Positions 1 to 64,000 of a stretch of 64,000 bases of DNA are shown in pieces. Where the stretch lies: assembly GCF_020034665.1 (NCBI RefSeq), contig NZ_JAIQDI010000002.1, positions 2,170,001 to 2,234,000 on the forward strand, read 5' to 3'. A program made the translations under genes and the position numbers. Origin of the DNA: Niabella beijingensis (GTDB lineage Bacteria; Bacteroidota; Bacteroidia; Chitinophagales; Chitinophagaceae). Every line of letters starts with the position of its first letter. The stretch's first letter is position 1. The notes beneath the pieces are model-generated. The model was not told the origin of the DNA and ran no database searches. It saw only the letters and a program-made list of their open reading frames with translations.

Positions 1-93
1 TTTCCCTTCGTCGGTGTAAAACAGCAACCCGATTGCAATACCTGCCAGTGCGGCGCCGGCGATACCCAGGATGTACTTGTCTCTATTTTTCAT
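1..93 (-). CDS. YtxH-like membrane-anchored small protein, 5' part only
   Basis: Only the first 31 codons lie in the window; the gene continues beyond position 1. The peptide starts MKNRDKY and runs straight into a small-residue hydrophobic helix rich in Gly and Ala (about residues 8-25), then TDEGK. This is the usual layout of YtxH-type proteins, which have a glycine-zipper-like membrane helix followed by a charged helical tail. YtxH proteins are associated with general stress and the envelope, but their molecular role is unclear. The assignment rests on the helix pattern alone. Confidence 0.5.
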   Translation of the reverse strand, partial: MKNRDKYILGIAGAALAGIAIGLLFYTDEGK

Positions 94-225
94 AAACTTC
101 TTTTTTATTTTAGTTTAATAATCAGATTATACCTATTATCCCTAAAAAACCGTACCAAAAAAAGTTGACAAACCTCAAATTATGGTTTTCCTCAAGTTAC
201 TAAAAATTCGGCAGTTATGCTTTTT

Positions 226-1551
226 TTAATCGCCCAGGTTTTCCACTTCCTTATTAAGCCATCTTTTAACAGCAGCTGTGGTTACCGATTTCGGACGTTC
301 CAGCGGCATACCCAGCGCGCGGTCCCAGCAAAGGCTGGAAAGCACTCCCAATGACCGGCTAACGGCAAAAAGTACCGTGTAATATTCGTATTCTTTCATT
401 CCATAATGTACCAGCAGCGCCCCGCTGTGGGCGTCTACGTTCGGCCAGGGGTTTTTTACCTTGCCCAGCGACTGCAGGATGCCCGGAACCGTTTCATAAA
501 TGCGCCATACCGTATTTACCAGCGGATCATCCGGCATGTGTTTTTTACCAAATTCCATTTGCGCGGTAAACCGGGGGTCCGTCTGACGCAACACTGCATG
601 TCCATAACCCGGTACCACTTTTCCCTCATTCAGGGTCTTTTTTACATATTCTTCTATCTGTGCTGCAGTCGGGGTATCCGTATTGAGCTCTTTCTGCATT
701 TCAAAGATCCATTTGATCACCTCCTGGTTGGCCAGACCGTGCAACGGACCGGCGAGCCCGTTCATGCCGGCGGCATAGCTCAGATACGGATCGCTTAATG
801 CCGAACCCACAAGATGTGTTGCGTGAGCGGAAACATTTCCTCCCTCATGATCGGCGTGGATCACCATGTATAAGCGCATCAGCTCTTTGAATTCTTCATT
901 ATCGTAACCCAGCATATGGGCAAAATTGGCCGCCCAGTCGAGCATGCCATCCGGCTGCACCGCTTTACCACCCTTGTATTTACGGCGGTATACAAAAGCC
1001 GCAATATGCGGCAGCCGCGCGATCAGGTTCAATGTATCTTCCAGTGTCGCTTCCCAGTATTCTTTTTTGGAAAAGCCGTCTGCATACCGTTTTGCAAAAA
1101 CACTTTCTGCCTGAAGCGCCATCACCCCTACCACAAACTGTGTCATGGGATGCGTATCTTTCGGCAATGCTTTCATCGTATCAAATACATAAGTAGGCAC
1201 ATGGCTGCGGCGTTGCAGAATAGCACTCAGATTTTCCACATCTTCTTCAGTAGGAATTTCCCCAATCATCATCAGGTAAAACAATGCCTCCGGCAATGGT
1301 TCCGTACCGTCTTTTGCTTTCGGGAGCTGTTCTCTCAGTTCTGGAATGGAACGTCTTTTAAAACGGATGCCGTCCTGGGCATCAAGTAAAGAGGTCTCTG
1401 TTACCAACGCGGTCATTCCCCGCATGCCCTGATAGATCTGGGCCAGTGTTGTTTCGCCGATCACCGTGTTCCCATGTTCCTGGAGCATGGTCTTAATTTC
1501 TGCACCAAGCTTGTCCGCCTGCTCTTTAAACTTCACTTTAAATTGTTCCAT
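226..1551 (-). CDS. gltA: citrate synthase, mitochondrial-like type
   Basis: Condenses acetyl-CoA and oxaloacetate to citrate, the entry step of the TCA cycle; cytoplasmic. The 441-aa protein carries the catalytic triad in family context: His271 in GPLHGLANQEV, His318 in PGYGHAVLRQTDPR and Asp373 in NVDAHSG. The blocks HADHEGGNVSAH (from 232) and LERPKS (from 417) are close to the mitochondrial enzyme rather than to the E. coli hexameric enzyme, and the length matches the approximately 440-aa eukaryote-like dimer. The ATG at 1551 is the only good start. No neighbour on the same strand is close enough to form an operon. A 13-base direct repeat, TATCAATAAAAGG, occurs at 1669-1681 and 1721-1733 upstream, without obvious function. 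Confidence 0.95.
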   Translation of the reverse strand: MEQFKVKFKEQADKLGAEIKTMLQEHGNTVIGETTLAQIYQGMRGMTALVTETSLLDAQDGIRFKRRSIPELREQLPKAKDGTEPLPEALFYLMMIGEIPTEEDVENLSAILQRRSHVPTYVFDTMKALPKDTHPMTQFVVGVMALQAESVFAKRYADGFSKKEYWEATLEDTLNLIARLPHIAAFVYRRKYKGGKAVQPDGMLDWAANFAHMLGYDNEEFKELMRLYMVIHADHEGGNVSAHATHLVGSALSDPYLSYAAGMNGLAGPLHGLANQEVIKWIFEMQKELNTDTPTAAQIEEYVKKTLNEGKVVPGYGHAVLRQTDPRFTAQMEFGKKHMPDDPLVNTVWRIYETVPGILQSLGKVKNPWPNVDAHSGALLVHYGMKEYEYYTVLFAVSRSLGVLSSLCWDRALGMPLERPKSVTTAAVKRWLNKEVENLGD

Positions 1552-1793
1552 ATATACTATAACATCTTAACTATTAAAAAAATGGTTTGCGCTAAAGATA
1601 GTTAAAGCGAATTGCCACAACAAATTATATTTTAGTAATTTTTCAGAGGCAACGAATACTTAACAAAATATCAATAAAAGGGTTCAAAACCTCCTGGGAT
1701 CTTTATCTGCGGCTCAATAGTATCAATAAAAGGACCAGGGCCATTTGCCCGGCCAACCTTATAAAATCCGGGGTAATACCACTCCTGCCCTAG

Positions 1794-2897
1794 CTATTTG
1801 GGAGCTGATTTATACAATTGCAATGCAACAAGTGAAAAGAAAAGATTGGGGACCCATGCAGCAAGCAGCGGGGGAAAACTTCCCTTTGTTGAAAATACGG
1901 TTGAAAACTGATCCGCCAGTATAAATACAGCAGCGATCACAATTCCCAGTGCCAGGTGCATACCACTTCCGCCCCGGGTTTTGCGACTGGCGATCACGGC
2001 ACCGATAAAGGTCAGCAGCAGTACGGTAAAGGGGGTGGAAGTCCGTTTGTATAATTCCACCTTCAGGGCGTTGAGTCCTTCCGTACCCCGCAGCTCCTCA
2101 TTTTTGATGAGCCGCTTCAGGTTGGGTGTGGTCAATTTATCTTTCAGGTACTCATCTTTGATCAGCTCATCCGGCGCCATATTCAATCGTACCACTTTTT
2201 CTTTCAGGTGCGACACCCGTTCGCCCAGACTATCCACCTGGCGCTCCACCACATTTTCTGCGATCCAGCGCCGCTGTCTTTTGGTCGTATCCCAACGCAC
2301 CGACTCGGCCCTCAGATTATAAACCAGCTTTCCTTTTTTTACGCGGTCCATAAAAAAAGCACCGCTTTTTTGAGTGGTGGCATCAAAATTTTTTATCCCC
2401 ATGTAGGTAATACTGTCGATCCGTTTATAGAAACAGGTAGCACAGGCGCTTTCCGAGCGGTTCTTCAAAGGGTCGTTCTTATCAATATAGGTCTTCCGGA
2501 AAGAGCTCATGATCTCGTTGGCCATGGGGATAAAGTAGGCCCTTCCAAAGAACAGTACGGTAGCCAGCAGCAGTCCGCCTACCATATAAGGACGCAGGAA
2601 CCGTGTAAACCGGGTACCGCTGGCGAGTATGGCAATCACCTCAGACCGCAAAGCCATTTTACTGGTAAAGAAAATGACCGCAATAAATACAAACAAGGGA
2701 AACAGCAGGCTCCAGATATAAGGGATGAAGCCCATGTAATATTTGGTAAATATCTGCCAGGAAGAAAGCCCCGACTTTACAAAGTCGTCCGACTTTTCAC
2801 TGGTATCGATGGCTACGGCGATGACCGTAAACAACAGCATACAGAATACAAAAGAGATCAACAGCCTGTTTAATATGTACCAGTCCAGTTTCTTCAT
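1794..2897 (-). CDS. LptF/LptG (YjgP/YjgQ) family LPS-export permease
   Basis: Predicted inner-membrane permease subunit of the Lpt machine, which uses the LptB ATPase to extract lipopolysaccharide and pass it to LptC/LptA. The 367-aa sequence has the family layout: about three N-terminal membrane helices (roughly 10-30, 55-80 and 98-120), a long soluble periplasmic segment (roughly 125-285, beta-jellyroll in known members), then three C-terminal helices (roughly 290-360). SEVIAILASG after helix 2 is the typical cytoplasmic coupling-helix region. It follows tgt by 44 bp on the same strand, a pairing often seen in Bacteroidota, so the two are probably co-transcribed. LptF and LptG cannot be separated from sequence here; a single permease gene at this position is usually called LptG in the phylum. 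Confidence 0.85.
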   Translation of the reverse strand: MKKLDWYILNRLLISFVFCMLLFTVIAVAIDTSEKSDDFVKSGLSSWQIFTKYYMGFIPYIWSLLFPLFVFIAVIFFTSKMALRSEVIAILASGTRFTRFLRPYMVGGLLLATVLFFGRAYFIPMANEIMSSFRKTYIDKNDPLKNRSESACATCFYKRIDSITYMGIKNFDATTQKSGAFFMDRVKKGKLVYNLRAESVRWDTTKRQRRWIAENVVERQVDSLGERVSHLKEKVVRLNMAPDELIKDEYLKDKLTTPNLKRLIKNEELRGTEGLNALKVELYKRTSTPFTVLLLTFIGAVIASRKTRGGSGMHLALGIVIAAVFILADQFSTVFSTKGSFPPLLAAWVPNLFFSLVALQLYKSAPK

Positions 2898-2941
2898 GAA
2901 ATATTTAACCTGTCAAAAGTAGCCGAAAAAAAGGATATCGT

Positions 2942-4081
2942 TTACAGGCGGTTTTTTAACTTAACAATCATTTGGTTTTTCCAGGCATTGTAATTTCCTG
3001 AAATGATCTGCAGCCGGGCCTCGCGCACCAGCCACAGGTAAAAAGCCAGGTTGTGTACGCTGGCAATGGTGAGTGCCAGGAGCTCCCCGCTTTTGAATAA
3101 ATGCCGCAGATAGGCTTTGCTGTAAAGATTGCTCATCGGGTTGGGCAGGCCCTCGTCGATCGGTGAATAATCAAATTCCCATTTTTTATTATCGATATTG
3201 ATGACCCCTTCGGTGGTAAACAACATGGCGTTCCTGCCATTACGGGTGGGCATTACACAATCAAACATATCGATGCCCATACCGATGCATTCAAGAATGT
3301 TCCAGGGCGTGCCCACTCCCATCAGGTAGCGCGGCTTCTGTGCCGGCAAATGCTGGCAGCACCAGTCACAGATCTCATACATCTTGTCCTCCGGTTCGCC
3401 TACGCTTAATCCGCCGATAGCGTTACCTGGCGCATCTTTCTCTGCTACAAAATCACAGGATTCTTTCCGCAGGTCTTTAAATGTAGCTCCCTGTACGATG
3501 GGAAACAGATTTTGCGTATAGCCGTACTTATCCGGTGTGGAATGGAACCGGCTCCAGCAGCGATCCAGCCAGCGGTGGGTCAGGTCCAGGCTTTTCCGGG
3601 CATAGCTGTATTCGCTTCCGCCGGGCGGGCATTCGTCAAAGGCCATGATAATATCCCCGCCGATCACCCGCTGGATGTCCATCACCCCTTCCGGGGTGAA
3701 CAGGTGCTTGCTCCCGTCGATATGGGAGGCAAAGGTCACTCCCTCTTCTTTTATTTTGCGGGTGCCTGCCAAGGAGAATACCTGGAATCCGCCACTGTCT
3801 GTGAGAATGGGACGTTTCCACTGATTGAACCGGTGCAGACCGCCGGCTTTTTCCAGTACTTCCAAACCGGGCCGCAGGTAAAGGTGGTAGGTATTTCCAA
3901 GAATGATCCGGGCGTGTATATCGTTTTCGAGCTGTGCCTGGGTAACCGCTTTTACGGAGCCTGCGGTGCCCACCGGCATGAAAACAGGTGTTTCAATTTG
4001 TCCGTGATCGGTCTGAATCAGACCCGCGCGAGCGGCGGATCCCGTATCGGTGTGTTGTAGCTGAAAACTGAGTTGTGCCAT
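2942..4081 (-). CDS. tgt: tRNA-guanine transglycosylase
   Basis: Exchanges guanine-34 for the queuosine precursor preQ1 in GUN-anticodon tRNAs. The 379-aa protein has the TIM-barrel signatures: DSGGFQVFSL with base-binding Asp95, MAFDEC (146-151), GGLSVGE (223-229), MGVGTPW (254-260), and GIDMFDCVMPTRNGRNA, in which Asp274 corresponds to the nucleophile. The C-terminal zinc-site region is odd: the stretch equivalent to the CxCxxC...H ligands of the E. coli and Zymomonas enzymes reads DEGLPNPMSNLYSKAY (309-324), same length but with all three cysteines replaced; only the His of the following SVHNL (His343) remains. The rest of the active site is intact, so I expect an active, zinc-independent enzyme. 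Likely transcribed with the LptG-type gene downstream. Confidence 0.95.
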   Translation of the reverse strand: MAQLSFQLQHTDTGSAARAGLIQTDHGQIETPVFMPVGTAGSVKAVTQAQLENDIHARIILGNTYHLYLRPGLEVLEKAGGLHRFNQWKRPILTDSGGFQVFSLAGTRKIKEEGVTFASHIDGSKHLFTPEGVMDIQRVIGGDIIMAFDECPPGGSEYSYARKSLDLTHRWLDRCWSRFHSTPDKYGYTQNLFPIVQGATFKDLRKESCDFVAEKDAPGNAIGGLSVGEPEDKMYEICDWCCQHLPAQKPRYLMGVGTPWNILECIGMGIDMFDCVMPTRNGRNAMLFTTEGVINIDNKKWEFDYSPIDEGLPNPMSNLYSKAYLRHLFKSGELLALTIASVHNLAFYLWLVREARLQIISGNYNAWKNQMIVKLKNRL

Positions 4082-4091
4082 AAATTGGCGG

Positions 4092-4099
4092 CAAAATTA
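4092..4099 (-). promoter_or_regulatory. -7 promoter box of tgt
   Basis: On the minus strand this reads TAATTTTG, an exact match to TAnnTTTG, 10 bases before the tgt start codon. I see no matching TTTG 19-20 bases further upstream, so only the -7 element supports it. Confidence 0.4.
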
Positions 4100-4204
4100 A
4101 TACAACTGGAAGAATTGAGAAAGCTGAGTTGAGAAATGAGGCCTGAAATCTGAAATCGGACAACTGAAGTCTTATATCTTCATTCAAATTTAAAATTAGC
4201 GCGC

Positions 4205-4212
4205 TATATTTG
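4205..4212 (+). promoter_or_regulatory. -7 promoter box of the glycosyltransferase gene
   Basis: TATATTTG, an exact TAnnTTTG match, with only four bases between the box and the ATG at 4217. If used, transcription would start at or very near the start codon and give a leaderless mRNA. Confidence 0.5.
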
Positions 4213-4216
4213 CGCC

Positions 4217-5338
4217 ATGCCGGACCTAACCCCTGGATATATCATATTTATCGCGCTCCTGCTTTTTACGGCCGTTCTCCTGTTCTATTATCTTTATTTT
4301 TTTGCCCGGCTGGTGTTTTTTAAGCCCCGGAGCCAAAGCAGTATACAACAGCACCCCGTGAGCATTATCGTATGCGGTAAGAATGAGGCCCGCAATTTTG
4401 CCAAAAATATTCCCGGGCTGATCTTTCAGGAATATGCCGCCAGCCGGCAGATCCTGGTGGTGAACGACAATTCCACAGACGACAGTAAATATGTATTGCA
4501 GGAACTGAACGGAAAATACGGAGGGCTCAGCCTGCTCAATCTTCAACAGAACGCACAGCATATACCGGGAAAAAAATACCCGCTTTCCATGGGCATACGG
4601 CAGGCCGGTCATGAGATCCTCCTGCTTACCGACGCCGATTGTGTGCCGGCCACCGAACACTGGCTTCAGAAAATGCAGGAGCCCTATGAGCAGCAGATCG
4701 AGATCGTACTGGGCTACGGCGCCTACCATAAATATCCCGGTTTTCTTAATAAGGTGATCCGTTACGAGACCTTTCACAGCGCCCTGCAATACCTGTCCTA
4801 TGCGCTGGCCGGTGTACCCTATATGGGTGTGGGAAGGAACCTCAGTTATAAAAAAAGCCTGTTCCTGAATAATAAAGGCTTCTCGGATGTCAATCACCTT
4901 CCGGGCGGCGACGATGATCTGTTTATAAATAAGGTAGCCACCGCAAAAAACACCGCTGTTGTTATTGATCCGGCGGCTCATACCTTAAGCAGCCCCAAAC
5001 GGACCTGGAAAGAATGGAAAAATCAAAAGACAAGGCATTTCAGTACTTCGAAATATTACAAACCTAAACACAAGTTTTTGTTAGGGTTATACAGCCTGTC
5101 TCATTTTTTATTTTACTTTTTGATCATTGCCTGTTGTATCTGGTACGACTGGCGGGCAGGCCTGGGCATTTTACTGGGGAAGTCCCTCCTTCAGCAGCTC
5201 CTTTTTGCCAATGTAATGAAAAAACTGAACGAACCGGATCTCCGGAAATGGGTCCTTATAATGGACCTATGGATGGTATGCTACTACCTGTTTTTTGCCC
5301 CGATGCTGATAAGAAAAGAAAAAAAGTCCTGGAGTTGA
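4217..5338 (+). CDS. membrane-anchored family 2 glycosyltransferase
   Basis: Probable processive-type GT-A glycosyltransferase that uses a nucleotide-sugar on the cytoplasmic face of the inner membrane. The 373-aa protein begins with a membrane helix (about 8-31), followed by the GT2 domain: VSIIVCGKNEA (48-58), VVNDNSTDDS (81-90), the metal-binding DAD at 139-141 in LLTDADC, a GGDDD acceptor/base motif at 230-234 and QKTRH at 270-274, a variant of QxxRW. Two or three membrane helices follow (about 285-310, 315-335 and 345-362). The acceptor and product are unknown; related genes act in exopolysaccharide or glycolipid synthesis. It is divergent from tgt, with no biosynthetic partners nearby. 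There is no alternative start near the N-terminus. Confidence 0.85.
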   Translation: MPDLTPGYIIFIALLLFTAVLLFYYLYFFARLVFFKPRSQSSIQQHPVSIIVCGKNEARNFAKNIPGLIFQEYAASRQILVVNDNSTDDSKYVLQELNGKYGGLSLLNLQQNAQHIPGKKYPLSMGIRQAGHEILLLTDADCVPATEHWLQKMQEPYEQQIEIVLGYGAYHKYPGFLNKVIRYETFHSALQYLSYALAGVPYMGVGRNLSYKKSLFLNNKGFSDVNHLPGGDDDLFINKVATAKNTAVVIDPAAHTLSSPKRTWKEWKNQKTRHFSTSKYYKPKHKFLLGLYSLSHFLFYFLIIACCIWYDWRAGLGILLGKSLLQQLLFANVMKKLNEPDLRKWVLIMDLWMVCYYLFFAPMLIRKEKKSWS

Positions 5339-5641
5339 CCTCTGCGCTGTTGCGTTTTTGCTGTTTTTTCCGTTTAGCAGTAGAACTACCACTAAACGGA
5401 AGCCATGAAACCGTCGCTTGCAATCGCTCATATATTTCCTGAGGCATGCCCCCGTATGGGTCACATCGGGCAGGCGCCCCGCCGGCTTAAGCAACCGGAG
5501 AAGGCCCGTTTTATACCGGTCCGCTCTGCACCCTCCGTCACCGTTCCTCATATAATATTTTTAAAGAGATCAGTAACCCGCTTTTTTCCGGGCACTTTTT
5601 TCAACCCGTAAGTCTACCATCATAAAAACACCCATTTCTAT
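5339..5641 (+). other. non-coding stretch between glycosyltransferase and terminator, with a strong hairpin
   Basis: No convincing gene. At 5368-5401 there is a perfect 10-bp inverted repeat, TTCCGTTTAG / CTAAACGGAA, with an inner GTA/TAC pairing. It has no T-tract after it on either strand, so it is not an intrinsic terminator. A real terminator lies only at 5642-5678, so either the upstream gene has an untranslated 3' region of about 300 bases or a short RNA is made here. A 68-codon frame from 5405 has no ribosome site and no protein-like character. Confidence 0.35.
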
Positions 5642-5678
5642 GCCCTGCAATTCCCATCCGGCCTGCAGGGCTTTTTTT
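5642..5678 (+). terminator. intrinsic terminator
   Basis: Perfect 8-bp stem GCCCTGCA (5642-5649) / TGCAGGGC (5664-5671) followed by seven Ts (5672-5678). It points along the plus strand and stops transcription coming from the glycosyltransferase side just before the end of the convergent TlpA-like gene. Confidence 0.85.
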
Positions 5679-5688
5679 ATGCAGAAAA

Positions 5689-6210
5689 TTATTTGTGCTC
5701 CAGGGATCCTTTCAGAAGTACCAGCAGTTTTTCAAACTCCGTTTTATCATATCCTACCGACTGGTAAATGACCTTACCCGTTTCATCGATCACCACATTG
5801 CGGGGAATAAACGTGTCGGCAAACCGGGAAAAAATCTGCCGTTCCGGATCGGCCAGTAGGGGAAAGCTGAATTTTTTTTGTTGCACAAAGGCATTCAGCT
5901 TATCCCAGCCCTCTTCGCGTCCGAAGATGAACAATGCGAACCGCGGGTTATTTTTATATACGTTCCAGATTTCCCGTTGTATCCGCGGCAGTTCTGCCCG
6001 GCAGGGGCCGCACCAGGTGGCAAAAAAATTAATGAGCACTACCTTGCCCCTGTAATTACTGATCTTCACAGAGTCTCCGGCGTTTTTAAGTGTAAAGCCA
6101 AAATCCGGGATGGTATCTCCCATAGCTACTTTCCATACTCCCGAACCCTGGGCACCGGCACCGGAAAATTGCAGCGTCAGCAGCAGCAGGAGCAGTATAT
6201 TTTTCATCAT
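5689..6210 (-). CDS. TlpA-like thiol-disulfide oxidoreductase, exported
   Basis: Periplasmic thioredoxin-fold protein of the TlpA/ResA type, which reduces or oxidises cysteines of secreted proteins. A start at 6210 (or 6207, one codon later) gives about 174 aa and a clean signal peptide: MKN, a run of leucines, then a cleavage region ending AGAQG. The frame stays open to 6288, but that extension would bury the signal peptide. The redoxin domain follows, with DTIPDFGF near 32-39 and the catalytic WCGPC with Cys67 and Cys70. The cis-Pro region is IPRNVVIDETGKV. It faces the plus-strand terminator at 5642-5678. The partner protein cannot be inferred. Confidence 0.88.
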   Translation of the reverse strand: MMKNILLLLLLTLQFSGAGAQGSGVWKVAMGDTIPDFGFTLKNAGDSVKISNYRGKVVLINFFATWCGPCRAELPRIQREIWNVYKNNPRFALFIFGREEGWDKLNAFVQQKKFSFPLLADPERQIFSRFADTFIPRNVVIDETGKVIYQSVGYDKTEFEKLLVLLKGSLEHK

Positions 6211-6305
6211 ATCCCAATAGTTAACGCCCTGCGAATTTAGCACTCCTTTCGTATTAAATTCCACTATACTAACGTAAACAATACTCAACTTAAAAAGAAG
6301 TGTTC

Positions 6306-7187
6306 CTACTTCAGAACGATCATTTCTCTGTTTTTTAAATCAAATGTAACCTGTTTTCCGATCCAGTTTAATGATACAATACCATCGTAAATTAAGCCAT
6401 CAATGAAGGAGGCTTTTATATCTCGGCACTGAATAGCAGGTGAAGCTTTTGTGGTTATGGATTTTATACCGGTTTGGTAAATAATGGTTTTGATCTCAGG
6501 ATTAAATTCACTTGGGATAACTATTTTATCAGCCTTTGCTGTATCAATACTTAAAGCCGAAATAAATTTTGAGTTTATCCGATATACATTATTCCCCGCC
6601 CCACTATCAATTGAAAATTGTAGTGTTAAACTATCATTCACAATAAAATAAGCGAAAATTGAGAGCGCTTTGCCTCGCGAGTCATTTAGCTGTAATGGAA
6701 TTGGATGGCCAGCTTTACGAACGACAGACATGCTTTTATCAGTTTCAAAAACGATTCTCTTGTTTGTATAATCGATTGTAAATGGTTGTTCCTTAAAGCT
6801 CATGAGAGAGATTAACCCGTCGATAGTACCAAGGTTCACATCAAAAATGGTTAATACCGGACTTTGTTCAACAAAATTCCCTAATGCTAACGTGTTCGCA
6901 TCATACAGATCAGCCGTCAGTTGCTCACCAGTTGCCCGAAAACCGGTATAGCTCCCATCCTGTTTGTGCAGCTTGCCTACTTTCTCTGAAAAGGTTTTGG
7001 TTATTAGCGTTAATCCCGCACCCGTATCAAATATAAAGTTGCCTTCTACCCCATTAACCTTTGCCTTGACCATTATATGGCCCTCGGGGCTCATTTCAAA
7101 TGGTATAAAAGACTGTGCATGGCTTGTACTGGTTATAAATAAACAAATAAAAAAAGATCCTGACCACGAAAAGAAAGTAGAAAACAT
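6306..7187 (-). CDS. retropepsin-like aspartyl protease family protein, secreted
   Basis: The 293-aa protein has an N-terminal signal peptide ending near THAQ/SHAQ (about residue 25) and two aspartic-protease lobes in one chain: FIFDTGAG with Asp54 and FSIDSGAG with Asp194. This is the arrangement of Bacteroidota clan AA proteins (Asp_protease_2 type); a Gly-Leu flap-like TIDGLISL segment follows the first lobe and YDGIVSLNWIGK ends the second. Substrate unknown; it presumably acts in the periplasm or outside. Composition is notable: two sampled 60-base stretches contain 19 and 20 G+C, against 36 of 60 in a sampled stretch of pheT, so this gene is clearly more AT-rich than its surroundings and may have been acquired. 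The small ORF at 7301-7465 lies 113 bp upstream on the same strand. Confidence 0.8.
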   Translation of the reverse strand: MFSTFFSWSGSFFICLFITSTSHAQSFIPFEMSPEGHIMVKAKVNGVEGNFIFDTGAGLTLITKTFSEKVGKLHKQDGSYTGFRATGEQLTADLYDANTLALGNFVEQSPVLTIFDVNLGTIDGLISLMSFKEQPFTIDYTNKRIVFETDKSMSVVRKAGHPIPLQLNDSRGKALSIFAYFIVNDSLTLQFSIDSGAGNNVYRINSKFISALSIDTAKADKIVIPSEFNPEIKTIIYQTGIKSITTKASPAIQCRDIKASFIDGLIYDGIVSLNWIGKQVTFDLKNREMIVLK

Positions 7188-7300
7188 ATTGTGTGATTAT
7201 AGTTAAAAATTAAACGGCTTAATAAAAGCCAACTTTCATATGGTTATGATAACAAAGACTGTTTCTGTAGGCCTTAAAAGGCATCACTATAAAAAATATG

Positions 7301-7465
7301 CTACCCACTGGGCAACAACTGGATCCAATTTCTTCTCGAGTGCACAACATACTGTATACACCTTTCTGCAGCTTCGCCTTTATTCTCTTTAGCAATGAAG
7401 TCTTGATAAAAAAGGCATGCTTCTTCTTTAAATGATGTTTTGTGTATTGCATCTAACTTTTTCAT
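7301..7465 (-). CDS. small hypothetical protein, 54 aa
   Basis: A short frame starting ATG at 7465 (MKKLDAIHKTSF...) and ending TAG at 7301. The composition is protein-like: alternating charged and hydrophobic residues, with a predicted helix around YQDFIAKENKGEAAERC, two cysteines and an aromatic tail RRNWIQLL. No homologue recognised. It sits in the same AT-rich patch and orientation as the aspartyl protease 113 bp downstream, so they may share a transcript. An overlapping frame at 7219-7452 is longer but much less protein-like. Real coding status uncertain. Confidence 0.4.
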   Translation of the reverse strand: MKKLDAIHKTSFKEEACLFYQDFIAKENKGEAAERCIQYVVHSRRNWIQLLPSG

Positions 7466-7676
7466 GATGATAAGTATTTTTCAGGCACAACATATAAAGA
7501 AACTTTAATATTATATAAATTAATAAACTTATTTAAAACAACTTCTTTTTTTCTTTGTTCATCAAAATTATACATACAATTTAAATATTCCGCTGCTTAT
7601 TTATGCGGGGGTATTCGTATAGCTGGGGGCTAAATTGTATATTCGCAGTTCAATTTTTACCAATTATTAAGAGCAG

Positions 7677-10103
7677 ATGATAATATCCTATAAATGGCTG
7701 AGTGACTACCTCCCGGTTACCGTAAGTGTGGAACGATTGAGCCAGATTTTAACTTCTATCGGACTCGAAGTGGAAGCCGTTCATGAATATGAAGAATTAA
7801 AAGGCGGTCTGAAAGGCCTGGTGGTAGGCGAAGTACTGGAAACCCATCCGCATCCGAACGCTGATAAACTGAAACTGACAAAAGTTACGGTTGGCGGGGA
7901 CATCCCTCTTAACATTGTATGTGGCGCTCCCAATGTAGCCGCAGGACAAAAGGTGATTGTGGCACCCGTGGGCGCTACCATTTACCCGCTAAATAATGCA
8001 CCGGTAACCATGAAGCTGGCCAAGATCCGCGGAGAGGAAAGTCAGGGTATGATCTGTGCGGAAGACGAGATCGGCCTGGGCGCTTCACATGACGGCATCC
8101 TGGTGCTGCCGGACAATGTTAAACCCGGAACTCCGGCTTCTGAATATTTTCAGAGTTATTCGGATATGATCTTTGAGATCGGCCTTACCCCTAACCGAAT
8201 GGACGCAATGAGCCATTGGGGCGTGGCACGCGACGTATGCGCCTATCTTTCCCATCATGATAAAAAATCGGTACGGCCCAAACTTCCTGAGACCGGCAGC
8301 TTTAAGGCACCTAAAGGCAAGGCCCCGCTAAAGGTTACAGTCGAAAATAAAATAGCCTGCCCCCGTTACAGCGGCATTTGTATCGATGGTATAAAAGTGG
8401 GCCAATCACCCAAATGGCTGCAGCATGTATTAAAAGCTATTGGATTGAGACCCATAAACAATATAGTAGATATTACCAATTTCATACAACATGAAACGGG
8501 GCAACCCCTGCATGCGTTTGATGCGGATAAAATACGGGGCAACCAGGTGATCGTCAAAAACCTCCCGGAAGGCACTACCTTTATCACCCTTGATGAAAAA
8601 GAACGGAAGTTAAGTGCTGAGGACCTTATGATCTGTGACGCAGAAGGCGGAATGTGTATCGGCGGTGTTTTCGGCGGACTGGAAAGCGGCGTAACGGATC
8701 AAACGGCCCGCATTTTCCTGGAAAGTGCCTGTTTTGATCCGGTAACCATCCGCAAGACCTCTTTCCGGCACGGGCTAAGGACTGATGCCGCCACCCGCTT
8801 TGAAAAAGGCACGGACATTTCAGCAACGGTAAATGTATTGAAGCGCGCTACCGGTCTGATCCTTGAGATCTGCGGCGGAAGCATTGCCTCTGATATTTAT
8901 GATCTTTACCCGGATCCCCAGCCCCGGAAAGAGATCGCCCTGAAATATCATTACCTTAAAAAATTAAGCGGCAAGAACTATCACCCGGATGCGATCAAAT
9001 CCATTTTGCAATCACTGGGTTTTGAAGTGGAAAAAGACACGATCGATGCCCTGCTGATCTCTGTGCCCTATCATAAGCCGGACATCCGGTTGCAGGCCGA
9101 CCTGGTGGAAGAGATCCTGCGGATCGACGGGCTGGACAACGTGGAGATCCCAACATCGATAAAAATAACACCTTCTGTAGATGAAAATATTGAAAGCGAA
9201 TCTATTAAAGAAAAAATAGTTTCGCAATTAATCGGATCCGGTCACCAGGAGATCCTTACCAACTCCATCACCAACAATGCCTATTATTCTGAACAGGAGC
9301 TGACCGGTGTGGTGAAGATGAAGAACAGCCTTAGCGCTGAATTGAACATCATGCGGCCAGACATGCTGGAAACCGGGCTGGAGATCATTCTGCGGAATCT
9401 AAACCGGAAGAACGAAAATTTAAGATTATTTGAGTTTGGTAAAACGTACATTATCAACAAAAAAGGAAATTTTGAAGAACCGGAGCATCTCTGTATTTAT
9501 TTATCCGGCAATCAGCAGGCGGCCGGCTGGAAACAACCGGGTGTCAAATACGATTTCTTTGCATTGAAAGGTATTGTGGAAAAAATATTGCAGGTATGCG
9601 GTATTTCCGGAGTGCAATATGATGAGCTGGAAACACCGAATTTTCAATATGGACTGGAGCTCAAATCCGGTCCGGCGGGGCTGGGAAAGATCGGCGCCGT
9701 GCACCGGGATCTGCTGGACCGGTTCTACATCAAACAACCCGTATTCTATGCTGATCTGGATTGGAATGCCCTTTTAAAGCTGGCCTTAAAACACAAGACC
9801 CAGTTTTCCCCTATCCCAAGGTTCCCCGGTGTGCAGCGGGATATTGCCATGATCGCTCCGCAGGAGCTGCCTTACCGGTCGGTGGAGGCAGTGATCCGGA
9901 AATTAAATCTCAAAAAATTACAATCTGTTCAGCTTTTTGACGTTTTTGTAAGTGACAAACTGGGCGCCGGTAAAAAATCGCTGGCCATTAATTTTACCTT
10001 CCTGGATGAGGAAAAAACATTGACCGATGTAGAGATCGATGGCTGGATGAAGAAGATCATGCAAAGTTTGGAGAGAGATTTGCAGGTAGAAATCCGGAAA
10101 TAA
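7677..10103 (+). CDS. pheT: phenylalanine-tRNA ligase beta subunit
   Basis: Beta chain of the alpha2-beta2 enzyme that charges tRNA-Phe; pheS is not in the window. The 808-aa length is typical. Domains in order: N-terminal B1 region; EMAP/OB tRNA-binding domain (about 42-155, with HPNADKLKLTKV); B3/B4 editing domain (about 215-390, including RPINNIVDITNFI and GQPLHAFD); B5 (about 405-480); catalytic-like module (about 490-690); ferredoxin-fold anticodon-binding domain (about 714-808, from FPGVQRDIAM). The ATG at 7677 gives the expected MIISYKWLSDYL start. A weak -7-like TATATTCG lies at 7638-7645. It is the first gene of a probable operon with the coiled-coil gene and zapA. Confidence 0.96.
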   Translation: MIISYKWLSDYLPVTVSVERLSQILTSIGLEVEAVHEYEELKGGLKGLVVGEVLETHPHPNADKLKLTKVTVGGDIPLNIVCGAPNVAAGQKVIVAPVGATIYPLNNAPVTMKLAKIRGEESQGMICAEDEIGLGASHDGILVLPDNVKPGTPASEYFQSYSDMIFEIGLTPNRMDAMSHWGVARDVCAYLSHHDKKSVRPKLPETGSFKAPKGKAPLKVTVENKIACPRYSGICIDGIKVGQSPKWLQHVLKAIGLRPINNIVDITNFIQHETGQPLHAFDADKIRGNQVIVKNLPEGTTFITLDEKERKLSAEDLMICDAEGGMCIGGVFGGLESGVTDQTARIFLESACFDPVTIRKTSFRHGLRTDAATRFEKGTDISATVNVLKRATGLILEICGGSIASDIYDLYPDPQPRKEIALKYHYLKKLSGKNYHPDAIKSILQSLGFEVEKDTIDALLISVPYHKPDIRLQADLVEEILRIDGLDNVEIPTSIKITPSVDENIESESIKEKIVSQLIGSGHQEILTNSITNNAYYSEQELTGVVKMKNSLSAELNIMRPDMLETGLEIILRNLNRKNENLRLFEFGKTYIINKKGNFEEPEHLCIYLSGNQQAAGWKQPGVKYDFFALKGIVEKILQVCGISGVQYDELETPNFQYGLELKSGPAGLGKIGAVHRDLLDRFYIKQPVFYADLDWNALLKLALKHKTQFSPIPRFPGVQRDIAMIAPQELPYRSVEAVIRKLNLKKLQSVQLFDVFVSDKLGAGKKSLAINFTFLDEEKTLTDVEIDGWMKKIMQSLERDLQVEIRK

Positions 10104-10133
10104 TCCGTAATCGATAACCTATAAATTTTATTG

Positions 10134-10424
10134 ATGAGTCAGGCGATAGAAGAAAAAATCAGGCTGATACAGGAAAAGCTGATCCAGCTGAGCCGGAAAA
10201 ATGCAGCCATAGAAAAAGAGAATATGGCCCTGAAACAGGACCTGGAAGAAGCCCGTGCCGCTGCAGCCAGTGCGGTCTCCAACATGGAAGCCGCGCAGCA
10301 ACAGCTCGATATTGCCCGTTACGGGAACACTTCCATGAGTACGGAAGAGCGGAAAGCCTTTGAAAAACGGGTCAATGGCTACCTCCGCGAAATAGACCGG
10401 TGTATTGCATTGCTGAGTGTTTAA
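10134..10424 (+). CDS. small coiled-coil protein between pheT and zapA
   Basis: A 96-aa soluble protein predicted to be almost entirely a coiled coil (SQAIEEKIRLIQEKLIQL..., then KENMALKQDLEEARA), ending in a helix with charged residues around RVNGYLREIDRCIALL. I take the ATG at 10134 as the start; the frame also has a TTG one codon earlier. The stop is 15 bp before zapA and the gene follows pheT by 30 bp, so all three are probably co-transcribed. Small coiled-coil proteins next to zapA suggest a link to Z-ring assembly, in the way of ZapB, but that is inference from position and shape; no family motif is visible. Confidence 0.75.
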   Translation: MSQAIEEKIRLIQEKLIQLSRKNAAIEKENMALKQDLEEARAAAASAVSNMEAAQQQLDIARYGNTSMSTEERKAFEKRVNGYLREIDRCIALLSV

Positions 10425-10439
10425 CCTAAAAGTACAATC

Positions 10440-10739
10440 ATGTCACAGGAAGAAAATCTGATCCCCGCTAATATTATGATCGCCGACCGGCACTTCCGCA
10501 TCCGGGTGGAGCCTGCCGATGAAGAGACGGTCCGTCATTCTATCAAGATCATCAATGATAAAGTGATGGAATTTAAAAAGACATTCCCCGGAAAAGACAT
10601 GCAGGATTATGTATCCATGGTGCTGATCTGGTTTGCCACGGAATTCAAGGCCGAAGCGGCCTCCTCTATGGATTCCGATGTGATCATGGATAAACTGAAC
10701 CAGCTCGAAGCGATCCTCGACAGCGAGCTGCAGGGGTAA
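10440..10739 (+). CDS. zapA: cell division protein ZapA
   Basis: Small FtsZ-binding protein that bundles protofilaments and stabilises the Z-ring. At 99 aa it has the usual ZapA length and layout: an N-terminal beta-rich head (IPANIMIADRHFRIRVEPADEETVRHSIKIINDKV), then an alpha-helical tail (QDYVSMVLIWFATEFKAEA..., ending DKLNQLEAILDSEL) that forms the coiled-coil dimer. The ADRHFRIRV and EETVRxxIKIINDKV pattern is characteristic. Last gene of the pheT operon. Confidence 0.88.
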   Translation: MSQEENLIPANIMIADRHFRIRVEPADEETVRHSIKIINDKVMEFKKTFPGKDMQDYVSMVLIWFATEFKAEAASSMDSDVIMDKLNQLEAILDSELQG

Positions 10740-11072
10740 TTCATTGCAGAAGGCTGGTAGAGACTCGAAAATTGAGAGTTGAGAGTTGAGACGAACGACA
10801 GAAACGCGTCAGAAGACTGCTACTGTATTGTGCAGCTTTCTTCACCCGCCGGGTCCGGATTGCTCAATTGTACCCGGCAACTGAACTCTTAATTCTCATA
10901 TCTCAACTCTTATATCGCACTTAATCCTGAAATCTCAGCCGATAATTCACAGCATCCGAAAACGTTTTAGCAAAATATGGTGCTTACCGGTGCTTTATTC
11001 AGCATTGTTGAGTAAATTTAAATGCTCGGGGCAGCATTTGCTGTTCATTTCTCTATTTATAAACAAAGCCAT
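10740..11072 (+). other. intergenic region after zapA with long quasi-palindromic low-complexity arms
   Basis: No gene seen. The left part carries repeated GAGTTGAGA words (about 10772-10795) and the right part their complement TCTCAACTC (about 10900-10912). An inner perfect stem GCCGGGT (10848-10854) / ACCCGGC (10872-10878) lies between them. The whole could fold as one long interrupted hairpin. In several phyla the 6S RNA gene follows zapA, so a non-coding RNA is possible, but I recognise no 6S-specific sequence. The 5' part of the next gene's leader occupies the last 100 bases. Confidence 0.3.
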
Positions 11073-12431
11073 ATGTCCAATTCAAGAAGAACCTTTATCC
11101 GCCAGGCCGCATTGGCCACTACCGGTACATACCTGGCCTCCATGGGATGGTCTGCAAAAAGCTACGGTAACATCCTTGGTGCGAACGACCGGGTACGTGT
11201 AGGAATCGTAGGATTCTCCGACCGGTTCCGCAGTTCCCTCTTCCCTTCTTTTTTAAATCATTACAAGAAACTGAACTTCGATATTACCGGAGTATCCGAT
11301 CTGTGGAGTTACCGCCGTAACCTCGGTACTGAATTCCTGCAGGAGAAACTGGGGCATCCTGTAAAAGGATACCGCAATAATGAGGAGCTGTATTCCGCCA
11401 AAGATGTGGATGCGGTTATCATCAGCACGGCCGACTTCCAGCATGCGCTCTGCGCCATTGAAGCGGTAAGTGCCCGCTGCGACGCTTACGTGGAAAAGCC
11501 TTTTGCTGAAACCATGGAAGACAACCGGGCAGCATTAAAAGCGATCAACGCATCAAAACAGATCATTCAGATCGGTTCCCAACGCCGCAGCGGTACCAAT
11601 TACAAGGCCGCTGAGGAATTTATACGGTCGGGAAAATTCGGGGATATCAACATGGTGGAGCTCACCTGGAATGTGAACCAGCCCGGGCGCTGGCGCCGGC
11701 CGGAACTGGTTGCCAAATTAAAACAGGAAGATACGGACTGGAAGCGGTTCCTGATGAACCGCCCTTATGAAGACTGGGATCCCCGCAAATACCTGGAGTA
11801 TCGCCTGTTCTGGCCTTATTCCTCCGGTGCCTTCGGTCAGTGGATGAGTCACCAGATCGACACCGTGCACTGGTTCAGCGGACTGAAGCATCCCCGCAGT
11901 GTAACCGCCAACGGCGGCATTTATCAATGGAAGGATGGCCGCCGGAACTGGGACACCACTACAGCAGTGTTTGATTATGGTCCGGAAGAGGATCCTTCAA
12001 AAGGATTCCAGGTAGTATTTATGTCGCGCATGACCAACGGCGATGAACGGCCGGCAGAAGTTTACTACTCCAACGGCGGTGAGCTAAACCTGATCACCAA
12101 TAAGGTTTCGCCCAGGGGCGGACTGGAAGAAAAATTTGCCCAACCCATGGGCATGAAGGCCAACCTGTTGCCGGAATTTTCACTGACCGAAAAGGCAGAA
12201 AAAGTGGAAACATCGGCCAACACCGGTGCCGATCCGCTTACCAGCAGTCATATGCTCAACTGGATGGAATGCGTACGCAGCCGCAAGCAGACGCATGCAC
12301 CTGCCGAAGCGGGTTATATGCATTCGGTGGCCAATATCATGGCCACGGCAGCAGCCCGTACAGGCATGAAGGCTACTTTTGATGCCAGTACCCAGGAAGT
12401 AATGGCAGGTGGAAAAGTGTTTAAATATTAA
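11073..12431 (+). CDS. Tat-exported Gfo/Idh/MocA family oxidoreductase
   Basis: NAD(P)-dependent sugar or cyclitol dehydrogenase family. I choose the ATG at 11073 (452 aa) because it places a twin-arginine signal at the very N-terminus (NSRRTFIRQAALATTG, then AxA-like region); the frame is open further upstream to 11022. The Rossmann domain starts near 40 with VRVGIVGFSDR, has DVDAVIISTADFQHA (111-125) and the diagnostic EKP at 141-143. The C-terminal half is the beta-sheet substrate domain (about 170-430). Tat export means the protein folds with its cofactor before crossing into the periplasm, common for this family in Bacteroidota. No partner genes are adjacent, so the substrate is unknown. 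A perfect terminator follows at 12451. Confidence 0.88.
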   Translation: MSNSRRTFIRQAALATTGTYLASMGWSAKSYGNILGANDRVRVGIVGFSDRFRSSLFPSFLNHYKKLNFDITGVSDLWSYRRNLGTEFLQEKLGHPVKGYRNNEELYSAKDVDAVIISTADFQHALCAIEAVSARCDAYVEKPFAETMEDNRAALKAINASKQIIQIGSQRRSGTNYKAAEEFIRSGKFGDINMVELTWNVNQPGRWRRPELVAKLKQEDTDWKRFLMNRPYEDWDPRKYLEYRLFWPYSSGAFGQWMSHQIDTVHWFSGLKHPRSVTANGGIYQWKDGRRNWDTTTAVFDYGPEEDPSKGFQVVFMSRMTNGDERPAEVYYSNGGELNLITNKVSPRGGLEEKFAQPMGMKANLLPEFSLTEKAEKVETSANTGADPLTSSHMLNWMECVRSRKQTHAPAEAGYMHSVANIMATAAARTGMKATFDASTQEVMAGGKVFKY

Positions 12432-12450
12432 GTAAGCAGGAACATATATA

Positions 12451-12482
12451 AAAAGCGGGAAGACAATGTGCTTCCCGCTTTT
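12451..12482. terminator. bidirectional intrinsic terminator
   Basis: Perfect 12-bp stem AAAAGCGGGAAG (12451-12462) / CTTCCCGCTTTT (12471-12482) with an 8-base loop. A-run and T-run on the two sides let it serve both convergent genes, the oxidoreductase and the MgtC-like gene. Confidence 0.9.
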
Positions 12483-12502
12483 ATTATTTCAGTGCCGTGC
12501 TT

Positions 12503-13153
12503 CTATAATTCAAAACTTTCGATCCGGTGCTCACTTACCAGGTAGGCTTCCAGCTGTGCCAGCTTTTTTGTGGGGATCATCAGGTTCAGGGATACGACCA
12601 TTTTTTCGGGGAAGGATTCCAGTTTTACCTGCTCCAGCCGGGAGATATAGGGTTTCAGCTGCCGTATGATCTCATCTTTGATCGCCGTATTATTGTGCAG
12701 CAACACGATCCGGAGAGTACGGCTTGTTTTCCCGGAGAAAAGGGCCAGGTTCAGGTACCGGCCGGTATATACGATCAGCAGACAGGTGCCTAAAAAGATC
12801 GCTGCGAGATAGATCTTCCCAAACCCGATCGACATCCCTACCGCAGCCGCCATCCAGATCACACTGGCCGTGGTAAGACCGGAAACATTGATCCCATCTT
12901 TAAAGATCACCCCTGCACCCAGGAAACCGATCCCGCTGACGACATAAGAAGCAATACGGGCACCATCTGCATAGGGCCCGGTGATCTTAAGCGACAGAAT
13001 GGAAAATAAGGCGGATCCCAGACAAATGACAGAGATCGTTTTCAGCCCCGCGGCCTTGTCCTTCAACTCCCGTTCAAGTCCAAGGATAAGTCCTGCCAGC
13101 AATGCCAGCAGGGCCTTGTACAGATCGGTCATTTCAAAAACATCCGTCATCAT
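12503..13153 (-). CDS. MgtC/SapB family inner-membrane protein
   Basis: The 216-aa protein has the MgtC-type N-terminal membrane domain (five predicted helices, about 8-140) with the signatures GLILGLERELKDKAAGLKT and SGIGFLGAGVIFKDG followed by GLTTASVIWMAAAVGM. The C-terminal approximately 75 residues form a soluble ACT-like domain with TLRIVLLHNN and the ending HRIESFEL. MgtC proteins influence Mg2+ homeostasis, membrane potential and, in pathogens, inhibit the F-ATPase; the role in Bacteroidota is not established. Two adjacent ATG codons (13153 and 13150) are possible starts. It is separated from parC by about 40 bp on the same strand, so it may be read through from that operon. There is no visible Mg-responsive leader. 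Confidence 0.85.
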   Translation of the reverse strand: MMTDVFEMTDLYKALLALLAGLILGLERELKDKAAGLKTISVICLGSALFSILSLKITGPYADGARIASYVVSGIGFLGAGVIFKDGINVSGLTTASVIWMAAAVGMSIGFGKIYLAAIFLGTCLLIVYTGRYLNLALFSGKTSRTLRIVLLHNNTAIKDEIIRQLKPYISRLEQVKLESFPEKMVVSLNLMIPTKKLAQLEAYLVSEHRIESFEL

Positions 13154-13194
13154 GCGCTTATTACACCCGGATGGGCAATGATTTTGTCACTAAG

Positions 13195-15717
13195 TTAGAA
13201 CAATTCCTGCTGATTGGTTGGTTTCTCGTTCTCCACCCATTCCATTACCACCGATTTGTTATAGTCGGTCAGCTTTGCTCCCACTGCCTTCCAGCCCATT
13301 ACATCGGTCATTTTTGCCAGCTTGAACTTCGCGCTCCGGATCTGGCTTCCCTTACCGCTTTGCACCATCAGTACCGGTTCCGGCATGGTGGTAGCACACT
13401 CCAGGTAGTTGCCGTCTCCTTCTTTTATAAACAGGAATTTATTCTTCAATGTGGACGTTTCGATCTTAAAGCGCTTTACATTAAACTGCAATTGCTTTTT
13501 ATCGACATAAACCGCCGTAATGATCTTTTCCGGATCAAACCGCTCGATCAGCAACACTTTATCCGCATCAAACTTCTGCGTCATCTCCTGGTCGGTTATT
13601 TCATAATAGCCATCCGTATAAAGCACCAGGATGCGGTCATCCGGCTCAAACATACCCAGGTACTGGCCTTTTTCCTCTGCACTCAACCGGCCGAACTTAT
13701 CGTCGAACCATAGTTTCCGCCCGCTCAGCGTGGCCCTGCCCGCCTCTTTGAATTTTACTGATTTGATGGGATATTTGGTTACCTGGTTTCCCATGCTGCT
13801 GCGTCCCTTGATGGCCAGTTCCTCAAAATAAAAATCCAGTTCTTTGATCCGCGCGCTGGAGCTCGGACTCAGTGTGATCTTTACCACTTCCGCTTCCCCG
13901 TTGGGATTTACGGTAAAGTAATGCACTTTGCTTTTATCATCCCCCTTGGTAAGATCATATACTTTATCGCGCGTGATACCGGTTACATTAAAACGCTTGG
14001 CATAGCTCATTCCGGTTTTACCATCCACATACACCATATTATAGGTGGTACGCTCATCATTCTTCAAAAAGACCGCAGCATGCAGGATATCCTTACCCAC
14101 AAAGGTTTTGTCGGATACCTTGATCACCTTCATGATGCCCCGTTTTGTAAACACAATGATATCATCCAGGTCGGAGCATTCGAACAGGAACTCATCCTTC
14201 TTCAGTCCGGTTCCGATAAAGCCGCCGGAACGGTCCATGTATAATTTGGCATTCGCGATCACTACATTCCGGGCCTCGATCACTTCAAATTGTCTGATCT
14301 CGGTTTTACGTTCGCGTCCCTTACCGAACTTGGTCAGCAGGTTCTCAAAATAAGTCACTGCAAAGTCTACCAGGTGTGCCAGGTCGTGCTTCACCTGTTT
14401 GATCTCCGCTTCCAGGCCCTTAATCTGTGCGATCAGTTCATCAATATCCAGACGATAGATCCGGCGCACCGGTTTTTCGGTCAGCTTAAGGATATCCTCA
14501 CGGGTAACATCCCGTTTCAATAACTTTTTAAACGGAACAAATGCCTTGTCGATCGCTGCAATAACTTTTTCCCAGGTCTCGTGTTTCTTCTCCAGCTCCT
14601 TATAGATCTTTTCTTCAAAGAAGATCTTCTCCAGGGACGTATAATGCCATTTCTCATTGAGTTCACCCAGCCGGATCTCCAGTTCTTTTTGCAGCAGGTC
14701 CTTGGTATTGTCTGCCGAGATCTTCAGCAGATCCGGCACCGAAAGGAACTGCGGCCGTTTATCCACGATCACACAGGCGTTGGGGGAAATAGAAATTTCG
14801 CAGGAGGTAAATTTATACAAAGCATCCATGGTGATGTCCGGGGAAATGCCCGGTGCCAGGTCTACCTGCACTTCTACATTTGCAGCCGTGTTATCCGTAA
14901 CTTTTTTGATCTTGATCTTTCCCTGGTCGTTGGCCTTTACGATCGACTCGATCAGCTGATCGGTGGTAACGCCGTAAGGAACGCTTTTGATCAGCAGTGT
15001 TTTTTTATCCAGCTCTTCAATATGCGCGCGTACTTTTACCTTGCCACCCCTTTTTCCGTTGTTGTAGTCCGCCACATCAATCATTCCGCCTGTCTGAAAA
15101 TCGGGATACAATTCAAATTTCTTTCCCCGCAGGTACCTGATGGATGCATCGATCAGTTCGACAAAATTGTGGGGCAGGATCTTTGTTGATAATCCCACGG
15201 CGATCCCTTCAGCTCCCTGGGCCAGCAGCAAGGGAAACTTCATCGGCAGTGCGATGGGTTCGTTGTTCCTTCCATCATAGCTCAGCTGCCAGTCGGTTGT
15301 TTTGGCGTTAAACGCCACTTCCAGCGCAAATTTGCTCAGGCGGGCCTCGATATACCTTGATGCTGCGGCATCATCCCCCGTCTCGATATTTCCCCAGTTA
15401 CCCTGGGTATCGATCAGGAGATCCTTTTGCCCAAGGTTTACCAGGGCATCCCGGATACTCATATCCCCGTGCGGGTGATAGGACATGGTTTGTCCTACAA
15501 TATTGGCTACTTTATGAAGGCGACCGTCATCCATTTGCTTCATGGAATGCAGGATCCGCCGCTGTACGGGCTTTAATCCGTCTTCAATGGCAGGCACCGC
15601 CCGCTCTAAAATCACATAGGAAGCATAGTCCAGGAACCAGGTCTTAAATTGGCCCTGCAATCCGGTCACTTCGTTTTCTTCCAGTTCTCCTTCTTGTGTT
15701 GTTCTATCGTCTTTCAT
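13195..15717 (-). CDS. parC: DNA topoisomerase IV subunit A
   Basis: ATP-dependent type IIA topoisomerase subunit that breaks and rejoins DNA to decatenate chromosomes, with ParE. With the ATG at 15717 it has 840 aa (a TTG lies five codons upstream). The breakage-reunion domain carries DGLKPVQRRIL and the active-site Tyr at about 122 in AASRYIEARL. A coiled-coil arm spans about 360-460 and the C-terminal beta-pinwheel starts near 500. I see no QRRGGKG GyrA-box in the pinwheel, so this is the ParC-type paralogue rather than gyrase. The quinolone-determining motif is HPHGDMSIRD: the position of the drug-contacting Ser (GyrA Ser83) is Met, while the acidic residue four places on is kept. The start overlaps the end of the DUF4260 gene by 14 bases. 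Confidence 0.88.
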   Translation of the reverse strand: MKDDRTTQEGELEENEVTGLQGQFKTWFLDYASYVILERAVPAIEDGLKPVQRRILHSMKQMDDGRLHKVANIVGQTMSYHPHGDMSIRDALVNLGQKDLLIDTQGNWGNIETGDDAAASRYIEARLSKFALEVAFNAKTTDWQLSYDGRNNEPIALPMKFPLLLAQGAEGIAVGLSTKILPHNFVELIDASIRYLRGKKFELYPDFQTGGMIDVADYNNGKRGGKVKVRAHIEELDKKTLLIKSVPYGVTTDQLIESIVKANDQGKIKIKKVTDNTAANVEVQVDLAPGISPDITMDALYKFTSCEISISPNACVIVDKRPQFLSVPDLLKISADNTKDLLQKELEIRLGELNEKWHYTSLEKIFFEEKIYKELEKKHETWEKVIAAIDKAFVPFKKLLKRDVTREDILKLTEKPVRRIYRLDIDELIAQIKGLEAEIKQVKHDLAHLVDFAVTYFENLLTKFGKGRERKTEIRQFEVIEARNVVIANAKLYMDRSGGFIGTGLKKDEFLFECSDLDDIIVFTKRGIMKVIKVSDKTFVGKDILHAAVFLKNDERTTYNMVYVDGKTGMSYAKRFNVTGITRDKVYDLTKGDDKSKVHYFTVNPNGEAEVVKITLSPSSSARIKELDFYFEELAIKGRSSMGNQVTKYPIKSVKFKEAGRATLSGRKLWFDDKFGRLSAEEKGQYLGMFEPDDRILVLYTDGYYEITDQEMTQKFDADKVLLIERFDPEKIITAVYVDKKQLQFNVKRFKIETSTLKNKFLFIKEGDGNYLECATTMPEPVLMVQSGKGSQIRSAKFKLAKMTDVMGWKAVGAKLTDYNKSVVMEWVENEKPTNQQELF

Positions 15718-16072
15718 TGTTGTTCTTTCCAATAATTCCTAAATGCGTGTATTTAAATCCTTGTTTCAATTTTAGCCCGTATCCCAGGGCCCGGTCCAGT
15801 GCCGCATGACCAAATAGTATGACCCCGGTAAGCAGCAATACCTGGTTTGCCAGCAGGATTCCGGCAAGATAAAACAAAATAGCAACTGTGCGGTGGTGAA
15901 AAAAATTATAAACTGCAGCACCGGTTTTGTTACCGGCCAGATACCCCAGCATACTGATATCCGGTCCGAAAAGCAGCAATACATAAGCCCACCAGGGTGC
16001 ATGATAACCATAAAGGCCGGCAATCGCCAGCAGCAGCATGCCGCATTCTTCCAGGGTAAGGAGCGCTTTCAT
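15704..16072 (-). CDS. DUF4260 family small membrane protein
   Basis: A 122-aa hydrophobic protein with about four membrane helices. The block GPDISMLGYLAGNKTGAAVYNFFHHR (around 36-61) is characteristic of DUF4260, as is the following GHAALDRALGYGLK. Function unknown. Its 3' end overlaps the parC start by 14 bases and it begins 9 bp after the DUF1835 stop, so the three genes appear to form one minus-strand operon with likely translational coupling to parC. The pairing with parC may be incidental. Confidence 0.8.
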   Translation of the reverse strand: MKALLTLEECGMLLLAIAGLYGYHAPWWAYVLLLFGPDISMLGYLAGNKTGAAVYNFFHHRTVAILFYLAGILLANQVLLLTGVILFGHAALDRALGYGLKLKQGFKYTHLGIIGKNNNERR

Positions 16073-16081
16073 TGTATGGGT

Positions 16082-16927
16082 TTAAAGTTCTGCCTCCGGT
16101 ACCTCCTGCGGCTCGTTTCTGCCGGCCAGGCGTACATCAAAACTTTTCCAGTCCTTGTCAACAGCACCTTCCGCGCTGACCTTTCCGGCCTGTATCAGTT
16201 CCTTTAACCGCCACATGATAAAGAGATCGCCTGTTTTGATCTTCATCCGGTTCAGGGTGTTCGACAATACACGTGTTGCCTTCTGCCATTCCCCGGTAAT
16301 ATTTTTTAAGATCTCCTCATCATAGAACGAGACATCCCTTCCGGCGATCTTCTTTCCGCCTTCCAGTATCCGTACCACCGCATTCTCCTGTACCAGCTTG
16401 TTCCATTCATCCGGGTCGATCTCAAATTCGCTGAGGGTAACGGGTCGTGCCAGTTTCCGGGCCTTCAGGAATTCCGATGGCCGGATCTCCCATAACCAGG
16501 AAGGATAAAAGATCTGGCCTTTTTCATTAATAAACGGAAGATTGTTCAGGTACAGTACCATAATACGCCCCTGAAATTCCTTCAGCTGCGGCACCAGCCA
16601 GTAATAGCCGGTTACATCATGCTGGTTCTGTCCCATCCATATCCATACAACCTCTTCCGGATCGGCTGTGAGCTGCGCTTTTATGGCGGCTACGGTTTTA
16701 CGGTCATCAAAATCGCCGCCTGCTTCCATTTGATAGGGAGATCCTTCGGATAAGGTCTGCCACCAGTTAAGGCGTTCCTGCCAGCCTTCGGCTGTATCCA
16801 GCGCAGCCAGCGGCCCTACAGCAAAATCATCCCTGATCTGGATCACGGACCCCTGCAACGACGGATCCAGTGCTGTCACTTCCTGCATCAGTTCCACTTC
16901 TACCTGGTTAAATACGATATGAATCAT
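16082..16927 (-). CDS. DUF1835 domain-containing protein
   Basis: A 281-aa cytoplasmic protein. The N-terminal half matches DUF1835 by the start MIHIVFNQVEVELM and the motif IQIRDDFAVGPLA (about 29-41), followed by VVWIWMGQNQHDVTGYYWLVPQLK. The C-terminal part (about 170-270) fits the DUF3658-like region often fused to it. The last 15 residues are acidic (EPQEVPEAEL). No catalytic motif is recognised; the DUF1835 fold has been compared with Rossmann-like domains but the activity is unknown. First gene of the run leading to DUF4260 and parC; a TAGATTTG box lies 22 bases upstream. Confidence 0.8.
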   Translation of the reverse strand: MIHIVFNQVEVELMQEVTALDPSLQGSVIQIRDDFAVGPLAALDTAEGWQERLNWWQTLSEGSPYQMEAGGDFDDRKTVAAIKAQLTADPEEVVWIWMGQNQHDVTGYYWLVPQLKEFQGRIMVLYLNNLPFINEKGQIFYPSWLWEIRPSEFLKARKLARPVTLSEFEIDPDEWNKLVQENAVVRILEGGKKIAGRDVSFYDEEILKNITGEWQKATRVLSNTLNRMKIKTGDLFIMWRLKELIQAGKVSAEGAVDKDWKSFDVRLAGRNEPQEVPEAEL

Positions 16928-16949
16928 TTTTTGCTATTTATAATGGCCG

Positions 16950-16957
16950 CAAATCTA
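16950..16957 (-). promoter_or_regulatory. -7 promoter box of the DUF1835-DUF4260-parC run
   Basis: Reads TAGATTTG on the minus strand, an exact TAnnTTTG match 22 bases before the ATG at 16927. It begins where the T-run of the dnaJ terminator ends, so the new transcript starts right after the previous one stops. No clear -33 element. Confidence 0.45.
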
Positions 16958-16994
16958 AAAAAAAACAGCCTCAAACCCAAGAAGGGTTTGAGGC
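16957..16994 (-). terminator. intrinsic terminator of grpE-dnaJ
   Basis: Perfect 11-bp stem GCCTCAAACCC / GGGTTTGAGGC (16968-16978 and 16984-16994) with a 5-base loop; on the minus strand it is followed by TGT and a run of Ts (plus-strand As 16957-16965). It lies 43 bp beyond the dnaJ stop. Confidence 0.92.
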
Positions 16995-17037
16995 GGGTAT
17001 AAACTTGAAGACCTGGGCACCCGGCCCGGGTGCACTT

Positions 17038-18192
17038 TTAGCTGAACAGGTCCCTTATTTTTTCAAAGAATCCTTTTTCGGCTTTTTCCGGTTGCGGCTT
17101 CAGATTGGAGGATTCCGAGAGTCTTTCCAGCAATTCTTTTTCTTCTTCGGTCAGCTGCTGCGGGGTCCATACATTCACCTGGATCAGCTGATCGCCTTTT
17201 TCATAATGAGAATGTACATTGGGAAATCCTTTACCTTTTAAACGGAAGATCTTGCCGCTTTGTGTGCCCGGCGGGATCTTGATCTTTGCGCGCCCGTCGA
17301 TGGTAGGCACTTCCAGGCTGGTGCCGAAAACAGCATCCGTAAACGAAATATGCAGGTCGTAAGCCACATTCAGCCCTTCGCGGTGCAATTCTTTATGCGC
17401 CTCTTCTTCGATCAGAACGATCAGGTCCCCGGCCATACCGCCACGTTCCCCGGCATTACCCTTACCGCTTACACTCAGCTGCATGCCCGCTTGTACGCCT
17501 GCCGGAACGTCAATGGTGATCGTTTCTTCTGCATATACCCGGCCTTCTCCTTTACAGCTGCCGCATTTTGCGGTGATGGTCGTTCCTTCGCCGTTACAGG
17601 TCGGACAGGTGGTTACGGTCTGCATCTGCCCGAGGAAGGTATTCTGCACGCGGCGTACCTGTCCGGAACCCTGGCAGGTGGAACAGGTCTGTACACTTCC
17701 TTTATCCTTGGCACCGCTGCCGTTACAGGTGGTGCAGGTCACATATTTTTTTACCTTAATGTTCTTGGTAACCCCTTTTGCAATCTCTTCATAGCTCAGC
17801 TTCAGCTTTACCCGGAGGTTACTTCCCCGCACACCGCGGGCACGCTGTCCCTGGCGGCTGCGTCCGCCTCCGAAGAAGCTGCCGAACAGGTCTTCCCCGA
17901 ACACATCTCCGAACTGGCTGAAGATGTCATCCATATTCATACCGCCACCAAAACCACGGCCGTTGCCGCTTACACCCGCATGGCCAAACCGGTCGTACTG
18001 CGCCCGCTTATCTGTATCACTTAATATTTCGTACGCTTCCGCGGCCTCCTTGAATTTATCTTCAGCAGCTTTGTCACCGGGATTCCGGTCCGGGTGATAC
18101 TGCATTGCTACTTTACGATAGGCTTTTTTTATTTCATCAGCCGCGGCTGATTTGGATACGCCCAGTACTTCGTAATAATCTCTTTTTGACAT
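17038..18192 (-). CDS. dnaJ: chaperone protein DnaJ
   Basis: Hsp40 co-chaperone that delivers unfolded proteins to DnaK and stimulates its ATPase. The 384-aa type I layout is complete: J-domain with HPD at 33-35, a Gly/Phe-rich linker (about 70-115, with [11 protein letters not shown]), four zinc-finger CxxCxGxG repeats (about 150-230: [32 protein letters not shown]), then the two C-terminal substrate-binding beta domains ending in a Lys/Glu-rich tail. It starts one base after the grpE stop, so the two are translationally coupled. No CIRCE operator is visible upstream of the pair. Confidence 0.97.
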
Positions 18193-18193
18193 C

Positions 18194-18748
18194 TTATTTA
18201 CCTACTACAACTTTTGCGTGACGGATAATTTTATCATTCAGATAGTAGCCTTTCGTTACTTCATCCACCACCTTGCCCCGCAGCTCCGGTTTGGGAGCAG
18301 GGATTTCCGTAATGGCCTCAAAAAGATCCGGATCAAAATCCTTTCCAATGGCTTCCATGGGTTTTAATCCTTTCGACTGAAGCACATTTCTCAATTTATT
18401 AAAGACCAGCTTAATGCCTTCTTTCAGCGCGATGGTATCATCCGATTTCTCCATTTCGGCCTGTGCCCGGTCAGCATCATCCAGTACATCCAGCAGGTCG
18501 GTGATCACATCCTTCCCGGCAGTCTGGAACAATTCGATACGTTCTTTTGCTGTCCGCTTTCTGAAATTATCAAATTCTGCAGCCAGACGCATGTATTTAT
18601 CCTTGCTTTCACGGAGTTCAGCTTCCAGCGCTTCCTGGTCGGATTCCCCCAACGGGTCTGTCAAATGTTCCGTTCCGCTAACATTTTCATCAGCATTGAT
18701 ATTCAATCCATTGTTTTCATCCTCAGGAATATGCGTATTTTCGTTCAT
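18194..18748 (-). CDS. grpE: nucleotide exchange factor GrpE
   Basis: Exchange factor for DnaK, releasing ADP. 184 aa. The N-terminus (1-45) is acidic and disordered ([22 protein letters not shown]), followed by the long coiled-coil helix ([25 protein letters not shown]) and the C-terminal beta domain with the GrpE signature region [20 protein letters not shown] and [25 protein letters not shown]. First gene of the grpE-dnaJ operon; the 199-bp upstream region is shared with the divergent plug-domain gene at 18948. Regulation is not visible: no TTAGCACTC/GAGTGCTAA repeat. Confidence 0.96.
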
Positions 18749-18947
18749 ATCTTTTAATCATTTTAGTTGGCTAACCTTTCAGGTCAATAATATTGCCAAG
18801 ACTGTTATAGAGACAAAATGGCGGTTTATTTACAAGATTTTCTGCAAAAATGGGAAATTCAAAAAAAACTGCCTCTGTTTTAAGCTTTTACACACTTTGT
18901 AAGTCAAAAAATCAGTAGTTTCAATTTCCAAAAATAACACTAATCCA

Positions 18948-21344
18948 ATGATTCAGAAAAAGCTGGTTATTTTAGCCATCGCTATATGCGGACTGCTTGC
19001 TGCAGGGGCGCAAACACCGGAACAAACGCTTAATAACTGGTCGGAAAAAAACAGCATAGAGAAACTTTACCTCCACCTCGACCGGGAATCGTATATCGCG
19101 GGCCAGTCGATCTGGTTCAAAGGATACCTGATGACGGACTATGTACCCAGTCTCCGGACCTCTACCGTATATGTGGAACTGCTCGACAATAATTCCGCCG
19201 TAGTCATGCGCAATATCTTTCCTGCTTATTTAGGGGTTACCCTCGGACAGATCGAAATACCCGAAACCTTTGTATCCGGTTCCTATCAGCTCAGGGCCTA
19301 TGCCCCGCTGATGCTGAACCAGCCGGGATTTGTGTACAGCAAACGGATCGAGATCTTCGGCACCGCAGCCAAAGGAACAAAAACGAAAGAAACCACTGCA
19401 GCCACCAACTTGCAGTTCTTCCCGGAAGGAGGCAACCTTATCAATACCTTACTGAACAATGTGGCCTTTAAAGCCGTTGACCAGAACGGATATCCGGTTA
19501 CGGTTTCCGGTCAGCTAAAGAACAATAAAGGGGATGTGATCACCAGCATCTCCGCTACCCATGATGGTATGGGGCTGTTCACCCTGGTGCCCCAGCCTGC
19601 TGAAACCTATTATGTGGTGCTGGATCAGAACCCGGCCAAACAATACCCCCTGCCGGCAGCTACTGCCAGGGGCATCACCTTCAGCATCGCCAATTCGCCC
19701 AAAGGAAAGCAATTTAAGATCGAACATCCCCAGAATGTGCCGGAAGAATTCCGCGCAGCGTTCATGATCGGACAAATGGGAAACCAGGTGCTCTTTAAGC
19801 AACCCCTGCAACAGGGCAAAGACCTGATCGGCGGGGTGATCCAGACCAGCAACCTGTTATCCGGCATCCTTCATGTGACCGTATTCAACAAGGACAACAT
19901 GCCGCTGGCTGAGCGGCTCACATTCATTAACAATAAGGAATACATATTACCCGGCGAACTGGTGGAAGACACCCTGAACACGACCGCCCATCAGCGGAAC
20001 CGTTTCAGTTTAAACCTGAAGGACACCATCATCGGCAACTTCAGCGTTTCGGTTACCGATGCCGATTATGAAACCAGCGAATACCGGCCGCTCAATATCT
20101 ATTCCTATTTCCTTCTTAACAGCGACCTGAAGGGCTATATCCATAACCCTGCTTATTATTTCCGGTCGGATGCCGATTCTGTAAAGAATGCGCTGGATCT
20201 TGTAATGATGACCAACGGCTGGACCCGATTTAAGTGGAGCGAAGTGGTCAAGAATACGTTACCGATCAATCAATATAAAGATCCGGGGTATATCGACCTG
20301 AAAGGCAGGATAACGATAGAAGGAACCCGCAAGCCCTTTGCCAACAAGGATGTGGTAATGATGATGCGCCCGGTGGATACGTTGCTGGGAAGATCCGGAC
20401 CGCCCAAGATCATCCAGACCGACTCCGCTGGTGGCTTCCGGCTCGACTCACAGATCATCTTTGAGACCAACCGGATATTGTTTGCAGATATCAAGGGAGC
20501 AAAAAGCAAATACATCAAGGTAAAAATGGATTCCGACTCGCTGAACCGGAGCTATACCCTGGAGCCGGTGCAGATCCCCTACCGGGACACGATCAATCCG
20601 CAGACCGAAGAAAAGATGCTGGATGCCTACAATGATTACCTGACAGCAGAAGGACTGACATTAAAAAATGTGACCGTTAAAGGCCGGCAAAAATCCGAAA
20701 AGGAAAAGCTTGAGGATGAGTACACCAGCGGTCTCTTTTCCGGCGGCATCAATTCCCGGGTACTGGACCTCAGGAATGAACCCGGCGGAGGAATGAACAT
20801 CTTTGAATACATCCAGGGCCGGATTCCCGGTGTAACGGTAACCCGCGACCAGGAGGGCCAGTATGTGGTCCGCTACAGGGATGGCGGCTTTGGAAATGGT
20901 AAAATGGCCATTTACCTGGATGAAATGCCCACAGATCCGGTGTTTATAGAATCGATTCCCGTAAACCAGATCGCATTTGTAAAAGTGATGGGCAATTTTG
21001 TCGGCGCCTCCGGCGGAGGAAGCGCCCTGGCCATCTACATGAAAAAGGGAGCAGACCTGTCTGCAGCCACCGATGCCTCCACAGATATCATTGTTTATAA
21101 GGGCTACTCCATCATCAAACAGTTCTATGCGCCTGATTATGATCTTAAAAATATCGACGCTTCCAAACCGGACAACCGGCTGACACTTGCATGGATGCCG
21201 GATATTTCCCTGGCAAATGTGAGTCCCAAAGTGCCGGTGATCTTTTACAATAACGACCGCACCAAACATTTCAGGGTAGTAGTGGAAGGACTTACCAATG
21301 ACGGGCGGATGCTGATGATCGAAAAAACCGTAGGCGGCAATTGA
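18948..21344 (+). CDS. secreted MG2-domain protein with C-terminal TonB-plug domain, no beta-barrel (copy 1)
   Basis: 798 aa with signal peptide (MIQKKLVILAIAICGLLAAGAQ). Residues about 35-140 resemble a macroglobulin MG2 domain (EKLYLHLDRESYIAGQSIWFKGYL, then FVSGSYQLRAYAP). Beta-sandwich repeats continue to about 590, with a conserved LTFINNKEYI block near 325. Residues about 600-710 look like a TonB-dependent receptor plug: ITVKGRQ-like beta strand, NIFEYIQGRIPGVTV, AIYLDEMPTDP and ALAIYMKKG. The protein ends soon after, so there is no room for the 22-strand barrel. Such proteins are a Bacteroidota family of unknown function, predicted envelope or surface proteins. A paralogue follows 108 bp downstream. 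A 7-bp hairpin without a T-tract lies between them (21356-21372), so co-transcription is likely. Confidence 0.75.
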   Translation: MIQKKLVILAIAICGLLAAGAQTPEQTLNNWSEKNSIEKLYLHLDRESYIAGQSIWFKGYLMTDYVPSLRTSTVYVELLDNNSAVVMRNIFPAYLGVTLGQIEIPETFVSGSYQLRAYAPLMLNQPGFVYSKRIEIFGTAAKGTKTKETTAATNLQFFPEGGNLINTLLNNVAFKAVDQNGYPVTVSGQLKNNKGDVITSISATHDGMGLFTLVPQPAETYYVVLDQNPAKQYPLPAATARGITFSIANSPKGKQFKIEHPQNVPEEFRAAFMIGQMGNQVLFKQPLQQGKDLIGGVIQTSNLLSGILHVTVFNKDNMPLAERLTFINNKEYILPGELVEDTLNTTAHQRNRFSLNLKDTIIGNFSVSVTDADYETSEYRPLNIYSYFLLNSDLKGYIHNPAYYFRSDADSVKNALDLVMMTNGWTRFKWSEVVKNTLPINQYKDPGYIDLKGRITIEGTRKPFANKDVVMMMRPVDTLLGRSGPPKIIQTDSAGGFRLDSQIIFETNRILFADIKGAKSKYIKVKMDSDSLNRSYTLEPVQIPYRDTINPQTEEKMLDAYNDYLTAEGLTLKNVTVKGRQKSEKEKLEDEYTSGLFSGGINSRVLDLRNEPGGGMNIFEYIQGRIPGVTVTRDQEGQYVVRYRDGGFGNGKMAIYLDEMPTDPVFIESIPVNQIAFVKVMGNFVGASGGGSALAIYMKKGADLSAATDASTDIIVYKGYSIIKQFYAPDYDLKNIDASKPDNRLTLAWMPDISLANVSPKVPVIFYNNDRTKHFRVVVEGLTNDGRMLMIEKTVGGN

Positions 21345-21452
21345 TTTTTCTGATACGGTTATGTAATAACCGGGGAAAGCGCATCTCTAAATAGCTGCAA
21401 CCAAAGAACCATTTGCAGATTATTTTGTAACTTTCTTATAAAACATCAGGTA

Positions 21453-23834
21453 ATGATGCGCTTTTTTAAACTCATTGCAGCATTGGTTGCAATCACCTCC
21501 GCTGCACCGGTGTTCGGCCAGGATTTTGTGTCCCGCCTGGAGACGTGGAATGAAAAAAATCCCATTGAAAAAACATACCTCCAGCTGGACCGCGGAACCT
21601 ATTTCTCCGGACAAACGATTTGGTTCAAAGCCTATTTTTTATCCGGCTTTCTTCCGTCTGCTGCAAACTCAACGCTGTTTGTAGAATTATTAAACAATCA
21701 ATCGGCCCTGGTGCTCAAAAAGATCGTTCCCGTATTCGGGGCGCTCTCCTATGGCCAGTTCGACCTGCCGGATTCCCTACCTACCGGATCCTACCAGTTA
21801 CGGGCCTATACACCGCTGATGCTGAATTTTGATAAAGCTTACCTGTTTTCCCAAAGGGTAATGATCTACGGCCGCAATAAACCACGCGCGGTTCCGCCGG
21901 CACCGGCCGCGGTCAGTATCCGTTTTTTCCCCGAAGGCGGTAACCTGGTCTCGGGGATCAGCAATATTGTAGCATTTAAAGCAGTTGACCAGAATGGCCT
22001 GCCCGCCAACGTCTCCGGCGAGATCCGCGATGAAGCGAATAAAATGATCACTGCATTTACAAGCAGTCATAACGGGATGGGGCAACTTACCCTTACACCG
22101 GTTGCGGGTATGCGGTATCATGCGGCATTAACCGGACAGCAACAAGTGGAGTTGCCGCAAAGCAGCACGGAAGGCTTGGTGCTGAAATTAAAAAACGACC
22201 GTGCCGCCAAAACCTTTACGCTTGATTACAGGGGCAGCCGCTACACACCTGTATATATGGTTGGTCAGATGCAGCACCAGATCGTATTTAAACAAGCCCT
22301 CTCCTCCACAGGTAATAACCGGATAAACGGTGTCATTCAAACCGGCGACCTGCCATCCGGTGTATTGCAGATCACCTTTTTTAACAAAGATGGTATACCC
22401 CTTGCAGAGCGGCTGACCTTTATCAACAATAAAGAATACATACTACCGGCAACCTTCCGCGCCGATACACTGAATACAGCGCCCCGTAAACGGAATCATT
22501 TCAGCATTGAAGTTCCGGACAGCATCACCGGTAATTTCTCCGTTTCGGTAACCGATGCTGACTATGATGCAGCTGGAACCCGCCCGCAAAACATTTACAG
22601 TACGTTCCTGCTCACCAGCGATATGCCCGGGTATATACACGAGCCCGCCTATTACCTGGGCAATGATGCCGCGGCATCAGATGCAGTGGAACTCGTGATG
22701 CTGACCAACGGGTGGCGCCGGTTCAAATGGACCGATGTGACGGCCAATACCCTTCCGGAACCACAGCATAAAGACCCCGGTTTTATCAGTCTTTCGGGTA
22801 AGGCCACCATCGCCGGATCTGGCAGATCATTTGCAGACCGTGATCTGCTGGTATGGGTAGCTACCGATTCGGGCCGCAGTCTGCAGATGGTAAAAACGGA
22901 TGCAGAAGGCCGCTTCAAAATGGATTCTATGATCTTTTTTAATAAAGCAAGGGTGCTGTTCAGTGATGTGATGGGAACCAAAAACAAATTCCTTACCATA
23001 AAACTGAATGCCGATTCGCTGACCCGCTCTTATGCGCTTCCCCCTTTGAAACTTCCGCTGGACCCTGCAACCGGAACAACCGGCACGCTGCCGGTCAAAA
23101 TGAATACTGCCTATTTTGACTATACGCGCGGTGAAGGTGTAATGCTGGACAGCGTTGTGGTACTGGGAACCAGGAACCGGCTGCAGCAACTGGAAGAACG
23201 CTATATGAGCGGGTTGTTTGCCGGCGGTATCAATGCCCGGACGCTGGACCTGACCCGCGAGTTCATCCCTAACATGAACATCTTTGATTATCTGCAGGGG
23301 CGCATTCCCAGTCTGACCATTGAACGCGGTGGTCAGTTTGGGAATTACCGGTTGTTTTACCGGCAGGCCGGCGCCAGACAGCCCATGCAACTGTACCTGG
23401 ATGAAGTGCCCACCGACGCCAGCATGATCGCCGCTATTCCGCCTTCCGATATTGCGCTGGTAAAAGTATTTCCCAGTTTTGCGGGCGCACCCGGTGGTGG
23501 CGGCAATGGGGTGCTTGCGGTGTACACCAAACGCGGCGATGAACTCAACCGCTCTATGGAATCATCTGCCACCATTGTGGATTATGAAGGGTACAGCATT
23601 ATGAAGGAATTCTATGCCCCCGATTACGCCATACCTGCGGCCAACCAATACAACGACTACCGGCTGACGCTCGACTGGAAGCCCGAAGTATTTGTTTCCG
23701 GCAGCGATCAGCGCATCTCCATCCCTTTTTATAATAATGACCGTACCAGGCGGTTCAAGATAGTTGCCGAAGGAATTACCAGCACCGGTAAATTATTGAT
23801 GGTGGAGCAGTATGTGGAGCGGGGTACAAAATAA
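21453..23834 (+). CDS. secreted MG2-domain protein with C-terminal TonB-plug domain, no beta-barrel (copy 2)
   Basis: 793-aa paralogue of the preceding gene, similar from end to end: signal peptide ending VFGQ, EKTYLQLDRGTYFSGQTIWFKAYFL (MG2-like, about 38-62), RLTFINNKEYILPATF (about 325), DLLVW and VDAYF-type sandwich strands, then the plug-like part NIFDYLQGRIPSLTIERG, LYLDEVPTDAS and VLAVYTKRGDE (about 605-700) and no barrel. Sequence divergence shows an old duplication. Function unknown; one possibility is an accessory envelope protein that docks with outer-membrane transport or proteolysis systems. The stop at 23834 is 66 bp before the repeat array. Confidence 0.75.
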   Translation: MMRFFKLIAALVAITSAAPVFGQDFVSRLETWNEKNPIEKTYLQLDRGTYFSGQTIWFKAYFLSGFLPSAANSTLFVELLNNQSALVLKKIVPVFGALSYGQFDLPDSLPTGSYQLRAYTPLMLNFDKAYLFSQRVMIYGRNKPRAVPPAPAAVSIRFFPEGGNLVSGISNIVAFKAVDQNGLPANVSGEIRDEANKMITAFTSSHNGMGQLTLTPVAGMRYHAALTGQQQVELPQSSTEGLVLKLKNDRAAKTFTLDYRGSRYTPVYMVGQMQHQIVFKQALSSTGNNRINGVIQTGDLPSGVLQITFFNKDGIPLAERLTFINNKEYILPATFRADTLNTAPRKRNHFSIEVPDSITGNFSVSVTDADYDAAGTRPQNIYSTFLLTSDMPGYIHEPAYYLGNDAAASDAVELVMLTNGWRRFKWTDVTANTLPEPQHKDPGFISLSGKATIAGSGRSFADRDLLVWVATDSGRSLQMVKTDAEGRFKMDSMIFFNKARVLFSDVMGTKNKFLTIKLNADSLTRSYALPPLKLPLDPATGTTGTLPVKMNTAYFDYTRGEGVMLDSVVVLGTRNRLQQLEERYMSGLFAGGINARTLDLTREFIPNMNIFDYLQGRIPSLTIERGGQFGNYRLFYRQAGARQPMQLYLDEVPTDASMIAAIPPSDIALVKVFPSFAGAPGGGGNGVLAVYTKRGDELNRSMESSATIVDYEGYSIMKEFYAPDYAIPAANQYNDYRLTLDWKPEVFVSGSDQRISIPFYNNDRTRRFKIVAEGITSTGKLLMVEQYVERGTK

Positions 23835-23900
23835 AATACTGAACGTCACTAAAACGCCTTAACCGCATTGAAGCTGATGCCTTCATATTTTTAAAGATCA

Positions 23901-25207
23901 CCGGTGCGCTGCACCTGTTCACACCTGTTTTACCTTTTGGGCTATTGCGGTTGACGCCGCTAACGCAGCTTAGAAAATCAAACACCGTTTTCATGCGTTC
24001 TGAGATAAGGTGCAGCGCACCGGCTGCCCCGATAGCAAGATCATTATGTCGGTCATGAGCCGCAGCGCGGCGGTAACCTATCAAAAATTGTTGCATATCT
24101 ATGTACCTATGTTCCCGTTTGTTTTTGAACGATCGATTGATTCAGCCAATGCAATTCAAAAAAAACAAGCCGGAATTTCCTTTCCATCCATGGCTCAGGT
24201 GCAGCGCACCAGAAATCCCGGTAACAAGATCATGATATTACATGTGAGCCGCAGCGCAGCGGTAACCTGTCGGAAGATTATTTCATAATTATTGCACTTA
24301 TGTCCTTCTTGTTTTTGAGTTGCACTAAATTTGACGCTGCTAACCAGCTCAGAAAATCAAACACCGTTTTCAAGCCTTCCGAGATAAGGTGCAGCCCGCC
24401 GGCCGGCCCCGTAGCAAGATCATCACGTCAGGCATGAGCCGCAGCGCGGCCGTAACCTGTCGGAAGATTATTCATATTACTGCACTTATGCCCTCTTGTT
24501 TTTGAGTTGCACTAAATTTGACGCTGCTAACACAGCTCAGAAAATCAAACACAACTTTGCCTTCTGAGATAAGGTGCAGCGCGCCGGCCGCCTCGTAGCA
24601 AGATCATCACATCAGGTATGAACCGCAGCGCGGCCGTAACCTGTCGGAAGATTATTCATATTACTGCACTTATGCCCTCTTGTTTTTGAGTTGCACTAAA
24701 TTTGACGCTGCTAACACAGCTCAGAAAATCAAACACAACTTTGCCTTCTGAGATAAGGTGCAGCGCGCCGGCCGCCCCCGTATCAAGATCGTCACATCAG
24801 GCATGAGCCACAGCGCGGCGGTGAGCTGACAGAAGATTATTTCATATTACTGCACCTTATGCCCCTCTTGTTTTTGAATTGCACTAATTTGACGCTGCTA
24901 ACACAGCTCAGAAAATCAAACACGGTTTTCATGTCCTCTGAGATAAGGTGCAGCGCGCCGGCCGCCCCCGTAGCAAGATCATCACGTCAGGCATGAGCGG
25001 CGGTGAGAAAATAGCTTCATAGCTATGTGCCCCATGTTCCCGTTTGTTTTTGAACGATCGATTGATTCCGCCAATGCAATTCAAAAAAAACAAGCCGGAA
25101 TTTCCTTTCCATCCAAACACGGTTTTCATGTCCTCTGAGATGAGGTGCAGCGCACCGGTTGCCCCGATAGCAAGATCATTATGTCAGGCATGAGCCACAG
25201 CGCGGCG
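23901..25207 (+). repeat. left repeat array, leader plus seven hairpin units
   Basis: Leader 23901-24003 with inverted hairpin CCGGTGCGCTGCACC at 23901-23915. Units begin at 24004, 24196, 24383, 24568, 24752, 24942 and 25139 (the last truncated near 25207), spaced 184-197 bp. Each has hairpin 1, GGTGC-AGC-GCACC (or GCGCC), then about 40 bp containing a GTAGCAAGATCATCA-like core, then hairpin 2, GCCGC-AGC-GCGGC, and a spacer. Two spacer types occur: type A (core TGCACTAAATTTGACGCTGC) in units 2-5, type B (core GAACGATCGATTGATTC) in units 1 and 6. Units 3 and 4 are almost identical over their length. Unit 6 lacks hairpin 2 by an 8-base deletion. Confidence 0.85.
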
Positions 25208-25349
25208 ATGATATACCTGCGATAGCCATTTGTAAAAATAAACCGGCGCCGCTCAGCCATACCGACCAATATAATAACCTATTACGGATACTTTATCCAG
25301 GTTTCTACACGGAACACCGGTAATCAGCAATCGAAATAATAAACGGCAA

Positions 25350-25380
25350 TTTGAAATATATAAAAAATAAATTATATTTA
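25350..25380 (+). promoter_or_regulatory. promoter of the Y1 transposase gene
   Basis: TTTG at 25350-25353 and TATATTTA at 25373-25380, separated by 19 bases: a near-perfect Bacteroidota housekeeping promoter (consensus TTTG-N19-TAnnTTTG, one mismatch). It ends 17 bases before the ATG and lies in unique DNA outside the repeat array, so the gene is probably expressed independently of the repeats. Confidence 0.6.
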
Positions 25381-25397
25381 CTGCAAAAAAACCAGCT

Positions 25398-25865
25398 ATG
25401 GCAAACACCTACACGCAATGTTATGTGCATTTGGTCTTTTCTCCCAAAAACAGAGAAGCATTAATCAAATACCAGTGGCAGGATCAACTTGAAAAGTATA
25501 TCACCGGTATTATACAGAATCAAAAACACAAGCTGCTGGCCATTGGCTCAATGCCCGACCACATTCACATTTTCATTGGCTATAATATAAATCAGCTGAT
25601 ACCAGATCTTGTGGAAACAATAAAAACCTCTTCTTCTGCCTGGATCAAATACTCCGGGTTATCCGCTTTCAAATTTGAATGGCAACGGGGCTACGGCGCT
25701 TTTACGCATTCGCATGCCCAGGTAGACACTGTTATAAATTATATCCGTAACCAGGAGACACATCATAAAAAGAAAAGTTTTAAAGATGAATATCGCGACT
25801 TGTTAAAAGAGTTTGAAGTTGGATTTAATGAAAATTATCTATTTGACTTTTTTGACCAGCAATAA
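25398..25865 (+). CDS. REP-associated tyrosine transposase (IS200/IS605 TnpA-like, HUH/Y1)
   Basis: A 155-aa single-strand DNA endonuclease of the TnpA/RAYT superfamily; related enzymes recognise hairpins in single-stranded DNA and cut with a 5'-phosphotyrosine link. The HUH motif is His55-Ile-His57 in GSMPDHIHIFIG. The catalytic Tyr is probably Tyr115 in VINYIRNQETHHKKKSF. The opening MANTYTQCYVHLVFSPKNRE and FEWQRGYGAF are typical of the Bacteroidota branch. The length is normal, with no TnpB or RNA-guided partner. The flanking hairpin arrays make it a RAYT by context. Intact reading frame and own promoter suggest it is still made. By sequence alone it could be labelled an IS200-family transposase. 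Confidence 0.85.
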   Translation: MANTYTQCYVHLVFSPKNREALIKYQWQDQLEKYITGIIQNQKHKLLAIGSMPDHIHIFIGYNINQLIPDLVETIKTSSSAWIKYSGLSAFKFEWQRGYGAFTHSHAQVDTVINYIRNQETHHKKKSFKDEYRDLLKEFEVGFNENYLFDFFDQQ

Positions 25866-25948
25866 AATAAATGTCCTGTCTTTTTCTGAATGAAATCACA
25901 CAATATATTGGACAGTCCTATTATCAAACTAGCTTTTAACTAAAATTA

Positions 25949-26495
25949 CCGGTGCGCTGCACCTGTATGCCCGTTTGCTTTTGAGGCTATTGCGATTGAC
26001 GCTGCTAACGCAGCTTAGAAAATCAAACACCGTTTTCATGCGTTCTGAGATAAGGTGCAGCGCACCGGCCGCCCCCGTAGCAAGATCATCATGTCGGGCA
26101 TGAGCGGCGGTGAGAAAATAGCTCCATAGCTATGTGTCCATGTTCCCGTTTGTTTTTGAACGATCGATTGATTCCACCAATGCAATTCAAAAAAAACAAA
26201 CCGGAATTTCCTTTCCATCCACGGCTCAGGTGCAGCGCGCCGGCCAGTCCCGTAACAAGATCGTCATGTCGGGTGTGAGCCGCAGCGCGGCGGTAACCTA
26301 TCAGAAGATTATTTCATATTACTGCACTTATGCCCTCTTGTTTTTGAATTGCACTAATTTGATGCTGCTAACGCAGCTCAGAAATTCAAACACGGTTTTC
26401 ATGTCCTCTGAGATGAGGTGCAGCGCAGCGGCTGCCCCGATAGCAAGATCATCATGTCGGGCATGAGCCGCAGCGCGGCGGTGAGCTGACAGAAG
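25949..26495 (+). repeat. right repeat array, leader plus three hairpin units
   Basis: Leader 25949-26048 starts with the same inverted hairpin (25949-25963) and closely matches the left leader, including the run from CGCAGCTTAGAAAATC to the GTTCTGA junction. Units begin at 26049 (type B spacer, hairpin 2 deleted by the same 8 bases as unit 6 on the left), 26226 (type A spacer) and 26412 (truncated after hairpin 2 near 26495). The leader hairpin and hairpin 1 of the first unit form a perfect 15-bp inverted repeat with outer ends at 25949 and 26068; the equivalent pair in the left array spans 23901-24023. Confidence 0.85.
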
Positions 26496-26589
26496 GTAGT
26501 TTTATATTTCATGAAGCTATAACCGGGCACAAAGTTCAGCCTTCCGCTTCCTCGCCTGCTTTGCTTATCTTTATTGCCAAACGTATACT

Positions 26590-27684
26590 ATGACCATCGG
26601 ATCGATTATAGAAATCCTTGAATCCATAGCCCCCGCTGCCCTGCAGGAAAGCTACGACAACGCCGGCTTACTGACCGGCCAGCCCAACTGGTCCTGCACG
26701 GGTGTGCTTTGTTGTCTGGATACAGTTGAGGCAGTTGTTGATGAAGCTATTGAAAAGGGCTGCAACCTGGTGGTAGCCCATCATCCGATCCTTTTCTCGG
26801 GGTTAAAAAAGATCAATGGTAATAATTATGTGGAGCGTACGATCATCAAAGCCCTAAAAAATGATATAGCGATCTATGCCATCCATACCAACCTTGATAA
26901 TGTACTGCATGGTGTGAATGGCAGGATCGCAGCACAGCTCGGACTTACCAACCTGCAGCTGCTGGCGCCGAAACAGCAGCAGCTTGAAAAACTCTATTTT
27001 TTTGTGCCACAGGAACACGCCGAAAAGGTCAGGTCCGCTATTTTTGCGGCCGGCGGCGGTGCCATCGGTAATTACCGGGAATGCAGTTTCAGCGCAACCG
27101 GAAGAGGCACATTCCTTCCGGGAAATGATGCCCGGCCTTTTACCGGCGAGACCGGCAAACGCCATGAGGCTGAAGAACTGAAAATTGAGATCCTTTATCC
27201 CTTCCATCTGAGGAACAGGATACTGGCGGCGCTGCGCAACAACCATCCTTATGAAGAGGTTGCCTATGAAACCATTACCCTAAACAACCTTCATCAGGAG
27301 ATCGGCGCTGGTATTACCGGGGAGCTTCCCGAAGCCCTGGAAGAAACCATATTCCTGCAACGGCTCAAATCGGTTTTTGACCTTCAGGTGGTCCGCCATA
27401 CGGCCCTGCTTGGTAAAAAGGTCCGGAAAATAAGTATCTGCGGTGGAGCCGGCAGCTTTCTGACAAAAGCCGCAATAAGCTCAAAATCAGACGCATACAT
27501 CACCGCAGATATTAAATATCACGAATTTTTTGATGCGGACGGCAAGATCCTGCTGGCGGACATCGGGCATTATGAAAGTGAACAGTTCACCATAGATTTA
27601 CTCCATCACATTTTACAGGAAAAAATCCCTAACTTTGCCGTCCTTAAAACAGCGGTAAATACCAATCCTGTACATTACCTGTGA
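26590..27684 (+). CDS. Nif3-like dinuclear metal centre protein (DUF34)
   Basis: Conserved protein forming toroidal hexamers with a two-metal site per subunit; annotated in places as GTP cyclohydrolase 1 type 2, but the physiological reaction is unresolved. 364 aa, the long form with an inserted PII-like domain (about 128-235). Metal ligands visible: His64-His65 in VVAHHPILFSGLKK, Asp103 in HTNLDN, and His327 plus Glu331 in IGHYESEQ. The start MTIGSIIEILESIAPAALQESYDNAGLLTG is typical. It forms a probable operon with the zinc-ribbon gene 50 bp downstream, a frequent neighbour. The start codon lies about 95 bp beyond the repeat array. Confidence 0.9.
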   Translation: MTIGSIIEILESIAPAALQESYDNAGLLTGQPNWSCTGVLCCLDTVEAVVDEAIEKGCNLVVAHHPILFSGLKKINGNNYVERTIIKALKNDIAIYAIHTNLDNVLHGVNGRIAAQLGLTNLQLLAPKQQQLEKLYFFVPQEHAEKVRSAIFAAGGGAIGNYRECSFSATGRGTFLPGNDARPFTGETGKRHEAEELKIEILYPFHLRNRILAALRNNHPYEEVAYETITLNNLHQEIGAGITGELPEALEETIFLQRLKSVFDLQVVRHTALLGKKVRKISICGGAGSFLTKAAISSKSDAYITADIKYHEFFDADGKILLADIGHYESEQFTIDLLHHILQEKIPNFAVLKTAVNTNPVHYL

Positions 27685-27734
27685 TGTGGATTTTATTGGC
27701 TGCTTTTAACTAATATTCAAACAGTAAGAAACAT

Positions 27735-28490
27735 ATGCCACAAATTAAAGAGTTTTCAATTGAAGAAAAACTGGGCTCCCTGATCAATCTGCAAAAGATC
27801 GACAGCAAGTTGGATGAGATCAAAATTTTAAAAGGAGAGCTCCCTATGGAAGTAGCTGACCTCGAAGATGAGATCCACGGACTGCGCTCCCGGCAAACAC
27901 GGATTGAAGAAGAGATCAACGGTGTTACCGAATTCATTGAAGAACGCAAAGGGGCAATCAAAGAATCAGAAGAACTGGTAAAAAAATACGAGAAAGACAG
28001 CGAAAACGTAAAGAACAACCGCGAGTTTGAAGCCATCAATAAAGAGATCGAAATGCAGCAGCTGGAGATCAAACTGGCAGAAAAACACATCAAGGATGCC
28101 AATGAAGAGATCGCTGACAAACTCCTTCTGCTGGAAAAAGCAAAAAAGAACCTGACCGCCAAGGAAGGGGTACTGGAGCTGAAAAAAGCGGAGCTGGAAA
28201 AGATCATTTCTGCGAATGAAAAAGAGGAAAAAGAATATCAGAAACTTTCCCAGTCAGCAAAAGATAACGTAGAACCCCGCCTGCTGGCCAGCTATGAAAA
28301 AATCCGCGGTAATTTTCGCAATGGGCTGGCAGTAGTACCCGTAGTACGCGACGCCTGCGGAGGTTGTTTTTATGCCATCCCTCCTCAAAAACAGAGCGAG
28401 ATCAAACAACATAAAAAGATCATCGCCTGCGAGAACTGCGGCCGCATCCTGGTGGATGAAGAACTGCACAATACCGTTGAAGTAAAATAA
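27735..28490 (+). CDS. coiled-coil C4 zinc-ribbon protein
   Basis: A 251-aa protein with a long antiparallel coiled coil (about 10-190, Lys/Glu-rich) followed by a C4 zinc ribbon: Cys208 and Cys211 in CGGC, Cys232 and Cys235 in CENCGR. This is the zf-RING_7/CT398-like family; a link to nucleic acid or flagellar/secretion factors has been suggested for relatives, but the function here is unknown. Placed directly after the Nif3-like gene, as in many genomes, and followed by two tandem terminators that end the operon. Confidence 0.85.
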   Translation: MPQIKEFSIEEKLGSLINLQKIDSKLDEIKILKGELPMEVADLEDEIHGLRSRQTRIEEEINGVTEFIEERKGAIKESEELVKKYEKDSENVKNNREFEAINKEIEMQQLEIKLAEKHIKDANEEIADKLLLLEKAKKNLTAKEGVLELKKAELEKIISANEKEEKEYQKLSQSAKDNVEPRLLASYEKIRGNFRNGLAVVPVVRDACGGCFYAIPPQKQSEIKQHKKIIACENCGRILVDEELHNTVEVK

Positions 28491-28504
28491 TTGAAAGATT
28501 TTTT

Positions 28505-28530
28505 CCTGTCTGCCTGCAGACAGGCTTTTT
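28505..28530 (+). terminator. intrinsic terminator, first of two
   Basis: 8-bp stem CCTGTCTG (28505-28512) / CAGACAGG (28517-28524), loop CCTG, then CTTTTT and further Ts after one A. It lies 14 bp after the zinc-ribbon stop. Confidence 0.85.
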
Positions 28531-28535
28531 ATTTT

Positions 28536-28562
28536 CCCCCATTTGCAAGAATGGGGGTTTTT
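28536..28562 (+). terminator. intrinsic terminator, second of two
   Basis: 8-bp stem CCCCCATT (28536-28543) / AATGGGGG (28550-28557), six-base loop, then five Ts. Directly behind the first terminator, making a tandem stop before recN. Confidence 0.85.
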
Positions 28563-28681
28563 CTTGCCCGGCCTGTCACAATCTCATCTTATGACCGGAT
28601 AAACTGTTAACAGAATATGAAACAGAAATTCCCGAATTGAGATGCAGCAATTGAGCGTTCTTTTTCTTAATTTGCCTTCCG

Positions 28682-30337
28682 ATGCTGAAACAATTACATA
28701 TCAAGAACTATGTGATCATCGATGTACTGGAGATCCGGTTCTCCAGCGGTATGAACATAGTGACCGGTGAAACCGGTGCGGGAAAGTCGATCATACTCGG
28801 CGCTCTGTCGCTCATACTGGGCGAAAGAGCGGATACCGCAGCCCTGGTTGATAAAGAAAAAAAATGCATTATCGAAGGGTTGTTCACACCAGGAACTGTA
28901 AGCGAGATCACGGAATTCCTTGAAGCCAACGACCTGGATCCTTCTCCCGAGATCACTATCCGGCGGGAGATCGGCGTCAACGGGAAAAGCCGTGCTTTTA
29001 TCAATGACACTCCGGTGAACCTCTCACAACTGCAGCAGCTGAGCTCATTGCTGGTAGATCTTCACCAGCAGTTCGATACGCTTCAGCTGGGTGATACAGA
29101 TTTCCAGGTACATGTACTGGACGCCCTGGCCAGCAATACAAAACTGGTCGGCGACTACCGTTTAAGTTTTGCCGAATGGCAGCAACATAAAAAAAAGCTG
29201 GAGCACCTCAAAGAGCAGCAGGCCCGGCTGGATAAAGAAAGCGATTACAACCAGTTTCAGTATGATGAACTGGCCGAAGCCAATTTCAAGGACAACGAAC
29301 TCGAGGAGATCGATGCTTCCTTAAAACTTCTTTCCAATTCGGAAGGCATCAAAGGCGCCCTGGGCAAAGCTTATAACGAACTCGAAGAGGGAGAGCAGCC
29401 CTTGGTGCAGCAATTAAAAAGTATTGCACACCTGCTCAGCAATTACAGTAATTTCCATAAGGACCTCCCCGACCTGGTAAACCGGCTGAACAGCGCACAG
29501 GTGGAGCTGCAGGATATTGCCGCAGAACTGGAACACATCAGCAATGCCATTCATTATGATCCGGAACAGATAGAGGCGCTTGGCGACCGGCTTTCCATAG
29601 GCTATAAGCTTCAGAAAAAACACGGTGTGCAATCCACTGCAGAACTGCTGGACTTACAAAAGGAACTGGAAGAAAAACTGCAGGGCGTGGCACATATCCA
29701 GGAGGACATTGCCGCGCTGGAAGCCGCTACCGAACAACACCGCCGGTCGGCCGAAGGCTTTGCCAAAAAGATATCAGATGCCCGTAAAAAACAGATCGCG
29801 CCTTTTGAGAAAAAAGTAGACGCACTCCTTACCCAGGTAGGTATGCCCAATGCGGCCCTCCGTGTTTCTTTTGAAAAAAGATCATTAGGCCCCCAGGGAG
29901 CAGATGCGGTAGACTTTTTATTTGATGCCAACAAAAGCGGTCAGTTCAAACCCGTTGACAAAGTAGCCAGTGGTGGTGAGCTGAGCCGTCTTATGCTTTG
30001 CATCAAAAGTCTTGTGGCCCAGCGTATGAACCTCCCTACCCTGATCTTCGACGAAATTGATACAGGGATATCAGGTGAAGCCGCAAAACAGGTAGGCATT
30101 ATTATGAAAGACCTGGCCGGCAGCCGGCAGGTGATCTGCATCACACACCAACCGCAGATTGCCGGACGCGCCGACGCCCATTATTTTGTATACAAGGAAG
30201 TATCCGGCAAACAGGTACGGACAGGTATGCGTCAACTGGATACGGAGGAACGGATCACTGCTATTGCAAAAATGCTCAGCGGCGAAAAGCCCACGGCCGC
30301 TGCATTAGAGAATGCAAGGGAAATGGTGCAGGCATAA
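28682..30337 (+). CDS. recN: DNA repair protein RecN
   Basis: SMC-like ATPase that acts early in double-strand-break repair, holding DNA ends or sister chromatids. 551 aa, usual length. The N-terminal half-ATPase has Walker A GETGAGKS at 29-36; a central coiled coil covers about 160-370; the C-terminal half carries the ABC signature VASGGELSRLML (about 425-436) and Walker B LIFDEIDTGISG from 454, followed by THQPQIAGRADAHYFV. All ATPase motifs are intact. A TTTG at 28671-28674 precedes the ATG by seven bases, so the leader may be very short. No LexA-type box recognised. Confidence 0.95.
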   Translation: MLKQLHIKNYVIIDVLEIRFSSGMNIVTGETGAGKSIILGALSLILGERADTAALVDKEKKCIIEGLFTPGTVSEITEFLEANDLDPSPEITIRREIGVNGKSRAFINDTPVNLSQLQQLSSLLVDLHQQFDTLQLGDTDFQVHVLDALASNTKLVGDYRLSFAEWQQHKKKLEHLKEQQARLDKESDYNQFQYDELAEANFKDNELEEIDASLKLLSNSEGIKGALGKAYNELEEGEQPLVQQLKSIAHLLSNYSNFHKDLPDLVNRLNSAQVELQDIAAELEHISNAIHYDPEQIEALGDRLSIGYKLQKKHGVQSTAELLDLQKELEEKLQGVAHIQEDIAALEAATEQHRRSAEGFAKKISDARKKQIAPFEKKVDALLTQVGMPNAALRVSFEKRSLGPQGADAVDFLFDANKSGQFKPVDKVASGGELSRLMLCIKSLVAQRMNLPTLIFDEIDTGISGEAAKQVGIIMKDLAGSRQVICITHQPQIAGRADAHYFVYKEVSGKQVRTGMRQLDTEERITAIAKMLSGEKPTAAALENAREMVQA

Positions 30338-30534
30338 ATTTTTGTTTAAGGTTTAAGGTTCAATGTTCCAGGTCAGGTCCGTTTTACACTCGATGCAAGC
30401 GGGCAAATCTGTAATCCCGAACGCGATCTGCTGAAGGCTGTTTACTGATAACTGACCGCTAAAGGCTGAAAGCCGATTGCTGACCGCCCCGAACGATACT
30501 CATTTCCACATTCTCACATTCACAAATTTTCAAA
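30338..30534. repeat. low-complexity intergenic tract
   Basis: Between convergent recN and the phosphopantetheinyl transferase. Contains degenerate short words such as TTTAAGGTTTAAGGTTCAATG, GCTGAAGGCTG, TGATAACTGACCGCTAAAGG and CATTCTCACATTCACAAATT. No gene, and no perfect terminator. Similar word mixtures occur at 4108-4192, about 10757-10935 and 33304-33385. Confidence 0.4.
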
Positions 30535-31143
30535 TTACTCCGACACCACATAGCTCAAACAAAGCCCGGAAAGCTGTTGCAGCTGCACTTTTAAGCGACT
30601 GTCTGTAAGCATAAAATGACAATTGAACTGGGACCGCGCATCATTATAACCGGTAAACCGGATGTGCTCCCGGAAATCCACTTTGCCAAGGCCATACCAT
30701 TTGTACACGGCTTCCTTGGCCGACCAGATCTGCGTGTGCTCGGCTACAGAAAGCGGATTGAGCTGATCCATTTCCGCAGGACTGATAAATTTATGCCGGA
30801 TCGCGACCACTTTTTCTACAGGGATCTCGATATCGATACCCACGCGATGATCCCTGCTGACAATAGCCGCTGCATAATCGCCGCAATGCGAAATAGAAAA
30901 ATGATAGGCGTCGTCGGGCAGGAACGGTTTCCGCGTTTCTGCTACCTGTATCAAATGATAAGGAAAACCGGGAAACAGGTATTGCAGCAAAAAACGGCCG
31001 GCAAGATGTTGCAACATCTTATGGGGGTGGGTCACTTCACGGTGCAGCGGTACCTTCTCCTTAAAAAAAGCAGCGTCCTCCCCGATCTTCCAGATACCGA
31101 GCCGGGTGGAATTGTTAATTTCTTCTTGAAAAATAACAGGCAT
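30535..31143 (-). CDS. 4'-phosphopantetheinyl transferase, Sfp type
   Basis: Transfers the phosphopantetheine arm of coenzyme A to a Ser of carrier proteins. 202 aa, in the range of compact Sfp-type enzymes. Motifs: ETRKPFL (69-75, substrate-binding P1 region), HFSISHCGDY (81-90), VGIDIE with Mg-binding Asp104 and Glu106, and WSAKEAVYKWYG (140-151) with Glu144 and Lys148. No carrier-protein or synthase genes adjoin it, so it may serve a fatty-acid or other carrier encoded elsewhere. The ATG at 31143 leads MPVIFQEEINNSTRLGIWKI, a usual N-terminus. Confidence 0.9.
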   Translation of the reverse strand: MPVIFQEEINNSTRLGIWKIGEDAAFFKEKVPLHREVTHPHKMLQHLAGRFLLQYLFPGFPYHLIQVAETRKPFLPDDAYHFSISHCGDYAAAIVSRDHRVGIDIEIPVEKVVAIRHKFISPAEMDQLNPLSVAEHTQIWSAKEAVYKWYGLGKVDFREHIRFTGYNDARSQFNCHFMLTDSRLKVQLQQLSGLCLSYVVSE

Positions 31144-31330
31144 AAATAGCGGGATTCTCTTAATTTGTGCAAGTTAAGGATTTCAAACGGGGACAGGAGT
31201 TTCTAAAAATTTGTTTAGTGCATATATTATCATCCTGAAGCGGTACTGCTGAATTTGTTTCAGTAATTACCCATTCGGTGAGCGGTATAATTTTTCAGAG
31301 ATCGTCACTCCCCTTTTCAAAGAATGAATC

Positions 31331-31867
31331 ATGATCTTATCTGACCTGCGCATACTGGAAGAAATTGAAAAAGGAACCATCCGGATCGAACCCTACGACA
31401 GGAGCTGCCTGGGAAGCAATTCCTATGACGTGCACCTGGGCGCCTGGCTCGCAACCTATAAGAACCATCAACTGGATGCCAAACAGCATAATGAGATCGC
31501 TTATTTTGAAATACCTGAAGATGGCTTTGTACTCTATCCTCATATTTTTTACCTGGGCGTAACGCTGGAATATACAGAGGCCCATGCCCATGTTCCATTC
31601 CTTGAAGGCAAATCCTCCACAGGGCGTCTTGGCATTGACATACATGCCACAGCTGGTAAAGGCGATGTGGGTTTTTGCGGACACTGGACACTGGAGATCT
31701 CTGTAAAGCAACCGGTAAAGATCTACAAAGGGATGCCCATCGGCCAGCTGATCTATTTTCCTGTTGAAGGAGAAATCGAAGTAAAATACAACCAGAAGAA
31801 AAACGCCAAATACAGCAGTCAGCCCGACCGCCCCGTCGAAAGCATGATGTGGAAGAACAAGTTTTAA
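31331..31867 (+). CDS. dcd: dCTP deaminase
   Basis: Deaminates dCTP to dUTP, feeding thymidylate synthesis. 178 aa, typical. The start MILSDLRILEEIEKGTIRIEPYD and GSNSYDVHLG match the family. The central block FLEGKSSTGRLGIDIHATAGKGDVGF, followed by GHWTLEI with the catalytic Glu, is the active-site region. MPIGQLIYF is the conserved C-terminal strand. Stands alone between the transferase and the E2 gene. Confidence 0.92.
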   Translation: MILSDLRILEEIEKGTIRIEPYDRSCLGSNSYDVHLGAWLATYKNHQLDAKQHNEIAYFEIPEDGFVLYPHIFYLGVTLEYTEAHAHVPFLEGKSSTGRLGIDIHATAGKGDVGFCGHWTLEISVKQPVKIYKGMPIGQLIYFPVEGEIEVKYNQKKNAKYSSQPDRPVESMMWKNKF

Positions 31868-31971
31868 CTCCTTCGCTACTGGTCAGTTACAATAGCTAAC
31901 TAACGAAAGTTAGAATCTAAATCACTATTTTTGCCCCGGCTGAGCATTTTAAACTACATTTATTCAATAAA

Positions 31972-31979
31972 TATATTTG
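31972..31979 (+). promoter_or_regulatory. -7 promoter box of the E2 gene
   Basis: TATATTTG, an exact TAnnTTTG match, ending four bases before the ATG at 31984. The same box-to-start distance as at the glycosyltransferase gene, again implying a leaderless or nearly leaderless mRNA. Confidence 0.5.
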
Positions 31980-31983
31980 TTCT

Positions 31984-33303
31984 ATGGCTTTAGAGGATCT
32001 GGTGATGCCCAAATTAGGAGAAAGCATTATGGAAGCAACCATTTTAAAGTGGTTGAAGCAGGTGGGTGATGCCGTGGAAATGGATGAGACCGTCCTGGAA
32101 ATCGCAACCGATAAAGTAGACAGTGAGGTACCCAGTACAGCCAGCGGTGTTATTGAAGCCATCCTTTATAACGAAAATGATGTGGTGCCGATTGGTACCG
32201 TTATTGCCCGGATCCGGACGGAAGGAGTTGCTGAAGAAACCGCAGCGCCGGAACCTGCTCCGCAACAGGCACCACCACCTGCGCCCGAACAGGAGCAGGA
32301 AGCCGAAGTGGTTTCATCCACTATTAAGCCGGAGGCCGCCTCCACTTCTGCTGCCCGGTTCTATTCCCCCCTTGTACTGAATATCGCCGCCAGCGAAGGG
32401 ATCGCCATGAGTGAGCTGGAAAAAATACCGGGTACCGGAAAGGAAGGCCGCGTTACAAAAAATGATATCCTCGACTATGTGGCCAACCGGTCCCGGCAAC
32501 AGACACCCGCAACAACGGTTACACCTCCGGCAGTTACGGTTGCCCCTGCAAAGGAACCACAACAAAACAGCACCCTGGATGTAAGTCGCTACGGAAGCAA
32601 TGTGGAGATCGTGGAAATGGACCGCATGCGCAAACTGATCGCAGACCACATGGTACGCAGCAAGCAGACCAGTCCGCACGTTACCAGCTTCTCTGAAGCC
32701 GACGTGACCAACATGGTGATGTGGCGGGAAAAAGTAAAAAAAGATTTTGAGAAAAGGGAGGGCACCAAGATCACCTTTATGCCTTTGTTCATCGAAGCCA
32801 TCACCAAATGCATCAAACGGTTTCCGCTGATCAACAGCTCCGTGGAAGGCGATAAGATCATCATTAAAAAAGACATCAATATCGGTATGGCCACCGCCCT
32901 TCCCAGCGGCAACCTGATCGTTCCTGTTATAAAAAATGCAGATCAGCTTAATCTTACCGGGCTGGCCAAACGCGTGAATGGCCTTGCTGATGCGGCACGC
33001 AACAATAAGCTCAAAGCAGAAGATACGCAGGGCGGCACGTTTACCATTACCAATGTGGGCACCTTCGGCAGCCTTGCAGGTACTCCCATTATCAACCAGC
33101 CCCAGGTGGCCATCCTGGCAGTAGGCGCTATCAAAAAACGCCCTGTAGTGGTGGAAACGCCGCAGGGCGACAGCATTGCGATCCGCCATATGATGGTGCT
33201 CAGCATGAGCTATGACCACCGGGTGGTAGATGGAGCCCTTGGGGCTACCTTCCTCAGTGCTGTAGCCAAAGAGCTGGAAAGTTTTGTTCCGGTTGAGATG
33301 TGA
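31984..33303 (+). CDS. 2-oxo acid dehydrogenase complex E2 component (lipoate acyltransferase)
   Basis: Core subunit of a pyruvate, 2-oxoglutarate or branched-chain 2-oxoacid dehydrogenase, moving the acyl group from E1 to CoA on a swinging lipoyl arm. 439 aa with one lipoyl domain (1-77, lipoylated Lys44 in EIATDKVDSEVPS), a Pro/Glu/Ala-rich linker (about 80-120), the E1/E3-binding domain (about 124-165, SPLVLNIAASEGI...VTKNDILDYV), a second linker, and the acyltransferase domain (about 205-439) ending with SYDHRVVDG, catalytic His412 and Asp416. A single lipoyl domain and this order fit branched-chain or 2-oxoglutarate-type E2s, but the substrate cannot be fixed: no E1 or E3 gene is adjacent. 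Confidence 0.9.
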   Translation: MALEDLVMPKLGESIMEATILKWLKQVGDAVEMDETVLEIATDKVDSEVPSTASGVIEAILYNENDVVPIGTVIARIRTEGVAEETAAPEPAPQQAPPPAPEQEQEAEVVSSTIKPEAASTSAARFYSPLVLNIAASEGIAMSELEKIPGTGKEGRVTKNDILDYVANRSRQQTPATTVTPPAVTVAPAKEPQQNSTLDVSRYGSNVEIVEMDRMRKLIADHMVRSKQTSPHVTSFSEADVTNMVMWREKVKKDFEKREGTKITFMPLFIEAITKCIKRFPLINSSVEGDKIIIKKDINIGMATALPSGNLIVPVIKNADQLNLTGLAKRVNGLADAARNNKLKAEDTQGGTFTITNVGTFGSLAGTPIINQPQVAILAVGAIKKRPVVVETPQGDSIAIRHMMVLSMSYDHRVVDGALGATFLSAVAKELESFVPVEM

Positions 33304-33392
33304 GCTTAGAGCTGACAGTATTAAGCGGTCAGTTGTAAGCGAAGCCAGCTGATTGCTGAAGCCTTAAAGCTGATACCAGCCATAAATTACTA

Positions 33393-34211
33393 ATGAAAGC
33401 GGTCTTCCTTCTTAGCCTCCTGGTGCTATTCGCTGCATGCAGCAGACCATTCATCCGCTCCGTGGGATACATCTACTCCCAAAAACAGGACCGGCAGGAA
33501 CGGAAATGGATGCTGGTCTGGAGAGATGATTTCAATGAACATAATCTCGACACCGGCAAATGGACCATCATCCCGCCAGGCAAATCGGATTGGAACAAAC
33601 ATATGAGCAGCAACAATGACTGCTTCCGGCTCGACAGCGGCTATATCTACCTCCGGGGGATCCGAAACCCGGATACTGTTTCCGACCCACGCCCCTTTCT
33701 CACCGGCGGTATCTATACAAAAGGCAAATTTGCCTTTCAGTATGGCAAAATAGAAATAAGGGCAAAACTGGAATCCGCCACAGGCGCATGGCCGGCAATA
33801 TGGATGCTGGCCGAACAAAACAAATACGGCGCCTATCCCAAAAACGGGGAGATCGATATCATGGAGCATCTGAATTTTGAGAATCGTATTTATCAGACCA
33901 CCCATTCTTACTATACGCTCAACCTGAAGCAGACCCGCAACCCGCCCCATTCAGGAACAGCCGCTTTTGACAGGAATGGATTTAATACATTCGGCATAAA
34001 ATGGTTCCCGGATAAGATCGTATTTACAGTAAACGGAAAAGAAACGTTTACCTATCCACGTATAACCGGCGCGGATCCCAGTCAGTGGCCCTATGATCAG
34101 CCTTTTTACCTGCTGATAGACCAGCAGCTCGGAGGCAGCTGGGTGGGCCAGGTTGATCCGCAGCAGTTACCCGTACAGATGATCATTGATTGGGTGAAAG
34201 TGTACCAATAA
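33393..34211 (+). CDS. glycoside hydrolase family 16, lipoprotein
   Basis: Endo-acting beta-glucan or galactan hydrolase family with a jelly-roll fold. 272 aa; lipoprotein signal with Cys16 in LLVLFAACSRP, so probably surface or periplasm anchored. Catalytic signature GEIDIMEH: nucleophile Glu153, Asp155, acid/base Glu158. Upstream is the substrate-cleft strand GKIEIRAKLESATGAWPAIWML, downstream FNTFGIKWFPDKIVFTVNG. Sequence resembles the laminarinase/beta-1,3-glucanase branch, but specificity cannot be read by eye. No other carbohydrate gene is next to it; a second GH16 lies at 57408-58247. Confidence 0.9.
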   Translation: MKAVFLLSLLVLFAACSRPFIRSVGYIYSQKQDRQERKWMLVWRDDFNEHNLDTGKWTIIPPGKSDWNKHMSSNNDCFRLDSGYIYLRGIRNPDTVSDPRPFLTGGIYTKGKFAFQYGKIEIRAKLESATGAWPAIWMLAEQNKYGAYPKNGEIDIMEHLNFENRIYQTTHSYYTLNLKQTRNPPHSGTAAFDRNGFNTFGIKWFPDKIVFTVNGKETFTYPRITGADPSQWPYDQPFYLLIDQQLGGSWVGQVDPQQLPVQMIIDWVKVYQ

Positions 34212-34257
34212 AAACTCTTACCGCAGCAATTTATTGTTATTAGCACACTACCTAAAA

Positions 34258-35319
34258 TTAGTTGGTCAGCAATCCTCTTCTTTCCGCCGTGTTTCCTTTA
34301 AACTTGTAAATGCATTTAAACGATACCGAAGGAATAAATTGAGTAGTAAAGAGCCTGGAGTCCAAATTTGAGATATCCGAAAACGGATACTTTTTATCAA
34401 TATATTGCTCCATATCACTTCTTAACACTTTCTGTTGGGTCAGATCATAAAATAACCCTACCTGAAATCCGCCTCCTAAATTGCCAAGCAGCCCTATTCC
34501 TCCGCTTAATCTGAAATTAAACTGCATGCCGCTTGGATTTACTTCCGCAAAATTGAAACCAATCGCTATTCCCCAATAGCCAGGCGCTCTGAACTTTTCT
34601 CCTGTTGCAACAGTGGAATCGCCTTCCTGAAATTTTCTGTATGAATAAAGCGGGTTCCAGGTTAGTAATAAACTGGCAACAAAAGATGGATTGTTGAGCC
34701 GTTCCCTTTTTAGCGTCGTATCATAAGGAGAAACATAATAATCATAAGTCTTTTTCATATTGAAATTTGGCCCCAGTCCGATCCCAACTCCAAAAGAATT
34801 TTCCAAAACATCTACAATTGATTTGGATTCAGCCGCTGTAACAGCACTTTTTGACGTAAGTCGCTCCAGAAGAAGGTCAAAATCATATTTGCAGTCCGAA
34901 ACGGAAAACCGGTTTTTAAATGCGTCCTCGAGCTCCCTGGAAAGAGCAGGAGAATTAACTTCAGCTAACTGATTATAGGACAATGTATCAATAAAATCCA
35001 CAGTTGCTGATTTAGCTTCGTCTTCAAATTTGCTGTTCTCCAGAATAGACGACTGACTGATGATTACATTTTTTTCCTTAAGTTTAGCGATCACCAGGCT
35101 ATCTTTTTTTGACTGCGAAAGTTTGTCCCAACTGAGTTTCGAAGAATCAATCACTATTGTCTGACTGGAAAACCCAAATAACTTAACAGTAAATTTGCCC
35201 AACGCGTTTTTTTCTGAAGTAAGATGATAGGTTCTCCCCGAGCAAAAAAAATCTGTTTGTGACTGACTGAAAGCACTTGATGAATAAAACACAGCAGCTA
35301 AGACGAAAATTTTTTTCAT
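34258..35319 (-). CDS. hypothetical outer-membrane-like protein
   Basis: A 353-aa protein with signal peptide (MKKIFVLAAVFYSSSAFSQ). The N-terminal half is helical and charged, while from about 165 alternating polar/aromatic segments with Gly turns (GVGIGLGPNFNMKK, YWGIAIGFNFAEVNPSG, FRLSGGIGLLGNLGGGFQVGLFYDL, FIPSVSFKCIYKF) look like outer-membrane beta strands, too few for a large porin. No family recognised. A sampled 60-base stretch has 22 G+C, lower than the neighbours, so the gene may be a recent arrival. It stands alone, convergent with the GH16 gene. Confidence 0.6.
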   Translation of the reverse strand: MKKIFVLAAVFYSSSAFSQSQTDFFCSGRTYHLTSEKNALGKFTVKLFGFSSQTIVIDSSKLSWDKLSQSKKDSLVIAKLKEKNVIISQSSILENSKFEDEAKSATVDFIDTLSYNQLAEVNSPALSRELEDAFKNRFSVSDCKYDFDLLLERLTSKSAVTAAESKSIVDVLENSFGVGIGLGPNFNMKKTYDYYVSPYDTTLKRERLNNPSFVASLLLTWNPLYSYRKFQEGDSTVATGEKFRAPGYWGIAIGFNFAEVNPSGMQFNFRLSGGIGLLGNLGGGFQVGLFYDLTQQKVLRSDMEQYIDKKYPFSDISNLDSRLFTTQFIPSVSFKCIYKFKGNTAERRGLLTN

Positions 35320-35663
35320 ATTCGTTTGTTTGGTTGTTTAGTGGACTGATAGTGGTTTGGTGGTATAAATATAAAACGAAAAGTATTATTTTCGAAATAT
35401 TCTATTCTAATTATTTTCCGCCCCCTAAGATGACGACTTACAAATCAGCAGCTGCCCCGGAAGCAACCCGAGATCGCGTTTCCTATTGCCTAGCTTTTCA
35501 AAGCGCCTTCAATGCGGAATCCACCAGGTTCAGGAGTAGCAACTTTGGGCCAGCCGTTCTCTCTGTTAGAGGCATTCCTTATCGCTTGTCGTGGTTGTTT
35601 TTACCCGCTTCTGCGGAAAAATCATTAACGCATTCCTGTTAACTTTACGGTACAATAAAACAA
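35320..35663 (+). other. intergenic region without recognisable feature
   Basis: 344 bp between the divergent outer-membrane-like gene and the GNAT gene. The first 90 bases are AT-rich and probably hold the promoter of the minus-strand gene. The rest has ordinary composition. A 70-codon plus-strand frame from 35430 is Ser/Arg-rich and lacks a ribosome site; I do not call it. Confidence 0.4.
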
Positions 35664-36179
35664 ATGGCCTCCATTGTAAAAGCAACAGAGCAGGAAGCAG
35701 CACTCATTGCCGCATTAGCAGCCCGTACCTTTATCGAATCGCATGGCAACAGTGCCCAAGCGGAAGACATCGATGCCTATATCGCAACCAGGTATCATCC
35801 GGATCTTCTGAAAAGGGAACTGGCAGACCCGGGCAACCTGTATCACCTGCTTTATTATGATAAACAGGTTGCGGGCTATTCTAAAATCATACTCAACCAG
35901 CCTTATCCTGGTAGCGACATAAAAGGGCTTACCAAACTGGAACGGCTTTACCTGCTAAGCACCTTCTATAACCAACACCTTGGACAGGTTTTATTTGATT
36001 TCAACATCCATCTTGCAAAAACAAACGGCCAGCAGGGCGTCTGGCTCTTTGTCTGGAAAGAGAACCTCCGGGCCATCCGGTTCTATAAAAAAAATGGCTT
36101 CCGCATCATCGGCAGTCACGATTTTGAAATTTCAAAAACACATTCCAATCCCAACCATCTCCTGTTACTCGAATTTTAA
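35664..36179 (+). CDS. GNAT family N-acetyltransferase
   Basis: 171-aa acetyl-CoA-dependent transferase. The acetyl-CoA binding region is seen in TKLERLYLLSTFYNQHLGQVLFDF (motif A, about 91-114), and motif B in VWLFVWKENLRAIRFYKKNGFRIIGSHDF (about 127-155), where the NxxAIRFYxKxGF pattern is the family hallmark. Relatives acetylate small molecules or protein termini; no substrate is indicated. Followed after about 120 bp by the NmrA-like gene on the same strand. Confidence 0.88.
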   Translation: MASIVKATEQEAALIAALAARTFIESHGNSAQAEDIDAYIATRYHPDLLKRELADPGNLYHLLYYDKQVAGYSKIILNQPYPGSDIKGLTKLERLYLLSTFYNQHLGQVLFDFNIHLAKTNGQQGVWLFVWKENLRAIRFYKKNGFRIIGSHDFEISKTHSNPNHLLLLEF

Positions 36180-36301
36180 AGCTGCAGCTTACTGCCCCTT
36201 CGCCAGCTGTATCCCGGCCGGATTTGGCTACAACAAACGCAGATACGACTACAACTGTTCTTTGACTGTTGCAGATTTTTGCAGCATCAAAAAACAACAC
36301 A

Positions 36302-37204
36302 ATGAAAATTATCGTTACCGGTTCATTAGGACACATCAGCAAACCGCTTACCCAATCATTGGTACAAAAAGGGCATTCGGTTACCGTTATCAGCAGCAGC
36401 CCGGAAAGAAGAGATGCTATTGAAGCAGCAGGCGCCGCACCTGCCATCGGCAATATGGAAGATGTCGACTTTCTCACAGCTGCCTTTACCGGCGCAGATC
36501 TTGTATATGCTATGGAGGCGCTGAATGCCGGCAGCTTCTTTAACCAGGAGCTTGATTTTATAGCTGCCAATACCAGAATTGCTGACAATTATAAAAATGC
36601 CATTGAGCAATCGGAAGTAAAACAGGTCGTGCATTTAAGCAGCATCGGTGCGCATATGAGCAGCGGCAACGGTATTCTTTCTTTTCACCACAACTCAGAA
36701 AAGATCCTGAATGAATTACCGGCCGATGTTTCCATTAAGTTCATGCGCCCCGTGGGGTTTTATTACAACATGTTTGCCTTTATACCCGGTATAAAAAAGC
36801 AGGGCACCATTGTACAAAATTATGGCGGCGATGAAAAAGAGCCCTGGGTCTCTCCTTTGGATATTGCAGCGGTTATCGCCGAAGAGATCGAACTTCCGTT
36901 TGAAGGAAGAACGGTACGGTATATCGCCAGTGATGAAGCCTCTCCCAATGAAGTGGCCGCAATACTGGGAGCAGCAACCGGCCGGCCTGATCTGGAATGG
37001 CGGGTGATCCCCGACGAACAGTTATTGCATAACCTGGTTGTTGCCGGAATGAACCCGCAGACGGCAAAAGGTTTTGTTGAAATGAATGCCGCCCGGCGCG
37101 GCGGCGTATTGTATGAGGATTACCAACGCAATAAACCGGTATTGGGCAATGTAAAGCTGAAGGATTTTGCGACCGAGTTTGCCGCCATTTATCGTCAGCA
37201 ATAA
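36302..37204 (+). CDS. NmrA-like NAD(P)-binding protein
   Basis: 300-aa atypical short-chain dehydrogenase. With the ATG at 36302 (the frame also has an upstream TTG at 36269) it starts MKIIVTGSLGHISKPLTQSL, a variant of the GxxGxxG dinucleotide loop. AIGNMEDVDFLTAAFTGADLVYAM (about 44-67) and VVHLSSIGAHMSSGNGI (about 106-122) match the NmrA/QOR2 group. The C-terminal half has YNMFAFIPGIKKQG and a helical substrate part. Such proteins sense redox state or reduce quinones and enones. An AraC-type regulator gene starts 13 bp after its stop, so the pair is probably one unit in which the regulator controls or reports on the enzyme. Confidence 0.85.
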   Translation: MKIIVTGSLGHISKPLTQSLVQKGHSVTVISSSPERRDAIEAAGAAPAIGNMEDVDFLTAAFTGADLVYAMEALNAGSFFNQELDFIAANTRIADNYKNAIEQSEVKQVVHLSSIGAHMSSGNGILSFHHNSEKILNELPADVSIKFMRPVGFYYNMFAFIPGIKKQGTIVQNYGGDEKEPWVSPLDIAAVIAEEIELPFEGRTVRYIASDEASPNEVAAILGAATGRPDLEWRVIPDEQLLHNLVVAGMNPQTAKGFVEMNAARRGGVLYEDYQRNKPVLGNVKLKDFATEFAAIYRQQ

Positions 37205-37217
37205 TTACATTTATAGT

Positions 37218-38135
37218 ATGAAAAAACAACCTCAACGGATCCGGACGATCACCGAGTTCCATGAATTCCGGAAGTTGCCCCGGCCGGAGCATCCGTTGAT
37301 CAGTGTGGTGGATTACAGTGCCATCAGCCACAGCCCCGGTAATAATACACTGAACTGGGTCATGGATTTTTATTCCATTTCCGTCAAACGGACCACCAAT
37401 GCCAAAATACGGTATGGCCAGCAGGCCTATGATTTTGACGAGGGGGTGATGTTCTTTATGGCGCCGGGCCAGGTGTTCAGCGTTACAATCGATGCAACAA
37501 CAACGCCACAGCATTCGGGGTGGATGCTGCTGATCCATCCCGATTTTTTCTGGAATACTTCGCTGGCGAAAAACATCAGGCGTTATCAATACTTTGATTA
37601 TTCAGTAAATGAGGCCCTGTTCCTTTCAGAAAAAGAAGAAACCGTCCTCAATAATATCATTGAAAACATCCGGCAGGAATACCATTCAACTATTGATGCT
37701 TTCAGTCAGAACATCATTATTGCCCAGATTGAAACCCTGCTGAGCTATGCAGAGCGGTTTTATCAACGCCAGTTCATCACCCGGAAGATCACCAACCACC
37801 AGGTTCTCGACCAGCTGGAAACCTTTATGGCAGCGTATTTCAGCAACGAGGAACTGATGGCAAAAGGCCTGCCCTCCGTTCAGCAGGTGGCGGCAGCACT
37901 AAACACATCCCCCGGATATCTGAGCGGGTTGCTGAAGGTACTGACAGGACAAAGCACCCAGCAATACATCCACGAAAAACTGATCGGCAAAGCGAAGGAA
38001 AAACTTTCCACCACCAGCCTGTCCGTAAGCGAGATCGCTTATGAACTGGGCTTTGAACATCCGCAATCATTCAGCAAGTTGTTCAAAGCCAAGACCCGTC
38101 TTTCGCCGCTGGAGTTCCGGAGAGCGTTTAATTAA
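37218..38135 (+). CDS. AraC family transcriptional regulator
   Basis: 305 aa from the ATG at 37218. The N-terminal 150 residues form a cupin-like sensor (VDYSAISHSPGNNTLNWVMDFYSISVKR, then EGVMFFMAPGQVFSV). The C-terminal approximately 100 residues hold the two helix-turn-helix units: VQQVAAALNTSPGYLSGLLKVLTGQSTQQYIHEKLIGKAKEKL and LSVSEIAYELGFEHPQSFSKLFKAKTRLSPLEFRR. Immediately follows the NmrA-like gene; convergent with the GH92 gene, whose stop is 10 bp away. Effector unknown. Confidence 0.9.
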   Translation: MKKQPQRIRTITEFHEFRKLPRPEHPLISVVDYSAISHSPGNNTLNWVMDFYSISVKRTTNAKIRYGQQAYDFDEGVMFFMAPGQVFSVTIDATTTPQHSGWMLLIHPDFFWNTSLAKNIRRYQYFDYSVNEALFLSEKEETVLNNIIENIRQEYHSTIDAFSQNIIIAQIETLLSYAERFYQRQFITRKITNHQVLDQLETFMAAYFSNEELMAKGLPSVQQVAAALNTSPGYLSGLLKVLTGQSTQQYIHEKLIGKAKEKLSTTSLSVSEIAYELGFEHPQSFSKLFKAKTRLSPLEFRRAFN

Positions 38136-38145
38136 TAAACAGCTT

Positions 38146-41100
38146 TTATTGTCCGGTGCCCCATGTCTTATTGGGGCGGCTTCCCATTTCCAGTTCCAGC
38201 GTACCGCCCTTAAGCAGTTCACTGGCGGGAAAACGGAACGAGTTCAGGATGCGGCCATTCAGGCGGGCCCGCTGTATGTATTTATTTTCCCGGGATGCGG
38301 CCGGGGCGCTGATCACAAACTGTTTCCCACGCCCGTACCGGTTGCCCAGGTCGATAACCACCTGTTTATACAACGGACTTGTTATTTCATAGTGCGGTAT
38401 TACATTACAACCGCCATCGGTCTGAAACAGTCCCAGGGCGGCCATTACAAACCAGCTGCTCATTTGTCCCTGGTCCTCATCACCCAGGTAAGCATCAGCC
38501 ACACCAAACCCATAATAACGATCAAGAATGGAACGGCTCCATTGCTGTGTTTGCCAGGGTTGCCCCGCCCAGTTGAACAGGAAAGCAAAATGCATGGATT
38601 GCTGGTTGCCCTGTACTACGGGAAAATCCCAGTACTGATCGCCGGGAGCATTGTACCGCCAGGGTTCGCTGGCCTTAAACCCTTTGGTCAGCCGGTCGGT
38701 AAAACGTCCTTTACCGATGGCCCGGATAAGGGCCGGTACATCCTGTGGCACAAAATAGGTGAGCTGCCAGGCATTTCCTTCCACATAATGATGATTGGCC
38801 CCGGATTTATACGGATCAAAATTCTTTTCCCATTCCCCGCTGCTATACCGCATACGTGCATAGCCGGTAACCGTATCGATCGCATGCTTCCACCAGTTAC
38901 CCCTTTCTTTAAACTGGGCTTCTTCGGGTTTGTGCAGGGCTTCAGCAAGCTGCCCGATCGTCCAGTTATCATAGGCATACTCCAGTGTATTGGAAAACCT
39001 TCCTTTATCGGCCGGCACATATTTATATTTCAGAAAGGCTTCGATATCCCTGTTGCCCGCAAATCCATTACCCACACGCTCGGGGCTGGCAGTAGCCGTT
39101 TTTACCACGGCCCTGAACAGGTCTTCCGTATCATAGTCCCTGATGCCCATCTGGTAGGCGCTTACCAGCAGCGGGATCTCATGCTCGCCCACCATCACCG
39201 GTATGTACTCCATTCCTGCCGGGCCTTTGGCCAGCCAGCCATTGGCATTAAACATCGCCAGTTGTGAGCGCACCCATTTGCCGGACCATTCCGGCGCTAC
39301 CAGGTTCCAGACCTGGTTCAGGTTCCAGAATGTATTCCAGAAAGCATCACAACCCAGGGCTGCGTCTTCCGGCGTTTTCAGCTGTTGTATTTTTTCAGTG
39401 GCATCCACCCAGCGTCCGTCCACATCACTGAATGTGTTCCTGCAGAAGCTGCGGTAGAGGTTGGTATAAAAGCGCATTTTCTCCCGGCTGTCGTCACTGG
39501 TGATGGTCACGCGGCGGAGCAGGTCGTTCCAGGTTTTAACGTTGTGTTGCCGTACGGCATTAAAATCCCAGCCGAATGGGGCACTGACCTCCTCCTGTAA
39601 ATTGCGCCGGGCGCCGGCTGCATCTACATAGGAAATGCCCGTGCGCACCTGTACCACAGGGTTTTCGTGCGTGTCGAACTCAACATAGCAACCCATCTGG
39701 TTTGGATGCGCCGCATCCAAACGGTTCTGGCCGGTTATCGTATCATTAACCCAGCCTCCTATTTTTTTTATCGGTTGATCGAATTCGATCCGGAAGTACA
39801 GGGTATAGTCCTGGTCTGCATCGGCAGACCAGACATTCTTGGACTGCTGAACACTGTATCCCTCAATTGTATGCGCGTCTATCTGTGTAAGAGACGCTTT
39901 CAGGATTTTGTAATCATATTCAGCCGGAATTTTCAGATCGATCATCACCCGGCCATCCTGCTGCTGCGGATAAGTATACCGTTGAAAACTGCAACGACTG
40001 GTTGACGTAAGCTCTGCTTTGATATTATAGGTAGTGAGATCCGCCTTGTAATACCCCAGCGGCGCTTCTTCAGTTGCTTTGTTGATAAACGAGCGGTATC
40101 CTGTTGAATCATATTTCAGTGCGGCCTCATCTCCCATTTTTATTTTCAACGGCCCGTTAACGGGCAGCATTCCCAGTCCGGCCATGGTCCACTCATGCAC
40201 ATGACTGAAGGTGCCGATGCTTTCATAGATCGGGTCGTATCCCGCCTGCCATCCTGCATTCTGGTTATCCGGACTCAGCTTTACCATGCTGAAGGGCATC
40301 CACGGGCCAGGCGCGATCATCCATCTTGAATGTGCAGTACCCAGGAACGTGTTTACGTAATCCGAAGGCTGTACCAGCGGCAGCGGGCTGCGGACTACCG
40401 TACCCGAAGCGACCTCTTTGCCATCGGCAATAACAGTATACTTGCTTTCAACGGAGGCCGTGACGGCTTCCATTGGAGCCTCCAGTACCGCAGGTCCGGC
40501 TTCCAGCTTTTTATTGAAAATAGTTTTACCATCCAGTTTCACCTGCAGCAATGGAGTGCCGTCCGTATGCGCCACGTTGATCAGCAGCGGCTGTACCGCA
40601 GCATTCAATTGCCAGGGTGCCGCTTTCACATCACGGACAAGTACTGTGGTTGGTACGGGGTTCAGCACAGTCTTTGTGCTGCCTTCCAGGCGGATATCAT
40701 CAAACACCATCCAGGATCCTTCCAGGCTGGTCAGCTGTATCTCATTAATTCCGGTTTTCAAACCTGTTGTATCCAGCGGGATCGTAAGGGTGTGATGCAG
40801 CGCATTATCATTCTTCCCCGTCAATGCAGCTTCATCAGCACCCGGAGGCAGGCGAAAATTATAAGAGCGGCCATTGACCGTGATCTTTAAATAAGGCGGT
40901 AGCTTTACATGCGTATGCAGCACATCCACAATCAAGACACCGGCCTTGTCAGCGTCCACCGACTTCAGGTCAAATAATATATTCAACACCTGGGTACGGA
41001 TACCTGCTGTAGGCCCCGTGCCTCCCCAGCCGTCTGCCGGGCCTGGCAATACATAGGGCCAGTCCCGGCGCGGATCCGAACGCCCGACGATGAATTGCCG

Positions 41101-41283
41101 GTTCTCCCACCCGAAGTCCTCTTTCAGGAAGTCCGCATAGCGGTCCGGGGCCAGGGCAAATTCCGCCGCACTGTTATCTTTTTTTCCGATGCTCCAGATA
41201 ACGCGCTCCTGGGCGCTGCAAAAAAATGTCATCCCCGCAAAGCAACCGGCCAGTAATATTTTCCAAAAGACGTTCTTATTCAT
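38146..41283 (-). CDS. GH92 family alpha-mannosidase with N-terminal beta domain
   Basis: Calcium-dependent exo-alpha-mannosidase family acting on alpha-linked mannose. About 1045 aa from the ATG at 41283, chosen because it gives a signal peptide (MNKNVFWKILLAGCFAGMTFFCSAQ); another ATG lies six codons upstream. Residues about 25-210 resemble a carbohydrate-binding beta-sandwich like the third domain of PL4 lyases (NILFDLKSVD..., MVFDDIRLEG). GH92 proper starts near 305 (YVNTFLGTAHSRWMIAPGPWMP, SPDNQNAGWQAGYDP), with FWNTFWNLNQVWNL and, near 935, GDEDQGQMSSWFVMAALG, matching the GNEDxGQMSAW block that includes the base Asp. At least 280 residues longer than the second GH92. Last gene of the locus. 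Confidence 0.92.
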   Translation of the reverse strand: MNKNVFWKILLAGCFAGMTFFCSAQERVIWSIGKKDNSAAEFALAPDRYADFLKEDFGWENRQFIVGRSDPRRDWPYVLPGPADGWGGTGPTAGIRTQVLNILFDLKSVDADKAGVLIVDVLHTHVKLPPYLKITVNGRSYNFRLPPGADEAALTGKNDNALHHTLTIPLDTTGLKTGINEIQLTSLEGSWMVFDDIRLEGSTKTVLNPVPTTVLVRDVKAAPWQLNAAVQPLLINVAHTDGTPLLQVKLDGKTIFNKKLEAGPAVLEAPMEAVTASVESKYTVIADGKEVASGTVVRSPLPLVQPSDYVNTFLGTAHSRWMIAPGPWMPFSMVKLSPDNQNAGWQAGYDPIYESIGTFSHVHEWTMAGLGMLPVNGPLKIKMGDEAALKYDSTGYRSFINKATEEAPLGYYKADLTTYNIKAELTSTSRCSFQRYTYPQQQDGRVMIDLKIPAEYDYKILKASLTQIDAHTIEGYSVQQSKNVWSADADQDYTLYFRIEFDQPIKKIGGWVNDTITGQNRLDAAHPNQMGCYVEFDTHENPVVQVRTGISYVDAAGARRNLQEEVSAPFGWDFNAVRQHNVKTWNDLLRRVTITSDDSREKMRFYTNLYRSFCRNTFSDVDGRWVDATEKIQQLKTPEDAALGCDAFWNTFWNLNQVWNLVAPEWSGKWVRSQLAMFNANGWLAKGPAGMEYIPVMVGEHEIPLLVSAYQMGIRDYDTEDLFRAVVKTATASPERVGNGFAGNRDIEAFLKYKYVPADKGRFSNTLEYAYDNWTIGQLAEALHKPEEAQFKERGNWWKHAIDTVTGYARMRYSSGEWEKNFDPYKSGANHHYVEGNAWQLTYFVPQDVPALIRAIGKGRFTDRLTKGFKASEPWRYNAPGDQYWDFPVVQGNQQSMHFAFLFNWAGQPWQTQQWSRSILDRYYGFGVADAYLGDEDQGQMSSWFVMAALGLFQTDGGCNVIPHYEITSPLYKQVVIDLGNRYGRGKQFVISAPAASRENKYIQRARLNGRILNSFRFPASELLKGGTLELEMGSRPNKTWGTGQ

Positions 41284-41584
41284 AAGATCATTTATTATCA
41301 TCTACCGCACAGGACGGCGCTAAAAATATGCCAACCATTACGGCGTTTAGGTTTATTAGATTTCTTACCTGCACAACATCCGGTTCATTTATATGCGAAC
41401 TTAATGCTCTTCATTTCTTAATGGTTTAAAAAACTTCAGCCTTTAAGATCTTTTTAAAAAACCGCTCACTACATGTCTGTCATTTTATTTGCAGATCGCA
41501 CCGGTCTTCCCTGATCTGTAAAGATACCACACAAGGTTTTCCGATGATCGTTCATATCATCCATTTCTTTTTACCATCAATCGG
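41284..41584 (-). other. intergenic region upstream of the long GH92 gene
   Basis: 301 bp, AT-rich, between the metalloprotease gene and the long GH92 gene on the same strand. I see no terminator, operator copy or clear TAnnTTTG box on the minus strand. The length suggests the last GH92 may have a separate promoter. Confidence 0.35.
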
Positions 41585-42784
41585 CTATAGTTCAGGATTA
41601 TTTATATAATCGTTCCACAACTGATCAACGGTTTTTCCGGTCTCCGTCACCCAAAACTGATCGGTGTAATTACCCGAACGCATAAGTGTGTCCAGCTTTT
41701 TTACAAGTCCTTGCTGCATGTGATGCTCCATCCAAAGAAAGAATCGGGCTGCTGTCCCATATCCCTTCGTATAAGATTCACCGGCAACCGGCGGTTTAAG
41801 AGACCAGTTGGCTGCGGCATTATCAATGCCGTATACGTGACGGACATAATCAGCAATCCCTTCTGATACCCATCCCGGGCCCGAAGGATAGTTTTGAACA
41901 AGGTGCATAATTTCATGTGTAACAATATCAATATCCTGCGTGTGATTCATGATGTAATCCGTTCCATAATACACATACCCATGTTCCGGATGGGCGGCTG
42001 CTATGCCCGGATAACCGGGGTCTGCTTTAAAATAAACGGTCTTTATTGCGTTTGGATTAAATGCCTCCATCAATTTCGGATAGTTGGTAAAAAATACATT
42101 TTTAAATGCCTGTTTATGCTGTGCATTGAGCCCCTGTGCTGTCTCATCTACAAAAATCAGGGTAAGTCCGTTCTGCCGGGTTGTATCAATTCGGGAAGGA
42201 GGCCCTTCTACCTGTGCAGCCGGAGGAACCGAAAACAACCGCCACTCGCCTACTTCAAGAAAATGATCCCAACGTGTTTCCGATATCGCCCAGCGATAAT
42301 ATTTATAACTGCCGGTGTTGATAAAATCATATCTTTTGGTAGCTTTGCGTGCCCAGAAGTCTTCTACGGACCGCCGGTTCAATACTACCCAATTGACGCC
42401 ATCATTAGAAGCCTTTACCGTCCAGTCTTTCGGGTCCCTTTGGTTATATATATCGCCGACAGTAACACTATACGCGGCTACCTGCCGGGGCTCGGGAAAT
42501 GTCATCTGTACAAAAAAATCGGAAGTATGTTCCGTTAGAAATTGTGTATTGATATCGCCGTCAATCATCTTCAGCGACCCTTCAGCACTTCCGGCACCGT
42601 TTACATTTTCGGTACTAACAGACAGCTGTCCATACAAAGTAATATCGGTTTCGGTGACCACCTCCGTTGAATCGGTTGTTTCGTTATCAACGGGCAGCGC
42701 CATTTCCGTTTTTTTACATCCCAGGTACAGCAACCCTGGTAATAATAGTACAGCAGCCAGTTTGCAACATTTCAAGATTAACAT
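41585..42784 (-). CDS. basic secretory protein-like metalloprotease with discoidin-type domain, lipoprotein
   Basis: 399 aa. Lipoprotein signal with Cys23 (LLYLGCKK). Residues about 55-190 look like an F5/8 type C (discoidin) carbohydrate-binding domain (SLKMIDGDINTQFLTE, VKASNDGVNWVVLN, RWAISETRWDHFLEVGEWRLF). The C-terminal half (about 200-399) matches the plant-type basic secretory protein family, with zinc-binding HEIMH at 290-294 and GWVSEGIADYVRHVYG following, where the Glu of SEG may be the third ligand. Such proteins are predicted peptidases. Sitting between glycosidase genes in this locus, it may cut or bind the protein part of a glycoprotein substrate (inference). 214 bp downstream of the six-hairpin gene. 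Confidence 0.8.
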   Translation of the reverse strand: MLILKCCKLAAVLLLPGLLYLGCKKTEMALPVDNETTDSTEVVTETDITLYGQLSVSTENVNGAGSAEGSLKMIDGDINTQFLTEHTSDFFVQMTFPEPRQVAAYSVTVGDIYNQRDPKDWTVKASNDGVNWVVLNRRSVEDFWARKATKRYDFINTGSYKYYRWAISETRWDHFLEVGEWRLFSVPPAAQVEGPPSRIDTTRQNGLTLIFVDETAQGLNAQHKQAFKNVFFTNYPKLMEAFNPNAIKTVYFKADPGYPGIAAAHPEHGYVYYGTDYIMNHTQDIDIVTHEIMHLVQNYPSGPGWVSEGIADYVRHVYGIDNAAANWSLKPPVAGESYTKGYGTAARFFLWMEHHMQQGLVKKLDTLMRSGNYTDQFWVTETGKTVDQLWNDYINNPEL

Positions 42785-42998
42785 AGTGTATTTGTTTTAG
42801 GGTAAATAATGCAACTATTGTTCATCCATTGTTCCTGAACGCGATATTTCCGGGTTTTTAAGCCCGTTGCAATAAACCTGTTTTTCACAGCCGTTCCACC
42901 TGCATCATCTGTAAAAAAACGTTTCCCGGGAAGGCACAAACCTGTATATAATATTCAGGGCCTCATTATTGCCTGCTACCTGGCTTCCGGTCATTTGT

Positions 42999-44336
42999 TT
43001 ATTTTACCTGTTTCGCCCAGCTTCTCAATGCATCAATAGCATCATACAGCACACCTGCTTCACCTCTGAAATCGCCCGAGCCGGAGGCTTTTCCGTTGCG
43101 CACATCATACCATTCATAAAATCCTTTGTTCTGCAATACACGGTCGATCATCGGGCTCATCTCCGCATAGGCTTCAAGCGCCATGTCATTTGCTACCAGC
43201 GCATGGATCATCCTTCCGCCAAACCAGGTCCAGTCCCCGGCATTCTGGTAAAAATAAGCCGCCATGTTCGGGAACTCTTCTACCGGGTAGGGCGGATAGA
43301 CCGTCATCCCGATGGTAGCAAATTTTTCTTTTTCCGCTGCCCGCAAAAACTGGTCATTGATCTTCTTTATCTCGTTCCTGCTGTGTATTCCGGCAAGAAT
43401 GGCACAGGTGGTACCGCCGGTATAGAGAATGCTGCGTTCATCAAAATCTTTTGAAAACGGGCTTCCGTTCAAATAAAGATGCGGAATGTATTTTGCTTTC
43501 CCCCCGTCCCAGAGCTGTTTGCGGATATTCTTTTTTATTGTTGCCGCCGTAGCCTGCCATTTTTTATGCAATGCACCGGATGCGGGGGTCATAACAACAA
43601 AATCATTCAGCGCCATTACAAACATTGCATTATCATAAATATCAATGGACCATTTTGTTTTTTCATTCAGTGCAACACCCCAGCCCTTTTCGGGTTGTAC
43701 ATCGCCCCAATCGATGGTCGTGGCGCCTTTTACAAGACCGTACTCCTTCGACCAGCGTTCAGTAAGCACAAAATTCAGTGCGGCCTCCAGTCGTTGTAAT
43801 ACAGTCTGCGCTCCCACTTTCTCCTGCAGGATACCGCTATCACCGGTAACATCAATGTATTTTTTTACGGCCTGTACCAGTGAGGATTCCTGGTCGGTCT
43901 CTACCGTATTCTTATGACTGGCCCAATCCGGTGCGAGGTCGGAGTAACTGTATTTATAACCGATGTTCGCCTGCTTCTTATTGATCGCTCCATCCGGAAT
44001 GTTGCCGTCCGCGCCCTGTATCTTAAAGAACAGCAACAACGCTTCTTTTACATCTTTCTGATCCCGTGCTTTAAGCGATCCTTTTATAAAGGTATTAAAA
44101 TCCCTGATCCAGATCTCACCATACCCGGTACCGGCATTAAAACCGGTCAATATCCGCAGTGCACGCGCCTGTACCGTATCCAGGCGCTCATCGTTCAATA
44201 TCTGTGCCGCCAGCGCTGCCTTGCTGACGCCAGCCGTTGTGGTACGCCCTGCATAGGATGAAAGTTTTACTTTTCCGGTCTGAGCCTGTGCCGCCGTTAA
44301 TACAAATACAATGTTCAATAAAAATAGTCGCTTCAT
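42999..44336 (-). CDS. six-hairpin glycosidase-like protein
   Basis: 445 aa with signal peptide ending AAQAQ (about residue 19). The sequence has the repeated helical-hairpin pattern of (alpha/alpha)6 barrel enzymes: GYGEIWIRDFNTFIKGSL (about 71-88) with an acidic residue typical of the active site, VETDQESSLVQAVKKYIDVTGD, VKGATTIDWGDVQPEKGWG, WSIDIYDNAMFVMALNDFV, and YQNAGDWTWFGGRMIHAL. It resembles members of the GH63/GH37-like clan seen in glycan loci, but I cannot assign a family number. In the locus, it probably removes a sugar released or exposed by the GH92 enzymes. It is 45 bp after the GH92 gene at 44382-46670. Confidence 0.7.
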   Translation of the reverse strand: MKRLFLLNIVFVLTAAQAQTGKVKLSSYAGRTTTAGVSKAALAAQILNDERLDTVQARALRILTGFNAGTGYGEIWIRDFNTFIKGSLKARDQKDVKEALLLFFKIQGADGNIPDGAINKKQANIGYKYSYSDLAPDWASHKNTVETDQESSLVQAVKKYIDVTGDSGILQEKVGAQTVLQRLEAALNFVLTERWSKEYGLVKGATTIDWGDVQPEKGWGVALNEKTKWSIDIYDNAMFVMALNDFVVMTPASGALHKKWQATAATIKKNIRKQLWDGGKAKYIPHLYLNGSPFSKDFDERSILYTGGTTCAILAGIHSRNEIKKINDQFLRAAEKEKFATIGMTVYPPYPVEEFPNMAAYFYQNAGDWTWFGGRMIHALVANDMALEAYAEMSPMIDRVLQNKGFYEWYDVRNGKASGSGDFRGEAGVLYDAIDALRSWAKQVK

Positions 44337-44381
44337 AAATTTTGTTTAGACCTGATTTATGTATGAATAATACCGTTATTG

Positions 44382-46670
44382 CTAGTTGCCGGGTGTCGCC
44401 GTCATGTATAATTCCAGTACGCCTCCGTTTACAATATCATTAAAACTGATGTAATTTTCCTTCAGCGTTCTGCCATTAAGTTTTGCCGACTGTATATAAA
44501 TATTATCCGGCGAATGATGATGTGCCCTGATCACAAATTCCTTTCCTTTATAATAAGCATTGTCAAGCCGGATCCTTGCCTCAGGGAACAGCGGGCTTGT
44601 AATATCCACCCGCAGTCCTTCAGAAGTACCGCCGTTCATTTCAAAAAGCCCGAGGGCGCTGATCACAAACCAGGCGCCCATCTGGCCCTCATCCTCATCA
44701 CCATTCCAGCCCACATAGGGTGAAGCGTCATAGAACGTATCCAGTATTTTCCGGGTGTAGTACTGGGTAAGCTGCGGCTGGCCGGCATAGTTAAACAGAT
44801 AGGCCGCCTGCATATTCACCTCATTCCCGTGGTTGATATAATATTCCGCAGACTGCCCCATGGTGCGGTCCAGCGCATGCGCGGCAAACCGGTGGAATTC
44901 CGATTTCCTAAACCCTTCCTTAAGCCGGCTCAAAAACCGTTCCTGCTTTACCAGGCGGATCAACCCTTCCACATCGTGTGGTACATAAAAGGAATATTGC
45001 CAGGAATTGCCTTCGATGAAATGATTTACAGAGAACCGGTCAAAGTCCGGAATAAAGGTCCCGTCTGCCTTTCGCGGTACCACAAAACCGCTTGCTGTAT
45101 CAAATACATTTTTCCAGCTGGAAGCGCGGTTCAGAAAAAAGCGGTAATCCTGTTTTTTATTCAGCAATGCTGCCATCTGTGCCACACACCAGTCGTCATA
45201 AGCATAATCCAGCGTTTTTGAGGTAACACCTTTTTCAACCGGGACATACCCCTTTTCTGCATAAACCGAAATCTGCGGATTGCCGGGGTTTCCTCCGCAA
45301 AGCGGCTGCGGCTCCACCGTTACGTGTTTCTTCATGGCCGCATATGCGGTTGCTGCGTTCTCTTTCACGATTCCTTTGCGATAGGCACTTGTCATCAATG
45401 CCATTTCATGAGAGCCTTCCATAATACCGGAGTACTCGATGCCCGCCGGCCCCTTGGAAAGCCAGCCGGTTTTCTCATACAGTTCCAATTGCGTATCCAC
45501 CAGCTGCTGCACCATACCCGGCGTACACAGGGTCCATAGCAGGTTCAGGTTCCAGAAGCTGTTCCAGTACGCATCGCCACCGATCATCACACTCCGTCCT
45601 GCAGGCAGCTGCTGCTCTTTCTCGCAGGCATCACGGTATCTGCCGTTCACATCGCTCATGATCATTTTAGCAGTGAAACAGCGGTACAGGTTGGTATAAA
45701 ATTTTGTTTTATTTTCTTCCGATCCTCCGCTTACATGTATCGTATTCAGGAGATGGCTCCATACGTCGCGACTGTGCGCCGCTATGGCATCAAAATCCCA
45801 GTCGAATGCTTTCAGTTCCGTTTTCAGGTTCAGGCGGGCCTGTGCATTTGATACAAAGGAGATGCCCGTACGCAGGATCACCTGCTGGGGTGTTGCTGAT
45901 GGAAAGTCAACATACGCGCCGATGCCACCCTGCTCCCTCACCGTATCTGCAGTTACCACTCCCTGCCCGGTAAAGCCATGAAATGCTGCGAAAGGTTTAC
46001 TGAACTGCATGACAAAGTACAGGCGGTAATCGTTAAAGCCGGCGGAGACCGTATGGGCAACCCCTTCCACCTCACTGTTGCTTACCCGGGTGATCATTGC
46101 ATCCTTTAGTTCTATGCCATACTCCGACGGCAGGTTCAGCTGGATCATGACACGGTTGGAAGAATCCGCCGGAAATGAATACCGCTGCACACCCGTGCGT
46201 TCTGTAGCTGTCAGCTCTGCCTTAATACGTGAATCCAGCAGGTACACAGAATAATAACCCGGTGCGGCTTTTTCATCTTCATGACGGAACCGCGAATGAT
46301 AACCGGCACCTGCACCTTTGAACGGGTCATCCGGAAGGCCGGGGGTCAGCGACAGATCACCATTGGTGGGCATGGTCAGCAAGCCGGCCATTGTCCATCC
46401 GTGTATATGACTGAACCCATGAATACTCCCGATAGAATATTCATACCCGCCCTGCCAAACATTGCGCTGGTTGTCCGGACTCAGCTTCACCATCCCATTG
46501 GGCATAGTGGCCCCGGGAAACAGCATCCACCGGGAATTAGAAGTACCGATAAACGGATCCACATAATCCACGGGCTGCTTTTGCTGTGCCATGGCAACGG
46601 GAACTATAAAAGAACCGGCCAGCAACAGTACTGTCCTCAAAAAAAAATCCATATTGTTACGTACATTCAT
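44382..46670 (-). CDS. GH92 family alpha-mannosidase
   Basis: 762 aa, the usual size for GH92. Signal peptide about 1-28 (ends AMAQQ). The N-terminal beta-sandwich begins VDYVDPFIGTSNSRWMLFPGATMPNGMVKLSPDNQ, followed by SHIHGWTMAGL. The (alpha/alpha)6 catalytic part contains FWNLNLLWTLCTPG, AGIEYSGIMEGSHEMALM, and GDEDEGQMGAWFVISALGLF at 657, the conserved catalytic block. Exo-alpha-mannosidase on alpha-1,2/1,3-type linkages is the family role; exact linkage is unknown. Together with the longer GH92 it points to a mannose-rich glycan. Part of the minus-strand locus, 67 bp after the DUF4998 gene. Confidence 0.93.
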   Translation of the reverse strand: MNVRNNMDFFLRTVLLLAGSFIVPVAMAQQKQPVDYVDPFIGTSNSRWMLFPGATMPNGMVKLSPDNQRNVWQGGYEYSIGSIHGFSHIHGWTMAGLLTMPTNGDLSLTPGLPDDPFKGAGAGYHSRFRHEDEKAAPGYYSVYLLDSRIKAELTATERTGVQRYSFPADSSNRVMIQLNLPSEYGIELKDAMITRVSNSEVEGVAHTVSAGFNDYRLYFVMQFSKPFAAFHGFTGQGVVTADTVREQGGIGAYVDFPSATPQQVILRTGISFVSNAQARLNLKTELKAFDWDFDAIAAHSRDVWSHLLNTIHVSGGSEENKTKFYTNLYRCFTAKMIMSDVNGRYRDACEKEQQLPAGRSVMIGGDAYWNSFWNLNLLWTLCTPGMVQQLVDTQLELYEKTGWLSKGPAGIEYSGIMEGSHEMALMTSAYRKGIVKENAATAYAAMKKHVTVEPQPLCGGNPGNPQISVYAEKGYVPVEKGVTSKTLDYAYDDWCVAQMAALLNKKQDYRFFLNRASSWKNVFDTASGFVVPRKADGTFIPDFDRFSVNHFIEGNSWQYSFYVPHDVEGLIRLVKQERFLSRLKEGFRKSEFHRFAAHALDRTMGQSAEYYINHGNEVNMQAAYLFNYAGQPQLTQYYTRKILDTFYDASPYVGWNGDEDEGQMGAWFVISALGLFEMNGGTSEGLRVDITSPLFPEARIRLDNAYYKGKEFVIRAHHHSPDNIYIQSAKLNGRTLKENYISFNDIVNGGVLELYMTATPGN

Positions 46671-46737
46671 CCGTTCAAGATTACAATAAAAAACAACGCC
46701 CCGGGTTAACGGCTCTGTTTATTAACGAAAGCCCTGC

Positions 46738-47943
46738 CTACCGGTCGCGTGTATAAAAAGTCACTTCTTCCATGGTCATAAACTTACCGTTACCCCAGTT
46801 GCTCAGCAGCCTGAACCGGTAATACTGGAAAGAAGCAGTTGCTTCCGGAACGGTAAATACCTCACCGGCTTTTGCATAATCTATGTCTTCCTGTGTATTT
46901 TGTCCCGGCGGCAGCCCCGATGGCTTCAGGGAAGTATAGGCGCCGATCTTTGTCCAGCTGGCCCAGCTGCCGTCTGCAGCCGGAGCATTGCTTCCATACA
47001 ATTCAAATGTTTTTACACTCTCCAGGTTGTACAACCGGTCGTTGGCCTGCCATACTTTAAAGCGGCTGAGCGCGGCCGCGGACCCACAATCGATCGTAAA
47101 CCAGCAGGGAATACGGGACTCTGTGGCAAAACCCGGCGGATCGTAGTTTTCATCCCACAAAAATGGCATCAGCCAATTGTATCCGCCTTCTTTTACATCG
47201 GTGGGCAGCTCCAGTATGCTAAAGCCCGACTTGGGAAGCTGCCGTTCAAATGCCGGTAATGTAATGGTATCGGCTTTTGGATAAAAATATTCAAAAGCAG
47301 TTGAATCCGGCAGGTACTTCGACCGGTAGGTAAGCTCCGAACGCTCTTTATAGTCCGGGATCGTGGTGGTCGTTTCTGTTGGCAATACGGTCAGCTGCTG
47401 TGTGGCTCCTGCCGCATTAGTGTATTGCACTTCGATGCCCAGTTCACCGGATGCCGGCTCTCCCCAGTTCAGCTGGATCTGGTTCCCGTCTGCCGATTGC
47501 TCCACCGATCTCAGGCTGCGGTTCACCAGAGAGCTGGTATAATTTTGTCCGTAAGCCACACCAAATGCATTGACCACAACGGATCTGTTACCGGCATTGT
47601 CATAGGTGTACAGTACAAAATTATAGTTGCCTTCATTAAGACCCGGCACCATCACATTAATCGTGTCGATACCGGTCGTCCGTTTTACCGGCACCTCCAT
47701 CGAATCCTGGGAGTTATTCCAGTATACATTCAACCGGGTTACCAGCGGGTCATTACCCAGTACCACGGAAAGCAGGATCCGGTTGTGGCCCGGCTGTACG
47801 ATCACGGTATCTACCCTGCCGGGGTAGGTAAGCTCCCCTTTTTCGAGGTACCGCTTATAGGCATCGCCATTGGTTTTGGTGCAGGACAGCATCAGCACGA
47901 CAAGTACCATCCAAAACCCTGCTGTATAATAGATCTGCTTCAT
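46738..47943 (-). CDS. DUF4998 and discoidin-like surface lipoprotein
   Basis: 401 aa; lipoprotein Cys21 in LVVLMLSCTK. The N-terminal half is DUF4998 (AYKRYLEKGELTYPGRVDTVIVQPGHNRILL..., VPGLNEGNYNFVLYTYDNAGNRSV, a fibronectin-like pair). The C-terminal half (about 245-401) is an F5/8-type fold (FTIDCGSAAALSRFKVWQ, VKTFELYGSN, KIGAYTSLKPSGLPPGQNT, FQYYRFRLLSNWGNGKFMTMEEVTFY). Proteins of this kind sit next to SusC/SusD and are surface glycan-binding proteins by inference. 29 bp after the DUF4959 gene. Confidence 0.85.
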   Translation of the reverse strand: MKQIYYTAGFWMVLVVLMLSCTKTNGDAYKRYLEKGELTYPGRVDTVIVQPGHNRILLSVVLGNDPLVTRLNVYWNNSQDSMEVPVKRTTGIDTINVMVPGLNEGNYNFVLYTYDNAGNRSVVVNAFGVAYGQNYTSSLVNRSLRSVEQSADGNQIQLNWGEPASGELGIEVQYTNAAGATQQLTVLPTETTTTIPDYKERSELTYRSKYLPDSTAFEYFYPKADTITLPAFERQLPKSGFSILELPTDVKEGGYNWLMPFLWDENYDPPGFATESRIPCWFTIDCGSAAALSRFKVWQANDRLYNLESVKTFELYGSNAPAADGSWASWTKIGAYTSLKPSGLPPGQNTQEDIDYAKAGEVFTVPEATASFQYYRFRLLSNWGNGKFMTMEEVTFYTRDR

Positions 47944-47972
47944 GTATGATTATTTCTTGTTTAAACAGCTTC

Positions 47973-49142
47973 TTATTTTGTATCGCCCCACATCATGATC
48001 TGATAAAAATTCACATAGGTGCCATTCGACCAGTTCTTTAATGTTTTAAACCGTATATAGCGCACTTTGGGCGTATTCAGCGGAAATACCACGGTATGAC
48101 CGGCAAGGGCGGCATCCATATCTGCCTGTGAGAGCTGACCCTCCGGCAGGCCGGAAGGTTTTATTTGTGTGGATTTGGTCAGTAACATCCAGCTGTCATC
48201 AAAGCTTCCGTCCGGGTTGGGGTTATTGGAGCCCCAGATCTCCACTTCCCGCGGATTATGAAGGGTATAATAAAAGCCAGGCCGCATAAACCATACAAGG
48301 CGGCTCAACTTGGCGGTTACGCCCATGTCGTATGTAAACCACTGTGGCATGTGTGCCGCATCACCGGAATGGTAAAATCCGCCTCCCGTGGGGTTCCCGT
48401 CGAAAAGACCTGCAATATCACCACCATGCCCCAGCGGCGCATCGGTGGGCAGCGCCACGCCTTTCATTTTCCTGCGGTCCAGCAATTCTTCAAACAACGG
48501 CGTCAGCTCAGTGATCAGTGTATCCGACAGGTTGCCCCAGCGGTCCCGGATATAAACCCCGAATTTTGTAGGTACATCCGGCATATTGCGGGTGGAAAAA
48601 TCTCCTGCTTTCAGATTGGTATAATTAGTGATACGAGGTGAGAACTGCCCCAGTGAATCATTTGCCAATACCACGATAGCAAGATCACTTTCGCCGGGAT
48701 TGGTATACTTCACATTCACGCCACCAAAATCCGGCGCCAGCAGCAGGCTCTTTCTTACCGTCCATACCGGCGGCGTAAGCGGACGTACTGTTACATCCAG
48801 TGCCGGCGAAACGTTCTCACTTTTATCTACGGCATAAAGCGATACCTGGTACTGGCTGGTATCTCCGAAGCCTTCTACCAGCAGGCTCCGGTTATAGCGG
48901 CTCACCTTGGTTTCGCGGGTTATACCCTGGCGTGTGGTATACCTGGCTTTCACATACTGGAGGTCCGGGTCGGCAGGCAATGCATAACCGATCCTTGCCG
49001 CACCGGGAAGATTTTCCACCGTGACATTACGCACCGGGCCGGGGGCCGTACCGTCCTTTACTGCCGGACCGGACACGTCTTTCTTACAGGCGGCCATCAG
49101 CAGCAACAGCAGCAGCAGATTACAGAAAATACGGTTCTTCAT
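47973..49142 (-). CDS. DUF4959-DUF5126-DUF5000 surface lipoprotein
   Basis: 389 aa from the ATG at 49142, which gives a lipoprotein signal (MKNRIFCNLLLLLLLMAACKK, Cys19); the frame starts eight codons earlier at 49166. Domains: DUF4959 (about 25-130, PGPVRNVTVENLPGAARIGYALP), DUF5126 (about 130-240, with VVLANDSLGQFSPR and GVYIRDRWGNLSD), DUF5000/discoidin-like (about 250-385, with PQWFTYDMGV, VEIWGSNNPNPDGS, SGLPEGQLSQ and RYIRFKTLKNWSNGTYVNF). Typical third gene after susC and susD; predicted cell-surface glycan-binding protein. 44 bp after susD. Confidence 0.87.
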   Translation of the reverse strand: MKNRIFCNLLLLLLLMAACKKDVSGPAVKDGTAPGPVRNVTVENLPGAARIGYALPADPDLQYVKARYTTRQGITRETKVSRYNRSLLVEGFGDTSQYQVSLYAVDKSENVSPALDVTVRPLTPPVWTVRKSLLLAPDFGGVNVKYTNPGESDLAIVVLANDSLGQFSPRITNYTNLKAGDFSTRNMPDVPTKFGVYIRDRWGNLSDTLITELTPLFEELLDRRKMKGVALPTDAPLGHGGDIAGLFDGNPTGGGFYHSGDAAHMPQWFTYDMGVTAKLSRLVWFMRPGFYYTLHNPREVEIWGSNNPNPDGSFDDSWMLLTKSTQIKPSGLPEGQLSQADMDAALAGHTVVFPLNTPKVRYIRFKTLKNWSNGTYVNFYQIMMWGDTK

Positions 49143-49186
49143 TTCAATATTTTTAAACAATAGCATTTGCGATAAGATTCGGGGCG

Positions 49187-51130
49187 TTACCAGCCGGGAT
49201 TCTGAACAAGGTTGGGGTTGATCTGTAAATTGTATTCCCGTATCGGCCAGAAATAATCCCGTGGTGCGATGAACTTCGGACTGTACAACAATACCCTCCG
49301 GTTATAATCCTCGTAGGTTTCCTGGAGGATATCCCAGCCGTATACGGCCTCGCTTAAAGCCTGCGGCGCCGTCTTCCAGCGACGGAGATCCCAGAACCGG
49401 CTGCCTTCAAAAGCCATTTCAATGGTGCGCTCCTGCCGGATGATCTCACGCAGCCCTTCTGTGGTCTGGTATTTGCCGGGTTTTGCGGAATACATCGACC
49501 AGGAGCTTTCCACAGAATTCAGCCCGGCCCTTGCCCGTATCTGATTCAGATAAGGCAACGCCTCAGTGCTGCTTCCCGATTCATTCAGTGCCTCAGCGTA
49601 CAATAAATAAAGATCGCTCAGGCGCATCACCGGCCAGGGATAGGATTCCACCTGCAGCGAAGAATTGTTGTATACGAGATTCCAGTTAACGACCTTCTTC
49701 GTGTAATAACCCGTGATCGAATACAGCCGGCTTTGCTTTTTACCCGAATACTGGCCCAGTTTACTTTGAATATTGAAGCTGTCATTTCTCATAAACCACC
49801 GGGAGCCATCAAAAGCAATATCCGCGTAGAACCGCGGTTCCCGTTCAAAGTGCAGTCCTACGGTTTTATAGCCTTCCTGTATCCCCGTGTCTTTACTGGT
49901 AGCGGTCCTCAAATGAAAGCGGTTGGCATAATCCCAGGTCCTGTCCTCATCTATGGGCACACCATGCTGTGTATAGAAGAGCGTTGCTATTTTCATGGGA
50001 GGCGCCAGCTTGCCTTTAAGATTGATGTTAAAACTATTCGGATCCAGCTGCGGACACGCAAAGGTCTGTAACCAGTAGGTGGGATTACCGCCGGTGGTGA
50101 GGCCCCATATCAGCTCACTGTTCCATTTCTCACAAATAGCATTGCGGATGTTCATTTCAATCCGGGTGGCATTATCTACCGTAATGATGGCCGGATTAAA
50201 ATAATACAATTTTAAACCGGCGCTGTGCGCCGCATCGATCGCAGCCTTACAGGCCTCGCGGGCCCGCACCCATTTACCGGCGTCATATTGCGGGTTAAAC
50301 AGGAGCTGACCATTGTTGTTCTTAAATCCTGTAAAATCGTTGTTGCCATTGAAGAGCGGACTTGCAGCAGTGACCAGCAGCCGTGCTTTTATGGCCAATG
50401 CTGTTACCTTGGTGATACGCCCCAGTTCGGTGGCCGCACTGGTGATCACCAGCGGAAGACCATTATTGCTGCCCCCTGCCAACGCCTCGTCCAGCAATCC
50501 TGCAATATAGTTTACCACAGAATCTACGGGTTGACGGTATACCTTTACCGCTTCGGGAGGTGCCGTTATCGGGAGGTTTTTGTCCATTACCGGAATGGGG
50601 CCATACATGCGGAACAGGTACCAGTGAAAGTACGCCTTTAAAAATTTTGTTTCAGCGATCCAGCGTTCCTTTTCGTAGGGTTGCAGATCACTGACCTTAT
50701 CCACGTTCTCCAGGAATATATTACAGGTGCGGATGCCCTGCCAGAGCGACTTACCGTCATAACCATCCCAGTAGTTCATATACGGATTGGCACGGTTCTG
50801 TTCGCCCCGGGCGATCTGGTAAGGATCCCGGAAAAAAAAGTCTTCGATCATGGGCCAGTAGGTCCAGGCCTCATCGCCTCCGCTGAACGCGGGGTTTCTG
50901 TCCGGGTCTCCTTCCTTGGGCAGGTAGGAATAGCAGGTAAATAAATATTTTTCTGCCTCAAGGCGATTGGCAAATGCATGGTCAAGCGTTGCCACATTAT
51001 CCGGCACAATATCCAGGTAGGGCTTTTTACAGGATACCGCAGCAATCAGCAGCAGGCCTGTAAACAGCAGCATGGGATTGACTTTTATTGCCTGCTTGAA
51101 AAACCGTAAATGAAAAAGTAATGGATGCAT
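49187..51130 (-). CDS. RagB/SusD family nutrient uptake outer-membrane lipoprotein
   Basis: 647-aa glycan-capture lipoprotein that works as the lid of the SusC channel. Lipobox LLIAAVSCKK with Cys34; an internal ATG at residue 20 could shorten the signal. SusD features: KPYLDIVPDN with helices (HAFANRLEAEKYLFTCYSYLP), TPR-like repeats (ERWIAETKFLKAYFHWYLFRMYGPIPV), and the C-terminal SusD region RLSDLYLLYAEALNESG, YLNQIRARAGL, IIRQERTIEMAFEGSRFWDLRRWK, FWPIREYNLQINPNLVQNPGW. 20 bp after susC, clearly co-transcribed. Confidence 0.95.
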   Translation of the reverse strand: MHPLLFHLRFFKQAIKVNPMLLFTGLLLIAAVSCKKPYLDIVPDNVATLDHAFANRLEAEKYLFTCYSYLPKEGDPDRNPAFSGGDEAWTYWPMIEDFFFRDPYQIARGEQNRANPYMNYWDGYDGKSLWQGIRTCNIFLENVDKVSDLQPYEKERWIAETKFLKAYFHWYLFRMYGPIPVMDKNLPITAPPEAVKVYRQPVDSVVNYIAGLLDEALAGGSNNGLPLVITSAATELGRITKVTALAIKARLLVTAASPLFNGNNDFTGFKNNNGQLLFNPQYDAGKWVRAREACKAAIDAAHSAGLKLYYFNPAIITVDNATRIEMNIRNAICEKWNSELIWGLTTGGNPTYWLQTFACPQLDPNSFNINLKGKLAPPMKIATLFYTQHGVPIDEDRTWDYANRFHLRTATSKDTGIQEGYKTVGLHFEREPRFYADIAFDGSRWFMRNDSFNIQSKLGQYSGKKQSRLYSITGYYTKKVVNWNLVYNNSSLQVESYPWPVMRLSDLYLLYAEALNESGSSTEALPYLNQIRARAGLNSVESSWSMYSAKPGKYQTTEGLREIIRQERTIEMAFEGSRFWDLRRWKTAPQALSEAVYGWDILQETYEDYNRRVLLYSPKFIAPRDYFWPIREYNLQINPNLVQNPGW

Positions 51131-51150
51131 ATATCAAGATTTTTCCTGTA

Positions 51151-54100
51151 TTATAACTGTACATTGATCCCTAAATTAAATACGCGCTGTACGGGGTAGC
51201 CCAGGCCGTTACCGCCCTGTTCCGGATCCCATAGTTTAAAGGCGCTGATCAGAAACAGGTTGCTGCCGTTGGCATAAAGCCGCAACCCGGAGATGCGGTA
51301 TTTCTTCAAGCCCTTGTTGCCGATATTATAACCGATTTCCGCACTCTTCATCCGGAGGAAGGCCCCATTACGCATCCACCAGTTGGAGGGTTGATTATTA
51401 TTATCGTTTTGCGTGAGACCGAGCCGGGGCCAGAAAGCATAGAGATTGCGGTTGTCTTCCGACCAGTGATCATTGGCGATCACTTCCAGCAGACCGTTCT
51501 GACTGGGTCCATCAGCAACAAAGGGGGCGATAGCTTTCGGATCGATAAAAATAGAAGAACGCGCAGAGCCCTGGAAGAAAGTGCTGATATCAAAATTTTT
51601 AAACCCGAATGAAAAACCAAAACCATAAATGATCTCCGGCGTAACCGGATAACCGAGACCGTTGATCATATCCAGGTTGGTGATCTGCCCGTCCCCGTTC
51701 AGGTCGCGGTATTTGATATCCCCGCCCCTTACCTCTCCAAAGTTTTGCCGGGGTGAATTCTTTACATCTTCATCATCTACAAACAGGCGCTCTGCCACCA
51801 GGCCGTAAACCTGGCCCAGTGATTGTCCCACGCGCGACAGGTATTGCATATTGGCCGGATACTCCGGCTCTTCATTTACCAGCAGTTCGCTGGCGGCATA
51901 AGTAAAGGTGCCCCGCACCTGGAGCCATTTGGATCCGAATGTCTTGTTATAATCGGCAGCAACATCCACTCCCAATCCCTCTGCCACGCCTACATTTGCG
52001 CTCACATCAGGACCAAGCCCCATTGTAGTGGGAATATAGGCCCTAGGCATCAGGATATTGCTGCGCCGCTCCTTATAAGCGTCAATGGTTATGTTCAGTG
52101 CATTCCAGAGGCCGAGGTCCATCCCAATATTGATCTTTTTCGATTTTTCCCAGGTAATGCTTTCATTCGGATACCGGGAGATCGAAACGCCGGGCCGGCT
52201 ATAGCTGTAATCCTCACCAAAATAGTATTGATAATCCGCATCATTCAGCTCCACGTTCGACAGGTAAAAGAAGCGGTCATTTGCGTCCCCGATCTGGTCA
52301 TTGCCCACCAGGCCGTAAGTGGCCCGCAGCTTTAGCTTCGAGATGACCGGAAGCAGGCCTTCAAAGAATTTTTCATTGCTCAGGTTCCAGGCAACTCCTA
52401 CGGAAGGAAAGAATCCAAACCGGTTGTTTTTTGCAAAACGCTCCGAACCGTTATAACCGAAATTCCCTTCAAACAGGTAGCGGTTATCATATCCGTAAGT
52501 GAACCTTCCCGAGAGCCCCTGGTTGCGGAAGGGAAGTGAAGCCTGCAGTTCTCCTGCATTCCCGTTCAGGTAATTGCGCTGGATACCGATCAGCAACCCG
52601 CCGATGGCATGCACCCCGTTAAACGTGCGGTTATAGTTGATGGCAGCTTCGGCATAGGTGGTTGTGTTTACGATCTTGTCGCCCTCATCATAGGTCAGGT
52701 ATTCTGTAGCGGTCTTTTCGTTTAAAAGTGTGAGGACGTATTTACCGGGCTCACTTACAGAAGGACTTGCTGAATAAAAGAACGGATTGTATTGCCGGTT
52801 CAGGTTGAAATAGGAATACCGCTTGGTATAGACCATCAGCCGTGCTGAAAGCCCCGGCGTTATAAACTTAAGGTCCTGTTTGGCCTCCAGCTGTACATTC
52901 AATGTGGAGGTATTGTATTGCTGAAAGCCGGACACCATGGCAGCATAAGGATTGGTATATACCTCGCCATCGGTGCCACGCGCTGCATTGCCGAATAACG
53001 GATGCCGGGCAGCAGGCAGATCCGATGCGGGAAATATTGCAGGGAACAGAACAGGGTTTGCATTTAAAGCGCTTTTAAAGATGGCAGCACCTCCTCCCAC
53101 CGGGCCGTTATAATCATCGAAATTGCCGGTAGTGCGGATGATGGCTTCGGTGGTAGGGGTTAGTTTCAGCGTTACATTGGAGCGGATCTCGTAACTTCTC
53201 AACTTGATATTATTATCCACATTGGAACCCCGCTGCGTTTTCAGCACCCCGTTATCCTGGTTCATGGTGGCGCCCACATAGTACTGGGCTCGCTGACTGC
53301 CTCCGGTAAGGTTCAGGTTCAGCCGCTGGTTATTGGTATATTTTTTTATCAGTGCATCGATCCAGTTATTGTTCGGATATAAATAGGGATTGTCGCCTGC
53401 GATGGTATGATCAATCTTATTCTGATCGTACTCCAGTCGTGCCAGTGGATTGCGCGTAAGCGCGGCTTCATTGGCCAGCCGCATATAGGTGATGTTATCC
53501 GCCAGCCGGAAATTGCGTGTATTGGAGGAGGTGGAATTTTCAAAACGGATATTCATTTTTGTGGCGCCGGTTTTCCCGGTCTTGGTAGTTACAAGGATCA
53601 CACCGTTGGCACCCCGTGCGCCGTACAGGGATGCGGCTGCGGCATCTTTTAAAACGGAGAACCCGGCGATATCATCGGGCTGCAGCCTTGCCAGTTCGGT
53701 GGCGCTGGACTCCATTCCATCGATCAGGATCAGCGGGTCCAGTTTCCCCGACCCAAAGGACGTGATGCCCCTGATAAAGAAGGAGGCATTGTCGGCCCCC
53801 GGCTCACCGCTGCGCTGATAAGAGATCAGCCCCGAAATGCGGCCGGCCAGCATGGTAGTGAGATTACTGGTAGGGCCTTTTATTTCTTTGGGATTAATAG
53901 CCGTTATAGAACTGACCATACTCTCCTTTTTTTGCTGTCCGTAGGCCACCACCACTACATCATCCAGGTTACTGTTGTCCTCGGTCAATACCACATCCAG
54001 CACCGGACGCGCATCCACCGGCAGTTCCTGAGCCAGATACCCGACATAGGAAAATACCAGCGTATCGGCCCTTCCCCTGGTTTCAATGGCGTAGGTCCCG

Positions 54101-54294
54101 TCTGCACCTGTGGCAGTTCCTGTTTGTGTATTCTTAATAACGATATTGACGCCCGGCATCGCCTGGCCTTTCTCGTCTGATACCTTTCCGGTTACCTTAA
54201 AAGCGGACTGTCCGGAGGCGGCATTTCCTGCAAGCAGGGCCAGGAGACAATAGAGATACTTTTTCTTTAGCAAGCTTGGCAAGTTTGTGTTCAT
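51151..54294 (-). CDS. SusC/RagA family TonB-linked outer-membrane transporter
   Basis: 1047 aa from the ATG at 54294 (the frame extends four codons upstream to a TTG). Signal peptide to about residue 29; carboxypeptidase-like regulatory domain about 33-115 (FKVTGKVSDEKGQAMPGVNIVIKNTQTGTATGADGTYAIE); plug about 120-240 (LDDVVVVAYGQQKKESM, SFFIRGITSFGSGKLDPLILIDGM, VLKDAAAASLYGARGANGVILVTTK); beta-barrel to the C-terminal Leu. There is no N-terminal STN domain, so signalling to an anti-sigma factor is not expected, in agreement with control by the divergent GntR regulator. First gene of the PUL operon, 324 bp from gntR. Confidence 0.95.
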   Translation of the reverse strand: MNTNLPSLLKKKYLYCLLALLAGNAASGQSAFKVTGKVSDEKGQAMPGVNIVIKNTQTGTATGADGTYAIETRGRADTLVFSYVGYLAQELPVDARPVLDVVLTEDNSNLDDVVVVAYGQQKKESMVSSITAINPKEIKGPTSNLTTMLAGRISGLISYQRSGEPGADNASFFIRGITSFGSGKLDPLILIDGMESSATELARLQPDDIAGFSVLKDAAAASLYGARGANGVILVTTKTGKTGATKMNIRFENSTSSNTRNFRLADNITYMRLANEAALTRNPLARLEYDQNKIDHTIAGDNPYLYPNNNWIDALIKKYTNNQRLNLNLTGGSQRAQYYVGATMNQDNGVLKTQRGSNVDNNIKLRSYEIRSNVTLKLTPTTEAIIRTTGNFDDYNGPVGGGAAIFKSALNANPVLFPAIFPASDLPAARHPLFGNAARGTDGEVYTNPYAAMVSGFQQYNTSTLNVQLEAKQDLKFITPGLSARLMVYTKRYSYFNLNRQYNPFFYSASPSVSEPGKYVLTLLNEKTATEYLTYDEGDKIVNTTTYAEAAINYNRTFNGVHAIGGLLIGIQRNYLNGNAGELQASLPFRNQGLSGRFTYGYDNRYLFEGNFGYNGSERFAKNNRFGFFPSVGVAWNLSNEKFFEGLLPVISKLKLRATYGLVGNDQIGDANDRFFYLSNVELNDADYQYYFGEDYSYSRPGVSISRYPNESITWEKSKKINIGMDLGLWNALNITIDAYKERRSNILMPRAYIPTTMGLGPDVSANVGVAEGLGVDVAADYNKTFGSKWLQVRGTFTYAASELLVNEEPEYPANMQYLSRVGQSLGQVYGLVAERLFVDDEDVKNSPRQNFGEVRGGDIKYRDLNGDGQITNLDMINGLGYPVTPEIIYGFGFSFGFKNFDISTFFQGSARSSIFIDPKAIAPFVADGPSQNGLLEVIANDHWSEDNRNLYAFWPRLGLTQNDNNNQPSNWWMRNGAFLRMKSAEIGYNIGNKGLKKYRISGLRLYANGSNLFLISAFKLWDPEQGGNGLGYPVQRVFNLGINVQL

Positions 54295-54618
54295 AACGAC
54301 CGGCAAGGGTTAACGTTAATGTTTATTTGTATGTACATAGTTACATATTAAAATGATAAATACAAATTTTTTTATAAAAAATACAAAAAAAATCCAGCTC
54401 ATGATTATAAAACAATAATTTATACATTCAATTTGTTATATATAAAATAATCAGATTGTCGAATAAATTTAAAAATCATAGCTTTATCCAATTGTACAGA
54501 CAATCTTTTTTAAAGAATTTGCATGCCCGGCCCCTGTTATCTGCTATGATCAGCAGATGGCCGCCCGAACCTGAATTTCATTTACTTTGCAAAAGGGTGT
54601 TATGCCCGTCCTGTTATT
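54295..54618. promoter_or_regulatory. AT-rich divergent promoter region of susC and gntR
   Basis: 324 bp without a gene. Contains TTAACGTTAA (54310-54319, perfect palindrome), the operator-like TGTATGTACATAGTTACATA (54328-54347), ATTGT-N4-ACAAT (54490-54503), and ATCTGCT-N6-AGCAGAT (54539-54558) nearest gntR. The middle is strongly AT-rich with A/T runs. No exact TAnnTTTG box for susC is visible. Confidence 0.5.
54328..54347. promoter_or_regulatory. putative GntR operator upstream of susC
   Basis: TGTATGTACATAGTTACATA agrees at 16 of 20 positions with the palindromic region downstream of gntR (55375-55394). It is 34 bp before the susC start codon, where a bound repressor would block leader transcription. 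Confidence 0.5.
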
Positions 54619-55350
54619 ATGAATCTTGTTATTGACCATCAAAGCTCCATTCCCCTGCATATACAGGTAGAGACCCTGCTGCGGGAACTGATCAAATTGC
54701 CGGAATACCAGGCCGGTAAACTATTACCTAATGAAGTGGATCTTGCAAAAAAGCTGGCGATCTCCCGTACCACACTGCGCCAGGCCATTAACAAACTGGT
54801 GTACGAAGAATTGCTGGTTCGTAAAAAAAGGCTGGGAACAAAAGTGGCACATCCCAGGATGAGCTCCAAATCCATGAACTGGCTGAGCTTTACCCAGGAA
54901 ATGCAGGCACGCGGTGTACAGATCAAGAACTATGAATTACATATCAGCTGGGTGTATCCCGACGAGCCCATTGCCAATTTCTTTGATATCCGGACCGATA
55001 AAAAGATCATGAAGCTGGAGCGCCTTCGGGGTAATACACAGGAGCCGTTCGTCTATTTTGTATCCTATTTCCATCCGCGGATCGGTCTTACAGGCGAAGA
55101 AGACTTTAAAAAACCCCTGTATGAGATGCTGGAACAGGAACACTATGTAACCGCAACATTATCGAAAGAAGAGATCAGCGCCCGTGCGGCAGACAAAACG
55201 ATCGCAGCCAAACTGGAAATTGATGCAGACAGTCCGATACTCTTCCGCAAACGGTTTGTATACGACCAGGCAGACCGTCCCATAGAGTACAACCTGGGTT
55301 ACTACAAAGCAGAAAGCTTTGTGTATACGGTAGAGAGCAGACGTTCCTGA
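54619..55350 (+). CDS. GntR family regulator with UTRA domain (HutC subfamily)
   Basis: 243 aa. Winged-helix DNA-binding domain at about 5-78 (IPLHIQVETLLRELI, LPNEVDLAKKLAISRTTLRQAINKLVYEELLVRKKRLGTKV), then UTRA effector-binding domain at about 90-240 (SFTQEMQARGVQI, EPIANFFDIRTDKKIMKLERLRG, EPFVYFVSYFHPRIGL, DSPILFRKRFVYDQADRPIEYNLGYYKAE). UTRA domains bind small sugars, sugar phosphates or amino acid derivatives. Divergent from susC, so it is the obvious local regulator of the mannan-type PUL, replacing the usual hybrid two-component or ECF sigma/anti-sigma control. Matching palindromic sites lie in the susC promoter and just beyond its own stop codon. Confidence 0.9.
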   Translation: MNLVIDHQSSIPLHIQVETLLRELIKLPEYQAGKLLPNEVDLAKKLAISRTTLRQAINKLVYEELLVRKKRLGTKVAHPRMSSKSMNWLSFTQEMQARGVQIKNYELHISWVYPDEPIANFFDIRTDKKIMKLERLRGNTQEPFVYFVSYFHPRIGLTGEEDFKKPLYEMLEQEHYVTATLSKEEISARAADKTIAAKLEIDADSPILFRKRFVYDQADRPIEYNLGYYKAESFVYTVESRRS

Positions 55351-55366
55351 TATAAGGTCGGCTATT

Positions 55367-55400
55367 GTTATAAATGTACGTACATAAGTACATTTATAAC
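55367..55400. promoter_or_regulatory. palindromic operator-like site between convergent gntR and GNAT genes
   Basis: Perfect 13-bp inverted repeat GTTATAAATGTAC (55367-55379) / GTACATTTATAAC (55388-55400) around GTACATAA. AT-rich with no T-tract, so a poor terminator but a good protein-binding site; the core matches the susC promoter site. Lies 17 bp after the gntR stop. Confidence 0.55.
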
Positions 55401-55411
55401 TGTGATAAGCG

Positions 55412-55924
55412 TTAACGTTTCAGGTATAATTTAAGATACAACTCACCGGTTTCTTCATCCCGCAATTGCAGGGTCCGTTCCACGCCCCAGCGTTGTAAAA
55501 GTGCCAGGGAGGATTTATTGTCCGGACTCACGGTGGCGATCAGCTGCCGGTTCCATTCCTGTTGCCTGGCGTTGAAAAGATCCAGGATCTCCGACATAAG
55601 GCCTCTTTTCCGTTCTGCCGGGTGGACCATATATACCAGCTCCAGCTCCTCTCCGTTTGTATGCACGGATTCTTTCAGTTCCATATGCCCGCAAAGACAG
55701 CCGTTCTCATAGATCCCCCAGATCCAGAACCAGCGCTTATTGCGACTTTGATAAACATCAAAGATCTTTGAAAATGAGACACGCTCCTGTTGCTTATCAG
55801 CAGACAGCCCTCCCATAAAACGTTGCGTTGCCTCATCCATTACGATCTCTATAAACCGGTCAATATCTGATGCGGCGTACGGTCTTAATACAAACCGTTT
55901 GCTGGTAAGAACGGGAGGTAACAT
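55412..55924 (-). CDS. GNAT family N-acetyltransferase, RimJ/RimL-like
   Basis: 170 aa from the ATG at 55924 (a TTG seven codons upstream also keeps the frame). Begins MLPPVLTSKRFVLRPYAASD, typical of the Acetyltransf_3/RimL group (LxTxRLxLRP). The acetyl-CoA region includes VYMVHPAERKRGLMSEILDLF and NRQLIATVSPDNKSSLALLQRWGVERTL. Relatives acetylate ribosomal protein termini, antibiotics or polyamines; no partner is indicated. Convergent with gntR and downstream of DUF2264 by about 110 bp on the same strand. Confidence 0.87.
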   Translation of the reverse strand: MLPPVLTSKRFVLRPYAASDIDRFIEIVMDEATQRFMGGLSADKQQERVSFSKIFDVYQSRNKRWFWIWGIYENGCLCGHMELKESVHTNGEELELVYMVHPAERKRGLMSEILDLFNARQQEWNRQLIATVSPDNKSSLALLQRWGVERTLQLRDEETGELYLKLYLKR

Positions 55925-56033
55925 ACATTGGAATTTGATCCGCAATATAACCCATAATTATAAGGAACCGGCCTTGTGAAACGACCAGGGCTTGCCGGCC
56001 ACAATGACCCGCAGACGCTGCAACTGCCGTTGG

Positions 56034-57272
56034 TTACCGTTCCAGATCCATGGCATGATCCCCATGAAAATCGGCACCATTCCAGATCACCCTGGAAGAC
56101 CAGGGCTGGTCTTCATCCTGCCAGAAAGCCGCATCCGGCGCCAATCCCAGCGGAAGGAACACTTCCGTACACAGATACAGACTGCCCTGGTTGTTGTATA
56201 CATCTGCCAGTCCCGGTTGTTTTCCGTTCAATCCGATCACCATCCAGCCGTTCTTATCATAGGTTGCCGCCGGCCCAAGTGTCTTCTGTATCACGGCATA
56301 CAATGCTTCACGTACCTGTGATGGTGCCAGGGAGGCCGGCAGCAACTGCTTCCAGGCCATATTGGCCAGATGATGAAAGGCACCCGACCGGTATACGATG
56401 GACCTGCCATACGCCGGAAAACTACCGTCGGCATTAATGGTGCGTTCCTGTATCTCGGAATAGCGGTTGTTGATCTTCAGGAGCTGTTCCCGGTATTGCC
56501 GGTATTGCCCTTTCTTTTGAAAAGCAATATCCAATAGCTCCCGGAGATAAGGCTGGATCACATAGCTGTTGTAATAATCGTTATGAAAATGATCGCCGTC
56601 ACCAAACAGGCCATCCCCCACATACCACTGCGCCATAAAAGTACGTACACCATATTCGATGGTAAGCGGATCGTATTCCAGTCCGTAGTTTAAAAAGAAC
56701 GCCTCGATCATCCCTGAAAACAGGATCCAGTTATTGTACCCGGGAATGGTGGCTCTCGTCTGACGGAGACAACGGACCACATTCTGACGGGTGGGTGCAT
56801 CCAGGTGCTGCCAGATCCAGGGCGCCCGTATCAGTCCCAGTGCGAAAAAAGAAGCATCCACCAGCGGCTGTCCGCCGCTCCACAATACATAATCGCTCCG
56901 GGTGCTGTCCGTTGCATTTTTTATGGAAGCGATCACCCATTTACGGTACTGGTTGCGCAACCGCACTTCTTCTGCAGCTCCGCCTTCTGTATTCAGCCAC
57001 GGCGCGATGCCGCTGAATGCCCGTCCCAGCGCTTCCAGGTACTGGGCGCTGATCCGCGCGTTTGGATTATCGCTTACCGGGGAGATCTCTTTTGGCATCG
57101 TCTTTCGCAACCGGTCTGCCGCCATGTTCTCAAAAACCGGCCGTACCACTTTATCCAGCATGTGTACCCACTGCATGCGACGCCCGGCTGCAGCGGGCAC
57201 CTCCTGGCCATATCCTCCGCTGGTGATACAAAATGCAACCACCAGGTAAACAAGTTTTTTTCTCAAGTCCAA
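56034..57272 (-). CDS. DUF2264 family secreted protein, probable (alpha/alpha)6 glycosidase
   Basis: 412 aa with signal peptide (MDLRKKLVYLVVAFCITSGGYGQ). The region WVHMLDKVVRPVFENMAADRLRKTMP and GIAPWL, then RSDYVLWSGGQPLVDASFFALGLIRAP, YNNWILFSGMIEAFFL and GDGLFGDGDHFHNDYYNSYVIQPYL fit DUF2264, a family of helical-barrel proteins found with polysaccharide genes; some members were later classed as glycosidases, from memory, and I do not assign a substrate. The acidic cluster GDGDHFHND is a plausible active-site area. Next to a GH16 gene on the same strand, which suggests a small carbohydrate unit beside the mannan PUL, with its own TATATTTG box. Confidence 0.85.
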   Translation of the reverse strand: MDLRKKLVYLVVAFCITSGGYGQEVPAAAGRRMQWVHMLDKVVRPVFENMAADRLRKTMPKEISPVSDNPNARISAQYLEALGRAFSGIAPWLNTEGGAAEEVRLRNQYRKWVIASIKNATDSTRSDYVLWSGGQPLVDASFFALGLIRAPWIWQHLDAPTRQNVVRCLRQTRATIPGYNNWILFSGMIEAFFLNYGLEYDPLTIEYGVRTFMAQWYVGDGLFGDGDHFHNDYYNSYVIQPYLRELLDIAFQKKGQYRQYREQLLKINNRYSEIQERTINADGSFPAYGRSIVYRSGAFHHLANMAWKQLLPASLAPSQVREALYAVIQKTLGPAATYDKNGWMVIGLNGKQPGLADVYNNQGSLYLCTEVFLPLGLAPDAAFWQDEDQPWSSRVIWNGADFHGDHAMDLER

Positions 57273-57337
57273 ATAAATTTATTATACGGATAACACGGAT
57301 ATACCGGACACTGTTCCCGGTCCTTCCTTTTGCGACG

Positions 57338-57345
57338 CAAATATA
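57338..57345 (-). promoter_or_regulatory. -7 promoter box of the DUF2264 gene
   Basis: Reads TATATTTG on the minus strand, an exact match, 65 bases before the ATG at 57272 and 63 bp after the GH16 stop. It suggests that DUF2264 can be transcribed separately from GH16. Confidence 0.5.
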
Positions 57346-57407
57346 GGATGCGGTCTTTCTTATTTTCCCCGGCAGACTTACCGTTCATACCATTTCACCG
57401 TTATGGC

Positions 57408-58247
57408 CTATTGTTTCTGATAAACGCGTACATAGTCGACCAGGTAGCGGCTGGGGAAGGCTGTACCAGCCGGATCACCACCATTATCACCCCCGACGGC
57501 AAGATTGATTAATATATAATGCGGTTGTTTGAACGGGTTAAAACCATCCGGGTTTATTAACTGGTCGAGGGGCACTCGGTTCAGCAGCTGGTCATCAATA
57601 TAGAGGCAGATCTCCCGTTCATCCCAATCCATCCGCCAGATATGAAAGCGTTGCTCCCAGTCTTTACCCAATGTTGTCACAGGCCGTTTTTCCGAAAACC
57701 ATTTTGCCTTATACTGTTCATTGGTGCCGCAGGCAATATTCGCCAGCAGCATACCGCGGTAAAACTCCATGATATCGATCTCTCCGTTCGATGGCCATTC
57801 CCGGTGTGTGCCCAATGTCCAGAAGGCCGGCCAGAGACCACTGGCGGTTTCGATCTTTGCGCGCATTATAAAACGCCCGTATTGCCAGGTTCGGGTGCCC
57901 CTGGTGTTGATGCTGGATGAGGTGTATTCAATCTGCCGGCGCTGTTTGCACCATTCGGTACTTCCTGGTTTGTATTGCGGGTTGGGTTTTGTTTCCCGCC
58001 GTGCTTCGATAATAAGATGACCTCCGGCACACCAGGCATTTTCCGGCTGGTACCATTGCAGTTCATGATTGCGTTCAAATCCTTTTTCAAAACGCCATAC
58101 CGAAGTATCTACCGGCCCCGGTTTATTAAATTCATCGGCCCATACCAGCCGGTATCCTTTCTGTGTCAATGCACGTTGATGGTTGCAGGCAATTAACAAC
58201 AGTGCCGCAGCGGCAACGGCCAATCGTTCGCAATAGTTTTTATTCAT
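57408..58247 (-). CDS. glycoside hydrolase family 16, lipoprotein
   Basis: 279 aa from the ATG at 58247; the frame extends upstream to 58316, but this start gives a lipoprotein signal with Cys21 (ALLLIACNH). GH16 fold: YRLVWADEFNKPG (32-44), IEYTSSSINTRG (sugar-binding strand, about 106-117), GRFIMRAKIETASGLWPAFWTLG, catalytic GEIDIMEFYRG with Glu156, Asp158 and Glu161, then RFHIWRMDWDEREICLYIDDQLLNRVPL. The ending DPAGTAFPSRYLVDYVRVYQKQ is standard. Likely endo-beta-glucanase or galactanase; different sequence from the GH16 at 33393, so not a recent duplicate. Confidence 0.92.
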   Translation of the reverse strand: MNKNYCERLAVAAAALLLIACNHQRALTQKGYRLVWADEFNKPGPVDTSVWRFEKGFERNHELQWYQPENAWCAGGHLIIEARRETKPNPQYKPGSTEWCKQRRQIEYTSSSINTRGTRTWQYGRFIMRAKIETASGLWPAFWTLGTHREWPSNGEIDIMEFYRGMLLANIACGTNEQYKAKWFSEKRPVTTLGKDWEQRFHIWRMDWDEREICLYIDDQLLNRVPLDQLINPDGFNPFKQPHYILINLAVGGDNGGDPAGTAFPSRYLVDYVRVYQKQ

Positions 58248-58396
58248 CCCGTTTTTATTATGTACAGCGTTGCAATATAATAAAAACCTGCTCTGAATGC
58301 GATTCCATGTATGCAACCGGAAATCCCGGCTCCTGTTTCCGTATCCTAAAAGGCGGGCTGCAGATATGTGCCGTCAAACTGCGCTCCTGTACCACA

Positions 58397-58612
58397 CTAT
58401 ATTACCGGGAACCGTACCTGGGCCTTATTGAAACATTCAAATTTACATACATCCTTATTCTTGACAGAAACCTTTACCTCCACAAAAAAATCAAATACCC
58501 TGTAAAGAGAATACGTAAATTCTTTGTCTGTTTTTTCCGACACAAAAACCGCCTGCCAAATGGCTTTCATTTGATCGGCGTTATCGGCCTCCAAGAATTG
58601 GTTTAATGTCAT
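58397..58612 (-). CDS. small conserved-type hypothetical protein, 71 aa
   Basis: Starts MTLNQFLEADNADQMKAIWQAVF and contains YSLYRVFDFFVEVKV followed by a strand-rich end. The pattern of an N-terminal helix, then L-Y-x-h-D-x-F-h-VEV, recurs in short Bacteroidota proteins of unknown function that I recall but cannot name. Ordinary codon use, ATG at 58612 with a purine-rich region upstream. 150 bp upstream of the GH16 start on the same strand. Confidence 0.65.
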   Translation of the reverse strand: MTLNQFLEADNADQMKAIWQAVFVSEKTDKEFTYSLYRVFDFFVEVKVSVKNKDVCKFECFNKAQVRFPVI

Positions 58613-58946
58613 AAGTCTGTTTTTTATGGTTTCGACACATGAAGCTGATCCGATGGCAAAAACAGAAAATAAATCAGCCGCACGTATAACTACGGTTTAG
58701 AAAGGGGCTTATGATGACAAAGGTAAAGTTTTTATTATAAATTAACTTTTTATTTATATTGTTTGGCAAAGAATATCACGACACTGGCCTTTCCGGCCGG
58801 GTGTTCAGCCTCCTGCGGGTTTTATTCAGTCCGTCCACTGAAAACTGCAAAATCCGGCTGCAACAGGAAAGGAATCCCGCAACCTTTTCCGGTTCACCGG
58901 CTCGTTACTGTCCCGGTAACGGCGCATTCAATTTGTTTTCCGGCAG
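58613..58946. other. intergenic region without recognisable feature
   Basis: 334 bp between the 71-aa gene and the DUF1304 gene, both on the minus strand. The middle is AT-rich (about 58715-58765); the rest is GC-richer and has small hairpins such as CGTTAC (58903-58908) / GTAACG (58916-58921). A plus-strand frame crossing it is antisense to DUF1304 and not protein-like. Confidence 0.35.
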
Positions 58947-59315
58947 CTATAAAAACAATACTACCAAAACAAGAGCAAGAATAGCCGGAAGTGCCTGTTT
59001 AAAAAAAATACTTTTACTGGCAGTTACAGCACCATACAATCCTGCAATGATCACACAGGAAAGAAAAAAAACGCCTACATTAAATGCCCATGCTTTTTCA
59101 GCGATGAGCAGGGACCATACCAATCCTCCGGCCAGGAAGCCATTGTACAATCCCTGGTTCGCGGCAAGCCCTTTGGTAGGTGTAAACAATGCCTCAGGCA
59201 ACGCATTTTTGAACGTCTTTTTACCCAGCGTTTCCCAGGCAAACATTTCCATATAGAGGATATAAAAATGTTCAACGGCAACAAGTGCCACGGCGATCTT
59301 TGCAACAACTTCCAT
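58947..59315 (-). CDS. DUF1304 family membrane protein
   Basis: 122 aa, four predicted membrane helices. The start MEVVAKIAVALVAVEHFYILYMEMFAWET and the segments NQGLYNGFLAGGLVW and VIIAGLYGAVTASKSIFFKQALPAILAL are characteristic of DUF1304, where the His-Phe/Tyr of helix 1 and NQGxYNGFLA are the conserved parts. Function unknown; inner membrane. Stands alone. Confidence 0.88.
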   Translation of the reverse strand: MEVVAKIAVALVAVEHFYILYMEMFAWETLGKKTFKNALPEALFTPTKGLAANQGLYNGFLAGGLVWSLLIAEKAWAFNVGVFFLSCVIIAGLYGAVTASKSIFFKQALPAILALVLVVLFL

Positions 59316-59594
59316 AATTTGGTTTTTATAATCCGGATGGGGACCGTATTCTTTTATCAGATGGTCTGCCGAATATACTTAATAAAAGTGATCCGTTTAT
59401 AACACGGGTGGGCCATCCGGGCCGCAATAAAAAACCTTTAATAAAAACCGGCCGGTTTTTAAAAGATTTCCACCCTTTGTCCCCATTTTTTTTAGGCGCT
59501 GTTCTGCCAGACGTATCATAAGCATATTTTGAATACCTTACACTACCGAATGCCGGCAATGACTGTCCGCCGGGTTCAATTAATGTTGCAAAGC

Positions 59595-59786
59595 ATGAAT
59601 ACTGCAGTTTTATTTCCTGAATTTGAGTATGGCCATTCCCAGCTCAATAAAGTCATAGAAAGCTCCGGATTTTTTACCATAATGCTTAAAACCGGGGAGA
59701 TCGTTCATTTTCTGCCACAGAGCGCAGAAGAATTCCGTCAATGGTTGTATAGTCATAACATCAAGAACATACCGGATCAAAACTGA
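59595..59786 (+). CDS. small hypothetical protein, 63 aa
   Basis: ATG at 59595 gives MNTAVLFPEFEYGHSQLNKVIESSGF...; the frame is open upstream to 59529 but that part is not protein-like. The sequence contains FTIMLKTGEIVHFLPQSAEEFRQWLYSHNI, a strand-turn-strand-helix pattern typical of short Bacteroidota hypothetical proteins. No family recognised, no operon partner. Confidence 0.6.
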   Translation: MNTAVLFPEFEYGHSQLNKVIESSGFFTIMLKTGEIVHFLPQSAEEFRQWLYSHNIKNIPDQN

Positions 59787-59946
59787 TCGGCAACAATCCG
59801 CTCCGGGAATCAATAAACGCCCTTTTCCTCTTATCCAAAGCCCCGTTTCTGTATGAACCGGTACCTCCTGTCCCTGTGATCTGAAACGAGGCGCGGGATT
59901 TAAGCTTTTATATAATTAATGGCAGTTTTTCTATAACTAAAGCCAT

Positions 59947-60060
59947 ATGTACCATCCTATCTTTACCGCGTTGCAATCATTTTATTACAAAGAAGCATAC
60001 ATCGACGGATGTAAAACCGACAGTCAATCAATAAGCCAACCGGGAAAACACCCAGTTTAA
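59947..60060 (+). CDS. possible 37-aa ORF followed by a perfect terminator
   Basis: ATG at 59947, TAA at 60058-60060: starts MYHPIFTALQSFYYKEAY, then a Ser/Gln/Lys-rich tail. Nothing proves it is translated; it is called because the plus-strand terminator at 60080-60112 must end some transcript, and this is the only frame in position. The rest of the 59787-60109 gap (323 bp) shows nothing else; the region before the ATG is AT-rich (about 59900-59945). Confidence 0.3.
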   Translation: MYHPIFTALQSFYYKEAYIDGCKTDSQSISQPGKHPV

Positions 60061-60079
60061 ATAGAGGACCAGTTGGACA

Positions 60080-60112
60080 GATAAATCCCCTTTTGGGGAT
60101 TTATCATTTTTA
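60080..60112 (+). terminator. intrinsic terminator
   Basis: Perfect 11-bp stem GATAAATCCCC (60080-60090) / GGGGATTTATC (60095-60105), loop TTTT, then ATTTTTA on the plus strand. The T-tract overlaps the end of the convergent AraC gene. No T-tract on the minus side, so it serves plus-strand transcripts. Confidence 0.8.
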
Positions 60113-60964
60113 TCCCCTTGGCTCCCTGAACTGTCTTGGATAAAAGCCGGTTTTGGATTTTATGTAATTGGAAAAATAAGCCATCTCAGAAAAACCAAGA
60201 TGATAGGCGATCTCTTTAATGGTCATATCAGATCCCTGTAATAACCGTTTTGCCTCCAGCAACACACGCTGGTCGATGAGTTCCTTTGCCGATACGCCCA
60301 GCTGTTTTTTACAGAGCGCGCTCAGATAACTGGAAGTAACAGACAGTTGTTTTGCATAATAGTTCACCGATTTCTGGCCGAGGAAATATTTTCCCATCAG
60401 CGCATTAAATTTAAGCAGCAGCAGACTTGTTTTCCGCATCACCGCATCCTTACGGAATTGCTCCTCCACCAGCTGATTGATCATTATGGCGATCAGCTGC
60501 GCACGTAGTGTTACCACATCCCAGCTTACAGAGGCTTCTGCAACCTCTTCCTGTACTGCTTTAAATTCCAGATCCAGTTTTTCAAACATCTCCTGTGAGA
60601 TATCGATTACCGGATAGCGGTTGGCTTTTGCATAGGAAAATTGGGTCTCAAACAAAAAGGCTTCCACCTGGTGTTTACTGATAAACAATTTATGACCACA
60701 GGCATCCGGTCCTGTATTCCAGGAGTGGATCTGGCCCGGGAAGGAAATATGAACCTGGAGGTCTTTTTCCTTATATTCAACAAAGTCAATGGAATGGGTG
60801 CCGCTGCATTTTTCAAAGAGCAGGAACACATAAAAATCGGGGGAGCGGAAGTTATTGACACGGCTGGGCCCTGCTATCTGGCGGTAAACCACACTGTCTG
60901 CCAGGTGGGCCTCCTCATCGAGGTCTTTTACGATCGGGACAGGGAAATGTTTTACAGGCTTCAT
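60110..60964 (-). CDS. AraC family transcriptional regulator
   Basis: 284 aa. N-terminal cupin-like domain (about 20-110: VNNFRSPDFYVFLLFEKCSGTHSIDFVEYKEKDLQVHISFPGQIHSW) and C-terminal double helix-turn-helix (about 190-282: KSVNYYAKQLSVTSSYLSALCKKQLGVSAKELIDQRVLLEAKRLL and MTIKEIAYHLGFSEMAYFSNYIKSKTGFYPRQFRE). All DNA-binding helices look intact. Divergent from the GntR-Fsr pair with 238 bp between; no direct target visible. Confidence 0.92.
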   Translation of the reverse strand: MKPVKHFPVPIVKDLDEEAHLADSVVYRQIAGPSRVNNFRSPDFYVFLLFEKCSGTHSIDFVEYKEKDLQVHISFPGQIHSWNTGPDACGHKLFISKHQVEAFLFETQFSYAKANRYPVIDISQEMFEKLDLEFKAVQEEVAEASVSWDVVTLRAQLIAIMINQLVEEQFRKDAVMRKTSLLLLKFNALMGKYFLGQKSVNYYAKQLSVTSSYLSALCKKQLGVSAKELIDQRVLLEAKRLLQGSDMTIKEIAYHLGFSEMAYFSNYIKSKTGFYPRQFREPRG

Positions 60965-61167
60965 AGAAATACTTTACAAAATCGGATCCTTTCAAGATTA
61001 AAAATCGCTGAAATATAGCACAAATCGTACGATGCGTATGTTAATTTTTCAGTTTTATGCCTCCGGAAGCGGGAACGGTCCCGGTTGGGATGAACAGGAC
61101 ACTCCCTCCTCTGGCCGGAGACCACCAGGTATCCTCAAACAAAAAGCCGGCGGAAGAAAAAAAAATG

Positions 61168-61175
61168 TATATTTG
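61168..61175 (+). promoter_or_regulatory. -7 promoter box of the gntR-fsr pair
   Basis: TATATTTG, exact TAnnTTTG match, five to twelve bases before the operator at 61180. Transcription would start within or at the edge of the palindrome, 27 bases before the ATG at 61203. Confidence 0.6.
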
Positions 61176-61179
61176 CGAA

Positions 61180-61196
61180 CATCAGATGATATGATG
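61180..61196. promoter_or_regulatory. operator of the FadR-type GntR regulator, site 1
   Basis: CATCAGAT-G-ATATGATG: an inverted repeat with one mismatch between half-sites, located right after the -7 box, so binding would block transcription start. Near-identical to site 2 at 61879. Confidence 0.65.
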
Positions 61197-61202
61197 AATT
61201 AA

Positions 61203-61859
61203 ATGACACAACCGATCAAAAGAAAATCATTGGCAGAAGCGGTCGCAGACCGGTTGCAGCACAGCATTGAGAGAGGTGTTTATCCCCTCCAGAGCAAGCT
61301 CCCTGCCGAGCCGGAGCTGATGCAGCAATTTGAGGTGGGACGTTCTACCATCCGGGAAGCCATTAAATTTCTGACACAACAGGGATTTGTGAGCGTACAG
61401 CAGGGACTGGGAACTTTTGTTATCAGTTATGTGGGCAGCAACGACCTGGATGCTAAAATTGAACGGGCCGATTTTGCTGATGTATTCGAGGTCCGTCAGC
61501 TTCTGGAGATTAAGATCGTTGAAAAGGCAGCCCACAACCGAAAAAACATCCATATCGAAAAAATGACCGGAAAACTTAAAGAGCGGAAAAAATCCGGAGC
61601 GGCAGGTCTGCTGAAAGAATGTATAGCTGCAGACATCGCATTTCATACCCTGCTGGCAGAAAGCAGTGGCAACAGTATCCTTTTTGAACTTTATAAAACA
61701 CTCTCCCTGCATGTCAGCAAATTCTTTGAACAGGTTTATACCGATACAACACCTTTTACGGGCAGCCAGGCATTGCACGAAGCACTGCTCGCTGCCGTGA
61801 AGGAAAAGAATGCATCAAAGGCACTGCAGCTGTTAAAGAAAATCATTGGAAATCCTTAA
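61203..61859 (+). CDS. GntR family regulator, FadR/FCD subfamily
   Basis: 218 aa. Winged helix at about 8-75 (SLAEAVADRLQHSIERGVYPLQSKLPAEPELMQQFEVGRSTIREAIKFLTQQGFVSVQQGLGTFV). The C-terminal FCD helical bundle (about 85-215) begins FADVFEVRQLLEIKIVEKAA, with DIAFHTLLAESSGN; the His in this helix and a later His are the usual metal/ligand-binding positions. FCD regulators bind carboxylates or sugar acids. It lies 43 bp upstream of the Fsr-like MFS gene, and the same palindrome stands before both, indicating autoregulation and control of the transporter. Confidence 0.92.
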   Translation: MTQPIKRKSLAEAVADRLQHSIERGVYPLQSKLPAEPELMQQFEVGRSTIREAIKFLTQQGFVSVQQGLGTFVISYVGSNDLDAKIERADFADVFEVRQLLEIKIVEKAAHNRKNIHIEKMTGKLKERKKSGAAGLLKECIAADIAFHTLLAESSGNSILFELYKTLSLHVSKFFEQVYTDTTPFTGSQALHEALLAAVKEKNASKALQLLKKIIGNP

Positions 61860-61878
61860 TTTTTTTAAACCAATAAAA

Positions 61879-61895
61879 CATCAGATGATCTGATG
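61879..61895. promoter_or_regulatory. operator of the FadR-type GntR regulator, site 2
   Basis: CATCAGAT-G-ATCTGATG, a perfect 8-bp inverted repeat with one central base, 7 bases before the ATG of the MFS gene. Bound regulator would block ribosome access or transcription entering the transporter gene. Confidence 0.7.
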
Positions 61896-61902
61896 ATAAA
61901 AT

Positions 61903-63117
61903 ATGAAAAATCAATCTCTGGCTCCTACAGCTCCCGGTCAAACGGTTTATCCGATATTATTCGCGATCAGTTTTTCGCACCTGCTCAATGATCTCCTGCA
62001 GTCGGTCATTCCTGCTGTATACCCGATGCTGAAGGACAACTACGCTTTGTCGTTCACCCAGATCGGGATCATTACTCTTGTATTTCAGTTAACCGCCTCT
62101 ATCCTGCAGCCGTTCGTGGGCCATTATACCGACAGGAAACCCAATCCCAGGTCATTGGCCCTGGGCATGGTATTCTCCCTGCTGGGTCTGTTGTGTATTG
62201 CCTTTGCCGCCGACTTTTACTACATCCTTGCTTCCGTGAGCCTGATCGGAATGGGGTCTTCTGTTTTTCATCCTGAAGCATCCCGCGTGGCCCACCTGGC
62301 CTCAGGTGGCCGGAAGGGTCTGGCGCAATCCATTTTCCAGGTAGGTGGTAACGCAGGTGGAGCCATTGGGCCGTTACTGGCCGCCCTTATCGTTGTGCCG
62401 CACGGCCAGCGTTACATCAGCTGGTTTGCCATATTAGCTGTGGCTGCTATTTTTATCCTAACCATTGTCGGTAAATGGTACGGGCAGCATATGATCATCA
62501 AAAAGCCGGTAACAATTACCAGCCCGGCAGCACTACCGGAACACAAACCCCTGCCCCGGGCCACCGTTGTATCCTCCATTATCATCCTGCTGGTGCTCAT
62601 CTTTTCCAAATACTTTTATATGGCATCGATGACAAGCTATTTCACCTTTTACCTGATCGATAAGTTCGGTGTAAGTGTACAGCAATCCCAGATCTACCTC
62701 TTTATCTTCCTGGCTTCGGTGGCAGCGGGCACTATATTGGGCGGACCGCTGGGAGACCGATACGGCAGAAAGCTGATCATCTGGATCTCTATTCTTGGTG
62801 CGGCACCGTTTACCCTTCTGTTGCCACACACAGGTTTATGGGCAACGATCACGCTGGCGGTAATCATCGGCCTGATCATCTCATCCGCTTTTTCCGCCAT
62901 ACTGGTTTATGCTACGGAGCTGATCCCCGGGAAGGTCGGAATGATCGCGGGCCTGTTTTTTGGATTTGCATTTGGCATGGGTGGTATCGGCTCAGCAGTA
63001 TTGGGCTACCTCGCAGATCACACCAGTATTGAATATGTTTTTAAGATCTGTGCCTTCCTGCCCCTGATCGGCATCATAACCGCATTCCTTCCCAATATCG
63101 AAGGGAAAAAAATATAA
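61903..63117 (+). CDS. fsr: MFS transporter, fosmidomycin-resistance (Fsr) type
   Basis: 404-aa, 12-helix inner-membrane exporter. The start ISFSHLLNDLLQSVIPAVYPMLKDNYALSFTQIGIITLVFQLTASILQPFVGHYTD and IGMGSSVFHPEASRVAHLASGGRKGLAQSIFQVGGNAGGAIGPLLAA follow the E. coli Fsr sequence very closely, so the family is secure. A second half-signature, GPLGDRYGRKLII, lies near 283. Drug export is known for E. coli Fsr overexpression; its natural substrate is not known. Control by a ligand-binding GntR repressor suggests that the true cargo is a metabolite, probably an organic acid or related compound (inference). Confidence 0.92.
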   Translation: MKNQSLAPTAPGQTVYPILFAISFSHLLNDLLQSVIPAVYPMLKDNYALSFTQIGIITLVFQLTASILQPFVGHYTDRKPNPRSLALGMVFSLLGLLCIAFAADFYYILASVSLIGMGSSVFHPEASRVAHLASGGRKGLAQSIFQVGGNAGGAIGPLLAALIVVPHGQRYISWFAILAVAAIFILTIVGKWYGQHMIIKKPVTITSPAALPEHKPLPRATVVSSIIILLVLIFSKYFYMASMTSYFTFYLIDKFGVSVQQSQIYLFIFLASVAAGTILGGPLGDRYGRKLIIWISILGAAPFTLLLPHTGLWATITLAVIIGLIISSAFSAILVYATELIPGKVGMIAGLFFGFAFGMGGIGSAVLGYLADHTSIEYVFKICAFLPLIGIITAFLPNIEGKKI

Positions 63118-63202
63118 CGGATCCCCGCGGAACAAACCGGGAAATATCCGTTTGATAAATCACTGGGGCAACATTCCGTTACGGGAAAGGCCCGGCGGAT
63201 AC

Positions 63203-63210
63203 TATATTTG
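63203..63210 (+). promoter_or_regulatory. -7 promoter box of the 63227 gene
   Basis: TATATTTG, exact TAnnTTTG match, 16 bases before the ATG at 63227. No clear TTTG is seen at the ideal -33 distance. Confidence 0.5.
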
Positions 63211-63226
63211 CAGCAAACAATAACAA

Positions 63227-63814
63227 ATGATTGGCATAAAAGAAATCGCGGTGCTGTTGCTGATACTGTGCAACATCAACAGTGTGGCGGCTCAGCAGGT
63301 CACCGGTAAAAACATTATCGATGTTCCGGAGCAAATGCAGGAACAGCAATCGGCAGCGTTTAAGAAAAAACTGCCGGTCGATGGCTGGATACTCCTGCGG
63401 TATAAGGAAGGCAAACAACTGCTGAACCTGTCCAATAAAGATTATATTTTAAATTTGAGGCTGACATGCGAAAACAATCGTGAACAACCCGGATTCCTCG
63501 TGGAATACAGCGATGCCTACCGCGACGGAGATTGGGGCGGGCTCGACTTCATCAGCTCCGCTGGAGACAATGACAGAGAAGTTCATTTCCTGCTGGATGG
63601 GAAAGATTATAAAAATCCTTTTGCGCAGGCGGCGAAGCCTGGGTTCGGGGCCTTTGTAGATGCCTTAAAAAAAGCAGCAAAGCTTACCATTGCGGTCTAT
63701 GACAGCACGCTTAATCCCGAAACAGGAAAAAATGAGTCCTTGCTGAACCGGGCCATTGATTTTAAGCTGGGACACGCGGAATTGCTGGACATACCTGTCA
63801 ACTGCGGCTACTAA
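63227..63814 (+). CDS. secreted hypothetical protein
   Basis: 195 aa with signal peptide (IGIKEIAVLLLILCNINSVAAQQ, cleavage likely after VAAQ). The mature part contains DVPEQMQEQQSAAFKKKLPVDGWILLRY and GGLDFISSAGDNDREVHFLLDGKDYKNPFAQAAKPGFGAFVDALKKAAKLTIAVYDST, mixed alpha/beta with no catalytic motif visible. Periplasmic or extracellular. No family recognised and no operon partner inside the window. Confidence 0.7.
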   Translation: MIGIKEIAVLLLILCNINSVAAQQVTGKNIIDVPEQMQEQQSAAFKKKLPVDGWILLRYKEGKQLLNLSNKDYILNLRLTCENNREQPGFLVEYSDAYRDGDWGGLDFISSAGDNDREVHFLLDGKDYKNPFAQAAKPGFGAFVDALKKAAKLTIAVYDSTLNPETGKNESLLNRAIDFKLGHAELLDIPVNCGY

Positions 63815-64000
63815 GCCAGCCCTTCTTCAAAGGTCTTCTTACCCGGTTTAAAATTGTGTCAAACACTTACTAGTATTGTTTCACTGCATATTCAGGAGGT
63901 ATGTATGCAGTACTCATTTCATTCACCCGCATATAAAAGTTCAGGAGTTCCTGCGTGATCATCCGTACGTAATTCCTGCATCAGGTATTGCAAACCGGCT

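Follow-up and report, generated by a model that had tools for sequence, protein, structure and literature searches.

The systems closest to the locus described here are the class 2 REPtrons, such as those of E. coli (Quentin et al. 2018, PMC6006769; Corneloup et al. 2021, PMC8266576), in which a low-copy Y1 gene is flanked by its own REPs, further REPs are dispersed outside genes and arranged as inverted doublets, and different genes of one genome are matched by different REP sets. According to Table 1 of Quentin et al. (2018, PMC6006769), the tyrosine motif of class 2 enzymes ends in NP and the REP entry for subclass 1.2 reads ‘no’. The automatic search of that survey, as its text sets it out, looks for GT[AG]G located 0–2 nt before a stem with 7 or more paired nt (PMC6006769). 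GTAG and CGTC repeats, together with TIR-flanked genes, appear in the relevant part of PMC3733652, and a RayT gene of Chryseobacteria is discussed in PMC11194056, in the part of which covered here neither REP nor hairpin occurs as a whole word. In the open literature on REP, RAYT and REPIN—subscription papers and preprints being outside this scope—no description of REPs for subclass 1.2 was found among the papers listed; searches of it for REP elements in Flavobacteria returned nothing, and those with the hairpin sequences a single unrelated paper.

The locus is situated in a window, i.e. the whole stretch of 64,000 nucleotides that was analysed, from Niabella beijingensis, the genome of which comprises 6.59 Mb in 3 contigs. 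It consists of a Y1/HUH single-stranded DNA transposase-like gene (25398..25865, + strand) preceded by seven and followed by three hairpin-1 units on the + strand, their cores being spaced by 175–197 bp, as an earlier note on this DNA had recognized in describing seven left and three right units of about 185 bp; TRF likewise finds in the left array a tandem core at 24245..24998 with a period of 184, 4.0 copies and 91% matches. The note had all repeats in one orientation and missed two inverted copies on the − strand, one at the left outer end with its tail pointing outward (23901..23915) and one immediately 3′ of the gene (25949..25963), both recognized by a core match and scored by a covariance model (R1, see below) with 33.9 and 37.6 bits, respectively. 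Perfect GC-rich hairpins with a 5-bp stem and a 3-nt loop number 10 in the segment 23835–26589 versus 26 in the 61,264 bp of the window outside the locus.

The array unit is a composite one, formed by hairpin 1, hairpin 2 about 50 bp further on, and a spacer. Hairpin 1 (REP1; GGTGC-AGC-GCRCC) is a 13-nt hairpin with a 5-bp stem and a 3-nt loop, and its copies, all on the + strand, occupy the positions 24009..24023, 24198..24212, 24388..24402, 24573..24587, 24757..24771, 24947..24961 and 25144..25158 in left units 1 to 7 and 26054..26068, 26229..26243 and 26417..26431 in right units 1 to 3, those of left units 2 and 3 and of right unit 3 having one mismatch to the 15-nt core. All ten were assigned by core match and by R1, except for left unit 3, missed by the latter. 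Hairpin 2 (REP2; GCCGC-AGC-GCGGC), also on the + strand, has a perfect stem in 4/10 units, namely left unit 1 (24059..24071), left unit 3 (24438..24450) and right units 2 (26279..26291) and 3 (26467..26479). Judged by eye, its stem is imperfect in left units 2 (24248..24260), 4 (24622..24634), 5 (24807..24819) and 7 (25194..25206), and it has apparently been deleted in left unit 6, near 24996–25004, and in right unit 1, near 26100–26114. The tails within the array are poor, those of the inverted copies being the best: no good ATATTTGTAG tail is seen in the REP1 and REP2 copies, and a ATATTTGTAG-like tail is kept in part only by the inverted copies and by one of the two REP types found among the dispersed stretches, which may mean that the array is in decay.

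The protein of 155 aa carries the intact HIH (H55-I-H57) and tyrosine (Tyr115) of a HUH/Y1 enzyme, as had been noted from the sequence, within the motifs DHIH, WQ and YIRNQETHH, and it reaches 97.7 bits with the Pfam model Y1_Tnp. The NCBIfam model for IS200 gives it 71.6 bits, above the cut-off of 55, whereas NF047646 (REP_Tyr) gives 24 bits, far below the cut-off of 80; the same holds for 6/6 proteins tested, all being over the former cut-off and under the latter. By these scores the enzyme is outside the RAYT class (class 2), and by its motifs and the length of ~150 aa it is a subclass 1.2 TnpA-Y1, with which it also shares the low copy number. The comparison was extended to 112 protein rows, i.e. 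the window protein, its 2 paralogues, 80 relatives (the best 80 of at least 561 confirmed in one scan, mostly from Bacteroidota by record title) and 29 loci from the family, in which 66/117 genomes have a match and 29 loci besides the window’s own were analysed. The signature HuH + Y---Q--HH is complete in 109/112 rows, Q119 is present in 111/112 and Q96 in 112/112, and the motif YIRNQETHH does not end in the NP of class 2. The other two of the three Y1 genes in the source genome are 54 and 39% identical to the window gene. Comparison with the orthologues of the genomes G162 and G157 shows the enzyme to be under purifying selection (dN 0.11 and 0.14, with dS saturated or nearly so).

With regard to the remainder of the genome, a search for the 15-nt core GGTGCAGCGCRCCGG that tolerates one mismatch gives 41 matches; 12 of them belong to the locus and 29 to other parts of the genome, and the reversed pattern gives none. 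The whole 184-bp unit, when used in a BLAST search as the earlier note had proposed, yielded 12/12 matches inside the locus and is thus ruled out as a mobile element; it is the short core that has been dispersed. A REP system had been expected there to show many dispersed copies beside one gene copy, and many dispersed cores with one cognate gene are indeed what the genome contains. The 29 dispersed cores are all covered by 20 fetched stretches, where ORFs of at least 120 aa occupy 75% of the sequence; 4/29 cores are inside and 25/29 outside such ORFs (binomial p 7e-12). An inverted partner with at most 2 mismatches is present within 120 bp in 9/20 stretches and absent in 11/20, the doublet spacing being 86–113 bp in eight of the nine and 56 bp in the ninth. 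Some stretches have tandem arrays of their own with no gene: four copies at 182–183 bp (L036), five at 215–219 bp (L023), three at 350–351 bp (L031) and three at 247 bp (L018). None of the genome’s three Y1 genes is located within the dispersed-core stretches. The model R1, built from 31 dispersed REPs, none of them from the locus, recovers 12 array sites in the window at E < 0.02, with the highest scores going to the two inverted REPs, and its best match in the window outside the locus is at 9837 with an E of 0.05.

The dispersed, conserved unit is a short REP—a 13-nt hairpin with a tail of ~13 nt—often found in REPIN-like inverted doublets, and the 184-bp unit is a higher-order tandem of such REPs, its period of ~185 bp reflecting local tandem amplification. 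In the inverted doublets and in the occasional gene-free tandem arrays the elements are similar to the BIMEs and REPINs, from which they differ in the type of both hairpin and tail and in the absence of the 5′ GTAG foot. The remaining two Y1 genes of the source genome have hairpins of their own: that of the second gene (L011) has 86 sites when up to 2 mismatches are allowed, the L011 stretch contributing 7 of them (control 5), and that of the third (L009) has 5 sites when one mismatch is tolerated, of which 3 are local and 2 lie further away, i.e. it has barely any dispersed family. The three Y1 genes of this genome go with three different hairpin sets.

Hairpins of this kind are also concentrated beside the genes of the relatives. 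Counting those with a perfect 5-bp stem and a 3-nt loop that are GC-rich, the density around the 80 relatives’ genes is 5.10/kb within 100 bp versus 0.12/kb at 1.5–3 kb (~40-fold), and around the 29 family loci 5.52/kb within 100 bp versus 0.21/kb at 1–1.5 kb. When ORFs of 80 aa or longer are excluded, the near and far values are 5.53 versus 0.43/kb and 5.50 versus 0.41/kb, respectively; around nif3, taken as a control at 14 loci, the density is 0.21/kb. A hairpin is present within 500 bp at 54/80 relatives’ genes and at 24/29 family loci, and absent within that distance at 26/80 and 5/29. Within the genus it is present at 16/18 usable loci, a set from which the short locus L178 is left out, and in which two re-fetched sites and the window genome’s L009 gene are counted.

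The hairpins were oriented by their loop, the loop classes having been set by the analyst and 31/305 hairpins with other loops dropped. In this orientation the 3′ flank has a consensus of approximately GNNATATTTGTAG, and TTTGTAG occurs in 53/274 of the 3′ flanks versus 0/274 of the 5′ flanks. GTAG is located at +10 to +13 on the 3′ side in 74/289 hairpins, whereas the published 5′ foot GT[AG]G, 0–2 nt from the stem, accompanies 1/289 hairpins near genes. A test anchored at the tail, in which no hairpin is presupposed, was performed with 83 tail motifs located within 1 kb of genes at 26 loci, the window being omitted: a perfect 5-bp hairpin was found where expected, to within 1 nt, in 54/83 motifs and 20/26 loci, with 15 different stems including AT-rich ones, and 26 of the 54 positives come from three loci (L042, L045 and L037). 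Two of the other motifs have a hairpin 2 nt off and 27/83 are without one; in the far control a hairpin accompanies 1/5 motifs. A hairpin with a conserved stretch on its 3′ side is reminiscent of the right end of the IS200/IS605 elements. Since the published search described above needs the GT[AG]G foot and no fewer than 7 paired nt in the stem, these hairpins would be missed by it (PMC6006769).

The type of hairpin follows the lineage of the enzyme. With the inner stem dinucleotide mapped onto the tree of the 112 proteins, leaving out 35 rows without a label, 7 changes are needed versus a mean of 21.9 for shuffled labels, and 0/200 shuffles were as low; it should be noted that half of the inner branches of this tree are weak (50/108 drawn open). 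The clade of the window protein (18 rows, SH-aLRT 97) is of the GC type in 18/18 rows, the hosts being, by record title, Saprospiraceae, Prolixibacteraceae, Sphingobacteriaceae, Marinifilaceae, Caldithrix and others. Genome-wide counts agree with this picture. The pattern GGTGCAGCGCACC has 18 occurrences in the window genome versus 12 in the other 116 of the 117 family genomes combined (in 11 genomes), with reversed controls of 0 and 3, respectively. Among 35 genomes picked by their local hairpins, with local copies counted, GGTGCAGMGCACC occurs 220 times in the 18 GC-type genomes (17 positive) versus 12 times in the 17 GTCCC-type ones (5 positive), and GTCCCGTAGGGAC, reciprocally, 6 times (3 positive) versus 93 times (16 positive). 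The reversed controls over these 35 genomes are 0 and 5, and p is about 2e-6 for each comparison with relatedness ignored.

Within the genus, the presence of the enzyme goes with a higher number of hairpins. Six genomes with an orthologue of at least 65% identity contain 41, 44, 14, 26, 6 and 20 cores, versus 6, 11, 0, 2, 0, 0, 1, 2, 0, 0 and 1 in eleven genomes without a match above 55%, the absence being less sure in three of the eleven because these are only 72–83% complete; the reversed control gave 0 in the 17 genomes. The difference has a Mann–Whitney p of 0.0008, and of 0.002 with the local copies and the genome G149, whose matches were listed only in part, taken out, relatedness being ignored in both cases and the cut of 65% having been chosen after the gap between 65 and 55% was seen.

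One genomic site of the genus, between the gene for a protein of 793 aa and nif3, occurs in three states, i.e. gene-bearing, hairpin-only and empty. In G162 and G157 it contains the enzyme gene (84 and 79% identical, respectively) together with arrays, the order in G162 being inverted REP, REP1, REP2, gene, inverted REP, REP1 and REP2, followed by 155-bp repeats. The gene is missing from G158, where a gap of 240 bp contains a perfect REP2 together with an imperfect inverted REP and REP1, both assigned by eye and placed at spacings matching those of the other genomes. Such a state would be expected if two flanking copies had recombined with each other, or after just one insertion. The site is empty in G153 and G154 (125 and 123 bp, respectively), and empty and filled sites have only the nif3-proximal box in common. 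In trees built from nif3 and from the 793-aa gene, the gene-bearing G157 is sister to the empty G153, the empty G154 being next. Four outgroup loci with an equal gene order (L156, L158, L159 and L160) have 26–114 bp at the site, and the window-type hairpins have no match in them. As an aside, both G153 and G154 contain GGTGCAG followed by TAATA, which may be a decayed REP. The gene lies elsewhere in G159, again behind an array of ~188 bp, and in both G159 and G156 it is far from nif3, i.e. it is not tied to one site. In the genus, the arrays of two further species repeat every 155 bp, and periods of ~50 and ~90 are seen at other genes.

Based on these results, the locus is most probably a REPtron, built on a Y1 enzyme that is related to IS200 and is itself no insertion sequence, and having a REP type unlike the published one. 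It shares with the class 2 REPtrons the low-copy gene with its own REPs on either side (cores: 12 local, 29 dispersed), the extragenic dispersal, the inverted doublets and the gene-matched different REP sets within one genome, and differs from them in the enzyme, which is IS200-like (class 1) with a tyrosine motif Y---Q--HH instead of one in NP, as well as in the 5-bp stem, the 3-nt loop and the GTAG on the 3′ side of the hairpin. The hairpins form a family that is characteristic of this enzyme clade. Of the idea of a large-unit RAYT multiplying its own hairpins, put forward in the earlier note, the multiplied hairpins are supported by the dispersed copies, whereas the large unit gives way to the short REP and the RAYT class is contradicted by the score for REP_Tyr. 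As for subclass 1.2, the motifs, length and copy number agree with its published description, and it is the finding of hairpins within 500 bp of most such genes that contradicts this description, not the membership of the protein.

Three other explanations have to be weighed. That the locus is an IS200-type insertion sequence, its left and right ends having been duplicated in place, agrees with the score above the IS200 cut-off, the catalytic motifs shared with IS200/IS605 elements such as IS608 and ISDra2, the hairpins on both sides of the gene and the identity of the 8 solved sequences matched by the protein, all of which are transposases, one named ISHp608. It is nevertheless quite unlikely: the genome has no near-identical copy of the gene and no multicopy element of this kind, the hairpins are dispersed without it, and no tnpB-like ORF was seen by eye among the ORFs at 20–30 kb of the window. 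Moreover, a genuine-looking insertion sequence of the family (in G116) looks very different, with 12 matches, the 10 listed being of 145 aa with nearly equal scores. The enzyme could also be a passenger using REPs as landing sites, the REPs themselves being spread by recombination or by another Y1 enzyme, with which a gene not tied to one site would fit; we consider this unlikely in view of the hairpin type that tracks the enzyme clade over unlike hosts, the three enzymes of the window genome with their three different hairpin sets, and the REP number that tracks the presence of the enzyme in the genus.

Least probable, and very unlikely in our opinion, is that the array is transcribed and processed in a small-RNA or CRISPR-like manner, the enzyme being incidental. 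The regular period speaks for it, and the hairpins could fold in RNA, too, yet the period varies from 185 bp here to the other values found in the genus, and the conserved part is a short hairpin with its tail that occurs singly elsewhere. The sole Rfam match is to a snoRNA with an E of 0.98, under the cut-off, which leaves the transcribed and processed array suggested in the earlier note unsupported.

Returning to the REPtron, the gene would have a copy of its REPIN-like element (inverted REP, ~110 bp, REP1, ~50 bp, REP2) on either side, each copy being expanded in tandem. By analogy with the TnpA of IS200/IS605 and with TnpA-REP enzymology (PMC8266576, in the part concerned), the enzyme would bind the short hairpin in single-stranded DNA and cut through its tyrosine, probably in or near the conserved 3′ tail (~GNNATATTTGTAG), a placement of the cut site that we infer. 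Single REPs and REPINs would in this way be copied or moved to new sites; the enzyme would thus be the agent that moves these hairpins, and the REPs, depending on it, would decay after its loss. The ~185-bp array may have arisen incidentally, when near-identical units beside the source gene underwent tandem duplication, either by slippage, by homologous recombination or by the enzyme itself. Across many relatives, a given version of the enzyme is usually accompanied by a hairpin type of its own, a pattern suggestive of hairpins being spread by the enzyme. In a broader reading, to which we give about an even chance, the spreading of REPs arose a second time, independently of the RAYTs, from subclass 1.2 IS200-type transposases in Bacteroidota and their neighbours, with a REP of reversed polarity, in which GTAG comes 9 nt after a 13-nt mini-hairpin and would be a part of the cut site instead of a 5′ foot, and with each enzyme lineage carrying and re-tuning its own hairpin.

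The survey describing subclass 1.2 leaves it, in the part devoted to it, without REPs and without a function (PMC6006769). If these loci are REPtrons, a set of proteins claimed by the NCBIfam model for IS200, as were 6/6 of those tested, would consist of domesticated enzymes, each with a hairpin family to itself, and the transition from an insertion sequence to a REP system would become open to study in a class that is still near IS200, for which the genus offers gene-bearing, hairpin-only and empty states at one and the same site.

The window genome carries a second locus of the same kind: L011, around another of its Y1 genes (C1:946186-949530), is a second REPtron, i.e. an enzyme gene flanked by its own REPs, which are also dispersed in the genome. 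Several types of hairpin are present there, together with an array of 160-170-bp period; an ORF resembling, by eye, a helix-turn-helix protein is located between the left hairpins and the enzyme gene. Within the window itself, a single weak match to the REP model is found away from the array, at 9837-9879 on the minus strand (13.9 bits, E 0.05), and just upstream of the array are two neighbouring genes (18948-21344 and 21453-23834; 798 and 793 aa) that appear by eye to be paralogs.

In the genus genome G158, a partly degenerate inverted REP-REP1-REP2 element without the enzyme gene (locus L190) lies in the stretch that separates nif3 from the 793-aa gene, the site at which related species have the enzyme gene. 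Among the compared genomes, G116 contains 12 IS200-type matches, with nearly equal scores in the 10 listed, and G155 has at least eight matches; the eight listed are equal in score and all have internal stops in the matched frame.

As for the relatives of the enzyme, one gene (locus L048) is preceded, ~1075-196 bp upstream, by a tandem array of 39-bp period repeating the hairpin GGTGC-GTA-GCACC, with 12 perfect copies inside 1 kb; superficially, this array could be mistaken for a CRISPR array. Since REP arrays at other relatives (downstream at L045, upstream at L175 and downstream at L174) have periods of 25, 50 and 90 bp, the REP-array period differs among species.
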